A DNA stretch of 64,000 nt from Deuterostichococcus epilithicus (Eukaryota > Chlorophyta > Trebouxiophyceae > Prasiolales > Stichococcaceae). Below the pieces are notes generated by a model. The model was not told the DNA's origin. It saw nothing but the letters and a program-made list of their open reading frames with translations, and did not search any database. Position 1 is the first letter of the stretch. Each line of letters opens with the position of its first letter. A program made the position numbers and the translations under genes. The DNA is taken from the NCBI GenBank assembly GCA_033439295.1, contig JAVTLE010000016.1, positions 930,001 through 994,000 of the forward strand. Direction: 5' to 3'. Shown here one piece after another: positions 1 through 64,000 of the stretch.

Positions 1-119
1 AGGCAGCGGCGATTGGTGGGCTCATGGACCTGCGCACCACATGACACTTGTGCGCAGCATGTCGGTTGCTCAACGACGTGTGAAACCAAAGCCATTCCCT
101 CCTCTTTTCTGGTGTGCAG

Positions 120-1270
120 ACGCTGGCGGAGCTGGACAGCAGCGACGACGGCAGCGTGGAGGACAGCGAGCTCGACTCCGACGAGGGGGAGGACGTCGAC
201 TTTGACGAGGTGCAGCGGCGGCGACGGCTTTCCCTCGCAAACTGCGCGTCTGCGCCGTGGGCTTGCTGCAGCTGCGACATCGCACGTCGCCAGGACGGCC
301 CGCTCAAGGCTGTGACAGCCTGTGCCTGCCGCTCTGTTCCATCGGAGTGAGCAGCATCAGCGGTGGCACTAGATGTGGCTGCGAACGCGCTGCAACTTGC
401 CGCCGCCGTCGCTTGACGCTGACGCTTGACGCTGCTGCCGCGCCGCGCGCAGATTGACGCGCGGGAGGCGGGGGCGAGCGGCAACGGTGGCCTGGGCGAC
501 GACGAGGACGAGACAGAGGAGGACAGCAGCGCCTACCTCGAGCGCCTCGCCCGCATCCGCGAGCGCGCGAAGGTGCCCGCGGCAATGCTCTGCCTGCCCT
601 CCCTGCCCGGCCCACATGGCCGTTGATGCTCCGTGGAGGAAGATGGCAATGCACCTACCTGGAGCGTCTCGCCCGCATCCGCGAGCGCATAGTGTGGCTG
701 CCTCGGCGTGCCTCGCCGTCGTGCCCGGCCGCGGCTCGAAGTTGACACTTGGTGTCGCACAGGCGGGCGGCGGCCACGAGGAGAGCGACGACGACTCGGA
801 TTGGACGGAGGATGAGGAGGTGGCCACCCCCGTGGACCCTGTGGACCCTTTCATAGCCTTCTCCGACGCGGTGCGCCTCCTGCAGGCGCAGCATCCCGCC
901 CGCTTCCAGGTGTGTTCAGTTGGGTTTCCCCCCCCCCCGGCATGTGGTGTGATGTGCGGCTGCGTCGACTGCCGAGGGCATTGCTCCTGTGCACGTAGCC
1001 CGGTCTCGAGCTCGACTGGCTGTGCGCAGGCGGGATGCTGCAGTGCTGCGGGGCGGCTGGCGGCTCTGTGCCGTGACCTGCGTTCTGCTCGAACTCTTGA
1101 CATGACAGTCGAATGGGAACAACATGCAGGCGCTCGCCACACGGCAGGAGCACGCGGCGGCCGTCACGGGGCTACTGCAGCATGTGGAGGCGGTGCGCGC
1201 CAAGAAGGCGTCAGAGGAGGCGGCGGCGGCGCAGGCGGCGGCCGCCGGGCAGGCGCTTCCGCAGCGGTAA
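120..1270 (+). CDS. Importin-7/8 (SAD2)-like nuclear transport receptor, C-terminal part
   Basis: This is the 3' end of a gene that begins left of the window. Four exons fit in frame: 120-209, 453-572, 763-909 and 1130-1270, ending in TAA. Seen: very acidic stretches (SDDGSVEDSE, GDDEDETEEDSS), then DWTEDEEVATPVDPVDPF followed by a hydrophobic/amphipathic tail with LLQAQHPARF and an Ala/Gln-rich end. Known: importin-beta family members of the IPO7/IPO8/plant SAD2 type end with an acidic loop and then a (V)DPF..F...(L)Q...P.RFQ segment, which is the basis of the call. The role would be import of proteins and small RNP cargo through the nuclear pore with Ran. The HEAT-repeat body is outside the window, so the assignment rests on the tail only. 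Introns are phase 0 throughout. The second intron holds a degenerate copy of the end of exon 453-572. Confidence 0.68.
653..688 (+). repeat. Intronic copy of the 3' end of the preceding importin exon
   Basis: These 36 bases match 531-566, the end of exon 453-572, with about three mismatches, two of which are silent in the exon's frame (they would still read YLERLARIRER). The copy lies in the intron 573-762. It could be a relic of tandem duplication or a rarely used alternative exon; I cannot tell which. Confidence 0.75.
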
Positions 1271-2078
1271 CGGGCGGGAGGCGTCTTCAGTGAGCGCCAC
1301 TGGCGCCGCGACGATGGCCTGTTTGCATCTTGTTAGGCAGGGGTCTTGGTTTCCTTACAGCAGGCAGCAGATACCTAGCGGTGGCGTCCCATAGATGCCA
1401 AACTTGGTGTTGTTGATCGATGCGGCATCAACGCTGCGGTCGGCCTGACACTGGGCATAAAACAACAGTCGGTCTGTGGTCCGGGTCTGTGTTTCCTAAG
1501 TTGGATCGACGCCTCAACTGCATCAGCAGGCATGTTGGTCGTAGAATCGGAGTCTGATGCAATGTCAGGTGCTAGCCAATTCCGTCGCTGCCCCGTGACC
1601 CAAGCGTTCCCCAATTCGTCAGAGCGCGCCAATGCACGACGATGTAGGTATCGAAAAGCATACCTAATAACCTTCGAAGAGCCACGTTGCAGGCGCATGA
1701 CCTGCCCCCGACCACTGAAAGAGTTCATCCTTCGTGCCTTGTCCTTCCACCTCTACCAGTCTGAGACTCTTTACGGTGTTGCTAGCAAAACCAAAGGTGT
1801 TCTACGGCGCATGTAAAGGCGCAGACAAAGCAATGATCAATCACATCTATCACTAGACCTTGATGTCTCACCATGGCAACCGTCCATCAGCACCCGCGCG
1901 GCGCTCGTGGGTTCCAGTAGTTCCGCAACCATCCCTGGCTGTGCTGCCGATGACCTGACAACAGGCGGTGGTCGGCACACAGCCTGCTGCGCCGAAATTG
2001 CTGGCAGCCCAGGCATGTGCGGCGGGGCTCGGCCTGTCACGGCAGGGCCCCCAGTGGTCCCAAGGTGGACGAGACATT
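1271..2078. other. Convergent intergenic region, no gene seen
   Basis: The stretch lies between the stop codon of the importin gene (+) and the stop codon of the GLTP gene (-), so it must hold both 3' UTRs. Short open frames occur on both strands, but none has splice-consistent extensions or a recognisable motif. Confidence 0.6.
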
Positions 2079-3608
2079 TCAGCCCGTGAACGTGGAATCC
2101 GAGCGCGGCATGTTTGTGCCGGCATACAGCGTCAGCACATCGTTGTTGAAGGCCTCGGCGACCTGCACAAAGGCGTCTACGTGACCCTTCGCCTCTGGGC
2201 CTGCGCCGCAGCAGCAGCGGTTGTCAGGGTGTCTGGCAACCGATGAGATCTCACAAGACTTCCGGGTGGTTGGAGCAACACCAGCAGCAGGGCACCTGCT
2301 GCCGACGCGGCACATGCCAGGGGAACCAATCGAAAAGATGCATTCGCTCACCGGACTCCCCCAGCCCCTGCAGGAAGGTGTCCCGCGCCGGCAGCGTGTA
2401 CATGCCCGCCTTGACGGCTGTCCTCACGACGAAGGTGTGGATGTGCGCCATGGTTCTGCGGGCACAGAAGGGAGCTTGGGATGGTGTCGAGGATCTGGAA
2501 TGGCTGGAGACAGCCAGGCGGCAGCTGCTGCCTAGGGTTTTGGGACATACAGCTCTGCTTTTTCCCCGCATCATGGTGCGCGCGCAGCTTGCACGGCCAT
2601 GCACTTCGTTTCCGTAGCATTGCACTTCCGACACAGGTGACCATTGAGCATGCTCACTTGTTGTACGCGTCGTAGCAGGCGTTGTGCAGCGTCATCTTGG
2701 GGTCCTTTGCCAGGTTGGCCATGAGGACCTTGATAAAGTCGACTGCAGACACCAGCCGGTGCAGGTTCCTCGCTGTGCTGTTTTTCGTCGTCACCGTCTT
2801 TGCCTGCGGAAATGCACAGACGTTTGGTGTGCGCTAAGGGCTGCAGGAACCACAGGTGCAGACGAGGTGTGGACGCAGAGTGCACGGGTGCATGTGCTGC
2901 GTATGCAGCAGACGCGCTGCGATCGCACGTAGGATCGTGCGCTATCCTGCTCACTTCCTCATCAGCAGGACGGGTCAGAACTGACCTTTATGCAGTGCTC
3001 AACGACCTCGTTCAGGGTTGGCTGCTGCTCCTTTGCCACCCGAAGCGTCTCGACCTGCGGGAGGTCGCACGGAAACACCAGCACTAGCAGGATCATGTGG
3101 GTGGCCGAGGTGCGAGAAGCACTGTGCAAGAGCCTGGACAATTCAGAAGGTCGCTGATAGGGCATGTTGCAGCCATCCTGTACATGCCGCGCACCCACCT
3201 TGCTGCCCATCTCAGTCTTTGCAAACTGGAAGAACATGCCTGCGCCCAGGAGTACTATCATCGAGACATTGAGGGAGTGCTGTGTGGTTTGCCGGCGCTG
3301 GAGATCAAGAATCACCGCCGTGCGACAGTGCTCGCTGTGACGATCTCGGGAAAAACTCCGGCACGAAGCGGTCGACCAATGCGCGGCAGATCGTGCAAGA
3401 AACACGACTGGTAAGTATGCTGGTATGATTCTAGAGATAGTAGAAGGTGGATCGCACCTAGGCTGTCGAATACCGGCAAGATGAGCGACATTGCATCGCA
3501 GAAGCCCACTGTGTCCATGTGTGTATCCTGCTGCAGCTTTGTAAACGACTCCGTCAGCCTCGGCAAGAACGCCTCCCCAGAAGCTCTTGCCTGCTCCATG
3601 GTCGCCAT
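2079..3608 (-). CDS. Glycolipid/sphingolipid transfer protein (GLTP/ACD11/CPTP superfamily)
   Basis: Six exons on the minus strand (3458-3608, 3199-3239, 2986-3054, 2658-2803, 2352-2455, 2079-2200) join without a frame break into about 210 residues, the usual size of a single-domain GLTP. Seen in order: an N-terminal helix ending SLILPVFDSLG; MFFQFAKTEMGSK in the place of the first sugar/phosphate-binding loop; VSAVDFIKVLM; a TMAHIHTFVVRTAV helix carrying the conserved His; LPARDTFLQGLGE; and a C-terminal helix rich in Asn/Asp. Known: the fold moves glycosphingolipids or ceramide-1-phosphate between membranes in the cytosol. By eye, the position that is Trp in true GLTPs is Arg here, which favours the ACD11/CPTP side, while the Asp-Asn pair of the binding loop reads Glu-Lys, so ligand choice is open. 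The start (MATMEQ) is the first ATG of the open frame and faces the FKBP gene. Confidence 0.85.
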
Positions 3609-3976
3609 GGCTGCAACCTGTCAATCGCCCAGGCTGACCAAGATGGGTTCGTGACCACCGAGCAGCTTCCGGTGTCCCAACTTTTTGTACAGCACCAGAT
3701 CTGGCCACTGCAGTCTTTGCAGAGTGAGTGTAGTGTACTACTCTCGGGGTTTGGCGTGCTGAGATTGAGTAAATTGACTGAAATTGCCATGCGAGTTGCG
3801 ACCAGCAGAGGTGGGCAGAGCGGAGAGTGCAAGGGGTGCGGAGACTGTTGGAGACTCTTGTGCAGAGCAAGGGGGATGCGCATGCCGCCTCTGGCGAGAC
3901 ACCCTGCTGCGTTTGCAGCATGGCAGCCACAGTCGTTGCGCATTCTCGCAACAGTAAGCTCACAACGCTCGTCAAG
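3609..3976. promoter_or_regulatory. Divergent promoter between GLTP (-) and FKBP (+)
   Basis: The 368 bases separate the two start codons and must hold both 5' UTRs and any shared promoter. I see no convincing TATA box or named element. Confidence 0.55.
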
Positions 3977-6900
3977 ATGTCGAGGCCTGATCAGTTTGAG
4001 GACGGCCCGGAGGATGATGCGCCCATGTTCTGGGGAGCCGAAGTGGGCACAAAGCCGGTGCCTTTTGTGCCGCCACCACTGGAGTCCAAGCTCCATTTGA
4101 GCCAGGTGGGTGCCTGCTATGGTTTTCTGTTAGCATCAAACTCCACATGCTCCGGCGTGCAAGCACAACATATGCAACACCAACCTGGAGACCGGCGGCC
4201 ACGAGACGGCAGTGCTGGTCTGATGCATGTCAATGCGAAATGCATGGCGCTGCAGTGATAAGGTTTGCACGCTCGCGCGCGTGCAAATCACTGCCCTTCA
4301 GCCGCTGCATCAAGACGGCAGTGCAGCCTCACCGGCGGCTGACCTGCATTTTCGCCCCGCCATGTCGAGACGTTCGTGCTCTTGGTGTGCGGCAGCTGGC
4401 AATCCGAGCGACCACGCATGCGTGCAGGTGAGCATGGGACCCGGCGCAAAGGATGGTGTCCGGGCGTACCTACGGTGCAAGGTGCAGGACGGCCCCTCGC
4501 TGGTGGTTGCGGCACTGAAGGAGGGCGTCTGCGAGAACGTGCCGGTGGACCTGATGTTCGATCAGTACTGCGAGTGCGTCGCCGCGCTGGTCGGCCTCCA
4601 GACTGTTGCTGCATGCACGACAGCCTGCCTCTGGTGCCTCCCACAGCCTCCTGGCTGGCGCTGACAGCGCGCCGCCATCGTGCGCAGGTTCACCGTCGAG
4701 GGCGACGCCACCCTGCATATCACCGGTGAGTGCGCATGGTTTGCGGGCGCTGTTGCATGACCATGTGTAAACCAGGAGCTGCGCATCGGCGGCCACGACA
4801 TTGGCCGCTGCATGCCGATGACGCACGTCCTGAGTACCTGAGTCCGCACGAGCTCAAAGCACCAAGGTCTGCGCAGTCCGTTTGTGATGGCACCTTCCAA
4901 TCGGTCGCAAAACCCTTCATCATTGTGCAGGCTACATGATGTACCCCAACGATGAAGAGATGGAGTATGGTGGCGGGCCGATGGGGATGCAGGGCAGCGA
5001 GGAGGAGGAGAGCAGCGACGAGGAGCCGTACACGCCTGCGGTGCGAATGGGCAGCAGAATCTGGAGCCTGTAGCACAGTGGTAGCTGCGGTCGCTGTTCG
5101 TGAAACGAGGATCTACGGCACAGTTGTGTGGAGAGAGATCAGTGGGAGGAGCAGGAGGAGTGTGGGGATCGTTACCGTGGTCAGGCAGTGCCGCAGGCTG
5201 ATGCTCAGGGACATGACGACTGGGGAGATATCTGGGTGATGCTGCAGGAGTCAGCAGATCCTCGAAACCCGCTCTCATTTCCCGGGTTAATACAAGGTTG
5301 CTGCATGGCCACAGGAGGTGGAGGCCCTGAAGCGGATGATCCGCGGGGATGGGCCGGAGGACTTGGACGAAGACGATGAGATGGACAGCGACGAAGAGGG
5401 CGACGAGGATGACGAGCTGGTGAGAGACATGGTCTCAAGCAATGGTCCCAAAAGATCGCCTTGCCTTCGGGGAAGCACCAGGCGCCCCAAGCGTCGCACG
5501 GCGAACAGCTCTGAGAGGACGCAACACTCGGACAGCATGCAGTCAGTGCACAAAGGTCGGCTCGAGTGCTTGTCCGGGCTGGTAGCTGCATACGGCAAAG
5601 CCAAGCAGGCTTGCGGCTAGCATGTTGTGAGCATGTGCTTAAGGCGCCGCATGGGGTGGCTCCACGCTGCATCAGCCAAACTGCATTGGTCTGGCTCAGC
5701 TGCCGTGTCTCAGAGCTCTGCCGGTCGCGTTACATATATCTGCTGGGCCCACTTTAGGACCTGACAGTCAACCCCCCCCCTCCCCCCCTTTTTCTCCCTC
5801 CGTTGCAGGGTTCGAGGTGCCGAAGCTGGACATGGAGGCGGGGAAGGCCGACGCTAATGAGGATGCCACTGCAAATGTATCAGCTAAACCCTGATGGGAT
5901 GCTTGAAATCCTGCAGGTGCCGCAGCTGGTGGACATGGAGGGGGAGGAGGGCGACACCGACGAGGAGTCGGACTCGGAGTACGAGACAGGCAGTGACGAC
6001 GAGGAGGAGGAGCTGCTGGCGGCGCACAGGAAGAGCACGGTGAGCCGAGCACACAGGATTGGTGCTTGTGACGAGATGGAAGAACGGACCTGTTCCGGAG
6101 AGTGCGTGCTTGGCTTGCACCGGCGGGGAGGGAGGGGTCCCCCCGCGCGGGGGGGCATGAAACGACGATGCAGCGGGCCGGAGGTGGCAGGTGCTCGCTG
6201 GGCCGACACGCAGTGGGGGCCAGTCGAGGGCATGTACGTACCTGTTTGCACCATGACACCGCAGAGCAGACTTGCACGCCCTCAACAGCCAGAGGTTGCG
6301 GTTGCAATTCAGGTCAATTGCCGACCGCAGGTGGTGATCGAGGAGATCCCGTCAGACGCCCCCGACCCGGTGCAGGCCGCTTCCAGCAAGCGCAAGGCGG
6401 ACGCTGCAGCCATGGAGAAGCCGGCCAGCTCAAAGAAGCAGCGGCAGCAGGAGCAGCAGGCGGCAGCGAAGGCAGAGGCGGCAGCGGAGGTGGCGGCCAA
6501 GTCGGCGGCAAAGGCCAAGGCGGCTGCGGGCCAGGCGGCGGCCAAGGCAGGCAAGGCGGCGGAGAAGGCCGCCAAGAAAGCAGAGAAGGAGGCGGCAGAT
6601 AAGGCGGCGGCGGGCAGCGCCGCGACGCCGAGCAGCAGCAGCGGCAAGAGCGACAGCAGCAGCAAAGGCGCGGCAACACCGGCCGCACAGGCAGACAAGG
6701 CGGCGGCCAAGACCCCGGCAAAGACGCCGGCAGGCGACAAGTCGGCGGTCAAGCAGCAAAAGGCAGCGTCGCAGCAGCAGACGCCCAGCACAGCTGCAGA
6801 CACTCTGCTCAATGGTGCGTGGACAGTGACATGCATGAAACTCAGCGACTCCAGTCCAATCATCCCATCGATCAGGATGCGCAACATGCTGTCCGTGGCT

Positions 6901-8114
6901 TGTCCTCCAGCCCTGCCTAGGGCAGCAGGGCTGTGCTGCAGCAGTGAATGCAATTGCCTGTCGCCTTGCGTGCATATTGCTGTTGGTTTGCATGTCGAGC
7001 TGTCATTCAAGTCCAACTCCAGGATCTCGTGGGTGCAGGCACGACGCCGAAGAGTGGCAAGAAGGGTCAGGGTCATGTGCGGAAGTTCCCCAACGGTCTG
7101 GAGATCGCGGATGTGGCGATGGGGCAGCCCGATGGCAAGCTCGCCAAGGCTGGCAAGCGGGTGATGCAGTTCTCCCTTCCCCTGACTGTGCACCTGCCGT
7201 GCAGCTGGTCTCTGCTGACTGTGAACCCGTGGTGCTGCTGGTCTCTGTCGAAAATTCAGTGCCGCAGGCGGCATGTGCGCGGTGCCGTTTGCAGGATGTA
7301 TGGGAAGCCATGCACAGAGTTGGCTCCTGCTTGCTGTGGTGGTTCTGCCGGCTGCAGGTTGATGAAATTCATGCTTCTGCACCCCACAGGTGAAGATGCG
7401 GTACATTGGGCGCCTGGCCTCCAATGGCAAGGTGTTCGACCAGACGAAGGGCAACAAGACCTTCTCCTTCCGCCTGGGTGTGCAGTCCTGACACGATTTT
7501 GTGGCAAGATGCAACACGAAAATGTTCGACCTGCGGTGGCTGCAGCACTTGGTTTCCATGCTGTGCAGCTGATGGTTCGTTTGAGGTGTTTGAGGATCTG
7601 CGATGAGGACTCCTTGCAGAGGCATCGCATCGATGGGCTGGCCAATGTCTGCAGGCGTTGGCGAGGTGATCTCTGGCTGGGACAAGGGCATCGAGGGCAT
7701 GCGGGTCGGAGATAAGCGCAAGCTCACCATCCCGCCATCGATGGTACGTCTCGCACCGTCAGTGCTGTCGACCCCTCATATGCGTTGTCGTGTGTCTGAG
7801 AGCAAGGTTTGCTGGTGGGCCTGGCATTGAGCTTTGACCATCTGCTCCATTTTTTCATGTTTTGCAAACGCTGACGGAGACGCCTGCTTGCCGGCAGGGC
7901 TACGGCGCGTCTGGTGCGCCGCCAGCCATCCCGGGTAACGCCACACTGGTGCGCAGCAGCCGGCCGAACTAGCATTGGGGGATGTGGCATTGATGTCCTC
8001 ATGAATGCCTCTGCCTGCATCTCTTCGTCGCCCAGTTTGTATCATGCCCACAACTTATTTTGACCCTGCCTTCATGTGCAGGTGTTCGATGTGGAGCTCG
8101 TCAACGTGATGTGA
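3977..8114 (+). CDS. Nuclear FKBP-type peptidyl-prolyl isomerase with nucleoplasmin-like domain (FKBP53/FKBP43/Fpr3-4 type)
   Basis: Thirteen exons: 3977-4105, 4428-4573, 4688-4725, 4931-5040, 5315-5419, 5817-5876 (doubtful), 5917-6039, 6331-6814, 7039-7160, 7390-7477, 7655-7743, 7898-7948 and 8082-8114, about 525 residues with all included. Seen: N-terminal nucleoplasmin-like fold (MFWGAEV, FTVEGDATLHITGYMM); long acidic tracts; a 160-residue Ala/Lys-rich linker with SSKRK and SSKKQR basic clusters (nuclear localisation); then a complete FKBP domain with VKMRYIGRLASNGKVFDQTK, VISGWDKGIEGM and GYGASGAPPAIPGNATLVF. Known: this architecture binds histones through the acidic/nucleoplasmin part and isomerises Xaa-Pro bonds, acting as a histone chaperone in chromatin and rDNA silencing. 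Exon 5817-5876 uses an atypical GAG acceptor and resembles the start of the next exon; its flanking exons join in frame without it, so it may be a decayed duplicate. Confidence 0.9.
5817..5876 (+). repeat. Candidate duplicated mini-exon upstream of FKBP exon 5917-6039
   Basis: The first ~30 bases parallel the start of the exon 100 bases downstream (VPKL-DMEAG versus VPQLVDMEGE, nearly identical codons). It is exactly 60 bases and phase 0, so inclusion or skipping both keep frame. Confidence 0.6.
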
Positions 8115-9518
8115 GCTTGACACCCATTGCGAGTCAATGTGAAAGAGTACCTAGGTCTAGGCCATCCGCCCTTGCACACTTGAGAGTTCATACGCTTGGA
8201 GTCTAGCGTAGTAGAAGGGCACCTTCAGATGTCAGTGTTCAGCAGGAAGCGCAGAGAGTGAGAGCTGGGCAATCGTGTTGCTCCGGTGCCCCTTGATCGT
8301 TCAACCATCTCCGTTCGTTTTCCTCGTGCTAGAAGTGCGCTTCAACTCGACCCTACCCATTTTGGAGAGGAGTTTCGCGCTTGAGGCAGCTGCACAACCA
8401 GAAACCAACTGCTTCTACCTAGATTCTAGCTACACCCAGACTTGCACACTCCCGACTCGTGACGACAACTCGCGCATGTTGCGAGAGCTGTTCCTCGATA
8501 CCGAGATGCGTGATTCTCGACTTTGCTCAACCAAAGATGCCGCCTCCTGACGTCGCCGTCCGGATGATCTGTAGCAGCGCTGCGCAGCAGCAACATTGGG
8601 TGTCGGTCCGTGGCACAGCAGTCAATCGAGCCAGCCAGAGGAGGCGGTCAGCCACCAGCAGAGTGCAGCATGCCACCATAATTATGATCTACATCCCGCA
8701 CCTGAGCCGACGACCACAAACAAGAAGAAGCCCAGGAGAATTGGGCCAACGCCCAGCTTCTCTGCTTTCTGCGGCACAACGCGACAGCATGCTTGTCAGC
8801 ATAGAGGTGCAAGGAGACAGAAGGTGCGTTCCATATGGGGTCAACGACAACGACCGCTTGAGCAATCAGAGCGTCAATGCTCAATCAAGAATCAGAGTGT
8901 CATTGTCCCAGCTGCCACTGCCGAGACATGTGGGAAGGTGACAGGCGCTTTACCTTGGTCAACTCCACCTTCCCCCGCTTGAGGATGTTGCCATGATACC
9001 GCTCGCTCTTAGCGTTCGCCACGCGCTTAGATGTCACCTGTGGTCGCAAGTTCGACTCAGCGTGTAGGATGCTGAAATCCAGGACATGCTCCGCTGCCTT
9101 GTCCGTATGTGACTCTTAGACAAAAGGCGTCGCATGAAGAAACCGCACCATCCCGACTGTGAGCTGATGCACGGGTGAGCGCAACTGCCCTTGGACTGCC
9201 AAACCGAAGTGTGGATCAAAGCTGAGGCACGGCTGAGAGCAGTCAGTGCCTGCTGGCGGCCACTGTTTGGTCGGCTCTCGTGTCTTTGACGAGGCCCTGG
9301 CAGCAGTAGCTCCTGTAATGATTGTCAGAAGGACTGCACCTCGACATCTGGCCCCGCCCAATCACAGCGCAAGTTGACGACTTCACGTACAGCCGGGAAT
9401 AATCGTGTTTCGATAGAATGGTCTCAGTCTGTCGATCAGCCAGCTTTCCACCTTGCAATATGTGAACTGGTGAAACACATACAGCCTTGATCGTCGCCGT
9501 CCGATCGCTCGCGTCAAG
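8115..9518. other. Intergenic region between FKBP and GcvT, no gene seen
   Basis: These 1.4 kb hold the FKBP 3' UTR and the GcvT promoter. Open frames of 60-160 codons exist, but they are Ser/Arg-rich, lack motifs and do not extend by plausible splicing. Base composition is less GC-rich than the flanking exons. Confidence 0.55.
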
Positions 9519-12500
9519 ATGAGCAGGGCTCTGCTGCGGCTGCTGCCGCGCCTCGCCAACAGCAGCGCTGTCGCGGGCCAAGATCTTCTCGCCGTGCCAT
9601 CGGTGCTAGGCCGCGCAACCGGAGCCGCAGCCGGCCGCTACTTTGCCAGCGATGCAGACCTTCTTAAGACGCCTCTGTACAACCTGCATGTCGAGCATGG
9701 CGGTAGGACTCTGGACGAACGCGATGTGCAACGTCCATCCTTCGCTGTTAGACATACACCTGATCAGATCGGGCCACAAAGCAGGCCAGCGATGCCGTGA
9801 CGATGTGGTTTCACGTCTATGTCAGCATGTGCATCGCGACTGTCCCTGTACCGATCACGGTGGACATCATAATCTGTGGTGCGGTGTGTGCACGCAGGCA
9901 AGATGGTGCCCTTTGCCGGATGGTCGATGCCGATCCAGTACAAGGACTCGATCATGGACGCAACAAAGCACTGCCGGGAGCACGCGTCGCTGTTCGACGT
10001 CTCGCACATGTGCGGCGTCACACTGAAGGTGCGGCGGCGTGGGTTGGTAGCGTTGCACACGCAAAGCAGTGGCCGATTCTCCAGCGGCAAGCTGTGTACA
10101 TTGCATGCCTCATCTATAGCCGTCACAGTGCCCGAAGCACGCCGCTCGCTGTTCGATGCTCGCTGCAAACGCGGCTCCTCCTACAACTGCCACAGCCATG
10201 CCATGCCGTCACGTACGCCATGTCACAATCACAGGGCAAGGATGCGGTGCCGTTCCTGGAGCAGCTGGTGGTGGGCGACATCGCGGGCATCCCCAATGGC
10301 GCCGGCTCCCTCAGCATGTTCACCAATGAGCATGGCGGCATCATCGACGACACTGTGGTCACTAAGGTGTGCCGGAGGGGCGCCTTCCAAAACAGAAGTC
10401 CAACTTGCATCTGACGACCGGTCGGAGTGCATCGAGACTCTGCCATTGCAGCGTCTGTAGCATAGCGTCGTTGGTGCACGCGAAGCATGGTGGATCGTTG
10501 CGGCCAGACCCTGATGTGCACAGCGGTCATGTCAGTGCGACCGTGCAACAGGTCGCGGATGATGAGATCTACCTGGTGGTGAATGCCGGCTGCCGGGAGA
10601 AGGACATCAACCATCTGAAAAAGCACCTCGACGCCTACAACGTGCGCGCCTGGCCTGTGCTCACGCGGCTGCGGCTGATGTTGGACATTGCAGTGCGTCA
10701 TGCAATGGTGGAGCCCTCTTGCAAAGCACTCCTCACCCGCCACCATGGACGCCCTGTTACAAGTGGTCATTGGAAGCACCTTGAGCAGGCGCCGCCGCAG
10801 AGGGCCGACGAAGCCCGTGAAGCTCCCCGCTCGCATGAGTGCGCTGAAGACACAGAAAGAACATAGACCGAGACACTCAATGCAGAATTTCATCGCGGCA
10901 TGTGTTACCTGTGCGCAGGGCCAGGTGGAGCTGGTCATCCACGACGACCGCGCGCTGCTGGCGCTGCAGGGGCCATCCGCCGTCAAGGTGAGCTCAGGGT
11001 CTAGGGGAACTTCAGGCGGGGTGGCTCCGTGCCACCCCGCAGTCTGCCGCTGCTCATGCGAGCGCTCCAGCTGGGAGCCCTCTGCACGCGGCGCATCGGA
11101 CTCCGGCGTGCAAAGCTCACGCGTGTCTGACGCGGAACGCCTCCTGGCGCTGAGAGCCCCTCGGGCGGTCAGTCCACAGCCCCTGCAGCCTCAGCTGCCC
11201 TAGGCTGCAGCAAGCACCCTGGAACTGCGGACCTTAAACCCCCCTTCGACTCTGGCGAGCGCAGGTGCTGCAGCCGCTGGTGGACCTTGACCTGTCTTCG
11301 GTGTACTTCAGCGAGTTCCACAAGCTGGACATCAAGGGCATCCCTTCCTACCTGACACGCACCGGGTGCGTGGCCGGCAGCGGTTGGGGTTCCGGGCCGG
11401 ATGCCATGTGCCGCGTGCACGCAGGCTGAGCTGATGTGTGGCTGTCCGGCTCAGGGGAGATTGATGTAGGTGGCTCTTGTCTCAGCTACTGTGTCGCGTG
11501 TACCCAAACATCTGCTGTGATCCTCGAGGGCAGCCATCCGTCTTTTCGCCCCTGCCCCAGGGCTGTGCACGCCGCGGCTGAGGTCCTCCCTGAGGTCCTC
11601 CCCGGGACGATAGCAGGATGCGAGATACGAGTGATGTGCCATGTAGGTACACCGGCGAGGACGGCTTCGAACTATCGGTGCCCGATGAGAATGCGGTGGA
11701 GCTGGCTCAGGAGCTCATCAAGAGCGAGGAGGTGCGCGGTGGCATCTGCCCTGGTCTGTCTGAAATTTTTCGCTGATGGAGATGCTGGAAATAGGTTCTC
11801 CAATTTGCAGCAATGTGCGCATCTGCACACAGCCATGGCCAGGCATGCAACCCTGGAAAATCCTGCGACAAATGCTGGCGCGAGTGATGGAGCGATGAGA
11901 GGGGTTGGTTTGGCGGCAGGTGCGGCTGTGCGGGCTCGGCCCACGGGACTCGCTGCGGCTGGAGGCTGGCCTGTGCCTCTACGGTGCGACTCGCCCTGCA
12001 CTGGCATGGCTCCAGATTCTTAGCTGCGGTCTTGAGGTTTTGAATTGGGAAGTCAGGAGTGACTTCCTGCGCTGCACGCAGTCTGTCGAGCCCGCCGTAG
12101 CGGCCTTTCAATCTCATCACCATTCGAGGCTGTGACAACATCGTGCACAGCTGTGGTGTTGAAGCAATCAGCCGGTGGAGTGTACATCTCCGAAGTTGCT
12201 AGCATCAACGTGCACAGGCAACGACCTGACGGACGACATCACGCCGGTGGAGGCGGGCCTGAAGTGGGCCATCGGTAAGAACCGGCGGGAGAAGTGCGAC
12301 TTCCTGGGCGGCGAGGTGCGTGCCAGTTGCTAATCAGAGGAGTGCCGCAGCAGCAATGCACGGTGCTGGCCAAGATGGCGGCTGCACAGAACTCGTCGCT
12401 GCACTGGCGGGCGCGGATAGGTCTGCCTTGACTGGCAGCACGGGGCTCGCAAACCACTCCGAGGGTCAGAATCCAGTGCCAGAGGTCCTCTGCACGAGAG

Positions 12501-13197
12501 GTGGGACCAACATCAGCGTGGCAACGAGTCCCCTGACGACTCCTCGAGCAGGTCTCCGACGAACCGTTTATGTATCCTTGCCTGCAGGTCATCAAGCGGC
12601 AGCTGGAGGAGGGTGTGGACCGCCGCCGGGTGGGCCTCGTGTCCAAGGGCGCCCCCGCCCGCCAGCACAGCGACATCCTCACCGAGGATGGCGAGAAGGC
12701 GCGCCGCTGTATCTCATTGTTGGCGAAACCCCTCCAGGCCGGGTGCTGTTGGCCGAGAGCTGCATCGGTCGTGCAGGTTGCTGCAGCCCAATGCCAGTGT
12801 CCAGAGCATGAAGCACACATGACACGCCGCATGCATGCAGGTTGGCGAGATCTCCAGCGGCGCCTTCAGCCCGTGCCTGAAGAAGAACATCGCCATGGGC
12901 TATGTGGGGAAGGGCCATGGCAAGGCTGGCACCAAGCTCAAGGCACGTCCCCCACCGTCATCCCAATCATTCTCGGTCGCCGTGCTTGCTTCACAATGCT
13001 TGCACGCGTCATGTGCCCATGGGACATCCGACCAGGCCTGCCGACATGCGACGCGCTCGCGTGCATGTTCACGCATCCTCCCATGAACCTGATGATCAAG
13101 TTCTGCGCATCAGGTGGTGGTGCGCGGGAAGGAGAATGACGCAGAGGTCACCAAGATGCCCTTCGTGCCCAACACCTATTACCGCAAGTCCAAGTAG
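9519..13197 (+). CDS. GCVT: Aminomethyltransferase, T protein of the mitochondrial glycine cleavage system
   Basis: Twelve exons (9519-9702, 9898-10028, 10235-10366, 10552-10641, 10919-10987, 11265-11365, 11647-11731, 11920-11983, 12218-12315, 12588-12698, 12841-12942, 13114-13197) give about 416 residues, the normal length. Seen: an Arg/Leu-rich mitochondrial presequence ([16 protein letters not shown]), [87 protein letters not shown], and the C-terminal barrel with [17 protein letters not shown] and [11 protein letters not shown]. Known: T protein transfers the methylene group from aminomethyl-lipoyl H protein to tetrahydrofolate, releasing ammonia; in algae it serves photorespiration together with P, H and L proteins. 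The last two introns begin with GC instead of GT (at 12699 and 12943) and both junctions are fixed by the protein alignment. Confidence 0.95.
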
Positions 13198-13472
13198 GCA
13201 GGCTCTGGCGCGCTAGCGGCTGCGCAGCCATCGCACTTCAGCCCGCTGGCTTGTGCGCCGTCGGCATCTGGCAAGGGCGAGCCCTGGAGCTGCCGAACTT
13301 CGGCAAGCATGTCTGTTCAGGATGCACCATCATTCTCCGAGCAGGTGTACCTTATCAGTGCCGAGCACTGCAATTTTGATGGTTCACTGTCTGATGGGTG
13401 AGAGGTGAGGACGCATCCTTTTCCGAACGCCAGTGTGGTAGACTATATGTTTGCAAATCTGAATGGCCAAAA

Positions 13473-14490
13473 TCACATCCCATGCATCACCTTCTTTGTG
13501 GCACGTGTGCTTGCCTTGTCCAAAGCGCGTGTTCTCTTTTTGTCAGCTGCTGATAATGTGCCATCCGGCCTGGAGTCGCTGACCGGCTTCGTTCTCTTTG
13601 GCGCCTTTTTGGCTAGTTCAATGCGCTGCAGTCGAGGCTCAGCACCTCGTCTGCCTTTTGCCGGCAAGTGCAGCAGCGCCGCGGTGCGCCGCAGCTTGAA
13701 TCGGGCTGGCCCAGCGGACCCCGGATTGATGAAGCGCACCCCTCCCTCTTGCGCGTCACCAAACACATGGCTGTGGCCGGCAATCACTATATCTGGGTTG
13801 TGCTCAGCCAGCAACATCCTGGCTTCAGCACTCACTGCAACAGGAAAGAATCTCGTGAACGAGTAGATGGAAGAAGGGTTGGAAGGAATGAGTATGTTTG
13901 AATTTGAACGACGATCATGCTTCGCCAGAATAGGAGCTGCATGACGCCAGAGAAGCAAAAATAAGTGCACCTTTGGGGGGCCAGCCGACGATGTGCGTCA
14001 TCAGGATGCGCCAGCCATTGAGGAGCAACAGCTGCAGATCTGGCAGCTCCTTGTGAGATGCAGCGTCATCAACATTACCCCTGGCGGTGGTGCCCCATTC
14101 ACCTCAGTGTCAATGTCATGGCAATGCGCTGGCATGAAACCTCGGCACCTGATGTTGCAGCAAGTCCTCCAGGTACTGAGCTCACCTTACGGCTGTGACC
14201 GGAGCTATCTTCTGCAACTCGGCCAGCACCTCTGCACCGAAAGGTCAGCCAGTTTTTAAAATGGCGCCAGCAGATGTGAGGCGCTCAGGACATATCTAGG
14301 TTCACTACAGGCCATATCCAGCACCTTGGTGCAGTCCGTGGTGCCCAACATCGCCTGCGTGCAGTATCAGCGACGCGCTGCAGAGCTCCTGAGCAATTTC
14401 TGGATCATACACTCCGTGCGTGTCGGACACAAGTCCCACGACCAGGTTGGCATCCACGGCTTCCAAAACGCCCTGAGATGTACTGGTCAT
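13473..14490 (-). CDS. Calcineurin-like phosphodiesterase, YfcE/MJ0936 type
   Basis: Four minus-strand exons (14325-14490, 14186-14231, 13971-14080, 13473-13834) give about 227 residues. All metal-binding motifs of the Metallophos_2 family are present in order: LVSDTHG (Asp, His), LILHAGDVG (Asp), AVRGNVDD (Asn), MTHIVGWPP (His) and VIAGHSHVFG (two His). Known: these two-metal enzymes hydrolyse phosphodiesters such as model substrates and 2',3'-cAMP, but physiological substrates are mostly unknown; VPS29 is a fold relative lacking activity. The intact residues argue for an active enzyme. A Lys/Arg-rich C-terminal extension of about 45 residues follows the domain. I start at MTSTSQ; an in-frame ATG 81 bases upstream would add a Cys/Arg-rich leader. 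The 3' end is only 275 bases from the GcvT stop codon and convergent with it. Confidence 0.88.
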
Positions 14491-15025
14491 GGGACACCTG
14501 CATACAGTCGGGTTATAATAATCGTCTACTCTGACACACGCCACTCTGCAAACGGTTGTTGTTCGAGTCATTGCACCATGTCATGCTGAGCTCCTCTGTG
14601 CGGCAGGGGACATTGAGCAACTGAAGAAGTGAGCAATTGGCAACGCATGCAGGCATGTCGGTAACATTCTTGGATTCATTGCTACGACTGATTCGAACTC
14701 TGATATGATGCTGCGATGCTGGTGCGAAACGGCACACCTCAATATGCATTACCGCGGGGCACCAATTCCCAAAGAAAGGTCGGCCGCCTATTCTGCAGGT
14801 TTGCAGCGACAGCAAATGGTTCTCAAAGTGTATGATGCACGCTTTCGTGCTGCTGCAAGCGCAAAGACTGTGGATCGCGCTGCTGCAAGCTTGATCATGG
14901 GGCAGGCAGGCAAAGGCCCCAGGGCGGGCGATTTTCAAGTACATCGCTCCACTCGCAACTTCTGGTCCAGTACATCGCGCATTTGCTGTGCAAAGGTTGC
15001 AGATTTCCTCCTTAAAGGTGCTCCA
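14491..15025. promoter_or_regulatory. Divergent promoter between phosphodiesterase (-) and DUF1499 gene (+)
   Basis: 535 bases lie between the two chosen starts. An AT-rich run (GGTTATAATAATCG, 14510-14523) lies just upstream of the minus-strand start. Nothing else stands out. Confidence 0.5.
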
Positions 15026-17207
15026 ATGCTGGCGAACGGTCTTTTTGCCCAGTGCTCGACTGCACCTCGACTGCAGCATCGCACGTGCACAACCCGACAA
15101 CGCAGCAGCGCGTGTGCCCATACTCGCGCCACACATGCGGCCAATAAGCACGCATTACATTCGGAGGCGGAGCTCGCAGATGCAGACAGGCGACGATCCA
15201 GCAGGTGCGATCACATCAGACTGCGCGTCTGCATGCATGCTTGCATTAGCGAGCAATGCCTGATTTGGCGCCAGACCAGCATTCGCAGCCACAGGCATAG
15301 GTTTCTCATGGATGTTGCACATTTTCCTGGCAGGCGGACGGTCTTGGCGGCAGGTGCCACACTGCTGACGACGCTGCGAGCGACAGCACATGCAGCTGAC
15401 ATCCCGCCGCCCCCGCAAGTGGGCTCATGCGCGGACTGCATAGGTGACGAAACACACCCGAACCCGAAACTCATTTTCCGCCGCATGCAGCAGCTGCTTC
15501 AGAAAGAAATCCTGGAACCTCTGACGCGGGCGGCTGCTTGATGATGCAGGTGAGGTGGAGACGACACTGAACGTCTGCAGCGAGAGCAGCGTGTCATGCG
15601 TCAGCACGCAGAACGACGACGAGGCGCATTTCCTGCCACCGTGGTCCTATGACGGGCCCCGCGACGCAGCAGTGCAGCGCCTCATCAGCGTCGCCACGGG
15701 TGCTGATTCTCCTACTCGACGCATCAATTTCACAGGTGGCGGGAGCATGCCGCGCTTCCATGCAAAGGCACTCGAAACTGCATCTTGGTGGCCAGTCTCC
15801 CAGTGATATGTGACGTGCCCAGACACCAAGCAGCATCGCAAGCCGCGGTGTGAGGAGTCAGCTCGTTTGTGCTGCAGGCGACGAATTTGATCCGGGCATG
15901 TCAGAAGCGCCATTGGGCATCAGCAGGTCATCAGCAGCTGGGTACATACTGGGTGGCGTTGCCAACGTCATTCAGGGTGATCCCGACCATGATTGCTTGT
16001 TGACGTACTCCCCGGCTGGCAGGCTTTGCCGAACATATCGAGCCTGTCTCCAAGCTATCAGTCGATCAGCCTGTGGCTGCAGGCAAGCCGCCCCCCAGGC
16101 AGCCGGAGCGAGCAAAGGGCAGTGCTGCGCTGCCTTTCGACGGAGTGCTCGCGGACCGGCACACCACAGAGGTAGCTCACTGGCACAGCCCATGAGAACT
16201 GCTGGCTAAACTAGGGCTCAGCCGAGGGACGCTGCTGTCTCTGGATCGGAGGCTGCAGTGCAGGAGCATGCAATCAAAGCGCCACGATCAACTTCTGTCT
16301 AGACCGGACTTCGAAACGAGTTGGCGCCGATGCAGGAGGGCGCAGAGTATGTACGCCTGGTGTTTGGCACCGCCGGCGGCGCCGCAACGGAGGTGGACGA
16401 CCCTTCCTCCATCGTCGACGCTGAGTACCTCTTCCTGGCAGGTGCAGAGACGGCCATGCTGTCACAGTTCGAACACACCTGAACAACCGGGCAAAAGTAC
16501 TGCATCGCGCAGAACCACACCGGGCCGGCAGTCGTGCCCTGCCCCCATTATCGGCGGGGCAAGCGCTGAGGCTTGCCGCTGACACGCATGCAGACGACAA
16601 CATCGTGGTGCTGCGCGCGGCGTCGAGGGCGGAGCCGCCGGCCAGACAGGGCAGCCTGTCACTGTCCTTCAGCAAGGGCATCGTCTTCGATGGCAACGCC
16701 GCCAACCGCAACCTCGAACGCCTACGCAAGGCACGATACCTTTGTGCGCATGTCGCATGACTGTGCGCATGCTCCGTGCTACAAAATGGGTTTGGTGTGG
16801 CGCAGCGCCTGAGGTATTGCCCTGTTGCATGACCGCCAACACCCGGCATGTGCGGCAGCGCACACACTTGCATGGCCGCTGAGCAGGTGCTGTGTGCTGC
16901 AGGCTTTGAGGTGGGAGGTGGTGCCGGTGATTACAGACTTCGACCCGGTAGGGCCTGAGTCACTTGCCTGCCTTGAGTCGTGACAGATGCAAATGCTGCC
17001 TTCATGTCCGTGCTTGTTCTACTGCGCTTGTGGACGGGGCAACGGCGACGCAGGAACGCTCTGTTCTCTGTGCTGCAGCGCTTCAATGGCAAAAAGCCGC
17101 TCTGGTTCGAGAGGCTCTATGCTCCCTTCCTTCGCGGCCGCTATGGCTCGGACCAGCAGGGGGACGACCAGTCGGAGCAGCCGCTGGTCGATGGCCGGCG
17201 GGTGTGA
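15026..17207 (+). CDS. DUF1499 protein, probable thylakoid lumen protein
   Basis: Nine exons: 15026-15204, 15334-15443, 15550-15699, 15878-15976, 16023-16171, 16336-16441, 16594-16730, 16903-16947 and 17079-17207, about 367 residues. Seen: a Ser/Arg/Ala-rich chloroplast transit peptide, then a twin-arginine thylakoid signal (SSRRTVLAAGATLLTTL ending AHAAD), then DUF1499 landmarks: SCVSTQ, PPWSYDGPRDAAVQRLI, EYVRLVFG, VDAEYLF and DDNIVVLRAASR. Known: plant DUF1499 proteins occur in thylakoid proteomes; the biochemical role is unknown. Inference: Tat-dependent import into the lumen. Odd points: the domain core is interrupted by about 82 extra residues encoded by exons 15878-15976 and 16023-16171, and the C-terminus carries a non-conserved tail with DQQGDDQSEQ. 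The intron after 16730 starts with GC. The inserted exons have weaker support than the rest. Confidence 0.8.
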
Positions 17208-17609
17208 CGAGCGGCGGACTGTGATGAGCAGTGGATCGTGGTAGCTGTTAGTGACTGACATTCTCAAAGGCTGCGGGTTGCAGCAGCAAGGCAGCAGCAG
17301 AGATTGGGTCGCAGTTTTGACGAGAACCGAGTTCAACGGACCACACTAGTGAAGGATGATCGAGGCTGGATGAAGAGCTCCACGTGTCAGCGGGATATCA
17401 GGCGGCTGAAAGATCGGAAGTTGCGCGTTGCTTTCAATACAGGTGCTTTGATCCTCCGCATTTGTGTTCATCTTGGTTGCTTGCCAGGTTGAGGTAGCGT
17501 TCGGTCCGAGAGCTCCACGATTCGTGAAAGAAAGTTCCTTCGCGATGAGAAGGTAGTAGGTTTAGGCGGCAGGTCGCTTGTATCAGATTGACCACAGGCG
17601 TGCTGAGTG
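17208..17609. other. Intergenic region, DUF1499 3' end and BAH-gene promoter
   Basis: 402 bases without a supportable gene. An additional upstream exon of the BAH gene here cannot be excluded. Confidence 0.45.
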
Positions 17610-20600
17610 ATGCAGCGTGACGGCCGTAGACAGAAGGCAGTCCAAGCCCCGCAGTGGGCCGACAGGGGAGAGCTGCAGCCCGATGGAACATGTCAACATC
17701 AAGTCTGCGTAGTGCTGGGACAGCACTTCGTCGTTGGTGTGTGCAGCAGACCGCATGCTGGAACCGGAATGCGTGAATTGTTCTGTGTGCGATTTGGCGG
17801 AGCCTCCCATTGATGCAGCACCCATGTGCCGCACGCGCAGACATCGCGTCTTTGCGCCTTCTGCTCCTGTCTTCGAACTATTCAGAGTCACAGAACCACC
17901 TTTAAGCTCGCACAGATGCCTCATGCCTCGTCTTCTGTCCTGCGCAACGCAGGCAGGGATCTGCATTTGCATGTGCACGTGCACCAAAGTGTGCGCGGCG
18001 CTTTGCCAACCCCCGCACCCGTCACCTGATGCTGACCTCGTGCGATGCTGCTGCCATGGTGCCGTGCAGGCGACACGGTGTACCTGCAGCCTGCGGAGGA
18101 GGACCTGCCGCTGTACATCGCCGAGCTGTTGGGGCTGTCAGAGGATGCGCGGGGTATGTGGGCTGACGTCCGGTGCGTCTCCATGTGCAGCCCCGCCGCG
18201 CAGCAGGCGTGCAGACGATGGGCAGCTCTGCAGCAGCACCTGTGGCGGACGCACACAGTCGTCAAGGGGCCAGCGTGACCTGCGCCTTGCTGCCGGCTGT
18301 GCCCAGGTCACATGTTGCTCGCACCACCGGCAGACGGTCGGCTATGGGACGGGCCTGCTTGCCAGACGGGCCTGTGCCCGCACGCGCAGAGGCTGCTGTG
18401 CACTGCGACCTTTGCAGCGAGGTTCTCGCTTGAAGCAGCGAATGTGATGGGGGATGCCTGCGGCGCCAGGTGGTTCTACCGGCCGCAGGAGCTGCCAGAC
18501 GGGCTGACAGCAGAGGCGCGAGAGGTGTTTCAGAGCGACGAGCGCAGCACCCACCCGCTCAACAGCAGTGCGTGTGCATGGCTGAGCTGAGTGAAGCCAA
18601 GTGCATGATTGCAGACTCTCCGCCGATCTTTGGCCGTTGTTATAAACTCGAACCACAGCACCGAGCACCCTGCTCATCTGCTGCTGTGGGCCCAGCTACC
18701 GAGCAGGAAGATGGTACCTGTGGCAGAGCGTGATCATGCCAGCAGCTAGGCACACACATGCTCTGGGTCCTTGCCAACAGACACTGTGCATCACTCAATG
18801 CAATGCGGTGCCCGGCGCAGTGGCGGGCAAGGCCGAGGTGCTGTCGCCGAGCGAGTACTGGCTGCGCGCCGCCGGCGGCGGCAACCCAGCAACAGTGTGG
18901 CTGTGCTACCGAGCCTACGACGCCGAGACGCGCTGTGTTCGGCTTCTCGAGACCCCACTGCACCCGCCACAGTCTGGGTGCATGTGCGTAATTCGTTCGA
19001 TAGAGCTTTCGTTGAATCGACCCCTCGTCTCAGTTTCTCATGCTCAACCGGCTGGTACACTGCGACAAGGTTTGTGCATACTCGTTGGTAACCATCTTTC
19101 GTTCAGAGGGTACAGGTAGTACTGGCATGAATGATTGCGATTCAATCAGTATGGTGCAGGACTGCGACCGCGACAATCGGTGCCGCGGCGGCATCGACGC
19201 CCCAGATTGGGCAGTTTGCCAGCGGCCTGGCCGGCTCGAAACGGCCGGCGCCACTGCACGAGGTCCGCCTGTTCACGTGCACGTCGTACTCTGCTTGTTT
19301 TGTCAATGCTGGTTGCCTACCTGATTCGGTAACACCTGGGGCTGCGCATTTCGACTGCAGGGTGCACAGCCGTGCTCCGGCTCCCTGCCACAGTTTCTGC
19401 ACTGCCAAACCCTACTGCTTCCATATTCCGGCCCACACAGGACGCTGAGACGTTCCTGGACTTTGGACTGGCGCTGGACGCCCGGCCGACGACCGTCGTG
19501 GGCGGCAAGGTCATGCAGCGCGGTGGTCCTGACACCGCAGGCGCGGTTCACTGTCACGCCTCCGTCCGCAGCACTCCTGCCCCTGTACACCGCCGCTCGC
19601 CGCCATGTGCAGTGGTAACAGGCTGCAGCTGCAGCCCCTGCTCCACTGAAGAGACGGCGTCCCCATGTTCGTCCAGTGTGGTGTGGCGCTTGCAATCGTG
19701 CTGATGCGTTTTGATACGCAATGATGCGTTGAAAGGTGCTACGGGCAGCACCCTGAAGTGTATGTGCCCCTTGAGGGCTTCATAGTGTGGCGCCCACCTG
19801 CCGCAGCTTCGCTGGCGGAGTCGGTCCTGGGCATCGAGGCGGAGGTGCCCGCCAGCCTGGCAGCGCGTCAGTGGACGGGCGCCCGGGCGGCCTGGCGGGC
19901 CCGCGCAGCCGCCGCCCGCACCATCCGCGACCTCGCGGACTGCCTGGCCGAGCTGGAGGCGGGCCTCGGGCTGACGTACCCGCCAAGCACCGAGCTCGCC
20001 GACAGGTGAGATCTGTTTCGCCCTCGAGTCGATGGAGAAAGCGGCACACAAGGGACTGGGGGCCGCAGGTATGAAGATCTTTGAGATTTCGCACAGGGTC
20101 CGTTGAGAGAGAGTACGCAGGAAAGCCAGATATCAAGGCGACCAGTGGAATCAGGCGTTGCCCATGAAGTAAGCTGGTCAGCCCAAGCCGCAGCGCAGTG
20201 AGGTGCTTGCACAGCGCCAGTGCCCACCAAGCAGGCACAGCTGTCTAAGAAGGGCACACTGGTGTATGACAATGGGGCCTGAGGATGGGCCCTCAAGCCT
20301 CGAAGGCTGGACACCCCAGAAGATGCCTCTGGTGCTTGATCGGCACTTCGTTTTCCTATCATGCAGTGCAATGCGATCTGCGTGGCGGGCACGCATGCGC
20401 AGCCTGCACACCTACCCCACGCTGGCGACGGCGCTCGCCTCCTTCACCAAGAGCACGCGCGCCGCCATCGCACAGCAGGCATGCGGACCGGATACCACCT
20501 GCCTGGCTATTGTGTCATCTAATCAGAACTGTCGTTGCATCATGTGCGATTTTAGTGTCCACCACTGGAGTACCCCTGTTACGTCTCTGGATGCGGTGTG

Positions 20601-23600
20601 AGCTGCACAGGCCAGCATGCCAACGTAAATTTCATCAATCAGTGAGCCCCGGACCAGCACTTGACTGGATGCGTCAAACCTGCAGCCTGCAGACGCCGCC
20701 GAGGCCTCTGCGGCCGCCGTGGCTGCGGGCGTCCTGCCGCCGCCCACTAAGCGGCAGCGCGGCGGCGCGATCGCGCGCCAGCCTGCCGCCCGCCAGCGCA
20801 GCCCCAGCCCCCCAGCTGTAGCAGCAGCGCCGACGGCGACTCAGAAGCCGGCGGCGGCTCCGGTGGCGGCCGGCGGCCGGGGCGGCGGTCAGTCAGCAGG
20901 CGGCCGGCGCAGCGCCGCCGACAAAAACGAAAATCACTCGCACGGCAGGTCGGCTGACTCGCGACAGGCTACTGGCGGACTGCAAACATGCATCCAAGGG
21001 CATCGATCCGTGCTGGCAGTGCCGTTGGCAGCTGGCAGTGAGGCGGACGCCAGCATGGCGGCCAGGCGTCCCTCGGTGCCAGCTGCTGTTCTTTCTGCGG
21101 CTCATGTCACCGCCGCGGCCTCGATCTGTTGCTGTGCACATCGGACATCTCATTTAACCGCAGCCACTCCCACGAGTGTCTGCCATGAGCTCCATGCAAC
21201 AGACTCCTGCTCCATGCTAAGCTCTGTCAAGGTGGCATGGCGGGCGGTTGCACAAGCGATGCTGCCACTGCTCAGGCGGCGGAAGTGGACATGCGCCCAC
21301 AGCACTGGCGCCTCACTGAGCGCTGTTGCACGCCTGTCGCGGCAGGTGGTCGCGGGAGCGCTACGCCATGGCGCAGGCCGCGCTGGTGGGCGTCCTGCGC
21401 AGCGTGGGCGCCCGCGGCCCGGCCTCCTCGGTGCTGCGCCCGGCGCTGCGGGAGGAGGCGCGCAAGGTCATCGGGGACACTGGTGCGAAGGGTTCGGGTC
21501 CACCAAGGGGATTGAGCTTCACAACGATCAACGTCTGTGCCCTGCCTGCCGGTCCGTTTGTAACGGGCCGCTGGCTCGTCTGCTCCGGGGCTGCTGGACC
21601 ACCTGCTCCTACAGGGCTGCTGTGTCGTCTGCTCCAGGGCTGCTGGACCACCTGCTGAAGCACGCGGCGGAGTCGGTGGTCACCGAGGAGGGGCACCGCC
21701 TGCGGCGCCGCCACAACCGGGAGGGTCACATGGAGTACTGGCTCGCTTCCCCCTCCGACGCCGACGCCGGTGAACCCACCGCCGCCGCTGAGATGTTTTG
21801 AAGTGCACTGAGGTCCAAGTAGCGCTATGTCGGCAACCATCGATGTGCTGTCCAGACGGGCTCTGCGGGAGCCCGGATTGCACATGCCGTGCATTGTGAA
21901 AGACTGAGAAATTGTCGGTTAAGTCGTGAGTATGAGGCATGCAGTTCGAGCGGCGTCAGTTGCCAGGCACGCTCCTCGCAAGACTGCTGTTGTGAAGCTG
22001 GAACAAAAGCGTGCCGCTGGGGAGGAGCTGCTGAAGATGGAGGCGGGCACGCTCACGAGGGAGGCGGCCCGCATGCATGCCTGGCATGAACCGCCAAACA
22101 TGCTCTCAGAACGTCCTGAGAAGGTTTTCCGACTTGCGCGCCGCCGTGTAGAAGAGGAGCTGCTGGAGATGGAGGCGGGCACGCTGGTCGGGGAGGTGGC
22201 CCGCATGCGGGCCGCCCGCGCCGCCCTGGCCGCCGCCGCCGCCGATGCGGTGGCGGCGCTGGTGCAGTCGCGCGCCACGCTGCCAGTGCTGCCGCCGCCG
22301 CTTCCCGCCGGCGACCAGGTGTGCCGTCGCATGCGGCGGCTGCAAGGTGGTTCGGATTCAGCTCAGGCAGGGCTGTGCTTGGGGGACTCAGCACAGCATA
22401 TGACGCTGTTGAAGAGGCGGCTGCGTTGCAGATGCCTGCCTCAGTGGCGAGCGACCAGTCTAGACCCTGGACTCTGCCCGACCGGCAGGCTGACGGCGGG
22501 CCGCGGAGGCACCAGAGCCGGTGTGGGACCTTGCAGATCCCAAGTCCATGGACGCAGGTCTGATCAAGTGCTTGCCTGGTGTCACATGGTTTGCTCTGTT
22601 GCCGCCCACAGGGCGGCTGGCTCGCCACGGAGACGGGGCGGCGCCTGGCGCTGCTGGAAGAGGAGGGCCGCGGCCGCCACGAGGCGCTCGCCGCCTCCAT
22701 GCTGTCCCTGCGGTGCGCCACTTTGTGTGTTTATCAAAACTGAAAGATCTGCATTGCGCCGCAGCCGGCCCAGCAGCTGTCACACATGCGCGCCTGGTGT
22801 GCTCCAGTGCTGGCGGCGCGTCCGACAGCGGGCAGAGGGCGCTCGCTGCAGCAAGGCCCTGCCGCACGTGCATCTGTCAAGGTGCCTGCAGGGCACGTGC
22901 ACCTTGACAGATGCACGTGCGGCAGCGGGTGCCGGGTAACGCATTTTCAGCCGAGGCTGGGGCGTGCCAGCTGGAGCGGCTGGCACAAACCCGAGTCCAA
23001 AGCCACGCTAGTTGAGCGGACGCTTCAAACGGGGGTTGTTTGACGGCCTCACCTCACGTTGCAGAAACACAGTGGTGCAGCAGCAAGCGGCTATCGAGGC
23101 GCTGCGGCGCGAGGTGGCGGCGGTGCGCCGGCAGCAGCTGCCGGCGCCACGCCCCGCCAGCGCCGCCGGCGCGCTGCCGAAGCACAACGGCGGAGCAGGA
23201 GTGTCGGAGCCCGAGACGCCTCGCCTGCTGGTCCGGTCGCAAGGTGCAGACCGACAAGGCAGGAAGGGCCTATACTCGGGCCAATACCCATGGATGTGCG
23301 CACTGCAGCAATCGGCGAGCTTCATGACAATTGCAGTTTGACAGCGCGTTGACAGTACACTCGCTATCCTGCTACATTGGTATACTACTCCCAACCCCCT
23401 GGTGCCCGGAGGACTCCCTGGCCACGGCGACGATCTCTTGGGCTGCAGACTTTGCGGCAACGGCGGCGGTGCAACAGGCGCCGTGCTCCCTGCTGCTGCC
23501 CGGGATGAGCGGTGCCGGCGCGCCGGCGGCGATGCAGCTGCCGCACCAGCCGCACCAGCCGTGCGCTGGCAAGCAGGCCCCACGTGCCGAGCCTGGCGGC

Positions 23601-24902
23601 CCGACTCTGCCCTCGTATGCCGCCACAGACCAGGAACCCGCCGCCGCCCCCAGTGGCTTTTGGGGCCCGTTCGGCTTCAGTCCATTTGGGGGGGTTTGGC
23701 CCTTCGGCTCACCGCCGCCCCACCTAGGCGCCATGTCGCCGCCCGGCGCCCCGCTGGCGCCGCCACCGCCGCCCTCCCCCTTCAGCATCCTCTCTGCCCT
23801 GGTCGGCCCGACAACGCATGCTGCCGGCTGGCGACCGCCCGTGCCGCAGATTGGGGCCAGCGCTGCGCCCTGCTCCGGCGCCGCAGCAGCCGCCAGCGGG
23901 CGGCCGCTGGTGACGACCGGCGGTCGGATCTGGGGAGGCGCCCAGGGTGATAAGGGCGCTGGCGCCGGCCTGACCGCCGCCACCGCCAATGGCCCCGATG
24001 GCCGCACCACAGCTCCCGCCGCCCCGGCAGCAGCATCTGCCCCCCCAAGCTCAGCCGCGCCTGGCGGTGCGAACGGCACAGTCCAGCCGCCGCAACCGCC
24101 GTCGCAGGTGGAGGCGTCGCTTTTCCCCGCGGCGTCGCTGCGGCTGCCATCGTCCGACCTCCAGTCCAACCTCCTGCTGTCGGGCAGCTACGCCGGCGGC
24201 CTGTCCGCCATCGAGGCGTCCTCCGCCCCGCAGGCCCTGCAGGCGCCACTGTCACCGCAGTGCAGCGAACTGCCGGGCGCCGCGCCCGGCGCCGAGCAGC
24301 AGAGCAGCTTCACAGGCGTGGGCGCGGCGAACGGCACGCGCCAGGCCGCGGCCACGGACGTGAAACCGGATCGCGGTCAAGCTGTGAACGGCCATGGGCA
24401 TGCCGGCAGCAGCGGCGGCAACGGCTGCAGCCCCAAGGCTCAGCGCGGTGCCGACGCCCTGGGAGCGGCCGCCGCCGCCGTGCCGGGCAGCGCCCGCAGC
24501 GGCGGCCGGCCCGCGGGCGGNGGCCAGCCCGCGGGCGAGCACTCGCCGCCGGCGGACGTGCACGTGACGAGCAGCTCCTCTCTGCAGCATAGCCCTCGGA
24601 CGTGGCAGCGGGAGGTGGCGAGCGTCGACGCGCGCCAGCCGCCGTCGCGGCCGCCGCGCAACAGCTCGTCTCCAGAGGCCGACGACTTCCTGCACCGGGG
24701 CTGGCTGCCGGCGGCGCAGGCGGCCGCCGGCAGCCTGCCCCACAGTACAGTGGGACAGCAGCTGGCGGTAACCGGCGGCCATGTCACGGCCGAGAGCTGC
24801 GGCGGCGGCGGGCACAGCGGCGGCGCCGGCACCCCGCAAGCCAGCGGCAATAGCGGCATCTTTGCCGGCCTTGTCGACCTCGAGGATAACTGGGCACTGT
24901 GA
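17610..24902 (+). CDS. BAH-domain protein with SWI1/DYAD/AMEIOTIC1 core and coiled coil
   Basis: Fifteen exons keep one frame: 17610-17736, 18070-18153, 18439-18567, 18821-18977, 19160-19262, 19441-19509, 19749-20005, 20403-20478, 20686-20948, 21346-21482, 21638-21769, 22152-22318, 22612-22712, 23065-23243 and 23449-24902; about 1144 residues. Seen: a BAH domain (HFVVGDTVYLQP, RWFYRPQELPDG, VFQSDERSTHP, VWLCYRAYDAETR); a Trp/Arg/Ala helical region; a KRQR nuclear signal; then the hallmark block of plant SWI1/DYAD and maize AM1 (RWSRERY, LRPALREEARKVIGDTG, LLDHLLKHAAE, RLRRRHNREGHMEYWL); a Glu/Ala coiled coil; and a 484-residue Ala/Pro/Gly-rich last exon containing an N at 24521. Known: SWI1/AM1 control meiotic entry and cohesion; BAH domains read chromatin. 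The fused layout is inference from frame continuity; exons 4-9 are less certain, and two genes remain possible. Confidence 0.72.
21576..21660 (+). repeat. 49-base tandem copy of a splice acceptor and exon start
   Basis: The segment beginning at 21576 repeats at 21625 and covers the acceptor and first bases of exon 21638-21769. In the upstream copy the acceptor AG is GG (CTCCGGGGCTG versus CTCCAGGGCTG), so only the downstream copy can be spliced. Confidence 0.8.
22022..22214 (+). repeat. 132-base (44-codon) in-frame duplication of a coiled-coil segment
   Basis: GAGGAGCTGCTG(A/G)AGATGG at 22022 recurs at 22154 and the match runs for about 60 bases. The offset is 132, so both copies share a frame (EELLKMEAGTL versus EELLEMEAGTL). 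I place the first copy in the intron, but an acceptor at 21956-21958 would include both in one long exon. Confidence 0.8.
22859..22925. repeat. Perfect inverted repeat, 27-base arms, 13-base loop
   Basis: Bases 22859-22885 are exactly the reverse complement of 22899-22925. The hairpin lies inside intron 22713-23064 of the BAH-SWI1 gene. It could be a small non-autonomous element, a foldback RNA or a structural intron element. Confidence 0.9.
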
Positions 24903-25546
24903 TGCGGTGGCCCGGAGTAGACAGTCAAGGTTTTGCAAGCTCTGACGCAGAAGCACAAGGTTGAGAGAGGCCACTATCTGACAAGCCAATTGCGCTGTGG
25001 TGTCGTGTCCCAGTGAAATGTGTCAGCGGAAGAGCAGCTGATTTCTGGTGACCCATCTGAACAAACCAAGCGCTGCCACATGGCGAGGCGGCAAGAACAT
25101 CTGGGACTGGGGCGCTGTGATTCGGCGGCCCAGACGCGCAGACCACGCGCATTCACGATCTCAAGGTCAGCTCAGGGCTTCAGCTTAGGGAGAAGTTGCA
25201 GCAGTCTGTCGCTGGATTTGCAGTCCCCGCCTCCGTCGGCGGAGGTCTCGGGTGCAGCACAGGGCTGTGGTGGCGTGGAGAGTGTCTGGGGTCGCGGTAC
25301 GGTATGAGGAGTAATCCAAGTCTGTGCAGGCCTCTCCGTTGTTAGTCCAATGGCGACCTTCTATCTGGTGTCTCGTTAGTCGATAGGGTGTGCTGTGAGA
25401 GGCGTCCGCCACATGACAATCAAAGGTGTGGGCTGCTCATTACACGTAGTCAAATCGAGACGTAGTCTGCTGCTTGATTCATGTTCAAGCACTACAACTC
25501 CATCCGCAAGCTGCAACGGTATGAACTACTGCACACTCACTTCCCA
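24903..25546. other. Convergent intergenic region, no gene seen
   Basis: Lies between the stop codons of the BAH-SWI1 gene (+) and the GT77-like gene (-). No open frame with a motif or splice-consistent neighbours was found. Confidence 0.55.
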
Positions 25547-28500
25547 TCACGACCTCCGTCTCGAGCCATTTGCGGCGGCGGCACCGTCACTGCCGCCTAT
25601 GAGCGGCGCCAGCCGCTCCTGCATTCTCTCCTCTGGGAGGTGCCACACGCCGCGGCACCTGCGCTGCAGCTGGTCCAGCGGCTGCCGTCGCTCCTCCTGC
25701 ACCGCGCCGCTCTCTACCCGCGGCACCCGGCCCATGTACAGCACCGGCTGGTCCTCGTGTGCCCGCAGCTGCTGATCCAGGGCCTCCGCCGTCATGCCCT
25801 TCAACAGATCGCACAGGGTCGCACGTCACAGCAGTCTCCGAGTCATGTTCTTCCTTCCCCTCACTCTGGCTTCGAAAGCCGGGGCAGCAATGGTGCGCTG
25901 GTCATGCAGCGTGGGTGTGCAGGTGGTGAGCTGAGTGCGAGCGTACGGTGGGCTGTCGACGAGCTTGACCAGCGCAACTGCGTCTCAATGTTCCATGGGG
26001 CACCTGAGCCAAGTCGCAAGGAACACAACAACGACTGTGCGTGTGAATGACAACCTGGCAACCCCAGGGAAAGCAGCACACCTCCACCCCGATCTCGGCG
26101 CCGTCCGCCAGGGCATCGTGGAACAGGGTGTTATGGGGCGCTGGCGCCGCAGTGGAAGGCGGGAAGTGGCGCAGCATGTGCACGAAGTCCGGGTACATCA
26201 GCGTCTGCGCGCAGCAGTGACAGTTCAGGGGTTTGTCTGGGTCCGTACAGGAACGGTGACAAAATGTGGCTTGAGAGTTGGAGCGCCAGGCCAGCGCCGT
26301 ACGGGGCAATGCGCCCCGCGTGTGTGCTGCAGCCGCCGCGGCGCGCCTGCCTTGCGGCGCGCACACGGCTCCGGCAGCGGAGGGACAGCGTGACACGGTC
26401 CAGCTGCTGCAGGGCAGCCGCATAGCCAGGAGTGCAGACCTGGGCGCTTGAACCAGCCTCACGATGTCCTTCGTGGTTTGAAACGGATTCAGCACGAGAA
26501 GACTGCACCGGGCAGGCAGGGAAGCGGATTGCAGGCAGGGGGTCAGGACTCTCAGGGGTTTCCAACGTCTCACATCATGGATGCAGTCGTTGAATTCCCG
26601 CCAGTGGATGCAGTATTTGCGCTCTGCGGGGTAGTTCTCGTCTATCACCGGGATGACGGGCATCCAGTGCCACGGCGTGCCAAACCAGTGGTCGTCGACG
26701 CTGCACCTGCACCCCTGCACACACACGATGTACAGCCGATGGCATCAGGGCCTGCTGATGATGGGACGGGGCTGCACATGGGGGACCCATGTTGAAGCCT
26801 CCTGGAACCTGGGCAACCACCGCGCAATGCTGCGGCAGGGGCGCTCGTGTATCCACTGTGCACAGGCACCGTCCAGGGCCATCTGGAATGGAGGCGTGTC
26901 AGGGGGCGCACCCGCGGCACTGTGCAGCCGCGCGTCTCGCTGCCGGCGTGGTGGTCCGCAGCGTCCTCGCTGTGCACCAGCCACCGGGTGCCGCACCCTA
27001 TCAACGGCCACACCAGCTTGCGGCCGGACACCGCCGCCGCCTGAGCCACGGGAAAGGAGGATGCCCGCTTGGCGTCCAAGCACGTCGGGAGCGTGCCAGG
27101 AGCTGGCAGTAGCAAACCAGCTGCAGGAAGCACTGCATGCCGCTCATGCCACACCGCATGCGCGGGCCCCCCTCCGCTGTCTGCACACCACACACACACA
27201 CGGCGGCCCCACCAGCTGGAAACGCCGGCTCTGGAGCAGGACTGCGTCCGCATCGCCGCGCCCCACCGTGAGCAAGTCGAAGCCGATGTCGGCGAGGCCA
27301 GCGCTGGTGACGTTGTCCAGGTTGGCGGACGGCGCGATGAGCAGCAGCCGCGGGTGCGGCGCCTGCGGCGTGGAGACCGGGTAAAACCCTGGCGCCCCCA
27401 TGTGATCCACCATCAGCTGCTCCACCTGCGGCAAGGGGTTTAGGGGGTTTCGGGCATCGGCAGACGGAGCCGCGCTCCTCAGGGAACACGCCACGCCCCC
27501 CCGGCGTCGAAGCGCGCTGTGCGCTGCACCGTCATCTGCCTCTCCTGCGACAGGCGCGAACGGCGCCTGGGCACTGAACCCGGCACTGCAGCCTGGCTGT
27601 CGAGCTCTCCCTCCCACTCCACAGCGTGGTGTGTGCGGCCAGCTCCACCAGGCGGCATCGCCCAGAAGCGCGAACCACCCGAGGTTTGGCAACGAGCAGC
27701 GGTGTGCATGCCGTGTGGGCAGGCAGCTGAGTTGGCCAACACGCCATGTCCGCGCCGGAGCAATGCCTTGAGAACAACTTGATGAAATGACACCAACGAG
27801 GCCAGCGGCAGGCCGCACCTTCCAGTGGAACCAGCCCGCCAGCTTGAAGAACATGACACGCGCAAAACCGGCATGGATGAGCACCGTGTGCGCCACCACC
27901 GAGCGCGGCGGCTTCACTCCCCACCAGGAGCCGCACTTGAAGCCTACGCAGCCAGCAGCAACAGCAGTCCTCCTGTTTCATGGCTTTGTAACAGACGCGC
28001 AGAGCGCGACCTCCGACGCCGAGGGCAGCGGTGCATGCTATTTAAGGCGACCTTGGCGCGCCTGCAGGCCATTGAGAGGTGCCGTCGAGAAATGCACAGG
28101 CTGACAGGATTTCTCTCAGCATGCATGCGTCACTTTGATGCTCAAACTGCCGCCAGCTCACAGACCCAGCTCCCCAGCAGCTGGCACGTCGAGGGTAGTC
28201 ACCCTCCACATCGGCACAGATTTCAAATCCAAAGCGCGCCGCACCGCTGTGCCAGTTGTTGATGAAGAAGTCCAGGGTTTTGCCCAGGTACTCCGATGAG
28301 GCGTTGCCGCCGCCGCCGCTGCCCTCAGCACTGAAGCCCGCCCAGGGGTCCGGCCTGACCGCGGCGGCGGCCCCGGCGCCGATATCTGCAGGCATGCAGC
28401 TCTGGAAGGGTTGCGTCTCTGCTCAATACACTGAACCTGGTCAAACTGAGTAATATGCCCGTGACTCGGCAGCCAGAGCGCCTGAACTTCCTGTACAATA

Positions 28501-31500
28501 CGTGTGCTGCCCAACACTGCCTGAAAAGAGACAGGCATGCTCGGGCAGGTCAGCACACCCGCAAACTCCGGCTTCTGCGGTGCCGTCTCCAGCGTTACGT
28601 CGTGCCATGAGACGGGGCCGCTCTCGGCTGCGACGCCAGCCCAAAACTTTTCGGCAAAGAAGCCGCGCGAATTGTTGAAGATGGGTGTCAGCTGCTGGGT
28701 CGGCACCTCCAGCCGGTGCCACTTGATGCCGACTGCGCGGAGGCGAAACGGAAGCGGCTGGTCGCTAGATGTTGCTCAGACGAAGCAAATGGACACAGGC
28801 GAGCCGGGCAGCTCGGGCGCCATTACATGTGCGAGTCACCAGGTGGGACCATGTCATCGGCTCCTGGGCCCTGCCCAAGACAGCTGGCTTGCCTGCACTG
28901 GCGCATGCCGCCTGAACCGCGACACGCTTCAGGCAGCCCTCCCACTGCGCACAGGCATATAACCATGTTGCGCGCCTTTATCCGTTTTGAAGCGCTGCTT
29001 CCAGAAATCCGGCATCTCCAGCGCCTTGTCCATGTTGTGCTCCTCCCACGGGCTCGCCCGGACCGCCTGAGCGCGTGACACTAATAGGACAATTCAGAAG
29101 GTTTGTCACCGTTGTTGCGGGCCGTCAGCAGGGCCAGGCAAGCTTCATAGCGCCGTGAGGCCGTTTGTGACTTCGTGTGAGCATGTGCTTGCTCCTCGGT
29201 ATGCTGGTCTGCTGCTGCGTTGACGTAACACCAACCTCGTGTCCGTACAGCCAGGCATGCCAGGCTTCACAGGCGCGCAGCAGCAACGCAGCAGACAGGG
29301 TCTCGGCGCCCACCTTCCAGATGCCAGCATCGTCCATGCCTGGGAAGACCAGCGGCAGGACGTAGTAGCCGGTGGTGGCGCTGCGCATCGCGGAGTTCAG
29401 TTGGCCCTGCGACAGGCACGAAATCGACTCGGCGCCCCTGCAGAAATCGCCGGGCCGCCGCCAACAGAACTGGGATGACGACCTGGAATTCGCAGCTCAT
29501 CAAGCCATGCATATGCTTCAGAGAGCTGACGATATGCCGCGAATCATGGCGCAGACCGACAAGCACCGACGACCGCAAACCGAGAAGGGTGCTCCTGGGG
29601 TGCTCTGCGCATGCTCGCAAATCCGACACTCTGAAGCGGCACCTGGTCGTCCACTGCAGCGGACCAGTCGCGCAGGTTCTTGGAGTAGGTGTTGTTCACC
29701 CAGTAGTCAACGTCCTCGGCGATCCTCAGCATCTACAGGTGGACCACAGCTTGGCCATCAGCAGTGGCAAAGGGACGAGCAGGGCTGCCACTGCAGGGAA
29801 AGAGGCAGCATAACACAGCAGAGCGTGCCGCCGTCGCCAGGGATGCTCCACTGTCCGTCCGACGTCCAGCAACTCGGATGGGGCGCACTGCATTCGCACT
29901 CACCCTGTCGACCATGGTGCCCGCCATCCAAGCCGCGGCGCCGTTGGGCTGCGCATTCTGGACATAGTTTGTGCCGCCATTGCAGGCGTCCCGCGAGTCC
30001 TCATCGCCACATATCCACGTCAGGTTGCCCAGCAGCGGCCCCTTAAGGTACTGTGCACCAAGATTGAGCAGTCGAATCATATTTGCTGTGAGTCGACACC
30101 AGATCGAGCCCCAAGCTTGACGAGGTGCAGGCCCAGTGATGTCACGACCGTTGATGTCTTCAGGCTGTCAGGCAGGGCCTGGGCGCAATGGTGAATTGAT
30201 TTGCCTGGTATATGTCGTCGTGCAGGACCACATCTGTGTCGATGTTGAAGAAGTTGTAGCCGAGTCGCACTGCCCGCAGCAGGTGTACCCAACGCACCAC
30301 CCATGTCGTCTGCATACAATTGGTAGATTGACTCAATATCACATGGACGACAACAGGCAACAGATAGCTACGCAGGCCGTCCTGCCATTGTGCATAATGG
30401 ACCGAATCCGCATGCAATGGAGCAGTTCTGTCAAAGCACAGAGTCTGGACGTGTCAGCAGAGCTGTGCTGCTTGGCATCACAGAGCCCGCCCGCTGCCGC
30501 CGTCGCCAAGGAGTCGGTCATGCTGTGAATGGAGAAACAAGGGTAGAAAGAGGCGCACATGCTTGTTCGGCAGGTGGTCTGGATGTAAACGCAGCGGCTG
30601 CGGCGCATCGTCACCGTCCAACATGGTCGTCCACATGCACCCTGCGTGACAGGGCAGACGGGGTCACAGCGTGCTGCTACAGCTTGGCCCGCTGTCTTTG
30701 AGGCCTGTTGGGACAGTGTACCAAGGATGCAGAGCACCTGGGCATAACGGACACAATCAAGTCTGCAGTGACAGATTCTGGTGCAACCATGAGGACCTCA
30801 GGTGTCGATTGTTGTGTGCCAAGGGCGGTGCACAGACGGCAGGACGTCACGGCACCTCATCCAGAGGCAACTCCACTGGGGCCAAAAGGCATGCCTATCG
30901 TGCCGACGCCACTCATCGCAGCCTCCAGCTCGTTGCACTGCTGCTCCCGTGGCACGTAGACGACCCAGTGGTCGTAACCCAGGTCCCGCATGTTGAAGAT
31001 GAAGTTGAGGCCAATGCGCCAGGTGTCGCCGCCAGCTATGCACGCGTGGATGATTTCCTTCCTGTAGCTGCGAGCCTGCGGCAGGGCAAGCAAAGTGGAA
31101 GATCACACGTTACAGGTCGCTGATCAGAGGGTCCGCTCTGGAAGTACATGCAGAGCGACACGCGCCAACCAGCCGATGGCTCAGTGATGTGGCCATCAGC
31201 AACACGCCTGCAGCGGGGGAGGGGGGCCATCGCGGCATGTGTGGCTCCGCAGGTGATGCCGCTGGCATCTGATCGCTGCATGTCGCGGCAATGGCGTCAA
31301 GTGCAGTGCACTGAGGAAGGCTCAGCGCGCATGTGGATGCAGCCGCCTGCACTGCTTGGCATAGGCTGCCAAGCTGCCCCATGCAATGCCCACCGGCTCT
31401 TCCCCAAGCTGACATGCCGTCTCCAACAAGCTGTCGACATCCCTCACTAATCCAGACCAAGCCCGTGCTCATCTGCACAGCACAAGCTGCCGTGAGATCT

Positions 31501-32142
31501 ATCATTACGCCTCACCTCCAGCATTGCCTTCATTGCGCCCGGCTGCGCAATGTCGCCCTTCCATGCCCGTGTCTTCCCGAGGCTGAAGTACTGCTTACTG
31601 GGCCGCAGGTAGTCCATGCCGCGCGGCTTGTCGCTCCAGGCCAGCCACTTCTGGTACTGTGCGTGATCTTCGGGGTTCAAATAGTCTTTAGGGTCTTGAA
31701 ATGCGTCATTGCGACTGGGCTCATTACCGTCCCACTTGCGCGGCCCCTGCCGCCCGCCGGTGCCATCGATCGCCTCGAGGTTGATGGTGGAGGCTGGATC
31801 AAATGCTACCGCCGGGGCTGTGGCGTCAACGCCGCTGTCGGTGCTGCGGGCGCTGCTCCTTCTGATGTCTGCGCTGCCGTCCTGCAGCGCAATGCCGCAT
31901 CAAAGTGTCAGACCCTGACCAGGAAGTGTCCGAACGATAAGCTCTTGCACAGGGACGATGCGATGTGCATAACCAGGAGGCGTACATGATGGCATGCGGA
32001 GAGGCTGACGCACCCTGGAGCGGTGCAGAAAGGACAGAGCGGCGATCGCTGCAAGTAGCAGTAGCACGCCCCAGCAAGCACGCCGACCACGCTTGATGGC
32101 AGGACTTGGCGACCATCGCCTTTTGGTGGGCACTCTGGCCAT
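25547..32142 (-). CDS. GT77-like nucleotide-diphospho-sugar transferase, type II membrane protein (RRA/XEG113/RGXT superfamily)
   Basis: A multi-exon minus-strand gene. Exons fixed by frame: 32014-32142, 31516-31881, 30913-31075, 30205-30269, 29904-30050 and 29643-29732; many more follow down to the stop at 25547-25549, whose boundaries I did not all settle. Seen: a type II anchor (KRGRRACWGVLLLLAAIAAL), a Ser/Asp-rich stem, RIGLNFIFNMRDLGYDHWVV, the donor-binding RLGYNFFNIDTDVVLHDDIY with its DxD motif, ACNGGTNYVQNA, AAWMAGTMVDR, EHNMDKALEMPDFW, VVAHTVLIHAGFARVMFFK, GRKLVWPLIGCGTRW, HWFGTPWHWMPVIPVIDE and a hydrophilic tail. Known: plant and algal GT77 enzymes are Golgi arabinosyl-, xylosyl- or galactosyltransferases acting on wall glycoproteins and pectin; the late blocks match the second half of XEG113-like proteins. 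The sugar cannot be told. The intron after 30205 starts GCAAAT. Confidence 0.75.
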
Positions 32143-32829
32143 GCTCAACGCCCGTGATCAGGCATAGCTTTCAGCGCGCTGTGCCGCAGTACACAGGCGG
32201 GTGCACAGGTACAAGCTGCCTCTTTGTAGGTGCGCGGTCGTCGGGGTCCGCACTGACCACTTGTTACGAGACGCTGAAGAACATGACATTGAACGCATGC
32301 ACGTTCCTGTCAGCACCAAACCAGGCTGCAGTCTCCAATGTTAGTTATATGTTGGCGTTTGTTTCCAAGGCGCTTCCTTCGATCGCTGGCAGATCTTCGT
32401 GTGTGTCCATTATCAGCACAAGAGGGGTGATCTGGGAATGCACTCAAGGACTGGAGTGCGTCTGAATCGTCCATCGAATCCATCACTCGCTGCACAATGC
32501 CAGCTGGCGGTCAGACACATCCCGGGATCTGACTGTCAAACAGACTGCGGCAGCCGGCAGGTCATGTTCACTGCACGCGCTGTGCCCACACAGGTGTGAC
32601 ACTTGTGCATAAAATTACGGCCCTGCAATTGAGGACCCGCATCTATGTGTGTCTAACAGTGTGTTGCGCCGCCACAAATGCTGCCCGAGTCACCAAGTAC
32701 TTCTGTTTCTTCCACTACTCGCTCACAACCAGAAACCACAATAACCAACATGATTCCACTGAAGAGTCTGTCTACAATGAAACGGGCTGAGGTGTCCAGC
32801 GCTAGGGTCTGCAGCGCTGGCGGACTGCG
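32143..32829. other. Intergenic region between RPB6 3' end and glycosyltransferase promoter
   Basis: Both neighbours are on the minus strand, so this holds the RPB6 3' UTR and the promoter of the GT77-like gene. AT content rises around 32600-32760. No further gene was found. Confidence 0.55.
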
Positions 32830-34085
32830 CTACCGGTCCGTCACGATGAGCTCTGACGCCTTCCAGTCCTCGTAGCTGCAGCGGGAGACAGAAAACTGGG
32901 ATCAGCAACCAGCGTTCTGCAAGTCATTCGTGGGTGCTGGAACACGATGCGCACCAAAGGCGGGTATGCAAGTCACCCAGTGCGGCACAGGCACCATCCG
33001 CCCGCACAGTGGCCGCGTGGCATTCAGCGACGGATCCAACTGCAGCTGTAAGCTCACCTGCCGTCGGGCAGGTAGCGTCGCACAGTGAAGGGGATCTTCT
33101 TGGCGCGCAGCTCCTTCAATGCGATGTCCAGCGGATCGTACTCGCCATCCAGCTCCACCATCACTGGCGCGTTCAGGCTGCAGCAAATCAGCAGGGTAAC
33201 CTTCACCAGTGGTCTCAGGCTGCACCAAGTCATGTTGTGCCATCAGTCCGGAGGGCTGGGCACTGCAGCTCCACTTGTGTGGTAGAGGCCCCAGCATATA
33301 AGCATGCTGTCTCAGCGTGGCCCTCCGCAGCTTTGGATGCCCCCATTTCGTCTCGAACCCATGGTTGCTTGTGCGGGTGAGAATATCAGGTATCCTCATT
33401 TTGTGCAAGCGACAATGTGATCCACCTGATCTGCAGCGCCCGCGTGCCCAGGATGCGCGCTCGCTCGTACTTCGTCATAAAGCGCGTGGTCATGCGCGGC
33501 CTGTCTGATGGTTCCGGCGCCGCCTCCAGCACCTTTGCATGCCATCCCAACAGCGACATGTCATAGCGCAACGTGTGTCTCTGCCCCAGCTTCGTTCCAG
33601 AACGCGAAATACTGCTCGGAACGGAGCAAATGATGATATGTCAACCATGCCAGCATCGCTGGGCAGTAGCGCTTTGGCTCAGGGCGCAGAGCAGCACCTC
33701 TGCATAGCCGCCGCCAGGCTCATCTGTCTGCATGGCATCAGCGTCGCCATCCGGGCCCTCCCCAAACTGTGCGGTGTGAGCACGCAAGCCATGTCAGAGG
33801 CGAAGCAGGAGATAGCTACATGCGAGAGCGCTGATGCAGTGATGCTGTTGCACACGATGCATGCCTGTCGCATCTGGGCACGGGCGGCCGTGCAGGGGGG
33901 TACTGTGACACACTCACATCATCCACTGGGTCCGGTTCGATCTCGTCGTACCTGCATGTGAGGCTATAAAACTTCAAGAGAAAAGCACATGAAGTTGGTG
34001 ACGCGGCGCCGCAAATTCTGCTATGAGGAAGCGTAGCAGGTCAGGAAGCTCACGCGTCGCCTCCATAGTCATCTTGGTCCTCCAT
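32830..34085 (-). CDS. RPB6: DNA-directed RNA polymerases I, II and III subunit RPABC2 (RPB6/omega-like)
   Basis: Five minus-strand exons (34054-34085, 33918-33951, 33426-33580, 33058-33177, 32830-32875) give about 128 residues. Seen: a short acidic N-terminus ([22 protein letters not shown]), then the strongly conserved core [58 protein letters not shown] and ELIVTDR at the end. Known: RPB6 is shared by the three nuclear polymerases, where it clamps the largest subunit near the base of the clamp as bacterial omega does. The sequence match is unmistakable; only the 5' edge of exon 33426-33580 is uncertain, since the linker [16 protein letters not shown] is not conserved. Its start codon faces that of ribosomal protein eL6 382 bases away, pairing two growth-related genes. 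Confidence 0.94.
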
Positions 34086-34467
34086 GTTTGCGCTCAGGCC
34101 CGCTAGCTCGCCTCTGTCGTTGATCAAGCTCCTAGCTTAATCCAGCTCCCGACACAACGGCTGCAGGTCCGTAATCGACGGTTTGCAGCTATTGGCGTGT
34201 GTACGATGGCAGCGCACTAACAGCGTGGTATAATTCTTACAATACCACGGAACTGTATTGGCCCTCAAAAACGCATTCTGCGGTTTTGCCGCAGCGCCGG
34301 GCTGGAGCTTGCGGCAAATTCAGCGGTACTTCCCGCTGCCACATGGTGCTTCCTTAAAACCCTACGAAGGCCGGAAAGCTGTAGACACTCGGTGGAGACT
34401 GTGGCGCAGCCATCAGCAGTGCGCTGCTCTGTCCTCTCTCCTTTGGTCGCTGCGCAGCGGGGCCGCC
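34086..34467. promoter_or_regulatory. Divergent promoter shared by RPB6 (-) and eL6 (+)
   Basis: 382 bases between start codons. It contains an inverted repeat at 34224-34249 (8-base arms CGTGGTAT/ATACCACG, 10-base spacer) with an AT-rich centre that includes TATAATT. This may be a binding site or the core promoter; untested. Confidence 0.55.
34224..34249. repeat. Short perfect inverted repeat in the RPB6/eL6 promoter
   Basis: Arms 34224-34231 and 34242-34249 are perfect reverse complements around an AT-rich spacer, about 220 bases upstream of the eL6 start codon. Confidence 0.6.
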
Positions 34468-36040
34468 ATGGTGTCGAAGCCAAAGACAGCGGCCGCTGAG
34501 CCGGTGCGCGGCATCGGTGCCACAGGCCGCTCCAAGACATACCACCGGAGGGGCTTGTGGGCGATTAAACAGAAGAACGGAGGCAAGTTCCCAACGCACG
34601 CCAAGCAGGAGCAGGCAGCGGAGGCGCCGGCCAAGGAGGCGCGGCTCTATCCAGCGGACGATGTGTCGGTGCCGAAGAAGCGGCAGAACGTGCTGCGGCC
34701 GACGAAGCTGAGGGCCAGCATCACACCGGGCACGGTGCTCATCCTGCTGGCGGGCCGCTTTAAGGGCAAGCGCGTGGTCTTCCTGCGCCAGCTGCCCTCC
34801 GGCCTGCTGCTGGTCACCGGACCCTTCAAGCTCAACGGCGTGCCGCTGCGTCGCGTGAACGCGGCCTACGTGATCGCCACCTCTACCAAGGTGCACCATC
34901 CCAGCTCAAACGTTGCAACTTTACATGCCCGAACTGTCGCAGCGCCCGTGAAACCTGTGAATAGTCGTTCCGAAGTATTCTTGCGACCGTTTTCAGCTGC
35001 TCGTGATCACGAAACGTCAGGCAGCTGGCAGGAAGACTGGCCTCACGCGGCCGCGCGCGCATGTTGCGGCTTCCGGCAAACTGCTTCCAGTGCTGGCTGC
35101 AGCGGCCAAACTCAGCAGCCGGAGTCCTTTTAGCTCTGGTCATAGCATCTTAGACAGTGCCGTCGGCCGTTCGGCAGAATATGATATCGTCAGCGGAAGG
35201 CAGGTCGGGCCATCGTTGGCGCCAGCCGTCGCGGACCGCGGCGCATGCACAGCGGCCGTTGCACAGCGGTGCTTTGGCAGACCGTGGCGCAAGCTGCGCA
35301 GGCCTGCAGCTGACTGCACGCAGCAGCGGCGCAGGCCTTTCCTTAAACCTGTTGAAATGGGTAGTTGAGCCATGTGGCGCGCTTGGTGTGCTCAGGTGGA
35401 CGTGGCCTCCGTGGACGCGGCCAAGTTCGACGACGCGTACTTCAAGCCGACGGAGAAGAAGGAGAAGAAGAAGGGCGAGAAGGAGTTCTTCCAGGTATGG
35501 CGAGCGCATGGGCTCGTGACACAGGGGGTCCGCCTGGCAGCCTTGTTGGGTAAGGCTGGCATACGGCAAATGCCAGGGCGACAGCAAGAAAGGCAGCTAA
35601 AAAGCCTGCAGACGGGACACTTCGAAGAGCCAGACGCAGTGACAGCATGGCCAGCACGTCCAGTCACTCTTGCAGGGATGCGCATGCACCCTACGCCACC
35701 CGAGAGTGCAGGTGGCAGGCAGCAGCGCAGGGTCACTGCAGCCGAGATCCATGCATGTAGCGCCTGCCAGGGCTGCATTTCCACAGCACTGCCAGCTTGG
35801 ACTGGCTTGACCCCCTTTTGGAACTTTGCAAAATTCAGAACGCATATGACGCTTCTACAATCAACTGACCCGCAGGCGGAGGGCGGCGACGCCAAGAAGA
35901 CGCTGGCGCCGGAGTACCTGGAGAACCAGAAGACGATTGACGGCGCGCTGCTGGGCGGCCTGTCAGACGACCTCAAGGGCTACCTGTCGACACGGTTCGG
36001 CCTCAAGTCCGGCGACCGCCCCCACCTCATGAAGTTCTGA
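34468..36040 (+). CDS. RPL6: 60S ribosomal protein eL6
   Basis: Three exons (34468-34890, 35396-35494, 35876-36040) encode about 228 residues, the normal size. Seen: basic N-terminus ([10 protein letters not shown]), [17 protein letters not shown], the SH3-like barrel with [20 protein letters not shown] and [36 protein letters not shown], a Lys/Glu linker ([14 protein letters not shown]), and the C-terminal helix with [19 protein letters not shown]. Known: eL6 is a structural protein of the large cytosolic ribosomal subunit. The ATG at 34468 is in a good context (GCCGCCATGG). The open frame continues upstream of it, but that part lacks similarity and begins with no ATG near its end, so it is 5' leader. 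A TGTAA, the usual chlorophyte polyadenylation signal, occurs about 205 bases past the stop. Confidence 0.95.
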
Positions 36041-36489
36041 GGGTGTGTTGCGGTCACTGGGTGGCTGAGTATTCTCGGCGCTGGGGCCGCGAAGCTTTGG
36101 TCGGAATGCGCAGCTTCGGAGCCTCGTCTGTGACAATCCGCGGGGTGACGACGGCGTGAGGGGGGGACGAAGCAGTCTCAGCAGGGGTTCAGTGGATGTG
36201 CACCTGGTGCTGATGGAACCTCGAGACTGCTGTGCCTGGCTTTCTGTAAGGAGGGGCCGGACCATACTCTCTCCCTTCAGTCATGCACCTAGACCTAGCT
36301 ACCTGATCAGTGTGTCCCGGTGCAAAAGCTCGCTGCATCCAGACTCATGTTCCGTTTCAGAGGTTCCATCGACACAGTGTCAGTCACAAGCAGCCTAGAG
36401 GCGCAACCTGAGCAATGATGATTGCACATTATAAGATGGTTCAGTGCTGACAGGCTTTCCTGCCATCCCCTTCCTTGCACTCTGCTCAC
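36041..36489. other. Convergent intergenic region, eL6 and TruB 3' ends
   Basis: Contains both 3' UTRs. TGTAA near 36246 is a candidate polyadenylation signal for eL6. No gene seen. Confidence 0.55.
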
Positions 36490-39009
36490 TCATGCGCCGC
36501 TGACCGACTCCTGCGGTTCCCTGCTAGCTGCCGCGGGGACGATAGCTGTCGAAATTGGTACGCCTGGCGGCACCCCCAGGGCTTCCCGCTCGCGCTGAAT
36601 CGCAGCGACGAAGTCTGGCAGCTGCCACGCATCTTGCACGGAGTGCTCACCAATCTGCTCCCGCCGCAGCGCCACCAGATATGCCGCTGACCCTACTGCC
36701 TCCCCCTGTTTGCGAGCGTCACACGCTTCAAAGCGTCAACCCTTGCACGCAAGGAGCGATGATGCAAGGACGAGCGAACAGTCTCGCAGACAGGTCTTGC
36801 AGCAAGGGCAGTCCCAACATGCATACAGCCGCCGGCTGGGCACACGTGAAGGCCCGCTTGACAGTGCCAACAGTGTCGGAGTAAACCCTGTAAACCCTGA
36901 ACGATGAGACCAACAGCGTACCAGGTCGTGCGCTAGCGACCGAATGTAGGTGCCCTTGCTGCAGCGGATGCGGAAGTGCACCTCCTGCGCGCCGGGGGCG
37001 TCCCGCCACACGTCAAACTGGCTGACGTTGACGGCCCGCGGCTGCCGCTCGACGGTCTCGCCGGCGCGCGCCGCCACGTACAACCGCTGCCCTGCAGCCA
37101 CCACAGATGGAGGCGCTCGGAGATCACATTGTGCAGCAGGGTCACGTTACAGGTGGCATTGCTTGGCACGGCCGGACCAGCATCCTGCATAGGCCGAGTG
37201 ACTGCGCCCAGCGTTCGTCAGCACAACTGCATGCAGCCTGATGCCCTGATCCAGCTGGCTGGCACATGTGTGCGCCCGGTTGGAATGCAATGGCCACACA
37301 CCCTTGATGCGGATGGCCGAGTACATTGGCGGCAGCTGCATGATGTCGCCACGGAACCTGGCGGCAATGGCCGCCTCTAGGTCCGCATCGCTGATGTGGG
37401 CCCACTCCGCGGTGTGACTCGGCTGCACCCAGCACCATCCCTGCTGTCAGCCGCCTCCAGCATGCTGTCAGGCGCACATTGTCAGGGCACACTGCGCACG
37501 GCTGTGCATGCCAGCGCTGCTTGCCCATGGGGTTTGGCAACAGAAGACATGTGTCAGGATGTCGTGAAGCTGGCAGCACGTGTGGAAGCCTGGAGGGAGC
37601 CCGTATGTTGACAGTGCAGGTGGCAGCCCGCACCTCCGTCTCGGCGTCGAAGGAGGGCGTCGCCTCGCCCAGGCGCAGTGTGCCGCTGTACACCTTGTCC
37701 ATCGCAACAAAGCTGTCCACCTGTGGGTCGCCGAGCCGATGGAGTGCAGTTCACCGCAACAACACACCTAGCTACTCTGCAGGTAGAGTCCGCCGCAGAG
37801 GTGCCGGGGACTGCAAGATCGGCTGAGAATCGGTGCCCGATAGGTAGTGCTTCTGCCTCAGAGGAGTCGTTTCAGCCCCTACCAGCACCAGGTGTGGAGG
37901 CAGGAGGGCCCGAAATGCGATGACGAGGACATGCGCAAACCTTCTTGCAGCCCTTGCCGATGCAGATGATTAGCAGTCCAGTCGCCTGCGGGTCCAGCGT
38001 ACCCGCGTGCCCGATCTGCATGCATGTATGGGGAGAGGCTCAGACACTTCCTGTTCTGACTTGCTGTTGTCCAAACTGGCCGCCAGGGCTCTACCAGAGT
38101 CCAGGGACCCTGCAGGACCCGAACACTGGTTTGCAATACGGCCGAACTCTCACTGCACCTTTTTGATCTTCAGGGCGCCTCGGAGCTTGCCGCAAACGTC
38201 GAAGGATGTCCAACCCAGGGGCTTGTCTACCAGCACGGCTGCGGTTTGCCATGTGGCGGGGTCCGACGGCATCGCGCCGCCGGAGGTGATGAGCGTCGGC
38301 CACGGCGCCACCTTCTTCTGCTTCGGCTTGCGGGCGGCGGCGCCTTCGGCGCCATACGGGCCGTTGCTGTCCTCCTGGTCGGGTTGTCTCGCATCGTGCG
38401 ATTGGCCAGCCTCCTGTGGGAGGATTGACGCCGGTCGCCCCTCGCGATCAGCAAGCCTGCAAGACAAGAGACGGACCAATTGGAGTTTGGTGACGTCACA
38501 GATCCTGAACTGCAGGCTTGCTCCTGAGTCTGAATGTTTGCGCAAGCCTGCATGATGTCGCAGCTCTTATGTGTCCGCCCCACCTTTCGGAGTCCAGGGC
38601 GATGCCTGTGCTGCTGTAGTCTGTCTCGACAGCGGCCCTGCTGGCTGAGCATTTTGCATGCCGCTGCCAGGCGGTCTGTACCGACCTACGCTGCCACATG
38701 TGCGCTGTCGCGACGCGAGCTGGGCTGTCAATGCCTGCGTTTCACATCAAGGGTGTGTAGAAGCAAAATTACTGCATTAGCTCTTCTGTCTCTGGGTGTT
38801 CCTGACGCAATCCATGACACGCATGAATACGGCACGTGAGCAGAGCAAGCCTTGGGGGCGTGACGACATCCAGATAGCACGCAGACGACAAGTGTATTCC
38901 CGAATACCTCACCTGACGAGCGTGCCCCCTGCTGCCGCAGCAGCGGCGCCGGCTGCGGCGCACTGCAGGTGCAGATCATGCTGCAGTCGCGGAGCATGCC
39001 CTGCAGCAT
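36490..39009 (-). CDS. tRNA pseudouridine-55 synthase, TruB family, probably organellar
   Basis: Eight minus-strand exons (38913-39009, 38584-38734, 38159-38456, 37941-38015, 37634-37720, 37302-37422, 36915-37091, 36490-36695) give about 403 residues. Seen: a leader of roughly 70 residues rich in Ser/Arg/Ala/Gln ([14 protein letters not shown]... [12 protein letters not shown]) that looks like a transit peptide; motif [18 protein letters not shown]; the catalytic block [20 protein letters not shown] with the active Asp; [32 protein letters not shown]; and [13 protein letters not shown]. Known: TruB converts U55 of the tRNA T-loop to pseudouridine. The C-terminal extension after [12 protein letters not shown] lacks a PUA domain, as in TruB rather than Cbf5. 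The junction between exons 36915-37091 and 36490-36695 uses a weak GTTGGT donor and is the least certain. The leader exons are inferred from frame only. Confidence 0.87.
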
Positions 39010-39458
39010 CACGGCGCCCTTCCGGCAGCCTTGCCGACGCAAGGCGGCCACGAGGGTGCTCGAAAGCGACAGCTTGGCCTCTTGCACCCCTGGTGTGCAC
39101 ACGCCGCTTGAAGGACAATGAATAATCTGCAGCCGCAGCGTCTGCCAGCGATGGTCGACAGCGATGGTCGGCAGCACGATTGTTTGCAGAACACCGAAAT
39201 TTAGGAATTGGGTCGGGATCACTGGCACCAGGCTTTGCTCCCGAATCTGAAAATCACCGCCCTGTGGTGATGCGCTGGCACAAGGACGTCAGTGGCGCAC
39301 AAGGTAATCCACGCGCTCTCGTGGTATCTCGTTAGTTTGCGAAACAAGAGCAATTGCTTTCCCGTTGCCAAAACAGTCTCAGGCGAATTTTGCTGCATAG
39401 AGCACCGTTTGCTGATTGCCTGACTCGGCTATTCGTCCGGTTCAATTACCTGCTCGAC
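39010..39458. promoter_or_regulatory. Divergent promoter between TruB (-) and Tudor-SN (+)
   Basis: 449 bases between start codons. The minus-strand frame of the TruB leader stays open for 73 more codons here, so a longer TruB N-terminus is possible. No named element recognised. Confidence 0.5.
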
Positions 39459-42400
39459 ATGGCGACCGGCTGGCTGCGCGGAATGGTAGGCCAGCGGTAT
39501 TTACATGATTTGAGAGTGCCCATACATTGCATATGTGAACATTGAACGCTTCTGTGTTGTCGATCAGACTGATCTGTGACTGAGTGCAGCTTCACCATCA
39601 TTCGATGGTGAACGTGCAGAGCATCAAAGAGTTCCTTTCGTCCTGCTGGTGCAGGTCAAGGAGGTGCCCAATGGCGACACGCTGGTGATTGTGGGCAATG
39701 TTGCCAGCGGGCCGCCTCCTGAGAAGCGCATCACACTGGCCTCCCTTGTCGCCCCGCGCCTGGCGAGTCGTCTCTGCATCGCGATACCGTGCCGCATTGG
39801 TTGCCTCGCTGCTCGGTTGAAGCCATCGCACTCGGCTCTGAACCTTGAACCATGCGCGCCTGGCATGCTGCAGGGCCGGCGGGACGGCAGCACCAGCGAC
39901 GAGGCATTCGCCTGGCAGAGCCGCGAATTTCTCCGCAAAATGACGGTCGGGCAGGTCAGTCATACCCACAATCGGCCCCTGCCGCTGCCACAATCTGCCT
40001 GCGCTCAACCGTGCAGCAGAGCGGCTGGCCCCATGCCATCCTGCTGACACTGCGAAGGCTTCCTGTGTTACGCAGTTCTCACGTGAGGTCCTTCATCTGG
40101 TGGGTTTTTCTGCAGCCATGCACCTTCAAGGTGGACTACACGCTGCCCACGGCGCCGGGCATGGAGTTTGGCTCTGTGTTCATTGGCGAAAAAGGCGAAA
40201 ATGTGGCTGCTGCCGTCGTCGCCGCTGGCTGGGCGCGGGTGCGGCAACTGCCAAACCGACTGCCTTGCCGTGTTTTTCCGATTGTTCATGATTTGCAAAA
40301 AGGGGCTGCAAATCGCATCGAATGCGGCAGGTCAATACTCGTCCTGAGCGCCCTCCAAGCATGCAAGCATGCCTCCTAAACTGCAGACACCTTTGCATGC
40401 AGGTGCGCTCTGGCGGCGGCCAGCAGAGCCCGTACTATGAGCAGCTGACAGCGGCACAGGAGGCAGCGGAAACTCAGAAGCTGGGCGTGTGGACTCAGGT
40501 GCGTGCACCCGAATGTCATGCAGACAAGGTACATACATGGCTCAAAGGTCTCCAAATTGCCCTTGATTACCTTTTCCTAACAAGAGCTGTCAGCTCCTGA
40601 TCGACATGCTGATGCCGCCCAAAGCCGAGCGCTGACGCGTCGTGCTGCCACCCCTGCAGGACAGCATGGCAGTCTCCACCGCCGTGCGGAAGATCCCGAC
40701 CACAGCGGACGGCCATGGTACGCCATGCACCTGTTTGGCGCAGGGGAGGGGTGGGGGGGGGCTGGTGCCCTGCACAGCATTCCTGATTCTGCACAAAAGC
40801 CCCCGCCAGCTCTGCCGGTCAACCCTGTGAACTCTGATGCGGTTTTTGCACCCCCGCAGCGGGCGTCGACGCCTCGGAGCTGCTGGCAAGCGCCGGCAAA
40901 GGGAAGCCACTGCCCGCCATTGTCGAACGCGTCGGCGGCGGCAGCAGCCTCCTCGTCACGCTGCTGCCCGACCTGCAGCAGGCATCCGTGCTGCTGGCCG
41001 GCGCGCAGGTGACTCGAAGCCTTGGAAGGCTTTTGATATTGAAGACGCACGCAGAGGCAATCTGCAGCCGGCTGAATGCTGCAGCATGCTACCTGGCTGA
41101 CCTCTGATTAGCCTGCCACGCTAGCAGCTGCAGGTAGGAGGACAAGACATCGCCTCTGTGTTTGGGGGGCCTTGCCAGGCCGGGGATAACCAGACTAAAA
41201 TGCCCCAGTGTTAAGGTGAAGGCGCCAGTCACATGCAAGCAGAGCGCTGATGCATCTGTGCATGTTCCAGGCGCCGTCGATGTCCAGGCGGCCGCCGCCC
41301 ACTGCAGAGGAGCCCGACCCGGCGGGTGTGCCGGAGCCCTTTGCGAGGGAGGCAAAGCACTTCACTGAGGTGACTGCACTTCATCGGCACACCTCGCTCA
41401 AATTCGCGGCTGCTGCGACTGTGGCGAGGGGCATCATCAGAGGCTTGTGGCTGCAAGCGCGTGCCGGAAGGGATGCCTGGTTGGCCTGGCTGGCAGCTGG
41501 CATGCAGACGCATAACTCACATTAGGAGCTGGTCAGATGATGTATTGCTAATTGATTGCAGATGCGGGTGCTCAACAGGGAAGTGCGCGTCATCTTGGAA
41601 GGTGACATTTGCGTCTGAGGGCTTGACAATTAGGCGCCTTGCGCGTGGCTGCATTCATGGCTGAGAGAGAGCTAGGATAATCCGGAAATCCTTACACTTG
41701 CTGTGCCTAGCATGCATCGCAAGCACTGCGACAGGAGGCACTTAACACGCTGTGCAGGTGTGGACAAGCACGACAACCTGATCGGGCGGCTCATGTATGT
41801 GGAGGCGGGCGAGCAGCTGACCGACCTGGGAGAGAAGCTCGTCGATGCCGGTCTGGCCAAGGTGCGATTGCCCACTGATCCTTGTACCGGCCAGCAGGCC
41901 CGGTTGCTGGCCTCCGACACTGTGTTGCATGCTCTCGCATCCGAGATGCGCATGGCAGGTGGGCGGGTTGCGTCTGAGGGACTGCCACATGTGGCCCTGC
42001 ACTCCACCGCTTGCGGAAAGGCCACGCCGCGCATCGCTGCGGGTGAGGGCTCGAAAATCTGCGGGGTGCAGACGGTGGAGTGGGGGCTGAACATGCTGAC
42101 GACTGGGGCGTTCACGCTGCGGGAGGCGGAGCGTCGCGCCAAGCAGGGCCGCCGCGCCATGTGGCAATCCTACGTGCCGCCCGCAAACGCGCCCACCAAA
42201 CAGTCCGGCACCTTCACTGGCACCGTCACCGAGGTGTGTGTGCTCACGCTCTTCTATCTCACTTGCGAAATGCGCCTGCTGCGCACTGAGTGTCCGCTGC
42301 ATACGCGTGGCACCAAAGCATCCAGCGATCCGTTCACGAGTGCTGGCAGTAGAGCGCTGGTGTTGTTGGAGAGGCGCAAACGCGCATTGCAACAGCTATA

Positions 42401-45400
42401 GAAAGCAGACACGCAGCTCGTTCATTCGTGTGTTGTACTCGTGTTTGGCACAGCAGCCCACCCGACTCCTGCGGCTCTGCCACAGGTGGTCAGCGGCGAC
42501 TGCCTGGTGGTCCGGGACGCGGCGGCGGGCGCCGAGCGGCGCGTTTTCCTGTCCAGCATCCGGGCGCCGCGCCTGGGGCGCCGCGAGGAGAAGTCGGAGC
42601 CCTACGCCGTGGAAGCCAAGGAATTCCTGCGCAACCGCCTCATCGGTGCGCGTGTTGTTTCAGGCGTCTCGCACTTGCAGACGACCTGGCAGAGGCTGTG
42701 TGGTGGGGACATCGTCGAGCACGGGGGAGTCAAGAGAGCTCGGCGGCGGCGCTGGGCTCTCAAGGCTTTGGTTTCCGAGAAGCATGTGCCGAGCCAGCGG
42801 CGGGTAGAGTGTCGCAGCCCTCAATGGTTGCTTCGTTGCAGCAGGAAATCAGCGGCGACGGCTTCTGGCGCCAACGCACCAGAGCTTGAGGCTGAGACAC
42901 GCCCCCGTGTTCATCCGTCAGGCCAGGAGGTAACCGTGAGCATGGAGTTCACGCGGACGACTGGCGGCCCGCTCGCTGCGGGCGGGCAGCCGACGTCGGC
43001 GGACACCCCGGAGCGCACGCTGTCGTTCGGCACCGTCACGCATACGAGCGAGGGCGCCAAAACCGCCGCCAACGTGGCGGAGCTGCTGCTCTTCCGCGGG
43101 CTGGCCACCGTCAGCAAGCACCGCTCGTGCGTGTCCAGCCCTGAGTCCCTGTTGTGGGGCATGATGTGAAACGCTCCGCAATGCTGCGGCACGCCAGCTG
43201 CGCCTGGCGGCCACGGAGAAGTGCCATCAAACATGCATTAAGGACAAATAGATTTCCAAAATGTGCTCATCAGAGGCTACAAATCGAGAACAGCCTGCGT
43301 GTGGGTCTGCTTGGGCACTTTCTGAGACGTGCATGATCGGTCACAGGGACGAGGAGCGCAGCGCGCACTATGAGGCGCTGCTGGGTGCCGAGGAGAAGGG
43401 AAAGAAGGATAAGAAGGGGCTGCACTCGGCGCGCGAGCCGCCGGTGCACCACGTCAACGACCTGTCCATGCCCGGCAACGCAAACCGGTGCGAACCTGAA
43501 CCTCGACCAGCCTGTGCTGCGGCGCCTTGCTCCTGGCAGCAGTGTGCTTGACACCCTGTGGACTTGCATTCGTTGGTGTCTGCCTGTGCAGCAGCAGGTC
43601 CGGCGTCTCTGTTCGATCAAAGATGAGCGGTTGAACCCTGGCGGCTGTAGGGCGAAGCAGCTGCTGCCGTTCTTCCAGCGCACGGGCCGCGTCGCCGGCG
43701 TCGTCGAATTCGTGCTGTCGGGCCACCGTCTGAAGGTGCCGTTCCCACACACTGCCGCCCAGTGTCTCTTGCACAGTGCGCTCGGTCACTGCTGCTCTGG
43801 TTGCAGGCTGGAATGTTCAGCGCTGCCTGTTTCTGCTCATCACATGGCATTGCTCGCCAACACAGGTCCGTGAGGTTTTCAATCAGCACTGGGTCCTGAG
43901 CGCTGAACTGCCCTGTCACACCGCACACCCAGCTGATGGCCTCTGCGCGCTGGAGCTGCGCAGATCACGATCCCCAAGGAGGGTGTCACGGTTCTCTTCT
44001 GCCCCAGCGGGGTCCGCGCCCCCCAGCGCGCCTCCCCGATGGGCCGCGACGGCCGCCCCATCGCGGTGCGCACCCGCCGCGCTGCCGGAGGCGCCTGTCT
44101 TGGGTGATTGCGCCTCTGGGTCAGGGCCTGCGCCGGCAGATGGGCTCCATCGTGGCGACGCGGCCAGTAACAGGCTGCTGGGGTCCTTGCCAATGGCGTT
44201 GCTGCTTGATACAAGGAGTTGCGGTGCAAGGGTCCGCGGCTGATGCAAGCTGACCAACACGCGGTCGTGCAGGAGGAGGCGTATGGCGAGGAGGCGTACC
44301 TGTTCATGCGGCAGCTGGCGATGCAGCGCAGCGTGGAGATGGAGGTGGAGACCGTAGACCGGTGCGCGCCCTTTTTTCCTTGCCCCCTATGCTTCAAGCG
44401 CACCGACAGTCGAGTCCGTCCAACTGGTAGCTTCTTTGACGCTGCCTGTATCCGCCAATGTTCGCATCATTGACAGTGCCCGCGACTGTTTGCATCTTTG
44501 ACACTGTGTGTGTCCGCCACTCTCCGCATCGTTTGATACTATGTGTGGCATCTTTTCACGCTAGTGTGGCTGCAACCGCAACAGGTCAGGCACCTTCCTG
44601 GGGCGCGCTCGGGTGCACAACAGCGGCAAGGTGGTGGACCTGTCCTCTGCGCTGCTGTCAGCGGGCCTCGCGCGGCTGCACCCCACCTTCAACGCAGAGC
44701 GCCAGCCCGGCGGCAAGGAGCTGCTGGCCCTCGAGCAGGCCGCCAAGCAGCAGCGCCTCAAGGTGTGTCATTCGGGGGTCGGGGGGTGGGTGGAGGGGGG
44801 TCGTAATGAGCGGCGTGCAGAACAGCTGCTAGCCGCTGAGCTGCACTGGTCTGGGACCTCAAAGCCGCCGACACCACAGGTGTCGGACCAGACAGTCGGT
44901 CCAGGATCTGTACCCGGAGCTGCGATTGCCTTGTTCTGTATGCTGCGGAATGCAGGGAACCTCATTCAGGCTCCCCGAGCAAGTGGGACTACCTGCATTC
45001 TTGCATGCGCAATGGTCAGTGCACCCACACAAGCACCTCCCTGCTGCGACTGAGCATCAGCCTTACACACTGTCAGTGTTGCACACCACCCAGGCGCCCT
45101 CATTGTCGCTGCCGCAGCATTGCGACCAGCACCGGTGCAATAAGCTAAGAACCCACCACCAGCTCGTCGCTTGGTCGTCCTGTGCTGTGGTTGAAGGCGA
45201 AGATGGCTCCTGGGAGGCGGCTCTACTTAGAAACTGCAGCAAGGGCACAAACACATGGAGATATTGTGTGTGCCTGCACGTCGGCGCAAAGGCTGGGGCA
45301 AGTGGAGCTCTGCTGAGCAGGTCCGCTGTTCCACATAGTCTGACATGGACAGGAATTCTGCTTCACAGCGCCTGCAAACCCGTTCTGTGCTGTGCAGATC

Positions 45401-48019
45401 TGGGAGAAGTACGATCCTGAGGCGGAGGCGGCGACTGCGGGCGAGGGCGGTGAGGGCGAGGCCAATGGCACCTCCGGCGGCGGCGAGACCCTGGAGGTCG
45501 TTGTCACCGAGGTCAGTCACGGCTTCGAGGACCGTTGATAGGCTGGTCTGCTATCCTTACAGCTGCAAGCTGTCCTAACAGCTGCAAGCTCCCCAATCCA
45601 GCATGTGTACGTCATATGTCGGAGGAGCTCGTTGATCCAGTGCACAGAAGGCGCCTCCTGGACGCCCTCCAGCCGGCGTCATGCTAATCTGCGGCTCGTG
45701 CAGGCACTTGGAAAAGCATTTGCAGCAGCCGTCATCCTCGAAGTCTGCGGTGCTCGAGCGTCAACATGAGGCCACACACTGTGCGATCTGCACCAGGCGC
45801 AGGCGCTGCAGCGGGCTGTTCTGCTGCCTGGCCTGTGCATGCTGCACACCTCGCAGCTGTGCGTCATAAAACTTCCCTGTATCCTGTATATGCCTTGGTG
45901 GCCCAGGTGGTGGGCGGCGGCAAGGTGTGGGCGCAGGCGGCAGGCGACCCGCGCGTCGCGTGGCTCACCCAGCAGCTAGCGTCCACGTCCCTGTCCAGCA
46001 GCCGCGTGCGCAGCCCTCTGACCTCCCTGAGGACCCTGAGCGATTGCTTTCCTGCGCAGACCTGCAACGAGACTGCCTGTATGCGCATGACACGAATGCA
46101 CCACGGAAACAGCATTTCTCATAGTCCTTGCTTGGACGTGTAATTAGTGAGCTGCGCCGCCCATGCATTCGTTGATCGTACTGTCACAGCTTTCAAGTGC
46201 GCAGAGTCGCTGATGCAAATATGCCACTCTGTAGTACACTGACGTTTGCCCCTGTCTCTCCTGCGCCTCAGCCGAGCCTGAAGGTGGGCGACCTGTGCCT
46301 GGCCCAGTTCAGCGCGGACGACCAGTGGTACCGCGCCACAGTCACCTCTGCAGAGACGCGCGACCCCACGCGCCCCCTGTACCAGGTGCGCAGCTCGGTG
46401 GCGCTCCTCAGCCGGACCCTCTGTGCACCTGAGTTCAGAGGACAGGTCGTGCCACCGTCACGGGCGCCAATTCGCGCAATGACACGCGTTCCCTGCTGTA
46501 GAAATTCAAACAACTACTGCATTAAGCACGTTTCTGCCAACAAAGGCCTCACGTGTCAAGGTCGGGTTCCAGGTGCATATTTCGCTTCAACACAAACTTG
46601 ATAGTACCCCAAAGAAAATGAAGCCGACTGACAGGCAGCAAGGCCGAGCTCCTGTGCACCTGAGGGTTTCAGGGGAAGGCTTGCTGCACTTGCGGCAGTT
46701 CGAAGTGCACGCATGACATGTTGGCAACGATCAAAGTACAACACAGGGAGTTCGAAGCGACACCGCGGGGGAGCGGGGAGGGGGNGGAGGGGGGGACACT
46801 GCAAAGTCTTCCTGGCTGAGCTATCTTGCCCTGTTTTGCGATGCAACTCCCCAGGCGACGCCGCTGCTGACCACTCATCATGAACTCCTCATGGTTCGTG
46901 GCTGACCTCCTTCTCCTCACAGGTCACCTTCATCGACTTTGGCAACAAAGAGAAGGTGCCAGGCAACAAAGTGCGCGCCATCGAGCCGGCCCTGGCGGCG
47001 CTGCCGCCGCAGGCGCAGCTGCTGTCACTCGCCTACCTCAAGGTACTTGGCCCTGCACGATTCTCCCCTGGCCTGAAGCCCTGATATCCCACCGTCATGC
47101 TGGTCCCCAGACCCCTGAGGCTCACAAGGTCCCAACACCTGGGCCTGCAGTGCTCAAGGCAGGCGGCTGACAGCCAGGGCCGCATGAGGCACCACAAACT
47201 GACACTTGTGTGCGGCTCAGTTGTAAAGCAACCGTGTCTCATGCTGGCAGGTACCGGAGGTGGACGACGAGGTCGGCTTCGAGGCTGCGCGCGCGCGCGC
47301 CGCCGCCACCGCCGGCGGCCGCCCGCTGCTGGCGGCGGTGCAGTGGCGCCGCGGGCCGTGCCTGGCACCCGCGACACCCCGCCAGTGCCGGCGACGGCGC
47401 ACGTTGTGCTGCGGGCCAAGCCGGCAGAGGCCGGGTCGTCATCCGACGGCGGCGCAGACAGCGGCGAGAGCGTCAACCAGCAGCTGCTGCGGGCGGGCCT
47501 GGCGCGCCTGCTGCCCGTGCGCGACCACCAGGTGAGCGCCCAGACTGCGGCAGCAACTCCGGCGAGCACAATGTGGCGACATGCGATGGGGCGGCGCGCC
47601 GCAGCAGCCTGCTGCTGTCGAGGAGGCAGGCAGGGGCTCCGCTCGCCGGAGTTGGCAGCGGCCGGTCGTCTGCCTCATGCATGCGGCAACAGCTTCGAAT
47701 CAGCAGATGGATTCGGCGATGAATTGTCCAGGCGGCGGCAGGCGCCAAGGTGCTGGAAACGCTGGCGGCGGCGGAGGACGCGGCACGGCGCGCACATGCA
47801 GGTGAGTGCTGCTCCATGCATGGGTCACGAGGACAAAGTGTGGTGCACTCGGGCGAGGCTTGCATAGAGCGCGGCAGATCCAGTCCTCTGCTCCAAAGCC
47901 AGTCCGGGAGAGCAGCGTCTGACTAATCTCACTGGGCGCACGCAGGGCTGTGGATCCACGGTGACCCGGGCGACGAGTCCGATGGCGATGACTCGTACGT
48001 GCCGCGTGGCCGCTTTTAA
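39459..48019 (+). CDS. TSN: Tudor-SN (SND1/p100) ribonuclease, four SN-like repeats plus Tudor-SN module
   Basis: Twenty-five exons: 39459-39485, 39655-39762, 39874-39954, 40116-40238, 40403-40498, 40660-40717, 40860-41008, 41271-41369, 41562-41601, 41758-41861, 42072-42233, 42486-42645, 42922-43126, 43347-43487, 43651-43735, 43964-44065, 44273-44361, 44585-44762, 45398-45511, 45907-46005, 46272-46385, 46923-47042, 47251-47531, 47732-47801 and 47946-48019; about 958 residues. Seen: successive nuclease-fold repeats (VKEVPNGDTLVIVG; AREAKHFTE; VVSGDCLVV with AKEFLRNRLIG; AELLLFRGLATV; AGVVEFVLSGHRLK; EVETVDRSGTFLG), then a Tudor domain (LKVGDLCLAQFSADDQWYRA, VTFIDFGNKEKVP), then the split last SN repeat ending GLWIHGDPGDESD. 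Known: it acts in stress granules, mRNA decay and RISC. The second intron begins GCGAGT. Exon 47251-47531 needs a one-base frame change and is flagged separately. Confidence 0.93.
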
Positions 48020-48331
48020 CACTGCCCCTCTGCGTGCGGACAGATTTGCGGCCGCTATTGTCGGGCGCTGGTCACGCTGATGGTAGCTTCAAATTGTGCA
48101 GTCCTGTTGAAGGTCAGATAGCAAATTGCAGCAAGTGAAGCAGAGGTGTTTGGAGCTACTTGGCCAAATTTTGAGATTGACCGCATGCTTGCAGAACCAT
48201 TGCACACCTTTGCTGATCTGACGATTACATTCTGTGGAACCCGCCAAGGCTGCATTGCCTTAGTCGCATCGCTGCAAATACAAGCAGCGTGCAACATGGT
48301 CGTGACAGGGAGTCTCGGAACAGTGCAATAG
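48020..48331. other. Convergent region between Tudor-SN and the TTL-like gene
   Basis: About 310 bases of 3' UTR/intergenic sequence. I searched it on the minus strand for the missing tubulin-tyrosine-ligase C-terminal motifs and found none. Confidence 0.5.
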
Positions 48332-49609
48332 TCACTGCAAATACCCCTGAAGCAGCTTTGACCCCTCAACCACCAGGCCAAACAGCTTGCAAAACTCCTT
48401 AACGTCCCCTTCAGGAATTCTGACAAGCTGCTTGCACTCCACCATCGCTTTGCTATTCTTGCGTCGGAGTAACCCTTTCAGATGAAGCTCGCTGTTGGCA
48501 TGCTTGGGAATGGGAGGCCCTGTCAGCACAGTCCTTGACACTGACGGGTGCGGTGGTTGCGGGACCTGCGGAGTCCTGGAGCATGCAACAGCCGGATGCC
48601 GCGCCCCTGTGAGCCGGCAGAGGGCTTAATAATGTATATTCGCCTGGCCTGCCGCTGGGCACCTGCCTCCAATGCGTTGCTGCCATCGCTGCCCAGCAGC
48701 TGACGCGGTGTCTGGCCCACTGTGAGTGCTGCCACCTCCGTCAGCCGCCGGGGCGGCTGCGCGGCATTGTCGGTCCCCCTGCGTCTGTTCTGCGTGCCCC
48801 ATGTTTCAGCCATCCGCTTGCACTAGAATTTCTGGCGCCGAGCTGCAGTTATAGGCGGGCTCCGCCACGAGCGCCGCGTGCTGCTCCGGAAGCTGGAAGG
48901 TGCGCGGCACCAGACCGCCATATTCATCAGGCGCCTCTGCTGCCATCGCCACCAGGTTGCGGGCCAGCTGCTTTTTGCGGCACAGCTCCAGCATACCATA
49001 GAAGTGGTTGACTTTCTGCGGCGGCAGGCAGGAAGCTAGCACACAATCAACACCTGCTGCCTCCGTCGCCTGCTGCACTGTGCAGGTGTCATGCATGGCG
49101 GTGTGAAAGTCTGGACATACACCAGCTCCTCTCATCACTGGCGCATCAATCACAGACGCGCGGCCCTTCAGGTATCAAAATCCTTGCACCTGTGTGGAGT
49201 GCAGCCTGAGGAGGCGATCAACGATGATGGCTGAGTCCGTCCACAGAATGTCCCAGCTGATGTTCGCCTCTACCTGTGCGGCGTGCCACCCCAGGCTCCG
49301 CTGCACCTTTCGCACTGCAAGCAAGACTCTGTAGATTGACACATGACGTTTGCAGAGTGCAAGCTGCTAGGTGAGGCAGACCTGTCTTGCATTTATCAGG
49401 CAGCCGCCATTCCATGTGTCCGGCAGGCCAATTCTAGTTGAAACCTTATCCAGTCGTAGGAAGGAGCTCGTCGCTGCCAGGGCACATCACAAGGTCAGCA
49501 GACAGGACTCGCAGACATCGTATCGGCAGTTGCTCAGTCCCAGCTTCGGCCTGGACGCTGCCGCTGCCTGCGCCTCCAGCCATGCCGCCACGGCATGCTG
49601 CCCAGACAT
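48332..49609 (-). CDS. Truncated tubulin-tyrosine ligase-like (TTLL) gene or gene fragment
   Basis: Four minus-strand exons fit in frame (49504-49609, 49190-49314, 48824-49015, 48566-48789). Seen: LSNCRYDV, RSLGWHAAQ, SWDILWTDSAIIVDRLL, the very characteristic KVNHFYGMLELCRKKQLARN, GGLVPRTFQLPEQ, and IYIIKPSAGSQGRGIRLL. Known: in TTLL enzymes this is the N-terminal domain leading to the first ATP-grasp strand; a further ~250 residues with the Mg-ATP and tubulin-binding residues must follow. Here no such sequence exists before the Tudor-SN 3' end 300-500 bases away; instead an open segment ending ...SKLLQGYLQ and a stop at 48332-48334 follows, which I do not recognise. So catalysis as a ligase is unlikely. 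It may be a pseudogene, a rearranged copy, or an assembly loss. The last exons are approximate. Confidence 0.62.
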
Positions 49610-50402
49610 TCCGCTGAGTCTCGATGAAGTTTCACAGGAAAAGTAGTTCAGCTGCGAGATGTGGTGCCGGCGGAGCCCTCCTCTTGATCATGAGATTGCC
49701 AGGAGCGTTGCAACGTTTGCCTTTTCAAAACCGCCGACGGGCGCCGATACGAGCGGACCCTGAATCCAGCATTGCAAGCAACGGAATAGACATCAAATAT
49801 CAATCCAAAGATCGTCAAACAATCTGCGGGCTTAAGGTCTGAAATCGGAGGGTGTGTTCCGGTTTCGTTCAGTGCGGAAGCAATGCAAGAGGTCGATAGT
49901 CTTGAACTTGCTGAAGGGCACGATGTAGTCCAATCTGTAGGAAACGTCACGACGTAGCGATGCGACCGAGCTTACTTCCCTCTCCAGCTCCGAGCAACCG
50001 AGATCGTCGTAGGGTTTTGTCGTCCTCCAACCTCCATGCATGCCCACTCAATGCTCGGACGCGATATGCATGTTCGTAGATTGATCGTCGTCATCCGCAT
50101 CCTTGGTGTATGCTGCTCAGGCAACAGGGTCGGACGCACGAGCTTGTGGCAACTGAGGTTGCCGACGTCATGCTTCGCCAGCTCAGCAGGCTGTCCCGGG
50201 TGAGCAGTGCATCCAAATGCTCTGTCTGATGCACGAGATTTGAACGATTGCTGCATGTGCCTGCAGATCCAGCTTTGAACGTCTGAAAGTGTCACCCCGG
50301 GTGGTGCGCGTGCAGGGGGGCGGCAGCCCTGCAGCGGTCAGAACCCTACTCGATGACACTCCGACGCTGCTGACTGAGCATGCGAGGGTGGGACGCCTTT
50401 AC
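49610..50402. other. Divergent intergenic region, no gene seen
   Basis: Lies between the TTL-like start (-) and the DUF3429 start (+). Several open frames of 60-100 codons on either strand show no motif or splice partners. The TTL-like start itself is only the first ATG of its frame. Confidence 0.5.
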
Positions 50403-51811
50403 ATGAATTGCCGATCCGTGTCTGTGCTGTTGTCAAGAAACCTGCTGTCGCGGCCGCGCTACTCACTCCTGTGTGCGACGCGACTCGTGCCGACCGCACA
50501 TTTCATGGGTCTGCAGAGGCTGCACACCTCGGCCGCCTCGCTGAGCGCCTCGCAAACAGAACCAGGCCCGCACACAGCGCCGGTGGCGACGCCGGCCGCT
50601 GCTGCTGGGCCTGCGGCACCGGATACGGTCTCAGCAGACACCCCGGTCGCCACTGCCGCCGATTCTGGTGGCCCACAGCAGCAGCGACATGCGCAAGGCT
50701 GGGCGGGCGTGCCCGGCGTGGCGAAAGCCCTCGGTCTCGCAGGTGGGATGTCACCAGAACACCATGCATGGTGGCTGCGCAGCATGATGGCAAGTGCCAT
50801 TCCTTGCCGTTGATAACCAACGAGCTGTCCCGTGACTGACTCGACAACAGGCAACATTCATGCCTCTGCTGACGACGGACGGCATGCATTCACAGGGCTC
50901 ATACCATTCATCGGGCTGGCGCCGCCAGTGGTGGCGCACATACCCCTGCTACCGCCAGAGCTGCTCGCCAACGCTGCGCTGCTGCAGGTGCATTTGCAGC
51001 CTTCCTCGGCACTTGAGCAGAACATGGACTATGTGTCCGTGCAGGCATGCCCATTGCCAATGACGCAATCATCGATGTCGCATGTGTTTCGACAGTACTG
51101 CAGGGGCCACACAGTATGCAGCACTTCGCATGCGGTGGTGCAGGTCGGCTACGGCGCAACCATCGCGTCCTTCCTTGGCGGCGTGCACTGGGGCGCCGCC
51201 ATGCTGGACGCTCGACGTGAGTGATGCGCCGCGGCCTGAGCCCTGCAGTTGACGGACCGTCAAGTGCTGGGCGCCTTCGCAGTTATGTGGTCACAGCTGG
51301 CAAGTCAATTCCGTCCCAATGCGCACTGCTAAACACCCAAGTGTTGTCTTGACTGCAGCGGCGGCAGCAAAGTTTGCTCTGGAGCGCTACATCTGGGGCG
51401 TGACGCCGTGCCTGATGGCCTTCCCCGGCATCATGTTCCCCGGCGGCCCGGGCGCCTTCGTTGTGGCGGCGACGCTGGGCGTGTGCCACCTAGTGGACAA
51501 TGCCTTCTGGCGCCGCGGCCTGCTGCCGCCCTGGTGAGCAGTGGAGATGGATCAACCCATAAGGCTTTGAAGCATGGAGAGGAGCGCTCATCTCGTGGCT
51601 GCAGGATGTTGTGTCTTCCCTCGAGATGTGGAACCTTCCCTCGTGCGCTCATCTTGTCCAACTGCCCTCCTCATGCAGGTACATGTCACTGCGGCTGCCG
51701 TTGACGACACTGGCCATCACGGGCTTGGGCATCACAATCGGCGCAGACCTGCTTGCCGAGCAGCTGGCGCCGCCTGCTGCAGACGCTGTGCAGCCGGAGG
51801 CAGATGCTTGA
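50403..51811 (+). CDS. DUF3429 (TMEM69-like) multi-pass membrane protein, probably mitochondrial
   Basis: Five exons (50403-50742, 50896-50987, 51144-51216, 51359-51533, 51679-51811) give about 270 residues. Seen: an Arg/Ser-rich presequence (MNCRSVSVLLSRNLLSRPRY), an Ala/Pro/Thr-rich linker, then four or five hydrophobic segments: GLIPFIGLAPPVVAHIPLL, the signature VGYGATIASFLGGVHWGAAM, WGVTPCLMAFPGIMFPG, AFVVAATLGVCHLVD and LPLTTLAITGLGITIG. Known: the DUF3429 family has the Y-G-A-x-I-x-S-F-L-G-G-x-H-W-G motif and includes bacterial inner-membrane and mitochondrial TMEM69 proteins; function unknown. Mitochondrial location is inferred from the leader, which could also be a plastid peptide. 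It ends 155 bases from the stop of the convergent WD40-like gene. Confidence 0.87.
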
Positions 51812-51966
51812 CGGAGGGCAGAAGCAGACGCCAGCAGGCCATTTCGAGAGAAGCTCTCGGGGCGTGTGTTGTGTTCTTATGCTGATGAGCAGATTCAAGA
51901 GTTGGATTGGCACCGATCGAGACTGGTCACCATGCGAAGGGTCGGTTCGTCGCAATCTAGGGACCG

Positions 51967-54900
51967 TCACACTGACAGTGGCACATAGTGCAGCATCTGC
52001 TTAGCATCAAACCACACGACACCGTGTATCAAGTCGCCACCGGCGCCGCGACACTGCATTGCGGCCAGGCCTTGCACGAGCGCCGGCCGTGGCACATCTG
52101 CTGGGCATGGACTCGCCCGCACGCATGGTGCATCCGCCCCTGAGTACGCATTCCACTCTTCGCATGCGGCGGCTGCTGCGCCTGGCGTTCTGCGGAGCTC
52201 CCGCTGCGACGTCTCGACATTGAGGTGCTGCACAGCTGACTGCTCTGGCAGCTCGGCATACTCTCTGGTAGCTGCTCGGCTTTCGAGGTCAGCTGCAGGC
52301 CACACGCGCTCCTCTGCAGAGGCTGCTGCTGTTCTGCTTCCATGGGAGCTGCGGCCGTCGCCGCCGCTGCCGCCGCCACCGGCGTCGGTCTTCAGAGGTT
52401 CCAATGCCTCGGGCTGCTCCGCCGACGCGCTCCAATCGATGACTGAGGGTGCAGCGGGCGCCCAGGGGACTGTCGCCCCTGCCGCCGCGGCGCTTTGAGG
52501 CTGTACGCCCCACGTGCTGGCAGCGCCGTCGCCCTGCAAGGGCCTCCTCAGCGGTTCCAACAGAAGCTCCTGCATTGCACACGACGTATGTTCGAACGGT
52601 GACGGACCTTGGTGATGTGGCACGTCGTGGCCTGCTGGGAGGCACACATCAGCAGGTAAACCGCAACGAGAACAACGTGCAGTCCGTGCCGTCTGACAAA
52701 CATGTCAGAAGTGCCGCAGCCAGAGCACAGGTGGACGCTGTGAGGTTGACCAGCCACCCCGAAGTCTGCCGGCACAATTGTAACACCAGAGAGGTGGCCC
52801 ACGCACATTTGCTGCCGGCGAGAGCCGGCACAGCTTGGGGTGCCCGCCGCGTTGGCACACCACCAGGCAGGCGGAGTTTCCGCTGCTGCTGGCGGCTGAG
52901 GCACAGTGTGCACCGACGCCGCGCACCCAGGCTAGCAGCGTGGGCGGCGCCGCCTCTGGCCGCAGCGGCGCCGCATCGCCTCCCGCCACAGCCGTCAGGC
53001 CCCATACCTCGCCTGCGCAGACACACAGCAGGATGTTTTGAGCGCTGCACGGCCTGCCGAGGCATGTAAGCTCGGGAGTTTCACGCAGTCTTGCCCCATC
53101 GCAGAGCATGCCTGCTCCTTCGGTTCCCACTTTGTGCCGCCCGAAGGACGCCATCCTGTTTTTCTGGCATCGTCCAGGAGCACGGATGAGGCACATTGCT
53201 GCCCTCAGAAAAGGAGGGGGGGAGGGGGGGGTCATGCGCCGTTGCTGCAGTCGAGAGTCACCTGTACCAGGCGAGGGAGGCGCGTCTCTCACGACCCACT
53301 CCACCGGCTTCTTGCGGCGGCTACCGCGCTTGCCGGGACTGTCTGGGATGGGCAGTGCATGCAGTTCTCTCGCTTCGTCATGCATGCTGCCGCCGGCTGA
53401 CGGTGAGGACGACAAGCGAGGGCCGCCCGTTCGGGACCCGCCTGCTGCGCCATGCTCGCTGGTCCCAGCGGACTGGCTCGCTGCTGTGCTGATTAGGTCC
53501 TCGACAGGGCTTTGAGGTTCTGTAGGCGCGGGTCCGCCACCAGCGCTGGCGGGCTCCAGGGGCTCATCGCCGCTGCAGCCACCGCACGCAGCGCTGCCGC
53601 CACCAGCCGTGTCGCCGCCAGCTGCGCTGCAGCCGCTGCATTGGGCGCCGGCCGCATCGCGCCGGAAGATGGCCAGCAGGCCGGCCCAGGCCCCTACGGC
53701 GAGGCTGGCGCCGCCGGGGGCAAACGCCAGGCTGGTGACGCGCTGGGAGAAGGCGCACGCCTGGCTGCGCCGTGACACGGGCAGTCACGCATGTGACCAG
53801 GGCTGGACTCGGTCGGAAGAGAGCCTTTGATGCAACTTCGGGGCGGGGCAGGTGTGGGCTGCCAGGCTGTGCGGATATCCTCTGCAGCCGCAGCACTGCA
53901 GCTGGCCAGCCGGGACAGACCCTGACGCCATGATAGGTCTTCAGTGATCGGCGAAGCAGCCTGGCACGACCATAGTACTCCTGCAGCTGCTACAGCATCG
54001 CAGGCTGCATCAGGTGGCATCGAACTGACCGGCTGTTCACCTGAAACGACAGGCGCGGCTGCGGTGACAGCTCCCAGATGAACATGCTGCCGTCCAGGCA
54101 GGCGGTCGCAAGGCTGCGCCCCGCGTCGCAGAAGGCGGCCGCGCACATTGGCAGCCCGGAGTTCAGAGTGCGCGCCCGCCGCAGCTGCCAATCCTGCGCC
54201 TGCGGCGCCACCGCCGTAGCCGCAGCCTGCGCAAGGGACGCTGAGCAGTGGCACGGGCGCACTGGACAAGGTTTGTCTGTGGGATTGATGGCGAAAAATC
54301 ATCCAGGACAATGCGGCGGCACGGCGCGCTTATTCCACCGAACGTAGCAGCGAAGCACTGCGAGGCAAACGTGTCTCGCCTCGAACATAGCCACTCCGAT
54401 GGCGCCGGCCGCCGCCAGCACTACTGTGCCATCGTCCTCCCGGCGGAAAACAGCGACATCCTGCAACAAGTTCCGAGCAACAATCGTCACCATACTGAGC
54501 ATCATGAAGAGAAATCTCAAGCAGGTGGTGGCCGCACACGAGAGGGGGATTTTGCTCCTGGGCCGGTGGAGTGACAGCGAAGCTCACCTTTGGTGTGAAC
54601 CTTAGGCGGGTGGACCCCACTGGCATGACAGCGCTGCCGCCGTCGCACTTGCGGCTGCTGGCGCGGTACAGGTGAAGCTGCTGCGTGGTGCCGACCGCCA
54701 GCCATGTGCCGCTGGCGTCCCATGCCGCGGAGCACACCGCATTGCCAGAGCCGAAGCCGAGGCGCATGACTGTGCGAGGCTCCAAAGCGCCGCAGTCAGC
54801 AGCATGCCCCCCACTGGTGGCACCGCTGGCGTCGCCGCTGCTGCTTGTCGCTTTGCTGTGCAGCTGCAGCAGCACTACCTGGTGACCGCTGGTGAGGACG

Positions 54901-54983
54901 GCGAGCGCGTCGGTGCCGGGACGCGCCGCAAGGCAGTTCTGCAGCACCGGGATCGGCTGCAGGCCGGACGCGTGGCTGAGCAT
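51967..54983 (-). CDS. WD40-like beta-propeller protein of unknown identity
   Basis: Six minus-strand exons (54588-54983, 54371-54460, 54030-54226, 53262-53764, 52807-53012, 51967-52569) join in one frame for about 664 residues. I do not recognise the family. Seen: repeated blade-like segments, e.g. CSAAWDASGTWLAVGTTQQL, DVAVFRREDDGTVVLAAAG, CAAAFCDAGRSLATACLDGS followed by MFIWEL, and RVTSLAFAPGGASLAVGAWA followed by GLLAIFRRD; then a long Ser/Gly/Pro-rich insertion containing KRGSRRKKPVEW (a possible nuclear signal), and an Ala/Glu-rich C-terminal part closing with GVVWFDAKQMLHYVPL. Known: such propellers are scaffolds without catalytic residues. The start is the first ATG of the open frame; further 5' exons are possible, as the first blades look incomplete. 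Its start region faces PDX2. Confidence 0.65.
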
Positions 54984-55529
54984 CTCTATGGACGTGTCAT
55001 GCCGCTAATGCTGCGCTGCACTGGGCATTCCAGATGAAGGTGTGCGAGGTGCGTTGCAGCAGATAGAAGCTCAGGCTGCGAACATTGGTGTGAACCTCGA
55101 ACAGATACAACTGTAGATTTGATTGTTTTGCATCGACAGCTCTGTAACTCCTTGTGCGCTGATCTAAAAATATTTAACAGTGCCGAGCATGGCAGGATTT
55201 GTGTTTAAATCCCAGTGCGAAAATTGCAGAACGTTTGCCGAGGTTGATTTTGCTTTCCACGGCAGTCACCCCAGGCCCAGCGAAGCAACCAATAAGGTGT
55301 CATGCAAAACGCCGGGTTGCACTCCATGGAAGTGTCCATGACGCAAGAATGACGTGACAGACACGTTAGCGGCCAGCGCGCAATTTTGCCCGCACACCAT
55401 TTTGCAGAACCTGCATCGACTCATCTTGCTCACTGTCCAAAGCTCGTTCCCTATTGTCGCGCGCGGCAGCTCGAGCACACTCCTCCATCTCGCCAGCCAT
55501 CCCCGTTGGAGGCAGCCGAGCCGTCAGCG
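54984..55529. promoter_or_regulatory. Divergent promoter between WD40-like gene (-) and PDX2 (+)
   Basis: 546 bases, clearly AT-richer than the coding sequence (AAAAATATTTAACAG near 55166). No gene seen; missing 5' exons of the WD40-like gene could lie here. Confidence 0.5.
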
Positions 55530-57460
55530 ATGGCTCACGCCGCGCCAGCCAATGCAAATGGACACACATCAGACGCGCGGCGCATCAGGATCGGCGTCCT
55601 GGCGCTGCAGGGCTCATTCAGGGAGCACATGGCGACCCTGCGGCGGCTACCCAATGTGGAGGCGGTGGAGGTCCGAACCAAAGAGCAGTTGAACAGCGTC
55701 GACGCCCTCATCATTCCAGGTGCAAACATGAGCTGGACAAAGGCAGCGGTTGAGGACTGTCACCCAGAGTGCATGCCGCCAAGCTGTTAGCAGCCCTGGA
55801 GTGACATGCGTCGCCGAGCGCATCAAATGTCTCAGGCACAACACCCCATAGATAGCCTCTCAACCTTCTGCTTTCAGGTGGCGAGAGCACGACTATGGCC
55901 AACATCGCGGAGCGGTGGGGCCTCATCCCGGACCTGCGGTCATTCTGCTCCGCCGCCAAGCCGGTGTGGGGCACCTGCGCCGGACTCATCTTTCTTGCGG
56001 ACCGCGCGACAGGTACTGAACAATCTCCTAGAATATGAGCTCGAATCAAGGCGACGATGTTCGGATGATGTGCCGCTGCTGTGTGGGCGAAGGCAGCCTT
56101 CGGGCTGGCCATGCCCCTTGCGGTCAGCGGCATGGTTGTCGCGCGTCTGCGACAAAGAAGATGTCGATGCCCTGCCCTGGCGGCGCCTTGCGGCGACAGC
56201 TGCGCCCACTCATCACAGTCAAAGTTCAGGCATGACCTCAAGTGCCAATGTTGCTCCCGCTTGGGGGGAAACACATGGTTCCCAGGCAAGGTCGGATCAG
56301 GCACTGTGTTGCGCTTGCGGCAGGCGTCAAGCAGGGCGGGCAGGCGCTGCTGGGCGGACTGGACTGCCTCGTGCAGCGCAACTTCTTTGGCGCGCAGATC
56401 AACAGCTTCGAAACACAGATGCCGTGCCCACCATGCTTCCAGAACGGCAGCGCTGGTGGCGGTGCCAAGGCGGAGCCATACCGCGCCGTGTTCATCAGGT
56501 GCTGCTTCACCTCAGTTCTCATTCTGATGTATGTGTCCTATGTGAGACCCGTCTTTGGACAGGAAACATGATGCAGGCTGCTGATTCTGGACGATTCGAC
56601 TTCCTGAACTCGTATGCCCTGCTACAGGGCGCCTGGCATCCTGGAGTGTGGCCCCAGCCTGGACGTCCTGTCAGGTTGCCTTTGCTCGCACGTGCACCTT
56701 CCCTTGATTCCGCTGCCTTCCCTTGATTTTGCTGCCGAGGAACGCCTCGCAGGCCGTCAGGAGCGTGAGGAAAGACCTTTGCGCCTCGCCTGTCGACACG
56801 GGCAAAGTGCCTGCCGAAAGAGGCTCCGGCCCAGAGGACATTTGGCGCACATGCTGCCAAGCCTGTAGACCTTTGGCGCGCATTAACTTGTATGCCTAAT
56901 ATGAACAGGTGAATGGGAAATATTTTGTGGTGGAGCTCACAAAGTGCTGAGCAGGCATGCTTCCTGCGCCTGCAGAGTACCAGCTCACGGCCGAGGAGCA
57001 GGCGCAAGCGGGCGGCGTGACATCCGTGGCGGTCGCGGTGCGCTCAGGGCCGCTGCTGGCCACCGCCTTCCACCCGGAGCTGACGGACGACGTGCGGTGG
57101 TGCGCTGCCACGAAAGCTGTGTGTCTGGTCCGGTCCGGACGTGTGACAGTGGACTGCTTTGCGTTGTGACTGGCGCCGTCGCTGCGGCGTACACGATAAA
57201 AAGCGCGGCACCCCGTCGGACAGCTGCCGAAGGCTCTTGGTCAGCAGTAGATCAAATGTTTTGCAGCTTTCTGCAGCAATTCGAGGACAAGACCACTCGT
57301 ATGTTGCTGCAGGCACAAGCTGTTTGTGGACATGGTGCGAGCGCAGCCGGGGGCAGAGAACAGCAGCGCCGCCAATTTTCCTATGCAGCGACTGCCCAGC
57401 GACTCCAATCGGCCGCGGGACATCCCCGTATACACTCAGGATCTGACGCAGGGCTGGTAG
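55530..57460 (+). CDS. PDX2: Pyridoxal 5'-phosphate synthase glutaminase subunit PdxT/PDX2
   Basis: Six exons (55530-55719, 55878-56012, 56324-56498, 56628-56674, 56976-57099, 57313-57460) give about 272 residues. Seen: [20 protein letters not shown], a [20 protein letters not shown] oxyanion strand, [13 protein letters not shown] with the nucleophile Cys, [35 protein letters not shown], and [13 protein letters not shown] with the catalytic His-Glu. Known: class I glutaminase that feeds ammonia to PDX1, which builds vitamin B6 from ribose 5-phosphate and glyceraldehyde 3-phosphate. All triad residues are intact. Compared with bacterial PdxT there is a short N-terminal extension and a C-terminal tail of about 35 residues after [11 protein letters not shown], as in plant PDX2. 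The insertion [20 protein letters not shown] in the mid-domain loop is Cys/Gly-rich. No organelle leader is evident. Confidence 0.94.
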
Positions 57461-57977
57461 AGACAGTGACGGCGGCATTGCAATCGGATTGTCAGTTGCG
57501 GAGCGGCATGGCCTTGTGCAGGTTCATCTGTGGTGGGCCTGTGTAGCTGAATATCCAGGCAATCGAAATATGATTTCTAGAACGATTGGAATCTTGTCAA
57601 ACGGCTGTGGTTGTCTGACTCTGCCCAACTATGAGTGGCGGCGCTAGTCTGTCATGTCGACGTGATTGGTGTCACATAGGTACCCTGAGAAATGACCAAG
57701 TGCAGAGTTTTACAGCCTACTGACCCCCAACTGACGCAAACGGAATCTCGTCTTGACCCGCACGTGCCACTCCAACAACCATCACCAATCTGGATGGCGG
57801 GCCAATTGCTGGTTTTCTTAGAGCTGAGGCCCCGCCATATCGGCCACAGAGATGCTGCGAATCTGGATCGTCGCATCAGCCTGAAAGCCTCGCCCTGCAC
57901 TATTACCGCTTCAGCTTAGCTTAAGGATCAGCCGTCGGAAAAGGGTCCTCTTGTCGTATCCGCAGACCGATAAACTG
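57461..57977. other. Intergenic region between PDX2 and the alanine-rich gene
   Basis: 517 bases holding the PDX2 3' UTR and the promoter of the next gene on the same strand. No gene or clear element was seen. Confidence 0.5.
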
Positions 57978-60900
57978 ATGGCTGGCTCCAACATGCGCCT
58001 CGTCGTTCTACCGGTGGTACTGCTGCTCGCCGCTGGGAAATCCGCCGCCCAGAAGAACATTGGTATTTTCTTACTAAACCTGCTTTAGAGGGTGGCAAAG
58101 TTGCTGGGCGATCCTGCAAAAGAATGGAACAACATATGCCTGTCGGACACCAGTGCTTGGTCTGAATTGGATAGATGAGGAGCCGATGGCACCGTGACTG
58201 CCAGCGTAGAGGTCCATGAGCATGCGCAGCATTACTTCGGTCCGCTGCTCTTCCCAGCGCAGTCTGCAGTGCTTTTCCTTCGCAGTGTTTGCGAGGTTGA
58301 CAGAGCACCGGAAGCCTTTTGCATCCTGCACCTGGTGGACTGGATCCATGCGCGATCTGCTGCATTATTGCCAAGTGCAGGAGTGGGCGGCATGCCGCAC
58401 CTGGCACAGATTGACACCTGGGCGCCGTGGCTAACCTTCGGCGGCGTCTCCCGCGGCCTGCTGCAGGTCCGAGTCTGCCTCCTACTGTCTTGTAAACTGC
58501 TACATGAGCCACTTGCGGATCTCTAGCTCATCGCCAAGCCTAGAAACATCTCCCCCCCATCATCGCGCCGTGCGTGTCAGTATGAGAAGCATTCCCTGTT
58601 ACAACATGGCGACACACAGCTGAGCAGTGGCAAGATTCCCTTACTCACCCGCAATGCGGTTTCAGTCCATTGCCACCATCGACTCTGCGGCTGCGCTGGG
58701 AGCGCAGGGCTCTCCTTCGCCAACCTCAAGTGGGGCCAGCGCGGCAACTGCTGCGGCAAGCGCCGCCGCAGGTGCTGCAAACGCCGCCGCAACCGCCGTC
58801 GCAACGACAGGTACAGCCATTACTGTCGAGCCATCTGGGTGCCACAACCACTGCTGACAGAGTTGTTCAATATGACAGTCGTGGCAGTTTGCCAGCATGC
58901 TCTGAGGAAATCACCCTGAGCACCAATTTCAGAGCAGGGACAGATGCAATGACCCCAGTCACAGGCAGTCGATCCTTGCGAGTCACCTGCTGTCTGCCTG
59001 CTGTGCAATACATGCAGGCACTAGTGATGCTGCAGCGGCCGCTTCCGCCGCCGCAACCGCCGGTCGAGCAGCCACGGCAGCGGCAGCAACTGCCGCTGCC
59101 GCGGGCCAGGTGCGTGATCGAAAACACTTCCAAGGTCCCCTGGTCGTTTTCCGACATAAAGGCAAAGACTGCGGAGTCGTATTGGCAACAGACATGCTGG
59201 TGCAGTCATAGAGATACTTTACCCACACTGTGCCTGCAAATAGTCGACTCCTTGCTGATGATACATGCAAGTATGGCCAATTGCCTATTTACAGGGAGCT
59301 GCCGCAGCCTCGGCTGCTGCGGCAGGCTCGGCGGCTGCGACGGCTGCCTCTGCTGTTCGCGCCTCGCGTATCTCGGCGGCTGCTGAAGCCGCGGCCTCCG
59401 CAACCCAGAACGCCGGCGTGCACCTCACACTCATCGGGAGCGAGATCATCTGATCAGCAATTCTGCTGATGCTGCACATGTGCCTGCTGATTCTTGCAAG
59501 AGCAGCTTGACAAGGCTATAGCAGAGGCAGATGCCAGTCGTGTCGACATCTGCGACTGCGCAAACAGGATGCGCTGCTTCAGCAGCAGCCATGGCACTGG
59601 GCCAAAACTCCTCCGCCGCCTCCGCCGCCGCGGCTTCGACGGTCAGCACCATCACTGCCACGGCGTCGGCTGCGGTGGCTGCAGCCACGGGAACCGCCTC
59701 CGCGTCTGCGGCAGCGGCTGCAGCTTCGGCCATCTCCGTGTATGCCAATGCCACCGCTGCCGGCGCCGCTGCAGCCGGGGCCACTTCCACTGCCACCGCG
59801 GCCTCGGCGGCAGCCGCGTCGGCCGCGTCGGCCGCGTCAGCTGCCAGCACCAACAACACCCAGGCGACTGTTCCTGTTCCTGTTNCTGTTCCTGTTCCTG
59901 TTCCTGTTCCTGTTCCTGTTCCTGTTCCTGTTCCTGGTGTGTCGCCTATTTGCAAGGTCTCAAGAGTGGATTCCTTCCTCCATCCAGGCTGCTTGTCTGA
60001 TGTTCTGCTTGTACTCGTGACACCAGCATGGGCAGATGTACTGGGTGCTTATGGCTGTTAGGAATCGTTTTGGATAACGACCTGCGACAACATGCAGGCT
60101 GCAGCGACGGCGGCAGCAAGTGCCACAAGCAGCGCCGCAGCGGCCGCCAGCTCCGCAGCGATGACATCCGGCGCTTCCTCGGCCGCTGCTGCTTCGGCAT
60201 CGGCGGCCATTGCCGCGAGCGCCGCCGCAGGAGCGTCGGCTGCGGCCTCGTCCAGCGCCTCCAGTGAGCACATTACACGAAAGCTGCATCAAATGATGCA
60301 TGCCGGGCATGTGTCGGATTTTTTGTGTTATACTAATCTCTTATCGCAATTTTGAGTTTAAAAAAAACCCGGCGGCGTTCCATGCGGCACAGCTGGCGGG
60401 TCCTCTGCTGCCTCGGCCAGCGCCGTAGCGACGGCCATTGCGCAAGTGACCACCACCATTGCGACGACCGCCGCCTCTGCGGGAGCCTCGTCAGCCGCCT
60501 CTGCTGCTAGCTCCGCAGCCTCGTCTGCCTCAAGCGCAGCCTCGGCAGGCAGGTCCCTTGGGAATTTGCCTGGATTGCTGGGTCAACTTGTTCGCATCAG
60601 CTGAATGTGTTGCAAGGTCGCACATGTGGCAACAGCAGAGGCACATTTCACGGCATCATCCAGGTTTAACAACTTCTGTACGTCTGCATATTTCTGCGCT
60701 GCAGCGTCGTCAGGGAACACGGTTGCTGCCTCTACCGCCGCATCCGCTGCGGCTGCTGCAGTACGAGTGCACGAGTGCACGTGTGTTTCCGCAGGAGTTT
60801 GCTGTGCTGTGCCTCGGGAAAGCGTGCAAACTCAGATGTTGACCGCTCGCAGGAGAAAGGCACAGTTGCCAATTTCGAGATTCTGAGGGGCTCTGGTTCT

Positions 60901-63900
60901 TTTTCAGGCCGCCACTTCCGCTTCTGCTGCGGCATCTGCCGGGGCTACGGTGCAGGTGCAGCAAAGCTTTTCTGCTGTGCTGCAAGCCAGCGGACGGGAC
61001 CATGACTTTGCCCGTGTCGCCGCAGCCTATCAGCCAAATATTGCAATAGGGCCGCGGCTTGCAAAAGCTTCAATTTGCTTTGGGCAAGGATTGCCACCTG
61101 GATCCACCCCATCACCCCACCCTGCAGATCTAAGATGAGGCTCCTCCGCCACAGGGGAATGTGGCGGCAGGCGCCTCCGCAGGCGCGGCTTCGGGTCGTG
61201 GTGCCCCGGTTCCGCCAGCGCCCAAAACCGCAATTGCAGCCGGTTCGCCGGTCGCCACGACCGCTCCTTTCACGACGCTCGCGCCGTTTCCAACGCCGCC
61301 GCCGATGGCGCCTGCTCCAGTGGCGCCGATGCCAAAAATTGCTCCAGCGGCGCCGACGCCTGCGCCTACGCCAACGCCGACGCCGGCGCCTGCAAAGGTC
61401 ACTGGTGCGCAAACCAGCCTTGGCTGCAGGTCATCAAAGCGAGAGGCACGTTATTCGTCCTCTTGCCAGTGTTTGTAGCCCGACTGGTACTAGTGATAAT
61501 TGGCTCGGCCATTGCTGCTCCTGCACTTCTCGCCTTCCGCCAGCATCTGCACCTGTATTTGTGTTAGAGAAGGATTACAACTTTCCTGCACTGGAAGCCT
61601 CACACGGGGGGTTTGCGTCTTATTATGCAGGTGCGGCATCCGTCGCCACAGCAACGGCGGCAGCGAGTGCTGCTGCAGGGGCAGCCTCAGCTGCCGCCGC
61701 TGCCGCAGCCGCCGCAGGTGTGCGCCAGACACATAAAAACATGTGCAGCGCATCTCCTGAAGCCACTGCACAGGACAATGCCCGCAACAGCTTACAGTGC
61801 TTCAACCGACGCCTGCTTCTGATGCCTCCTGATGCCGCATGTTCAGGCACAAGTTCTGCTTCTGCCGCCAGCGCTGCCGCGAGCGCGGCCGGCCAGCAGG
61901 CAACCGCCGCCGCGACAGCTGCTGCCGCAGCCGGTCAAGCAAGTCACCGGATCCACAGCTTACCGTCTCTACTGGACCGCATGCCCTGCGTTGTTGTTGC
62001 CGTGTATCCACTGCTGTTCTCAAAGACGCAACTAGACTGCGGATGCAACGTCGCATCAGCAGCAGCTGTGTGCCTGCCCAGGCAGAGTTTAGTCCAGCAG
62101 CAGATTGGTGGCTTGCATTGCCCGAGCTTGGGCCTGAGAAAGAGTTTAGCGCAAGCTGCTTGGGTCCTCCATCGCCGAAGCCACAACTCCGATATCGGCT
62201 TGGGAACAGGGCACTGCTGCAGCGTCTGCTGCGGCTGCGGGGAGTGCTGCTTCGGCAACGGCTGCCGCCCTGAGTAGGAATCATACGGCGGGCGCTGCAG
62301 CTGCGGCTGCGACTGCCGCGCTGAACGCAGGCGCGCCCTGCTCGGCAAGAAACCCCGCCCTGCTTGGCGGAAAAAAACGCTTTCGCCGCCCCATTCAGCA
62401 GTGGTATGGGCCTGGACTTGCTGTGCTGCATTCGCTGAGCAGTGCCTTTTTTTCTTCAGGCTGTGCTGCTTCTGCTGCTGCTGCGGCGGCTGGGGGCAAC
62501 GCCACCGCGGCAGCAGCCGCCTCAGCATCTGCCATCAGCGTCGCCGCGGCCTCTGCAGCTTCTGCGGTGCAACATTCAGACTCAGCATACGCCTGTCCAA
62601 TAGAGATGCCCTTCAAGTCTGGCAGCGACTTCAGCGCCCCCTTGTAGCATGCAGGCTGAAGGCAAGACAACATTGCCGTCTACCCTTTCAGAAACCGAGT
62701 GTGGGATCCTCCATGTCTCCGAACCATCCTTTTCCAGGCTGCTGCGACCACCGGCACCTCTGCCTCGGCTGCCGCATCGGCTGTGGCCGGCACACTCTCC
62801 GTCACGACCGCCGCGGCTGCAGCAGGTGCTCGACCGTTTGGGCATGGTGTCCTTTGCAGCGTGTGCAGTGAGGCGCCACGCCTCAGCAATGATCGTTTGC
62901 ATGGAAGTGGGTGCCCCAGGGTGGGAACTGTCATGCTGGCACCTCTGCCTCTCGTACCACCTGCACAACGCTGTGTGGATCTGTGCGAGAGGTTGCTCGA
63001 CACTTCTGATACTAAGCGACTCGACACGAACTGGCTGCTGTCGGCCGTCCCGTGTCCACCTGCGCACATCACCGTGCGCAGGCGCGTCCGCCGTCGGCGC
63101 CTCGGTAGCGGCGGCTTCTGCGAACGCCACCGCCNCCGCCGCCAGTGCCGCCGCAAGCGCCTCCGCCAGCGGGAATGTGTCTGCCGCCGCCAGCGCCGCA
63201 GCATCTGCTACTGCCGGGCACGTCTTTGCTTTAGACTGCTTTGTTTAGTGCCCTCCCTGCTCCGCAGTGTCGGGCAGCCTTGAGGAGTGAAGGCAGCAGT
63301 GCAGCGAGCAGTTTGTGGAGCTGCAGCAGGAGGAAGTCGAACAATGCGTGCTGAGATGCCCCTGACGTGCGAGCTACAATCAGCGCACGCAGATGGTGCT
63401 TGGCCGCCGCGGCGCGAGCACTGATATGTTCGGAGACCAGGCTGTTTGCACCACGTGCAGAGCGGCGGCGACCGCATCGGCGGCAGCGAGCACGTCCGGC
63501 GCGAGCAGCAGCGCTTCAGCTGCGGCGGCAGCTGCGGCAGCGGCGACCTCCTCTGCCGCCGCCTCTGCCGCCGCTGCCGCGACCGCCTCAAGTGAGAGTG
63601 CAGTTGTCTGCCATGGGTGCAATGCAGTGGCACCCACAAGCCTCGTCAGCGCACGTGTTTAACTGCCTGCCAGACTGCACATATGCATATACCCAAGTGA
63701 GGCATGCTCAAGCTACTACTGGTGATCGGCTGTGTCACGACATCTCATGCGGTTGTGCCAAATGATCTATGGCTGACTGCGCTCTGGATGCCACGCAGCG
63801 GGCGGCGCCGCCGCTGCCTCCGCCGCAGCAACAGCGACGGCCGTCGCCAGTGCCACGGCATCTGTGTCCGCTGCAGCGTCAGCAGCCGGCGCAACTGCGG

Positions 63901-64000
63901 CTGCCTCTTCTGCCAGCGCCGCCGCTTCGAGCGCCTCCTCTGCTGCAGCTGCAGGTGCTGCGTTGGATATGCCCGTCTCAGTGCTTCCTACCGACACACT
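57978..64000 (+). CDS. Secreted alanine-rich modular protein (5' part; continues past the window)
   Basis: I do not recognise a family. Exon 57978-58062 encodes a signal peptide (MRLVVLPVVLLLAAGKSAAQ). Seventeen further exons keep frame: 58628-58810, 59018-59109, 59295-59417, 59525-59938, 60098-60263, 60393-60548, 60705-60766, 60908-60949, 61155-61404, 61631-61717, 61847-61938, 62210-62330, 62460-62566, 62738-62825, 63082-63217, 63461-63591 and 63799-63954; about 830 residues so far. Almost every exon encodes a block of 14-80 residues dominated by Ala with Ser, Thr and Gly (e.g. SAAAAAASAISVYANATAAG). Exceptions are a (Val-Pro)11 tract at 59870-59935 and a Thr/Pro/Ala segment (PTPAPTPTPTPAPA) in 61155-61404, like hydroxyproline-rich wall proteins. 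NAT sequons recur. Inference: a secreted wall or matrix glycoprotein, possibly fibrous. Several exon edges rest only on frame and composition; four donors are GC. Confidence 0.68.
59870..59935 (+). repeat. Hexanucleotide repeat (GTTCCT)11 encoding (Val-Pro)11
   Basis: Eleven uninterrupted units, one with an N at 59885, at the end of the alanine-rich exon 59525-59938. Copy number is likely polymorphic and hard to assemble. Confidence 0.92.

Follow-up and report, generated by a model that had tools for sequence, protein, structure and literature searches.

The usual view of low-complexity proteins is that they change through slippage and homogenisation, with constraint acting chiefly on their composition. 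Among the described systems closest to the gene reported here, spidroins carry conserved N- and C-terminal domains, and type I antifreeze proteins are dominated by Ala, with Thr and Ser, and show an 11-residue Thr spacing on an Ala-rich helix. A classical arabinogalactan protein has a secretory leader, is more than half Pro, Ala, Ser and Thr, contains AP, PA, SP, TP and VP dipeptides through most of the mature protein, and possesses a hydrophobic C-terminal GPI signal and Hyp-linked glycans. Pherophorins are defined by the pherophorin domain.

As for gene architecture, two spidroin reports describe the flagelliform (Flag) and some Argiope MaSp2 genes as made of many small exons (PMC3522626, PMC9779670), and the second gives the introns within the Argiope MaSp2 gene as near-identical, at 97.6% on average (PMC9779670). 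Large secreted chlorophyte proteins of low complexity and heterogeneous architecture, in which Pro-rich stretches form limited domains, including the Chlamydomonas agglutinins, are described by their SPn repeats in a further report (PMC3149072).

We analysed a stretch of 64,000 nucleotides from the green alga Deuterostichococcus epilithicus (the window), at whose right-hand end a gene made of many small alanine-rich exons had been predicted from the letters alone. Judging from sequence, we consider it reasonably probable that the predicted gene is intact and nuclear, that it has at least one paralogue, and that it codes for a secreted structural protein rich in Ala, Ser and Thr, a block copolymer of the wall or outer matrix. 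With the spidroins it shares the character of an Ala-rich, low-complexity and presumably secreted protein, and the best reading is that it is silk-like in composition, without homogenised repeats. The resemblance to silk originally proposed holds for composition but not for gene dynamics: in the two reports, many-intron spidroin genes have near-identical introns and homogenised repeats (PMC3522626, PMC9779670), whereas in the algal genes the introns show no detectable similarity and the modules are distinct and ordered.

Extent and exon structure of the gene

The gene does run past the window, as predicted; reading on to the right along the same contig (C14) gave it in full, with a TGA stop codon at 64868-64870 in window numbering, starting 868 bases beyond the window end. 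The final model consists of 22 exons encoding 926 amino acids (46.4% Ala, 15.1% Ser, 9.1% Thr, 7.1% Gly), with a Pro-rich C-terminus whose last residues are GCPNRC. A paralogue, located on contig C11 at 2762261-2765976, was found by a genome search with the C-terminal exon of the window gene; it has 13 exons and encodes 488 amino acids (46.9% Ala) with a hydrophobic leader.

The Ala/Ser/Thr exon blocks of the original prediction are real. A composition scan of 57501-66000, with a threshold of 20 bits, located 19 of them on the plus strand, between 58684 and 64732, and 16 of these begin within the window; together with the TPAP-rich exon at 61155-61404 they would give the 17 exons originally counted. 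In 1-57500 the same scan detected no Ala/Ser/Thr block of at least 35 bits on either strand, and the minus strand of 57501-66000 contains nine Ala-rich blocks, fewer and weaker than those of the plus strand. In addition, a dynamic-programming gene-finding script, supplied only with the start and stop codons, splice-site weights and a model of Ala-rich composition, with GT or GC donors allowed and no use of homology, recovered exactly 18 of the 22 exons of the window gene, missing the leader exon, the non-repetitive exon 2 (N2) and the two exons c1 and d1, whose ends were placed by comparison with the other copies. In the paralogue it recovered exactly 10 of the 13 exons, missing N2, a0 and j.

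All exons lie on the plus strand. Exon 1 (57978..58062) carries the start codon and a signal-peptide-like leader, MAGSNMRLVVLPVVLLLAAGKSAAQ, and ends in phase 1; the first exon of the paralogue also has 85 bases and the same phase. The predicted multi-exon gene with such a leader is supported. At 57978..58062 the script, in its GT/GC run, chose a shorter exon. Exon 2 (58381..58466), an addition to the original prediction, encodes a short non-repetitive N-terminal segment (PHLAQIDTWAPWLTF..RGLLQ); it was set by hand from the paralogue and was not recovered by the composition-driven scripts. The exons that follow form two successive units of ten modules, named a to j.

Exon 3 (58666..58810) completes the N-terminal segment and opens unit 1 with module a. 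It is followed by b (exon 4, 59018..59109, 92 bases), c (exon 5, 59295..59415), d and e fused (exon 6, 59568..59938), f (exon 7, 60098..60263), g (exon 8, 60393..60548, 156 bases, GC donor), h (exon 9, 60705..60760, 56 bases), i (exon 10, 60908..60955, 48 bases) and j (exon 11, 61155..61404), a Pro-rich linker with AP/TP repeats. With two units in the gene, this last exon, the TPAP-rich one, is module j closing unit 1. The GC donor of exon 5 is inferred from unit 2 and from the paralogue; a GT donor, the choice of the scripts, would end the exon at 59417. Exon 6 has the conserved Cys near its start, ends in the (VP)11 tract, and has alternatives at both ends. The predicted tract is present in the DNA as 11 GTTCCT units, one of them containing an N, but since more than one donor fits, it is a candidate exonic element.

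Unit 2 comprises a (exon 12, 61631..61717), b (exon 13, 61847..61938, 92 bases, GC donor gcaagt), c (exon 14, 62210..62330, GC donor), d in two parts (exon 15, 62460..62566, with the conserved Cys, and exon 16, 62738..62825), e (exon 17, 63082..63217, GC donor), f (exon 18, 63461..63591) and g (exon 19, 63799..63954, 156 bases). Beyond the window, in the same numbering, lie h (exon 20, 64165-64220), i (exon 21, 64434-64481) and j (exon 22, 64688-64870), which correspond to C14:994165-994870. Exons 3, 4, 7, 10 to 12, 15, 16 and 18 to 22 are common to the models and the script, and exons 8, 9, 13, 14 and 17 to the final model and the script. It should be noted that an earlier model restricted to GT donors, with 23 exons and 910 amino acids, was replaced after the comparison with the paralogue and once GC donors had been allowed; its exons 58230-58261 and 63305-63366 are doubtful, and it had missed the exon at 58381.

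The original statement that the blocks are not a simple trinucleotide expansion is borne out, all four Ala codons being in use (GCC 155, GCG 96, GCT 95, GCA 84, counted on the 910-residue model). Coding exons have a GC content of 72.5% (62.7% at third positions), against 55% in the introns. Neither TGTAA nor AATAAA, both of which are poly(A) signals, was found within 1 kb after the stop codon of either gene, and Rfam gave no match in the window.

In the final models, GC donors take the place of GT in 5 of the 21 introns of the window gene and in 3 of the 12 of the paralogue, and four of the five in the window gene were also picked by the homology-free script. For comparison, GC-AG introns in plants average about 1.2%, according to one paper (PMC6310983). 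Of the three introns of a neighbouring CKS gene, one likewise begins with GC, so that the high share of such donors may be a habit of the genome and not specific to the gene.

Order and constraint in the ten-module unit

The unit of ten modules in fixed order occurs twice in the window gene and once in the paralogue. Exons b, g, h and i have identical lengths (92, 156, 56 and 48 bases) in all three copies, and the phases of the introns a/b, b/c, f/g, g/h, h/i and i/j are the same throughout; exons g, h and i are entered in phases 1, 1 and 0. Phases also agree, where the intron exists, at c/d (units 1 and 2; this intron is absent from the paralogue) and at d/e (unit 2 and paralogue); for e/f, phase 2 is found in unit 2 and the paralogue, whereas unit 1 is modelled with phase 0. 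The module boundaries themselves vary: unit 1 has d and e fused in one exon, unit 2 has d divided between two exons, and in the paralogue it is a that is divided. Comparison of the final models is partly circular, because the other copies were consulted when each was set by hand, but since the script recovered every copy of b, g, h and i, the agreement in exact length is independent of hand choice.

For alignment of all modules against all, as well as for the composition counts given below, the non-repetitive head of a was trimmed in unit 1 and the paralogue, the VP tract was removed, d1 was split by hand into d and e, and one X (from the N in the DNA) was taken as A. Row by row, the best partner of a module was the module of the same name in 7 of 10 cases for unit 1 against unit 2, in 10 of 10 for unit 1 against the paralogue, and in 9 of 10 for unit 2 against the paralogue. 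The exceptions are a, h and i of unit 1, which were closest to j of unit 2, and a of unit 2, which was closest to b of the paralogue; between units 1 and 2, same-name matches were weak for e (z 1.5), h (2.8), f (3.0) and a (3.2). In each of the three unit comparisons, none of 100,000 random module orders reached the observed sum. Only 7 of the 270 off-diagonal z-scores exceed 3; different modules are thus hardly alike, and the unit itself is not visibly a repeat. The exon-per-module layout originally proposed has to be modified: instead of repeating one module, the Ala/Ser/Thr exons supply ten different modules in fixed order, and the set is present twice in this gene and once in the paralogue.

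Constraint was assessed on the gap-free modules b, g, h and i, that is on 118 of the about 340 codons of each unit. Amino-acid identity amounts to 75, 80 and 84 of 118 residues (64-71%) in the three unit comparisons, the last being unit 2 against the paralogue, compared with shuffled means of 40.6, 40.4 and 44.0 (34-37%). In the same modules, agreement is 84-86% at second codon positions, 65-73% at first and 30-42% at third positions. Where both copies have Ala, the same codon is used in 16 of 47, 14 of 50 and 22 of 55 cases, against 15.3, 14.6 and 16.5 expected. Ala codons are therefore near chance in two of the three comparisons with the protein kept, and synonymous sites must have been mostly randomised since the duplications. 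Unit 2 and the paralogue, whose Ala codons agree above chance, are the pair in which this randomisation is least. Pairwise comparison of the 33 introns gave no match at E 0.01. The comparison of the three copies shows, in short, a unit whose amino-acid sequence has been kept, whose Ala codons are mostly randomised, and whose introns have no detectable similarity.

Interchanges among Ala, Ser and Thr make up 82 of the 115 differing pairs; Gly occurs in 11 columns and is invariant in 8 of them. Tentatively, and with more doubt than confidence, one may see here a class of structural protein in which a near-pure Ala/Ser/Thr sequence would still be position-specific, with ten modules in fixed order, fixed Gly positions, several exact lengths and no homogenisation. 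Such a low-complexity sequence would be read residue by residue, possibly with one strand or helix register per exon.

The same data bear on the idea that the Ala-rich frames are an accident of composition, produced by drift towards high GC or by expansion of repeats, either next to a real gene or on the strand opposite to it. The window is indeed GC-rich, and Ala frames occur on the minus strand too; one antisense frame has its degenerate third position in common with the sense frame and is conserved as well (55-64%, z 7.2-9.3). Its conservation, however, lies below the 64-71% of the sense frame, and it contains a stop in two of the three comparisons. Considering also that three copies show ordered homology with six phase-matched introns, that third positions are mostly at chance, and that the preceding 57,500 bases of the window are free of strong blocks, such an accident is scarcely credible. 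The persistence of small coding pieces, in order, through old duplications points instead to a real, constrained structural protein.

Composition, leader and likeness to known proteins

Modules a to i contain no Pro in 1,019 residues (340, 341 and 338 per unit), and since Pro is one base change away from the codons of Ala, Ser and Thr, its absence is notable. They are almost devoid of charged or His residues (5, 2 and 2 per unit, nine in total), include one aromatic residue in all three units together, and have one Cys per unit, in the same place (GCAAS). Ser and Thr account for 102 of 340, 90 of 341 and 96 of 338 residues (26-30%). Pro is found instead in the j modules (23 of 83, 17 of 60 and 14 of 59 residues, in which Pro, Ala, Ser and Thr make up 63-72%) and in the last exon of the paralogue (7 of 21). 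The remaining Pro residues belong to the VP tract and to the N-terminal parts of the two proteins, in the window gene the leader, exon 2 and the head of exon 3. Over its 926 residues the window-gene protein has 8 Lys and 8 Arg, which leaves trypsin few places to cut.

The leader has a hydrophobic N-terminus followed by small residues. In the window-gene protein the top hydropathy window begins at residue 1 (1.8). The paralogue has 15 hydropathy windows of at least 1.6, every one of which begins within its first 40 residues. Outside both leaders this value is reached twice, at residues 278 and 280 (1.63), in or around the VP tract.

These features suggest how a structural protein of the wall or matrix might be built. 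The leader would route it into the secretory pathway; the Pro-rich j segments would be hydroxylated and glycosylated as in arabinogalactan and hydroxyproline-rich (HRGP) proteins, and could act as extended, hydrated linkers. The Pro-free and almost uncharged modules (about 340 amino acids per unit) would adopt a regular helical or sheet structure, by folding or packing, and would hold neighbouring chains together, which the single Cys per unit and the C-terminal GCPNRC might cross-link. A protein built in this way would be a block copolymer, located in the cell wall or the outer matrix.

As predicted, Pro-rich segments of arabinogalactan/HRGP type are present, and likeness to these proteins includes the AP/TP/VP clusters of the j modules and, putatively, the signal-peptide-like leader. 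Pro, Ala, Ser and Thr together make up 76.6% of the window-gene protein and 75.8% of the paralogue, above the half expected of an arabinogalactan protein. Unlike in a classical arabinogalactan protein, however, Pro amounts to only 5.9% of the window-gene protein and is missing from modules a to i, and the arabinogalactan dipeptides, apart from a few near the N-terminus, cluster in modules j and k and in the VP tract instead of running through most of the protein. Neither protein has a hydrophobic C-terminal GPI signal, the C-termini being VKPPAPGTLPVPPVPVGATGCPNRC and PARAGRYGPVPTTPTTPTAPAPTPV.

Another way to read this composition is as a mucin-like coat, in which the Ser and Thr of modules a to i would be densely O-glycosylated and the protein would be a soluble or mucilage glycoprotein with unpacked Ala-rich segments. 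The share of Ser and Thr in these modules would suit this, as would the Pro-rich AP/TP segments and the N-X-S/T sequons, seven in the window-gene protein and one in the paralogue. Mucin-type regions, however, usually contain Pro, which modules a to i lack altogether, and a loose glycosylated coil would not need the Gly positions and exact lengths that have been kept. We regard a coat of this kind as unlikely.

The N-terminal segments of the two genes (exon 2 with the start of exon 3, and the corresponding part of the paralogue) resemble each other, with z 4.4 and 3 of 5000 shuffles equally good, in the pattern IDT-aromatic-x-P...LLQ. A short non-repetitive segment ahead of a long low-complexity shaft is what might be expected of a sexual agglutinin or adhesion protein, the Ala/Ser modules forming a rigid stalk that holds the segment outwards. 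The segment measures only about 45 amino acids, however, and has no Pfam domain, and this function appears rather improbable. With the chlorophyte Pro-rich proteins, agglutinins included, the protein shares large size, presumed secretion and Pro-rich stretches in limited domains, but those proteins are described by SPn repeats (PMC3149072), whereas the present one is mostly Pro-free Ala/Ser.

Periodicity tests gave an excess at lags 2, 4 and 13 or 14, while lags 5 and 9 were in deficit, a pattern that is not cleanly that of a helix or that of a sheet. Structure prediction for one exon piece alone returned long helices at low confidence (best mean pLDDT 64.5, the other four models 36.2 to 50.4). 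This helix prediction, with the very high Ala content accompanied by Thr and Ser, is what could be adduced for an Ala-rich helical ice-binding or stress protein of the type I antifreeze kind, a comparison made in the original prediction. The comparison finds no support in the spacing of Ser and Thr, since an 11-residue period is not common to both proteins (z at lag 11 is 2.3 in the window gene and -0.5 in the paralogue). In addition, the algal gene is multi-exon, with a two-block architecture, and its product is long, with many modules and Pro-rich linkers. The paralogue, the one query used against PDB, matched no chain at E up to 10. An ice-binding role thus seems very improbable, and the wall or matrix protein remains the reading that we favour.

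No described family had been recognised when the gene was predicted, and Pfam gave none for either protein at E up to 1, so that no spidroin domain and no pherophorin domain was found in them. Literature on such proteins contains no description of this family among the matches listed. Because neither Pfam nor, for the paralogue, PDB provided a match, the assignment of function rests on composition and architecture.

Relatives and significance

Protein searches of the own genome (46.8 Mb, 21 contigs) found these two genes only. The queries were j2, a piece of exon 6, j1, g1 and both N2 exons, and the cd, a0, j and g exons of the paralogue. The g exon of the paralogue retrieved three places at E up to 10, which are the three copies of g, those in the window gene being weak matches (E 0.05 and 0.98). 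Several exon queries missed the other gene, which reflects a limit of the search or of the likeness; cd missed the window gene, and g1 missed its own second copy, g2. Relatives rich in Ala are masked when scores are corrected for composition, and the count of two genes is therefore a minimum. A scan of 14 other weak places in the genome for blocks revealed no array like those of the two genes. Isolated blocks do occur there, the strongest two (36 and 48 bits) near C4:1613626, one of them pure poly-Ala. Contig C11 (3.1 Mb) also carries an interrupted RuBisCO small-subunit gene, whose best matches among solved structures are RuBisCO small chains, probably those of Chlamydomonas, in keeping with a green alga.

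Viral contigs and bacterial and archaeal genomes yielded 600 and 595 pattern matches, respectively, with no confirmed relative among them. Relatives in other algae, annotated ones included, may well exist.

With two paralogues and an internal duplication, three old copies are available for alignment one module at a time, which allows a direct measurement of the constraint acting within an Ala/Ser sequence. Should the protein be a component of the wall or matrix, it would represent a silk-like material that a green alga makes from few genes, and would offer a case in which to test how Pro-free Ala blocks assemble with Pro-rich linkers.

Neighbouring genes

Immediately upstream of the alanine-rich gene of the window, at about 56979-57462, lie putative exons resembling the end of a PdxT-type glutaminase, a likeness that we take to be indicated by their FHPELT motif. 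The gene of a CKS cyclin-dependent kinase regulatory subunit is found downstream in four exons (L003:4287-5068, i.e. contig C14:1000287-1001068), and in a Pfam search its product matched PF01111 with an E value of 1.2e-36.

The GTTCCT tract

At 59870-59935, a GTTCCT hexanucleotide is repeated in 11 units (with one N inside), which, if translated, would give (VP)11. Because fitting donors exist on both sides of the tract, it could be either coding or intronic.

GC donors of introns

In the final models of the alanine-rich gene and its paralogue on contig C11, 8 of the 33 introns begin with GC rather than GT. The same start was seen in one of the three CKS introns (L003:4346-4479); three introns of rbcS, the RuBisCO small-subunit gene, were judged by eye to begin with GT. 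GC-AG introns may be unusually frequent in the genome of Deuterostichococcus epilithicus.
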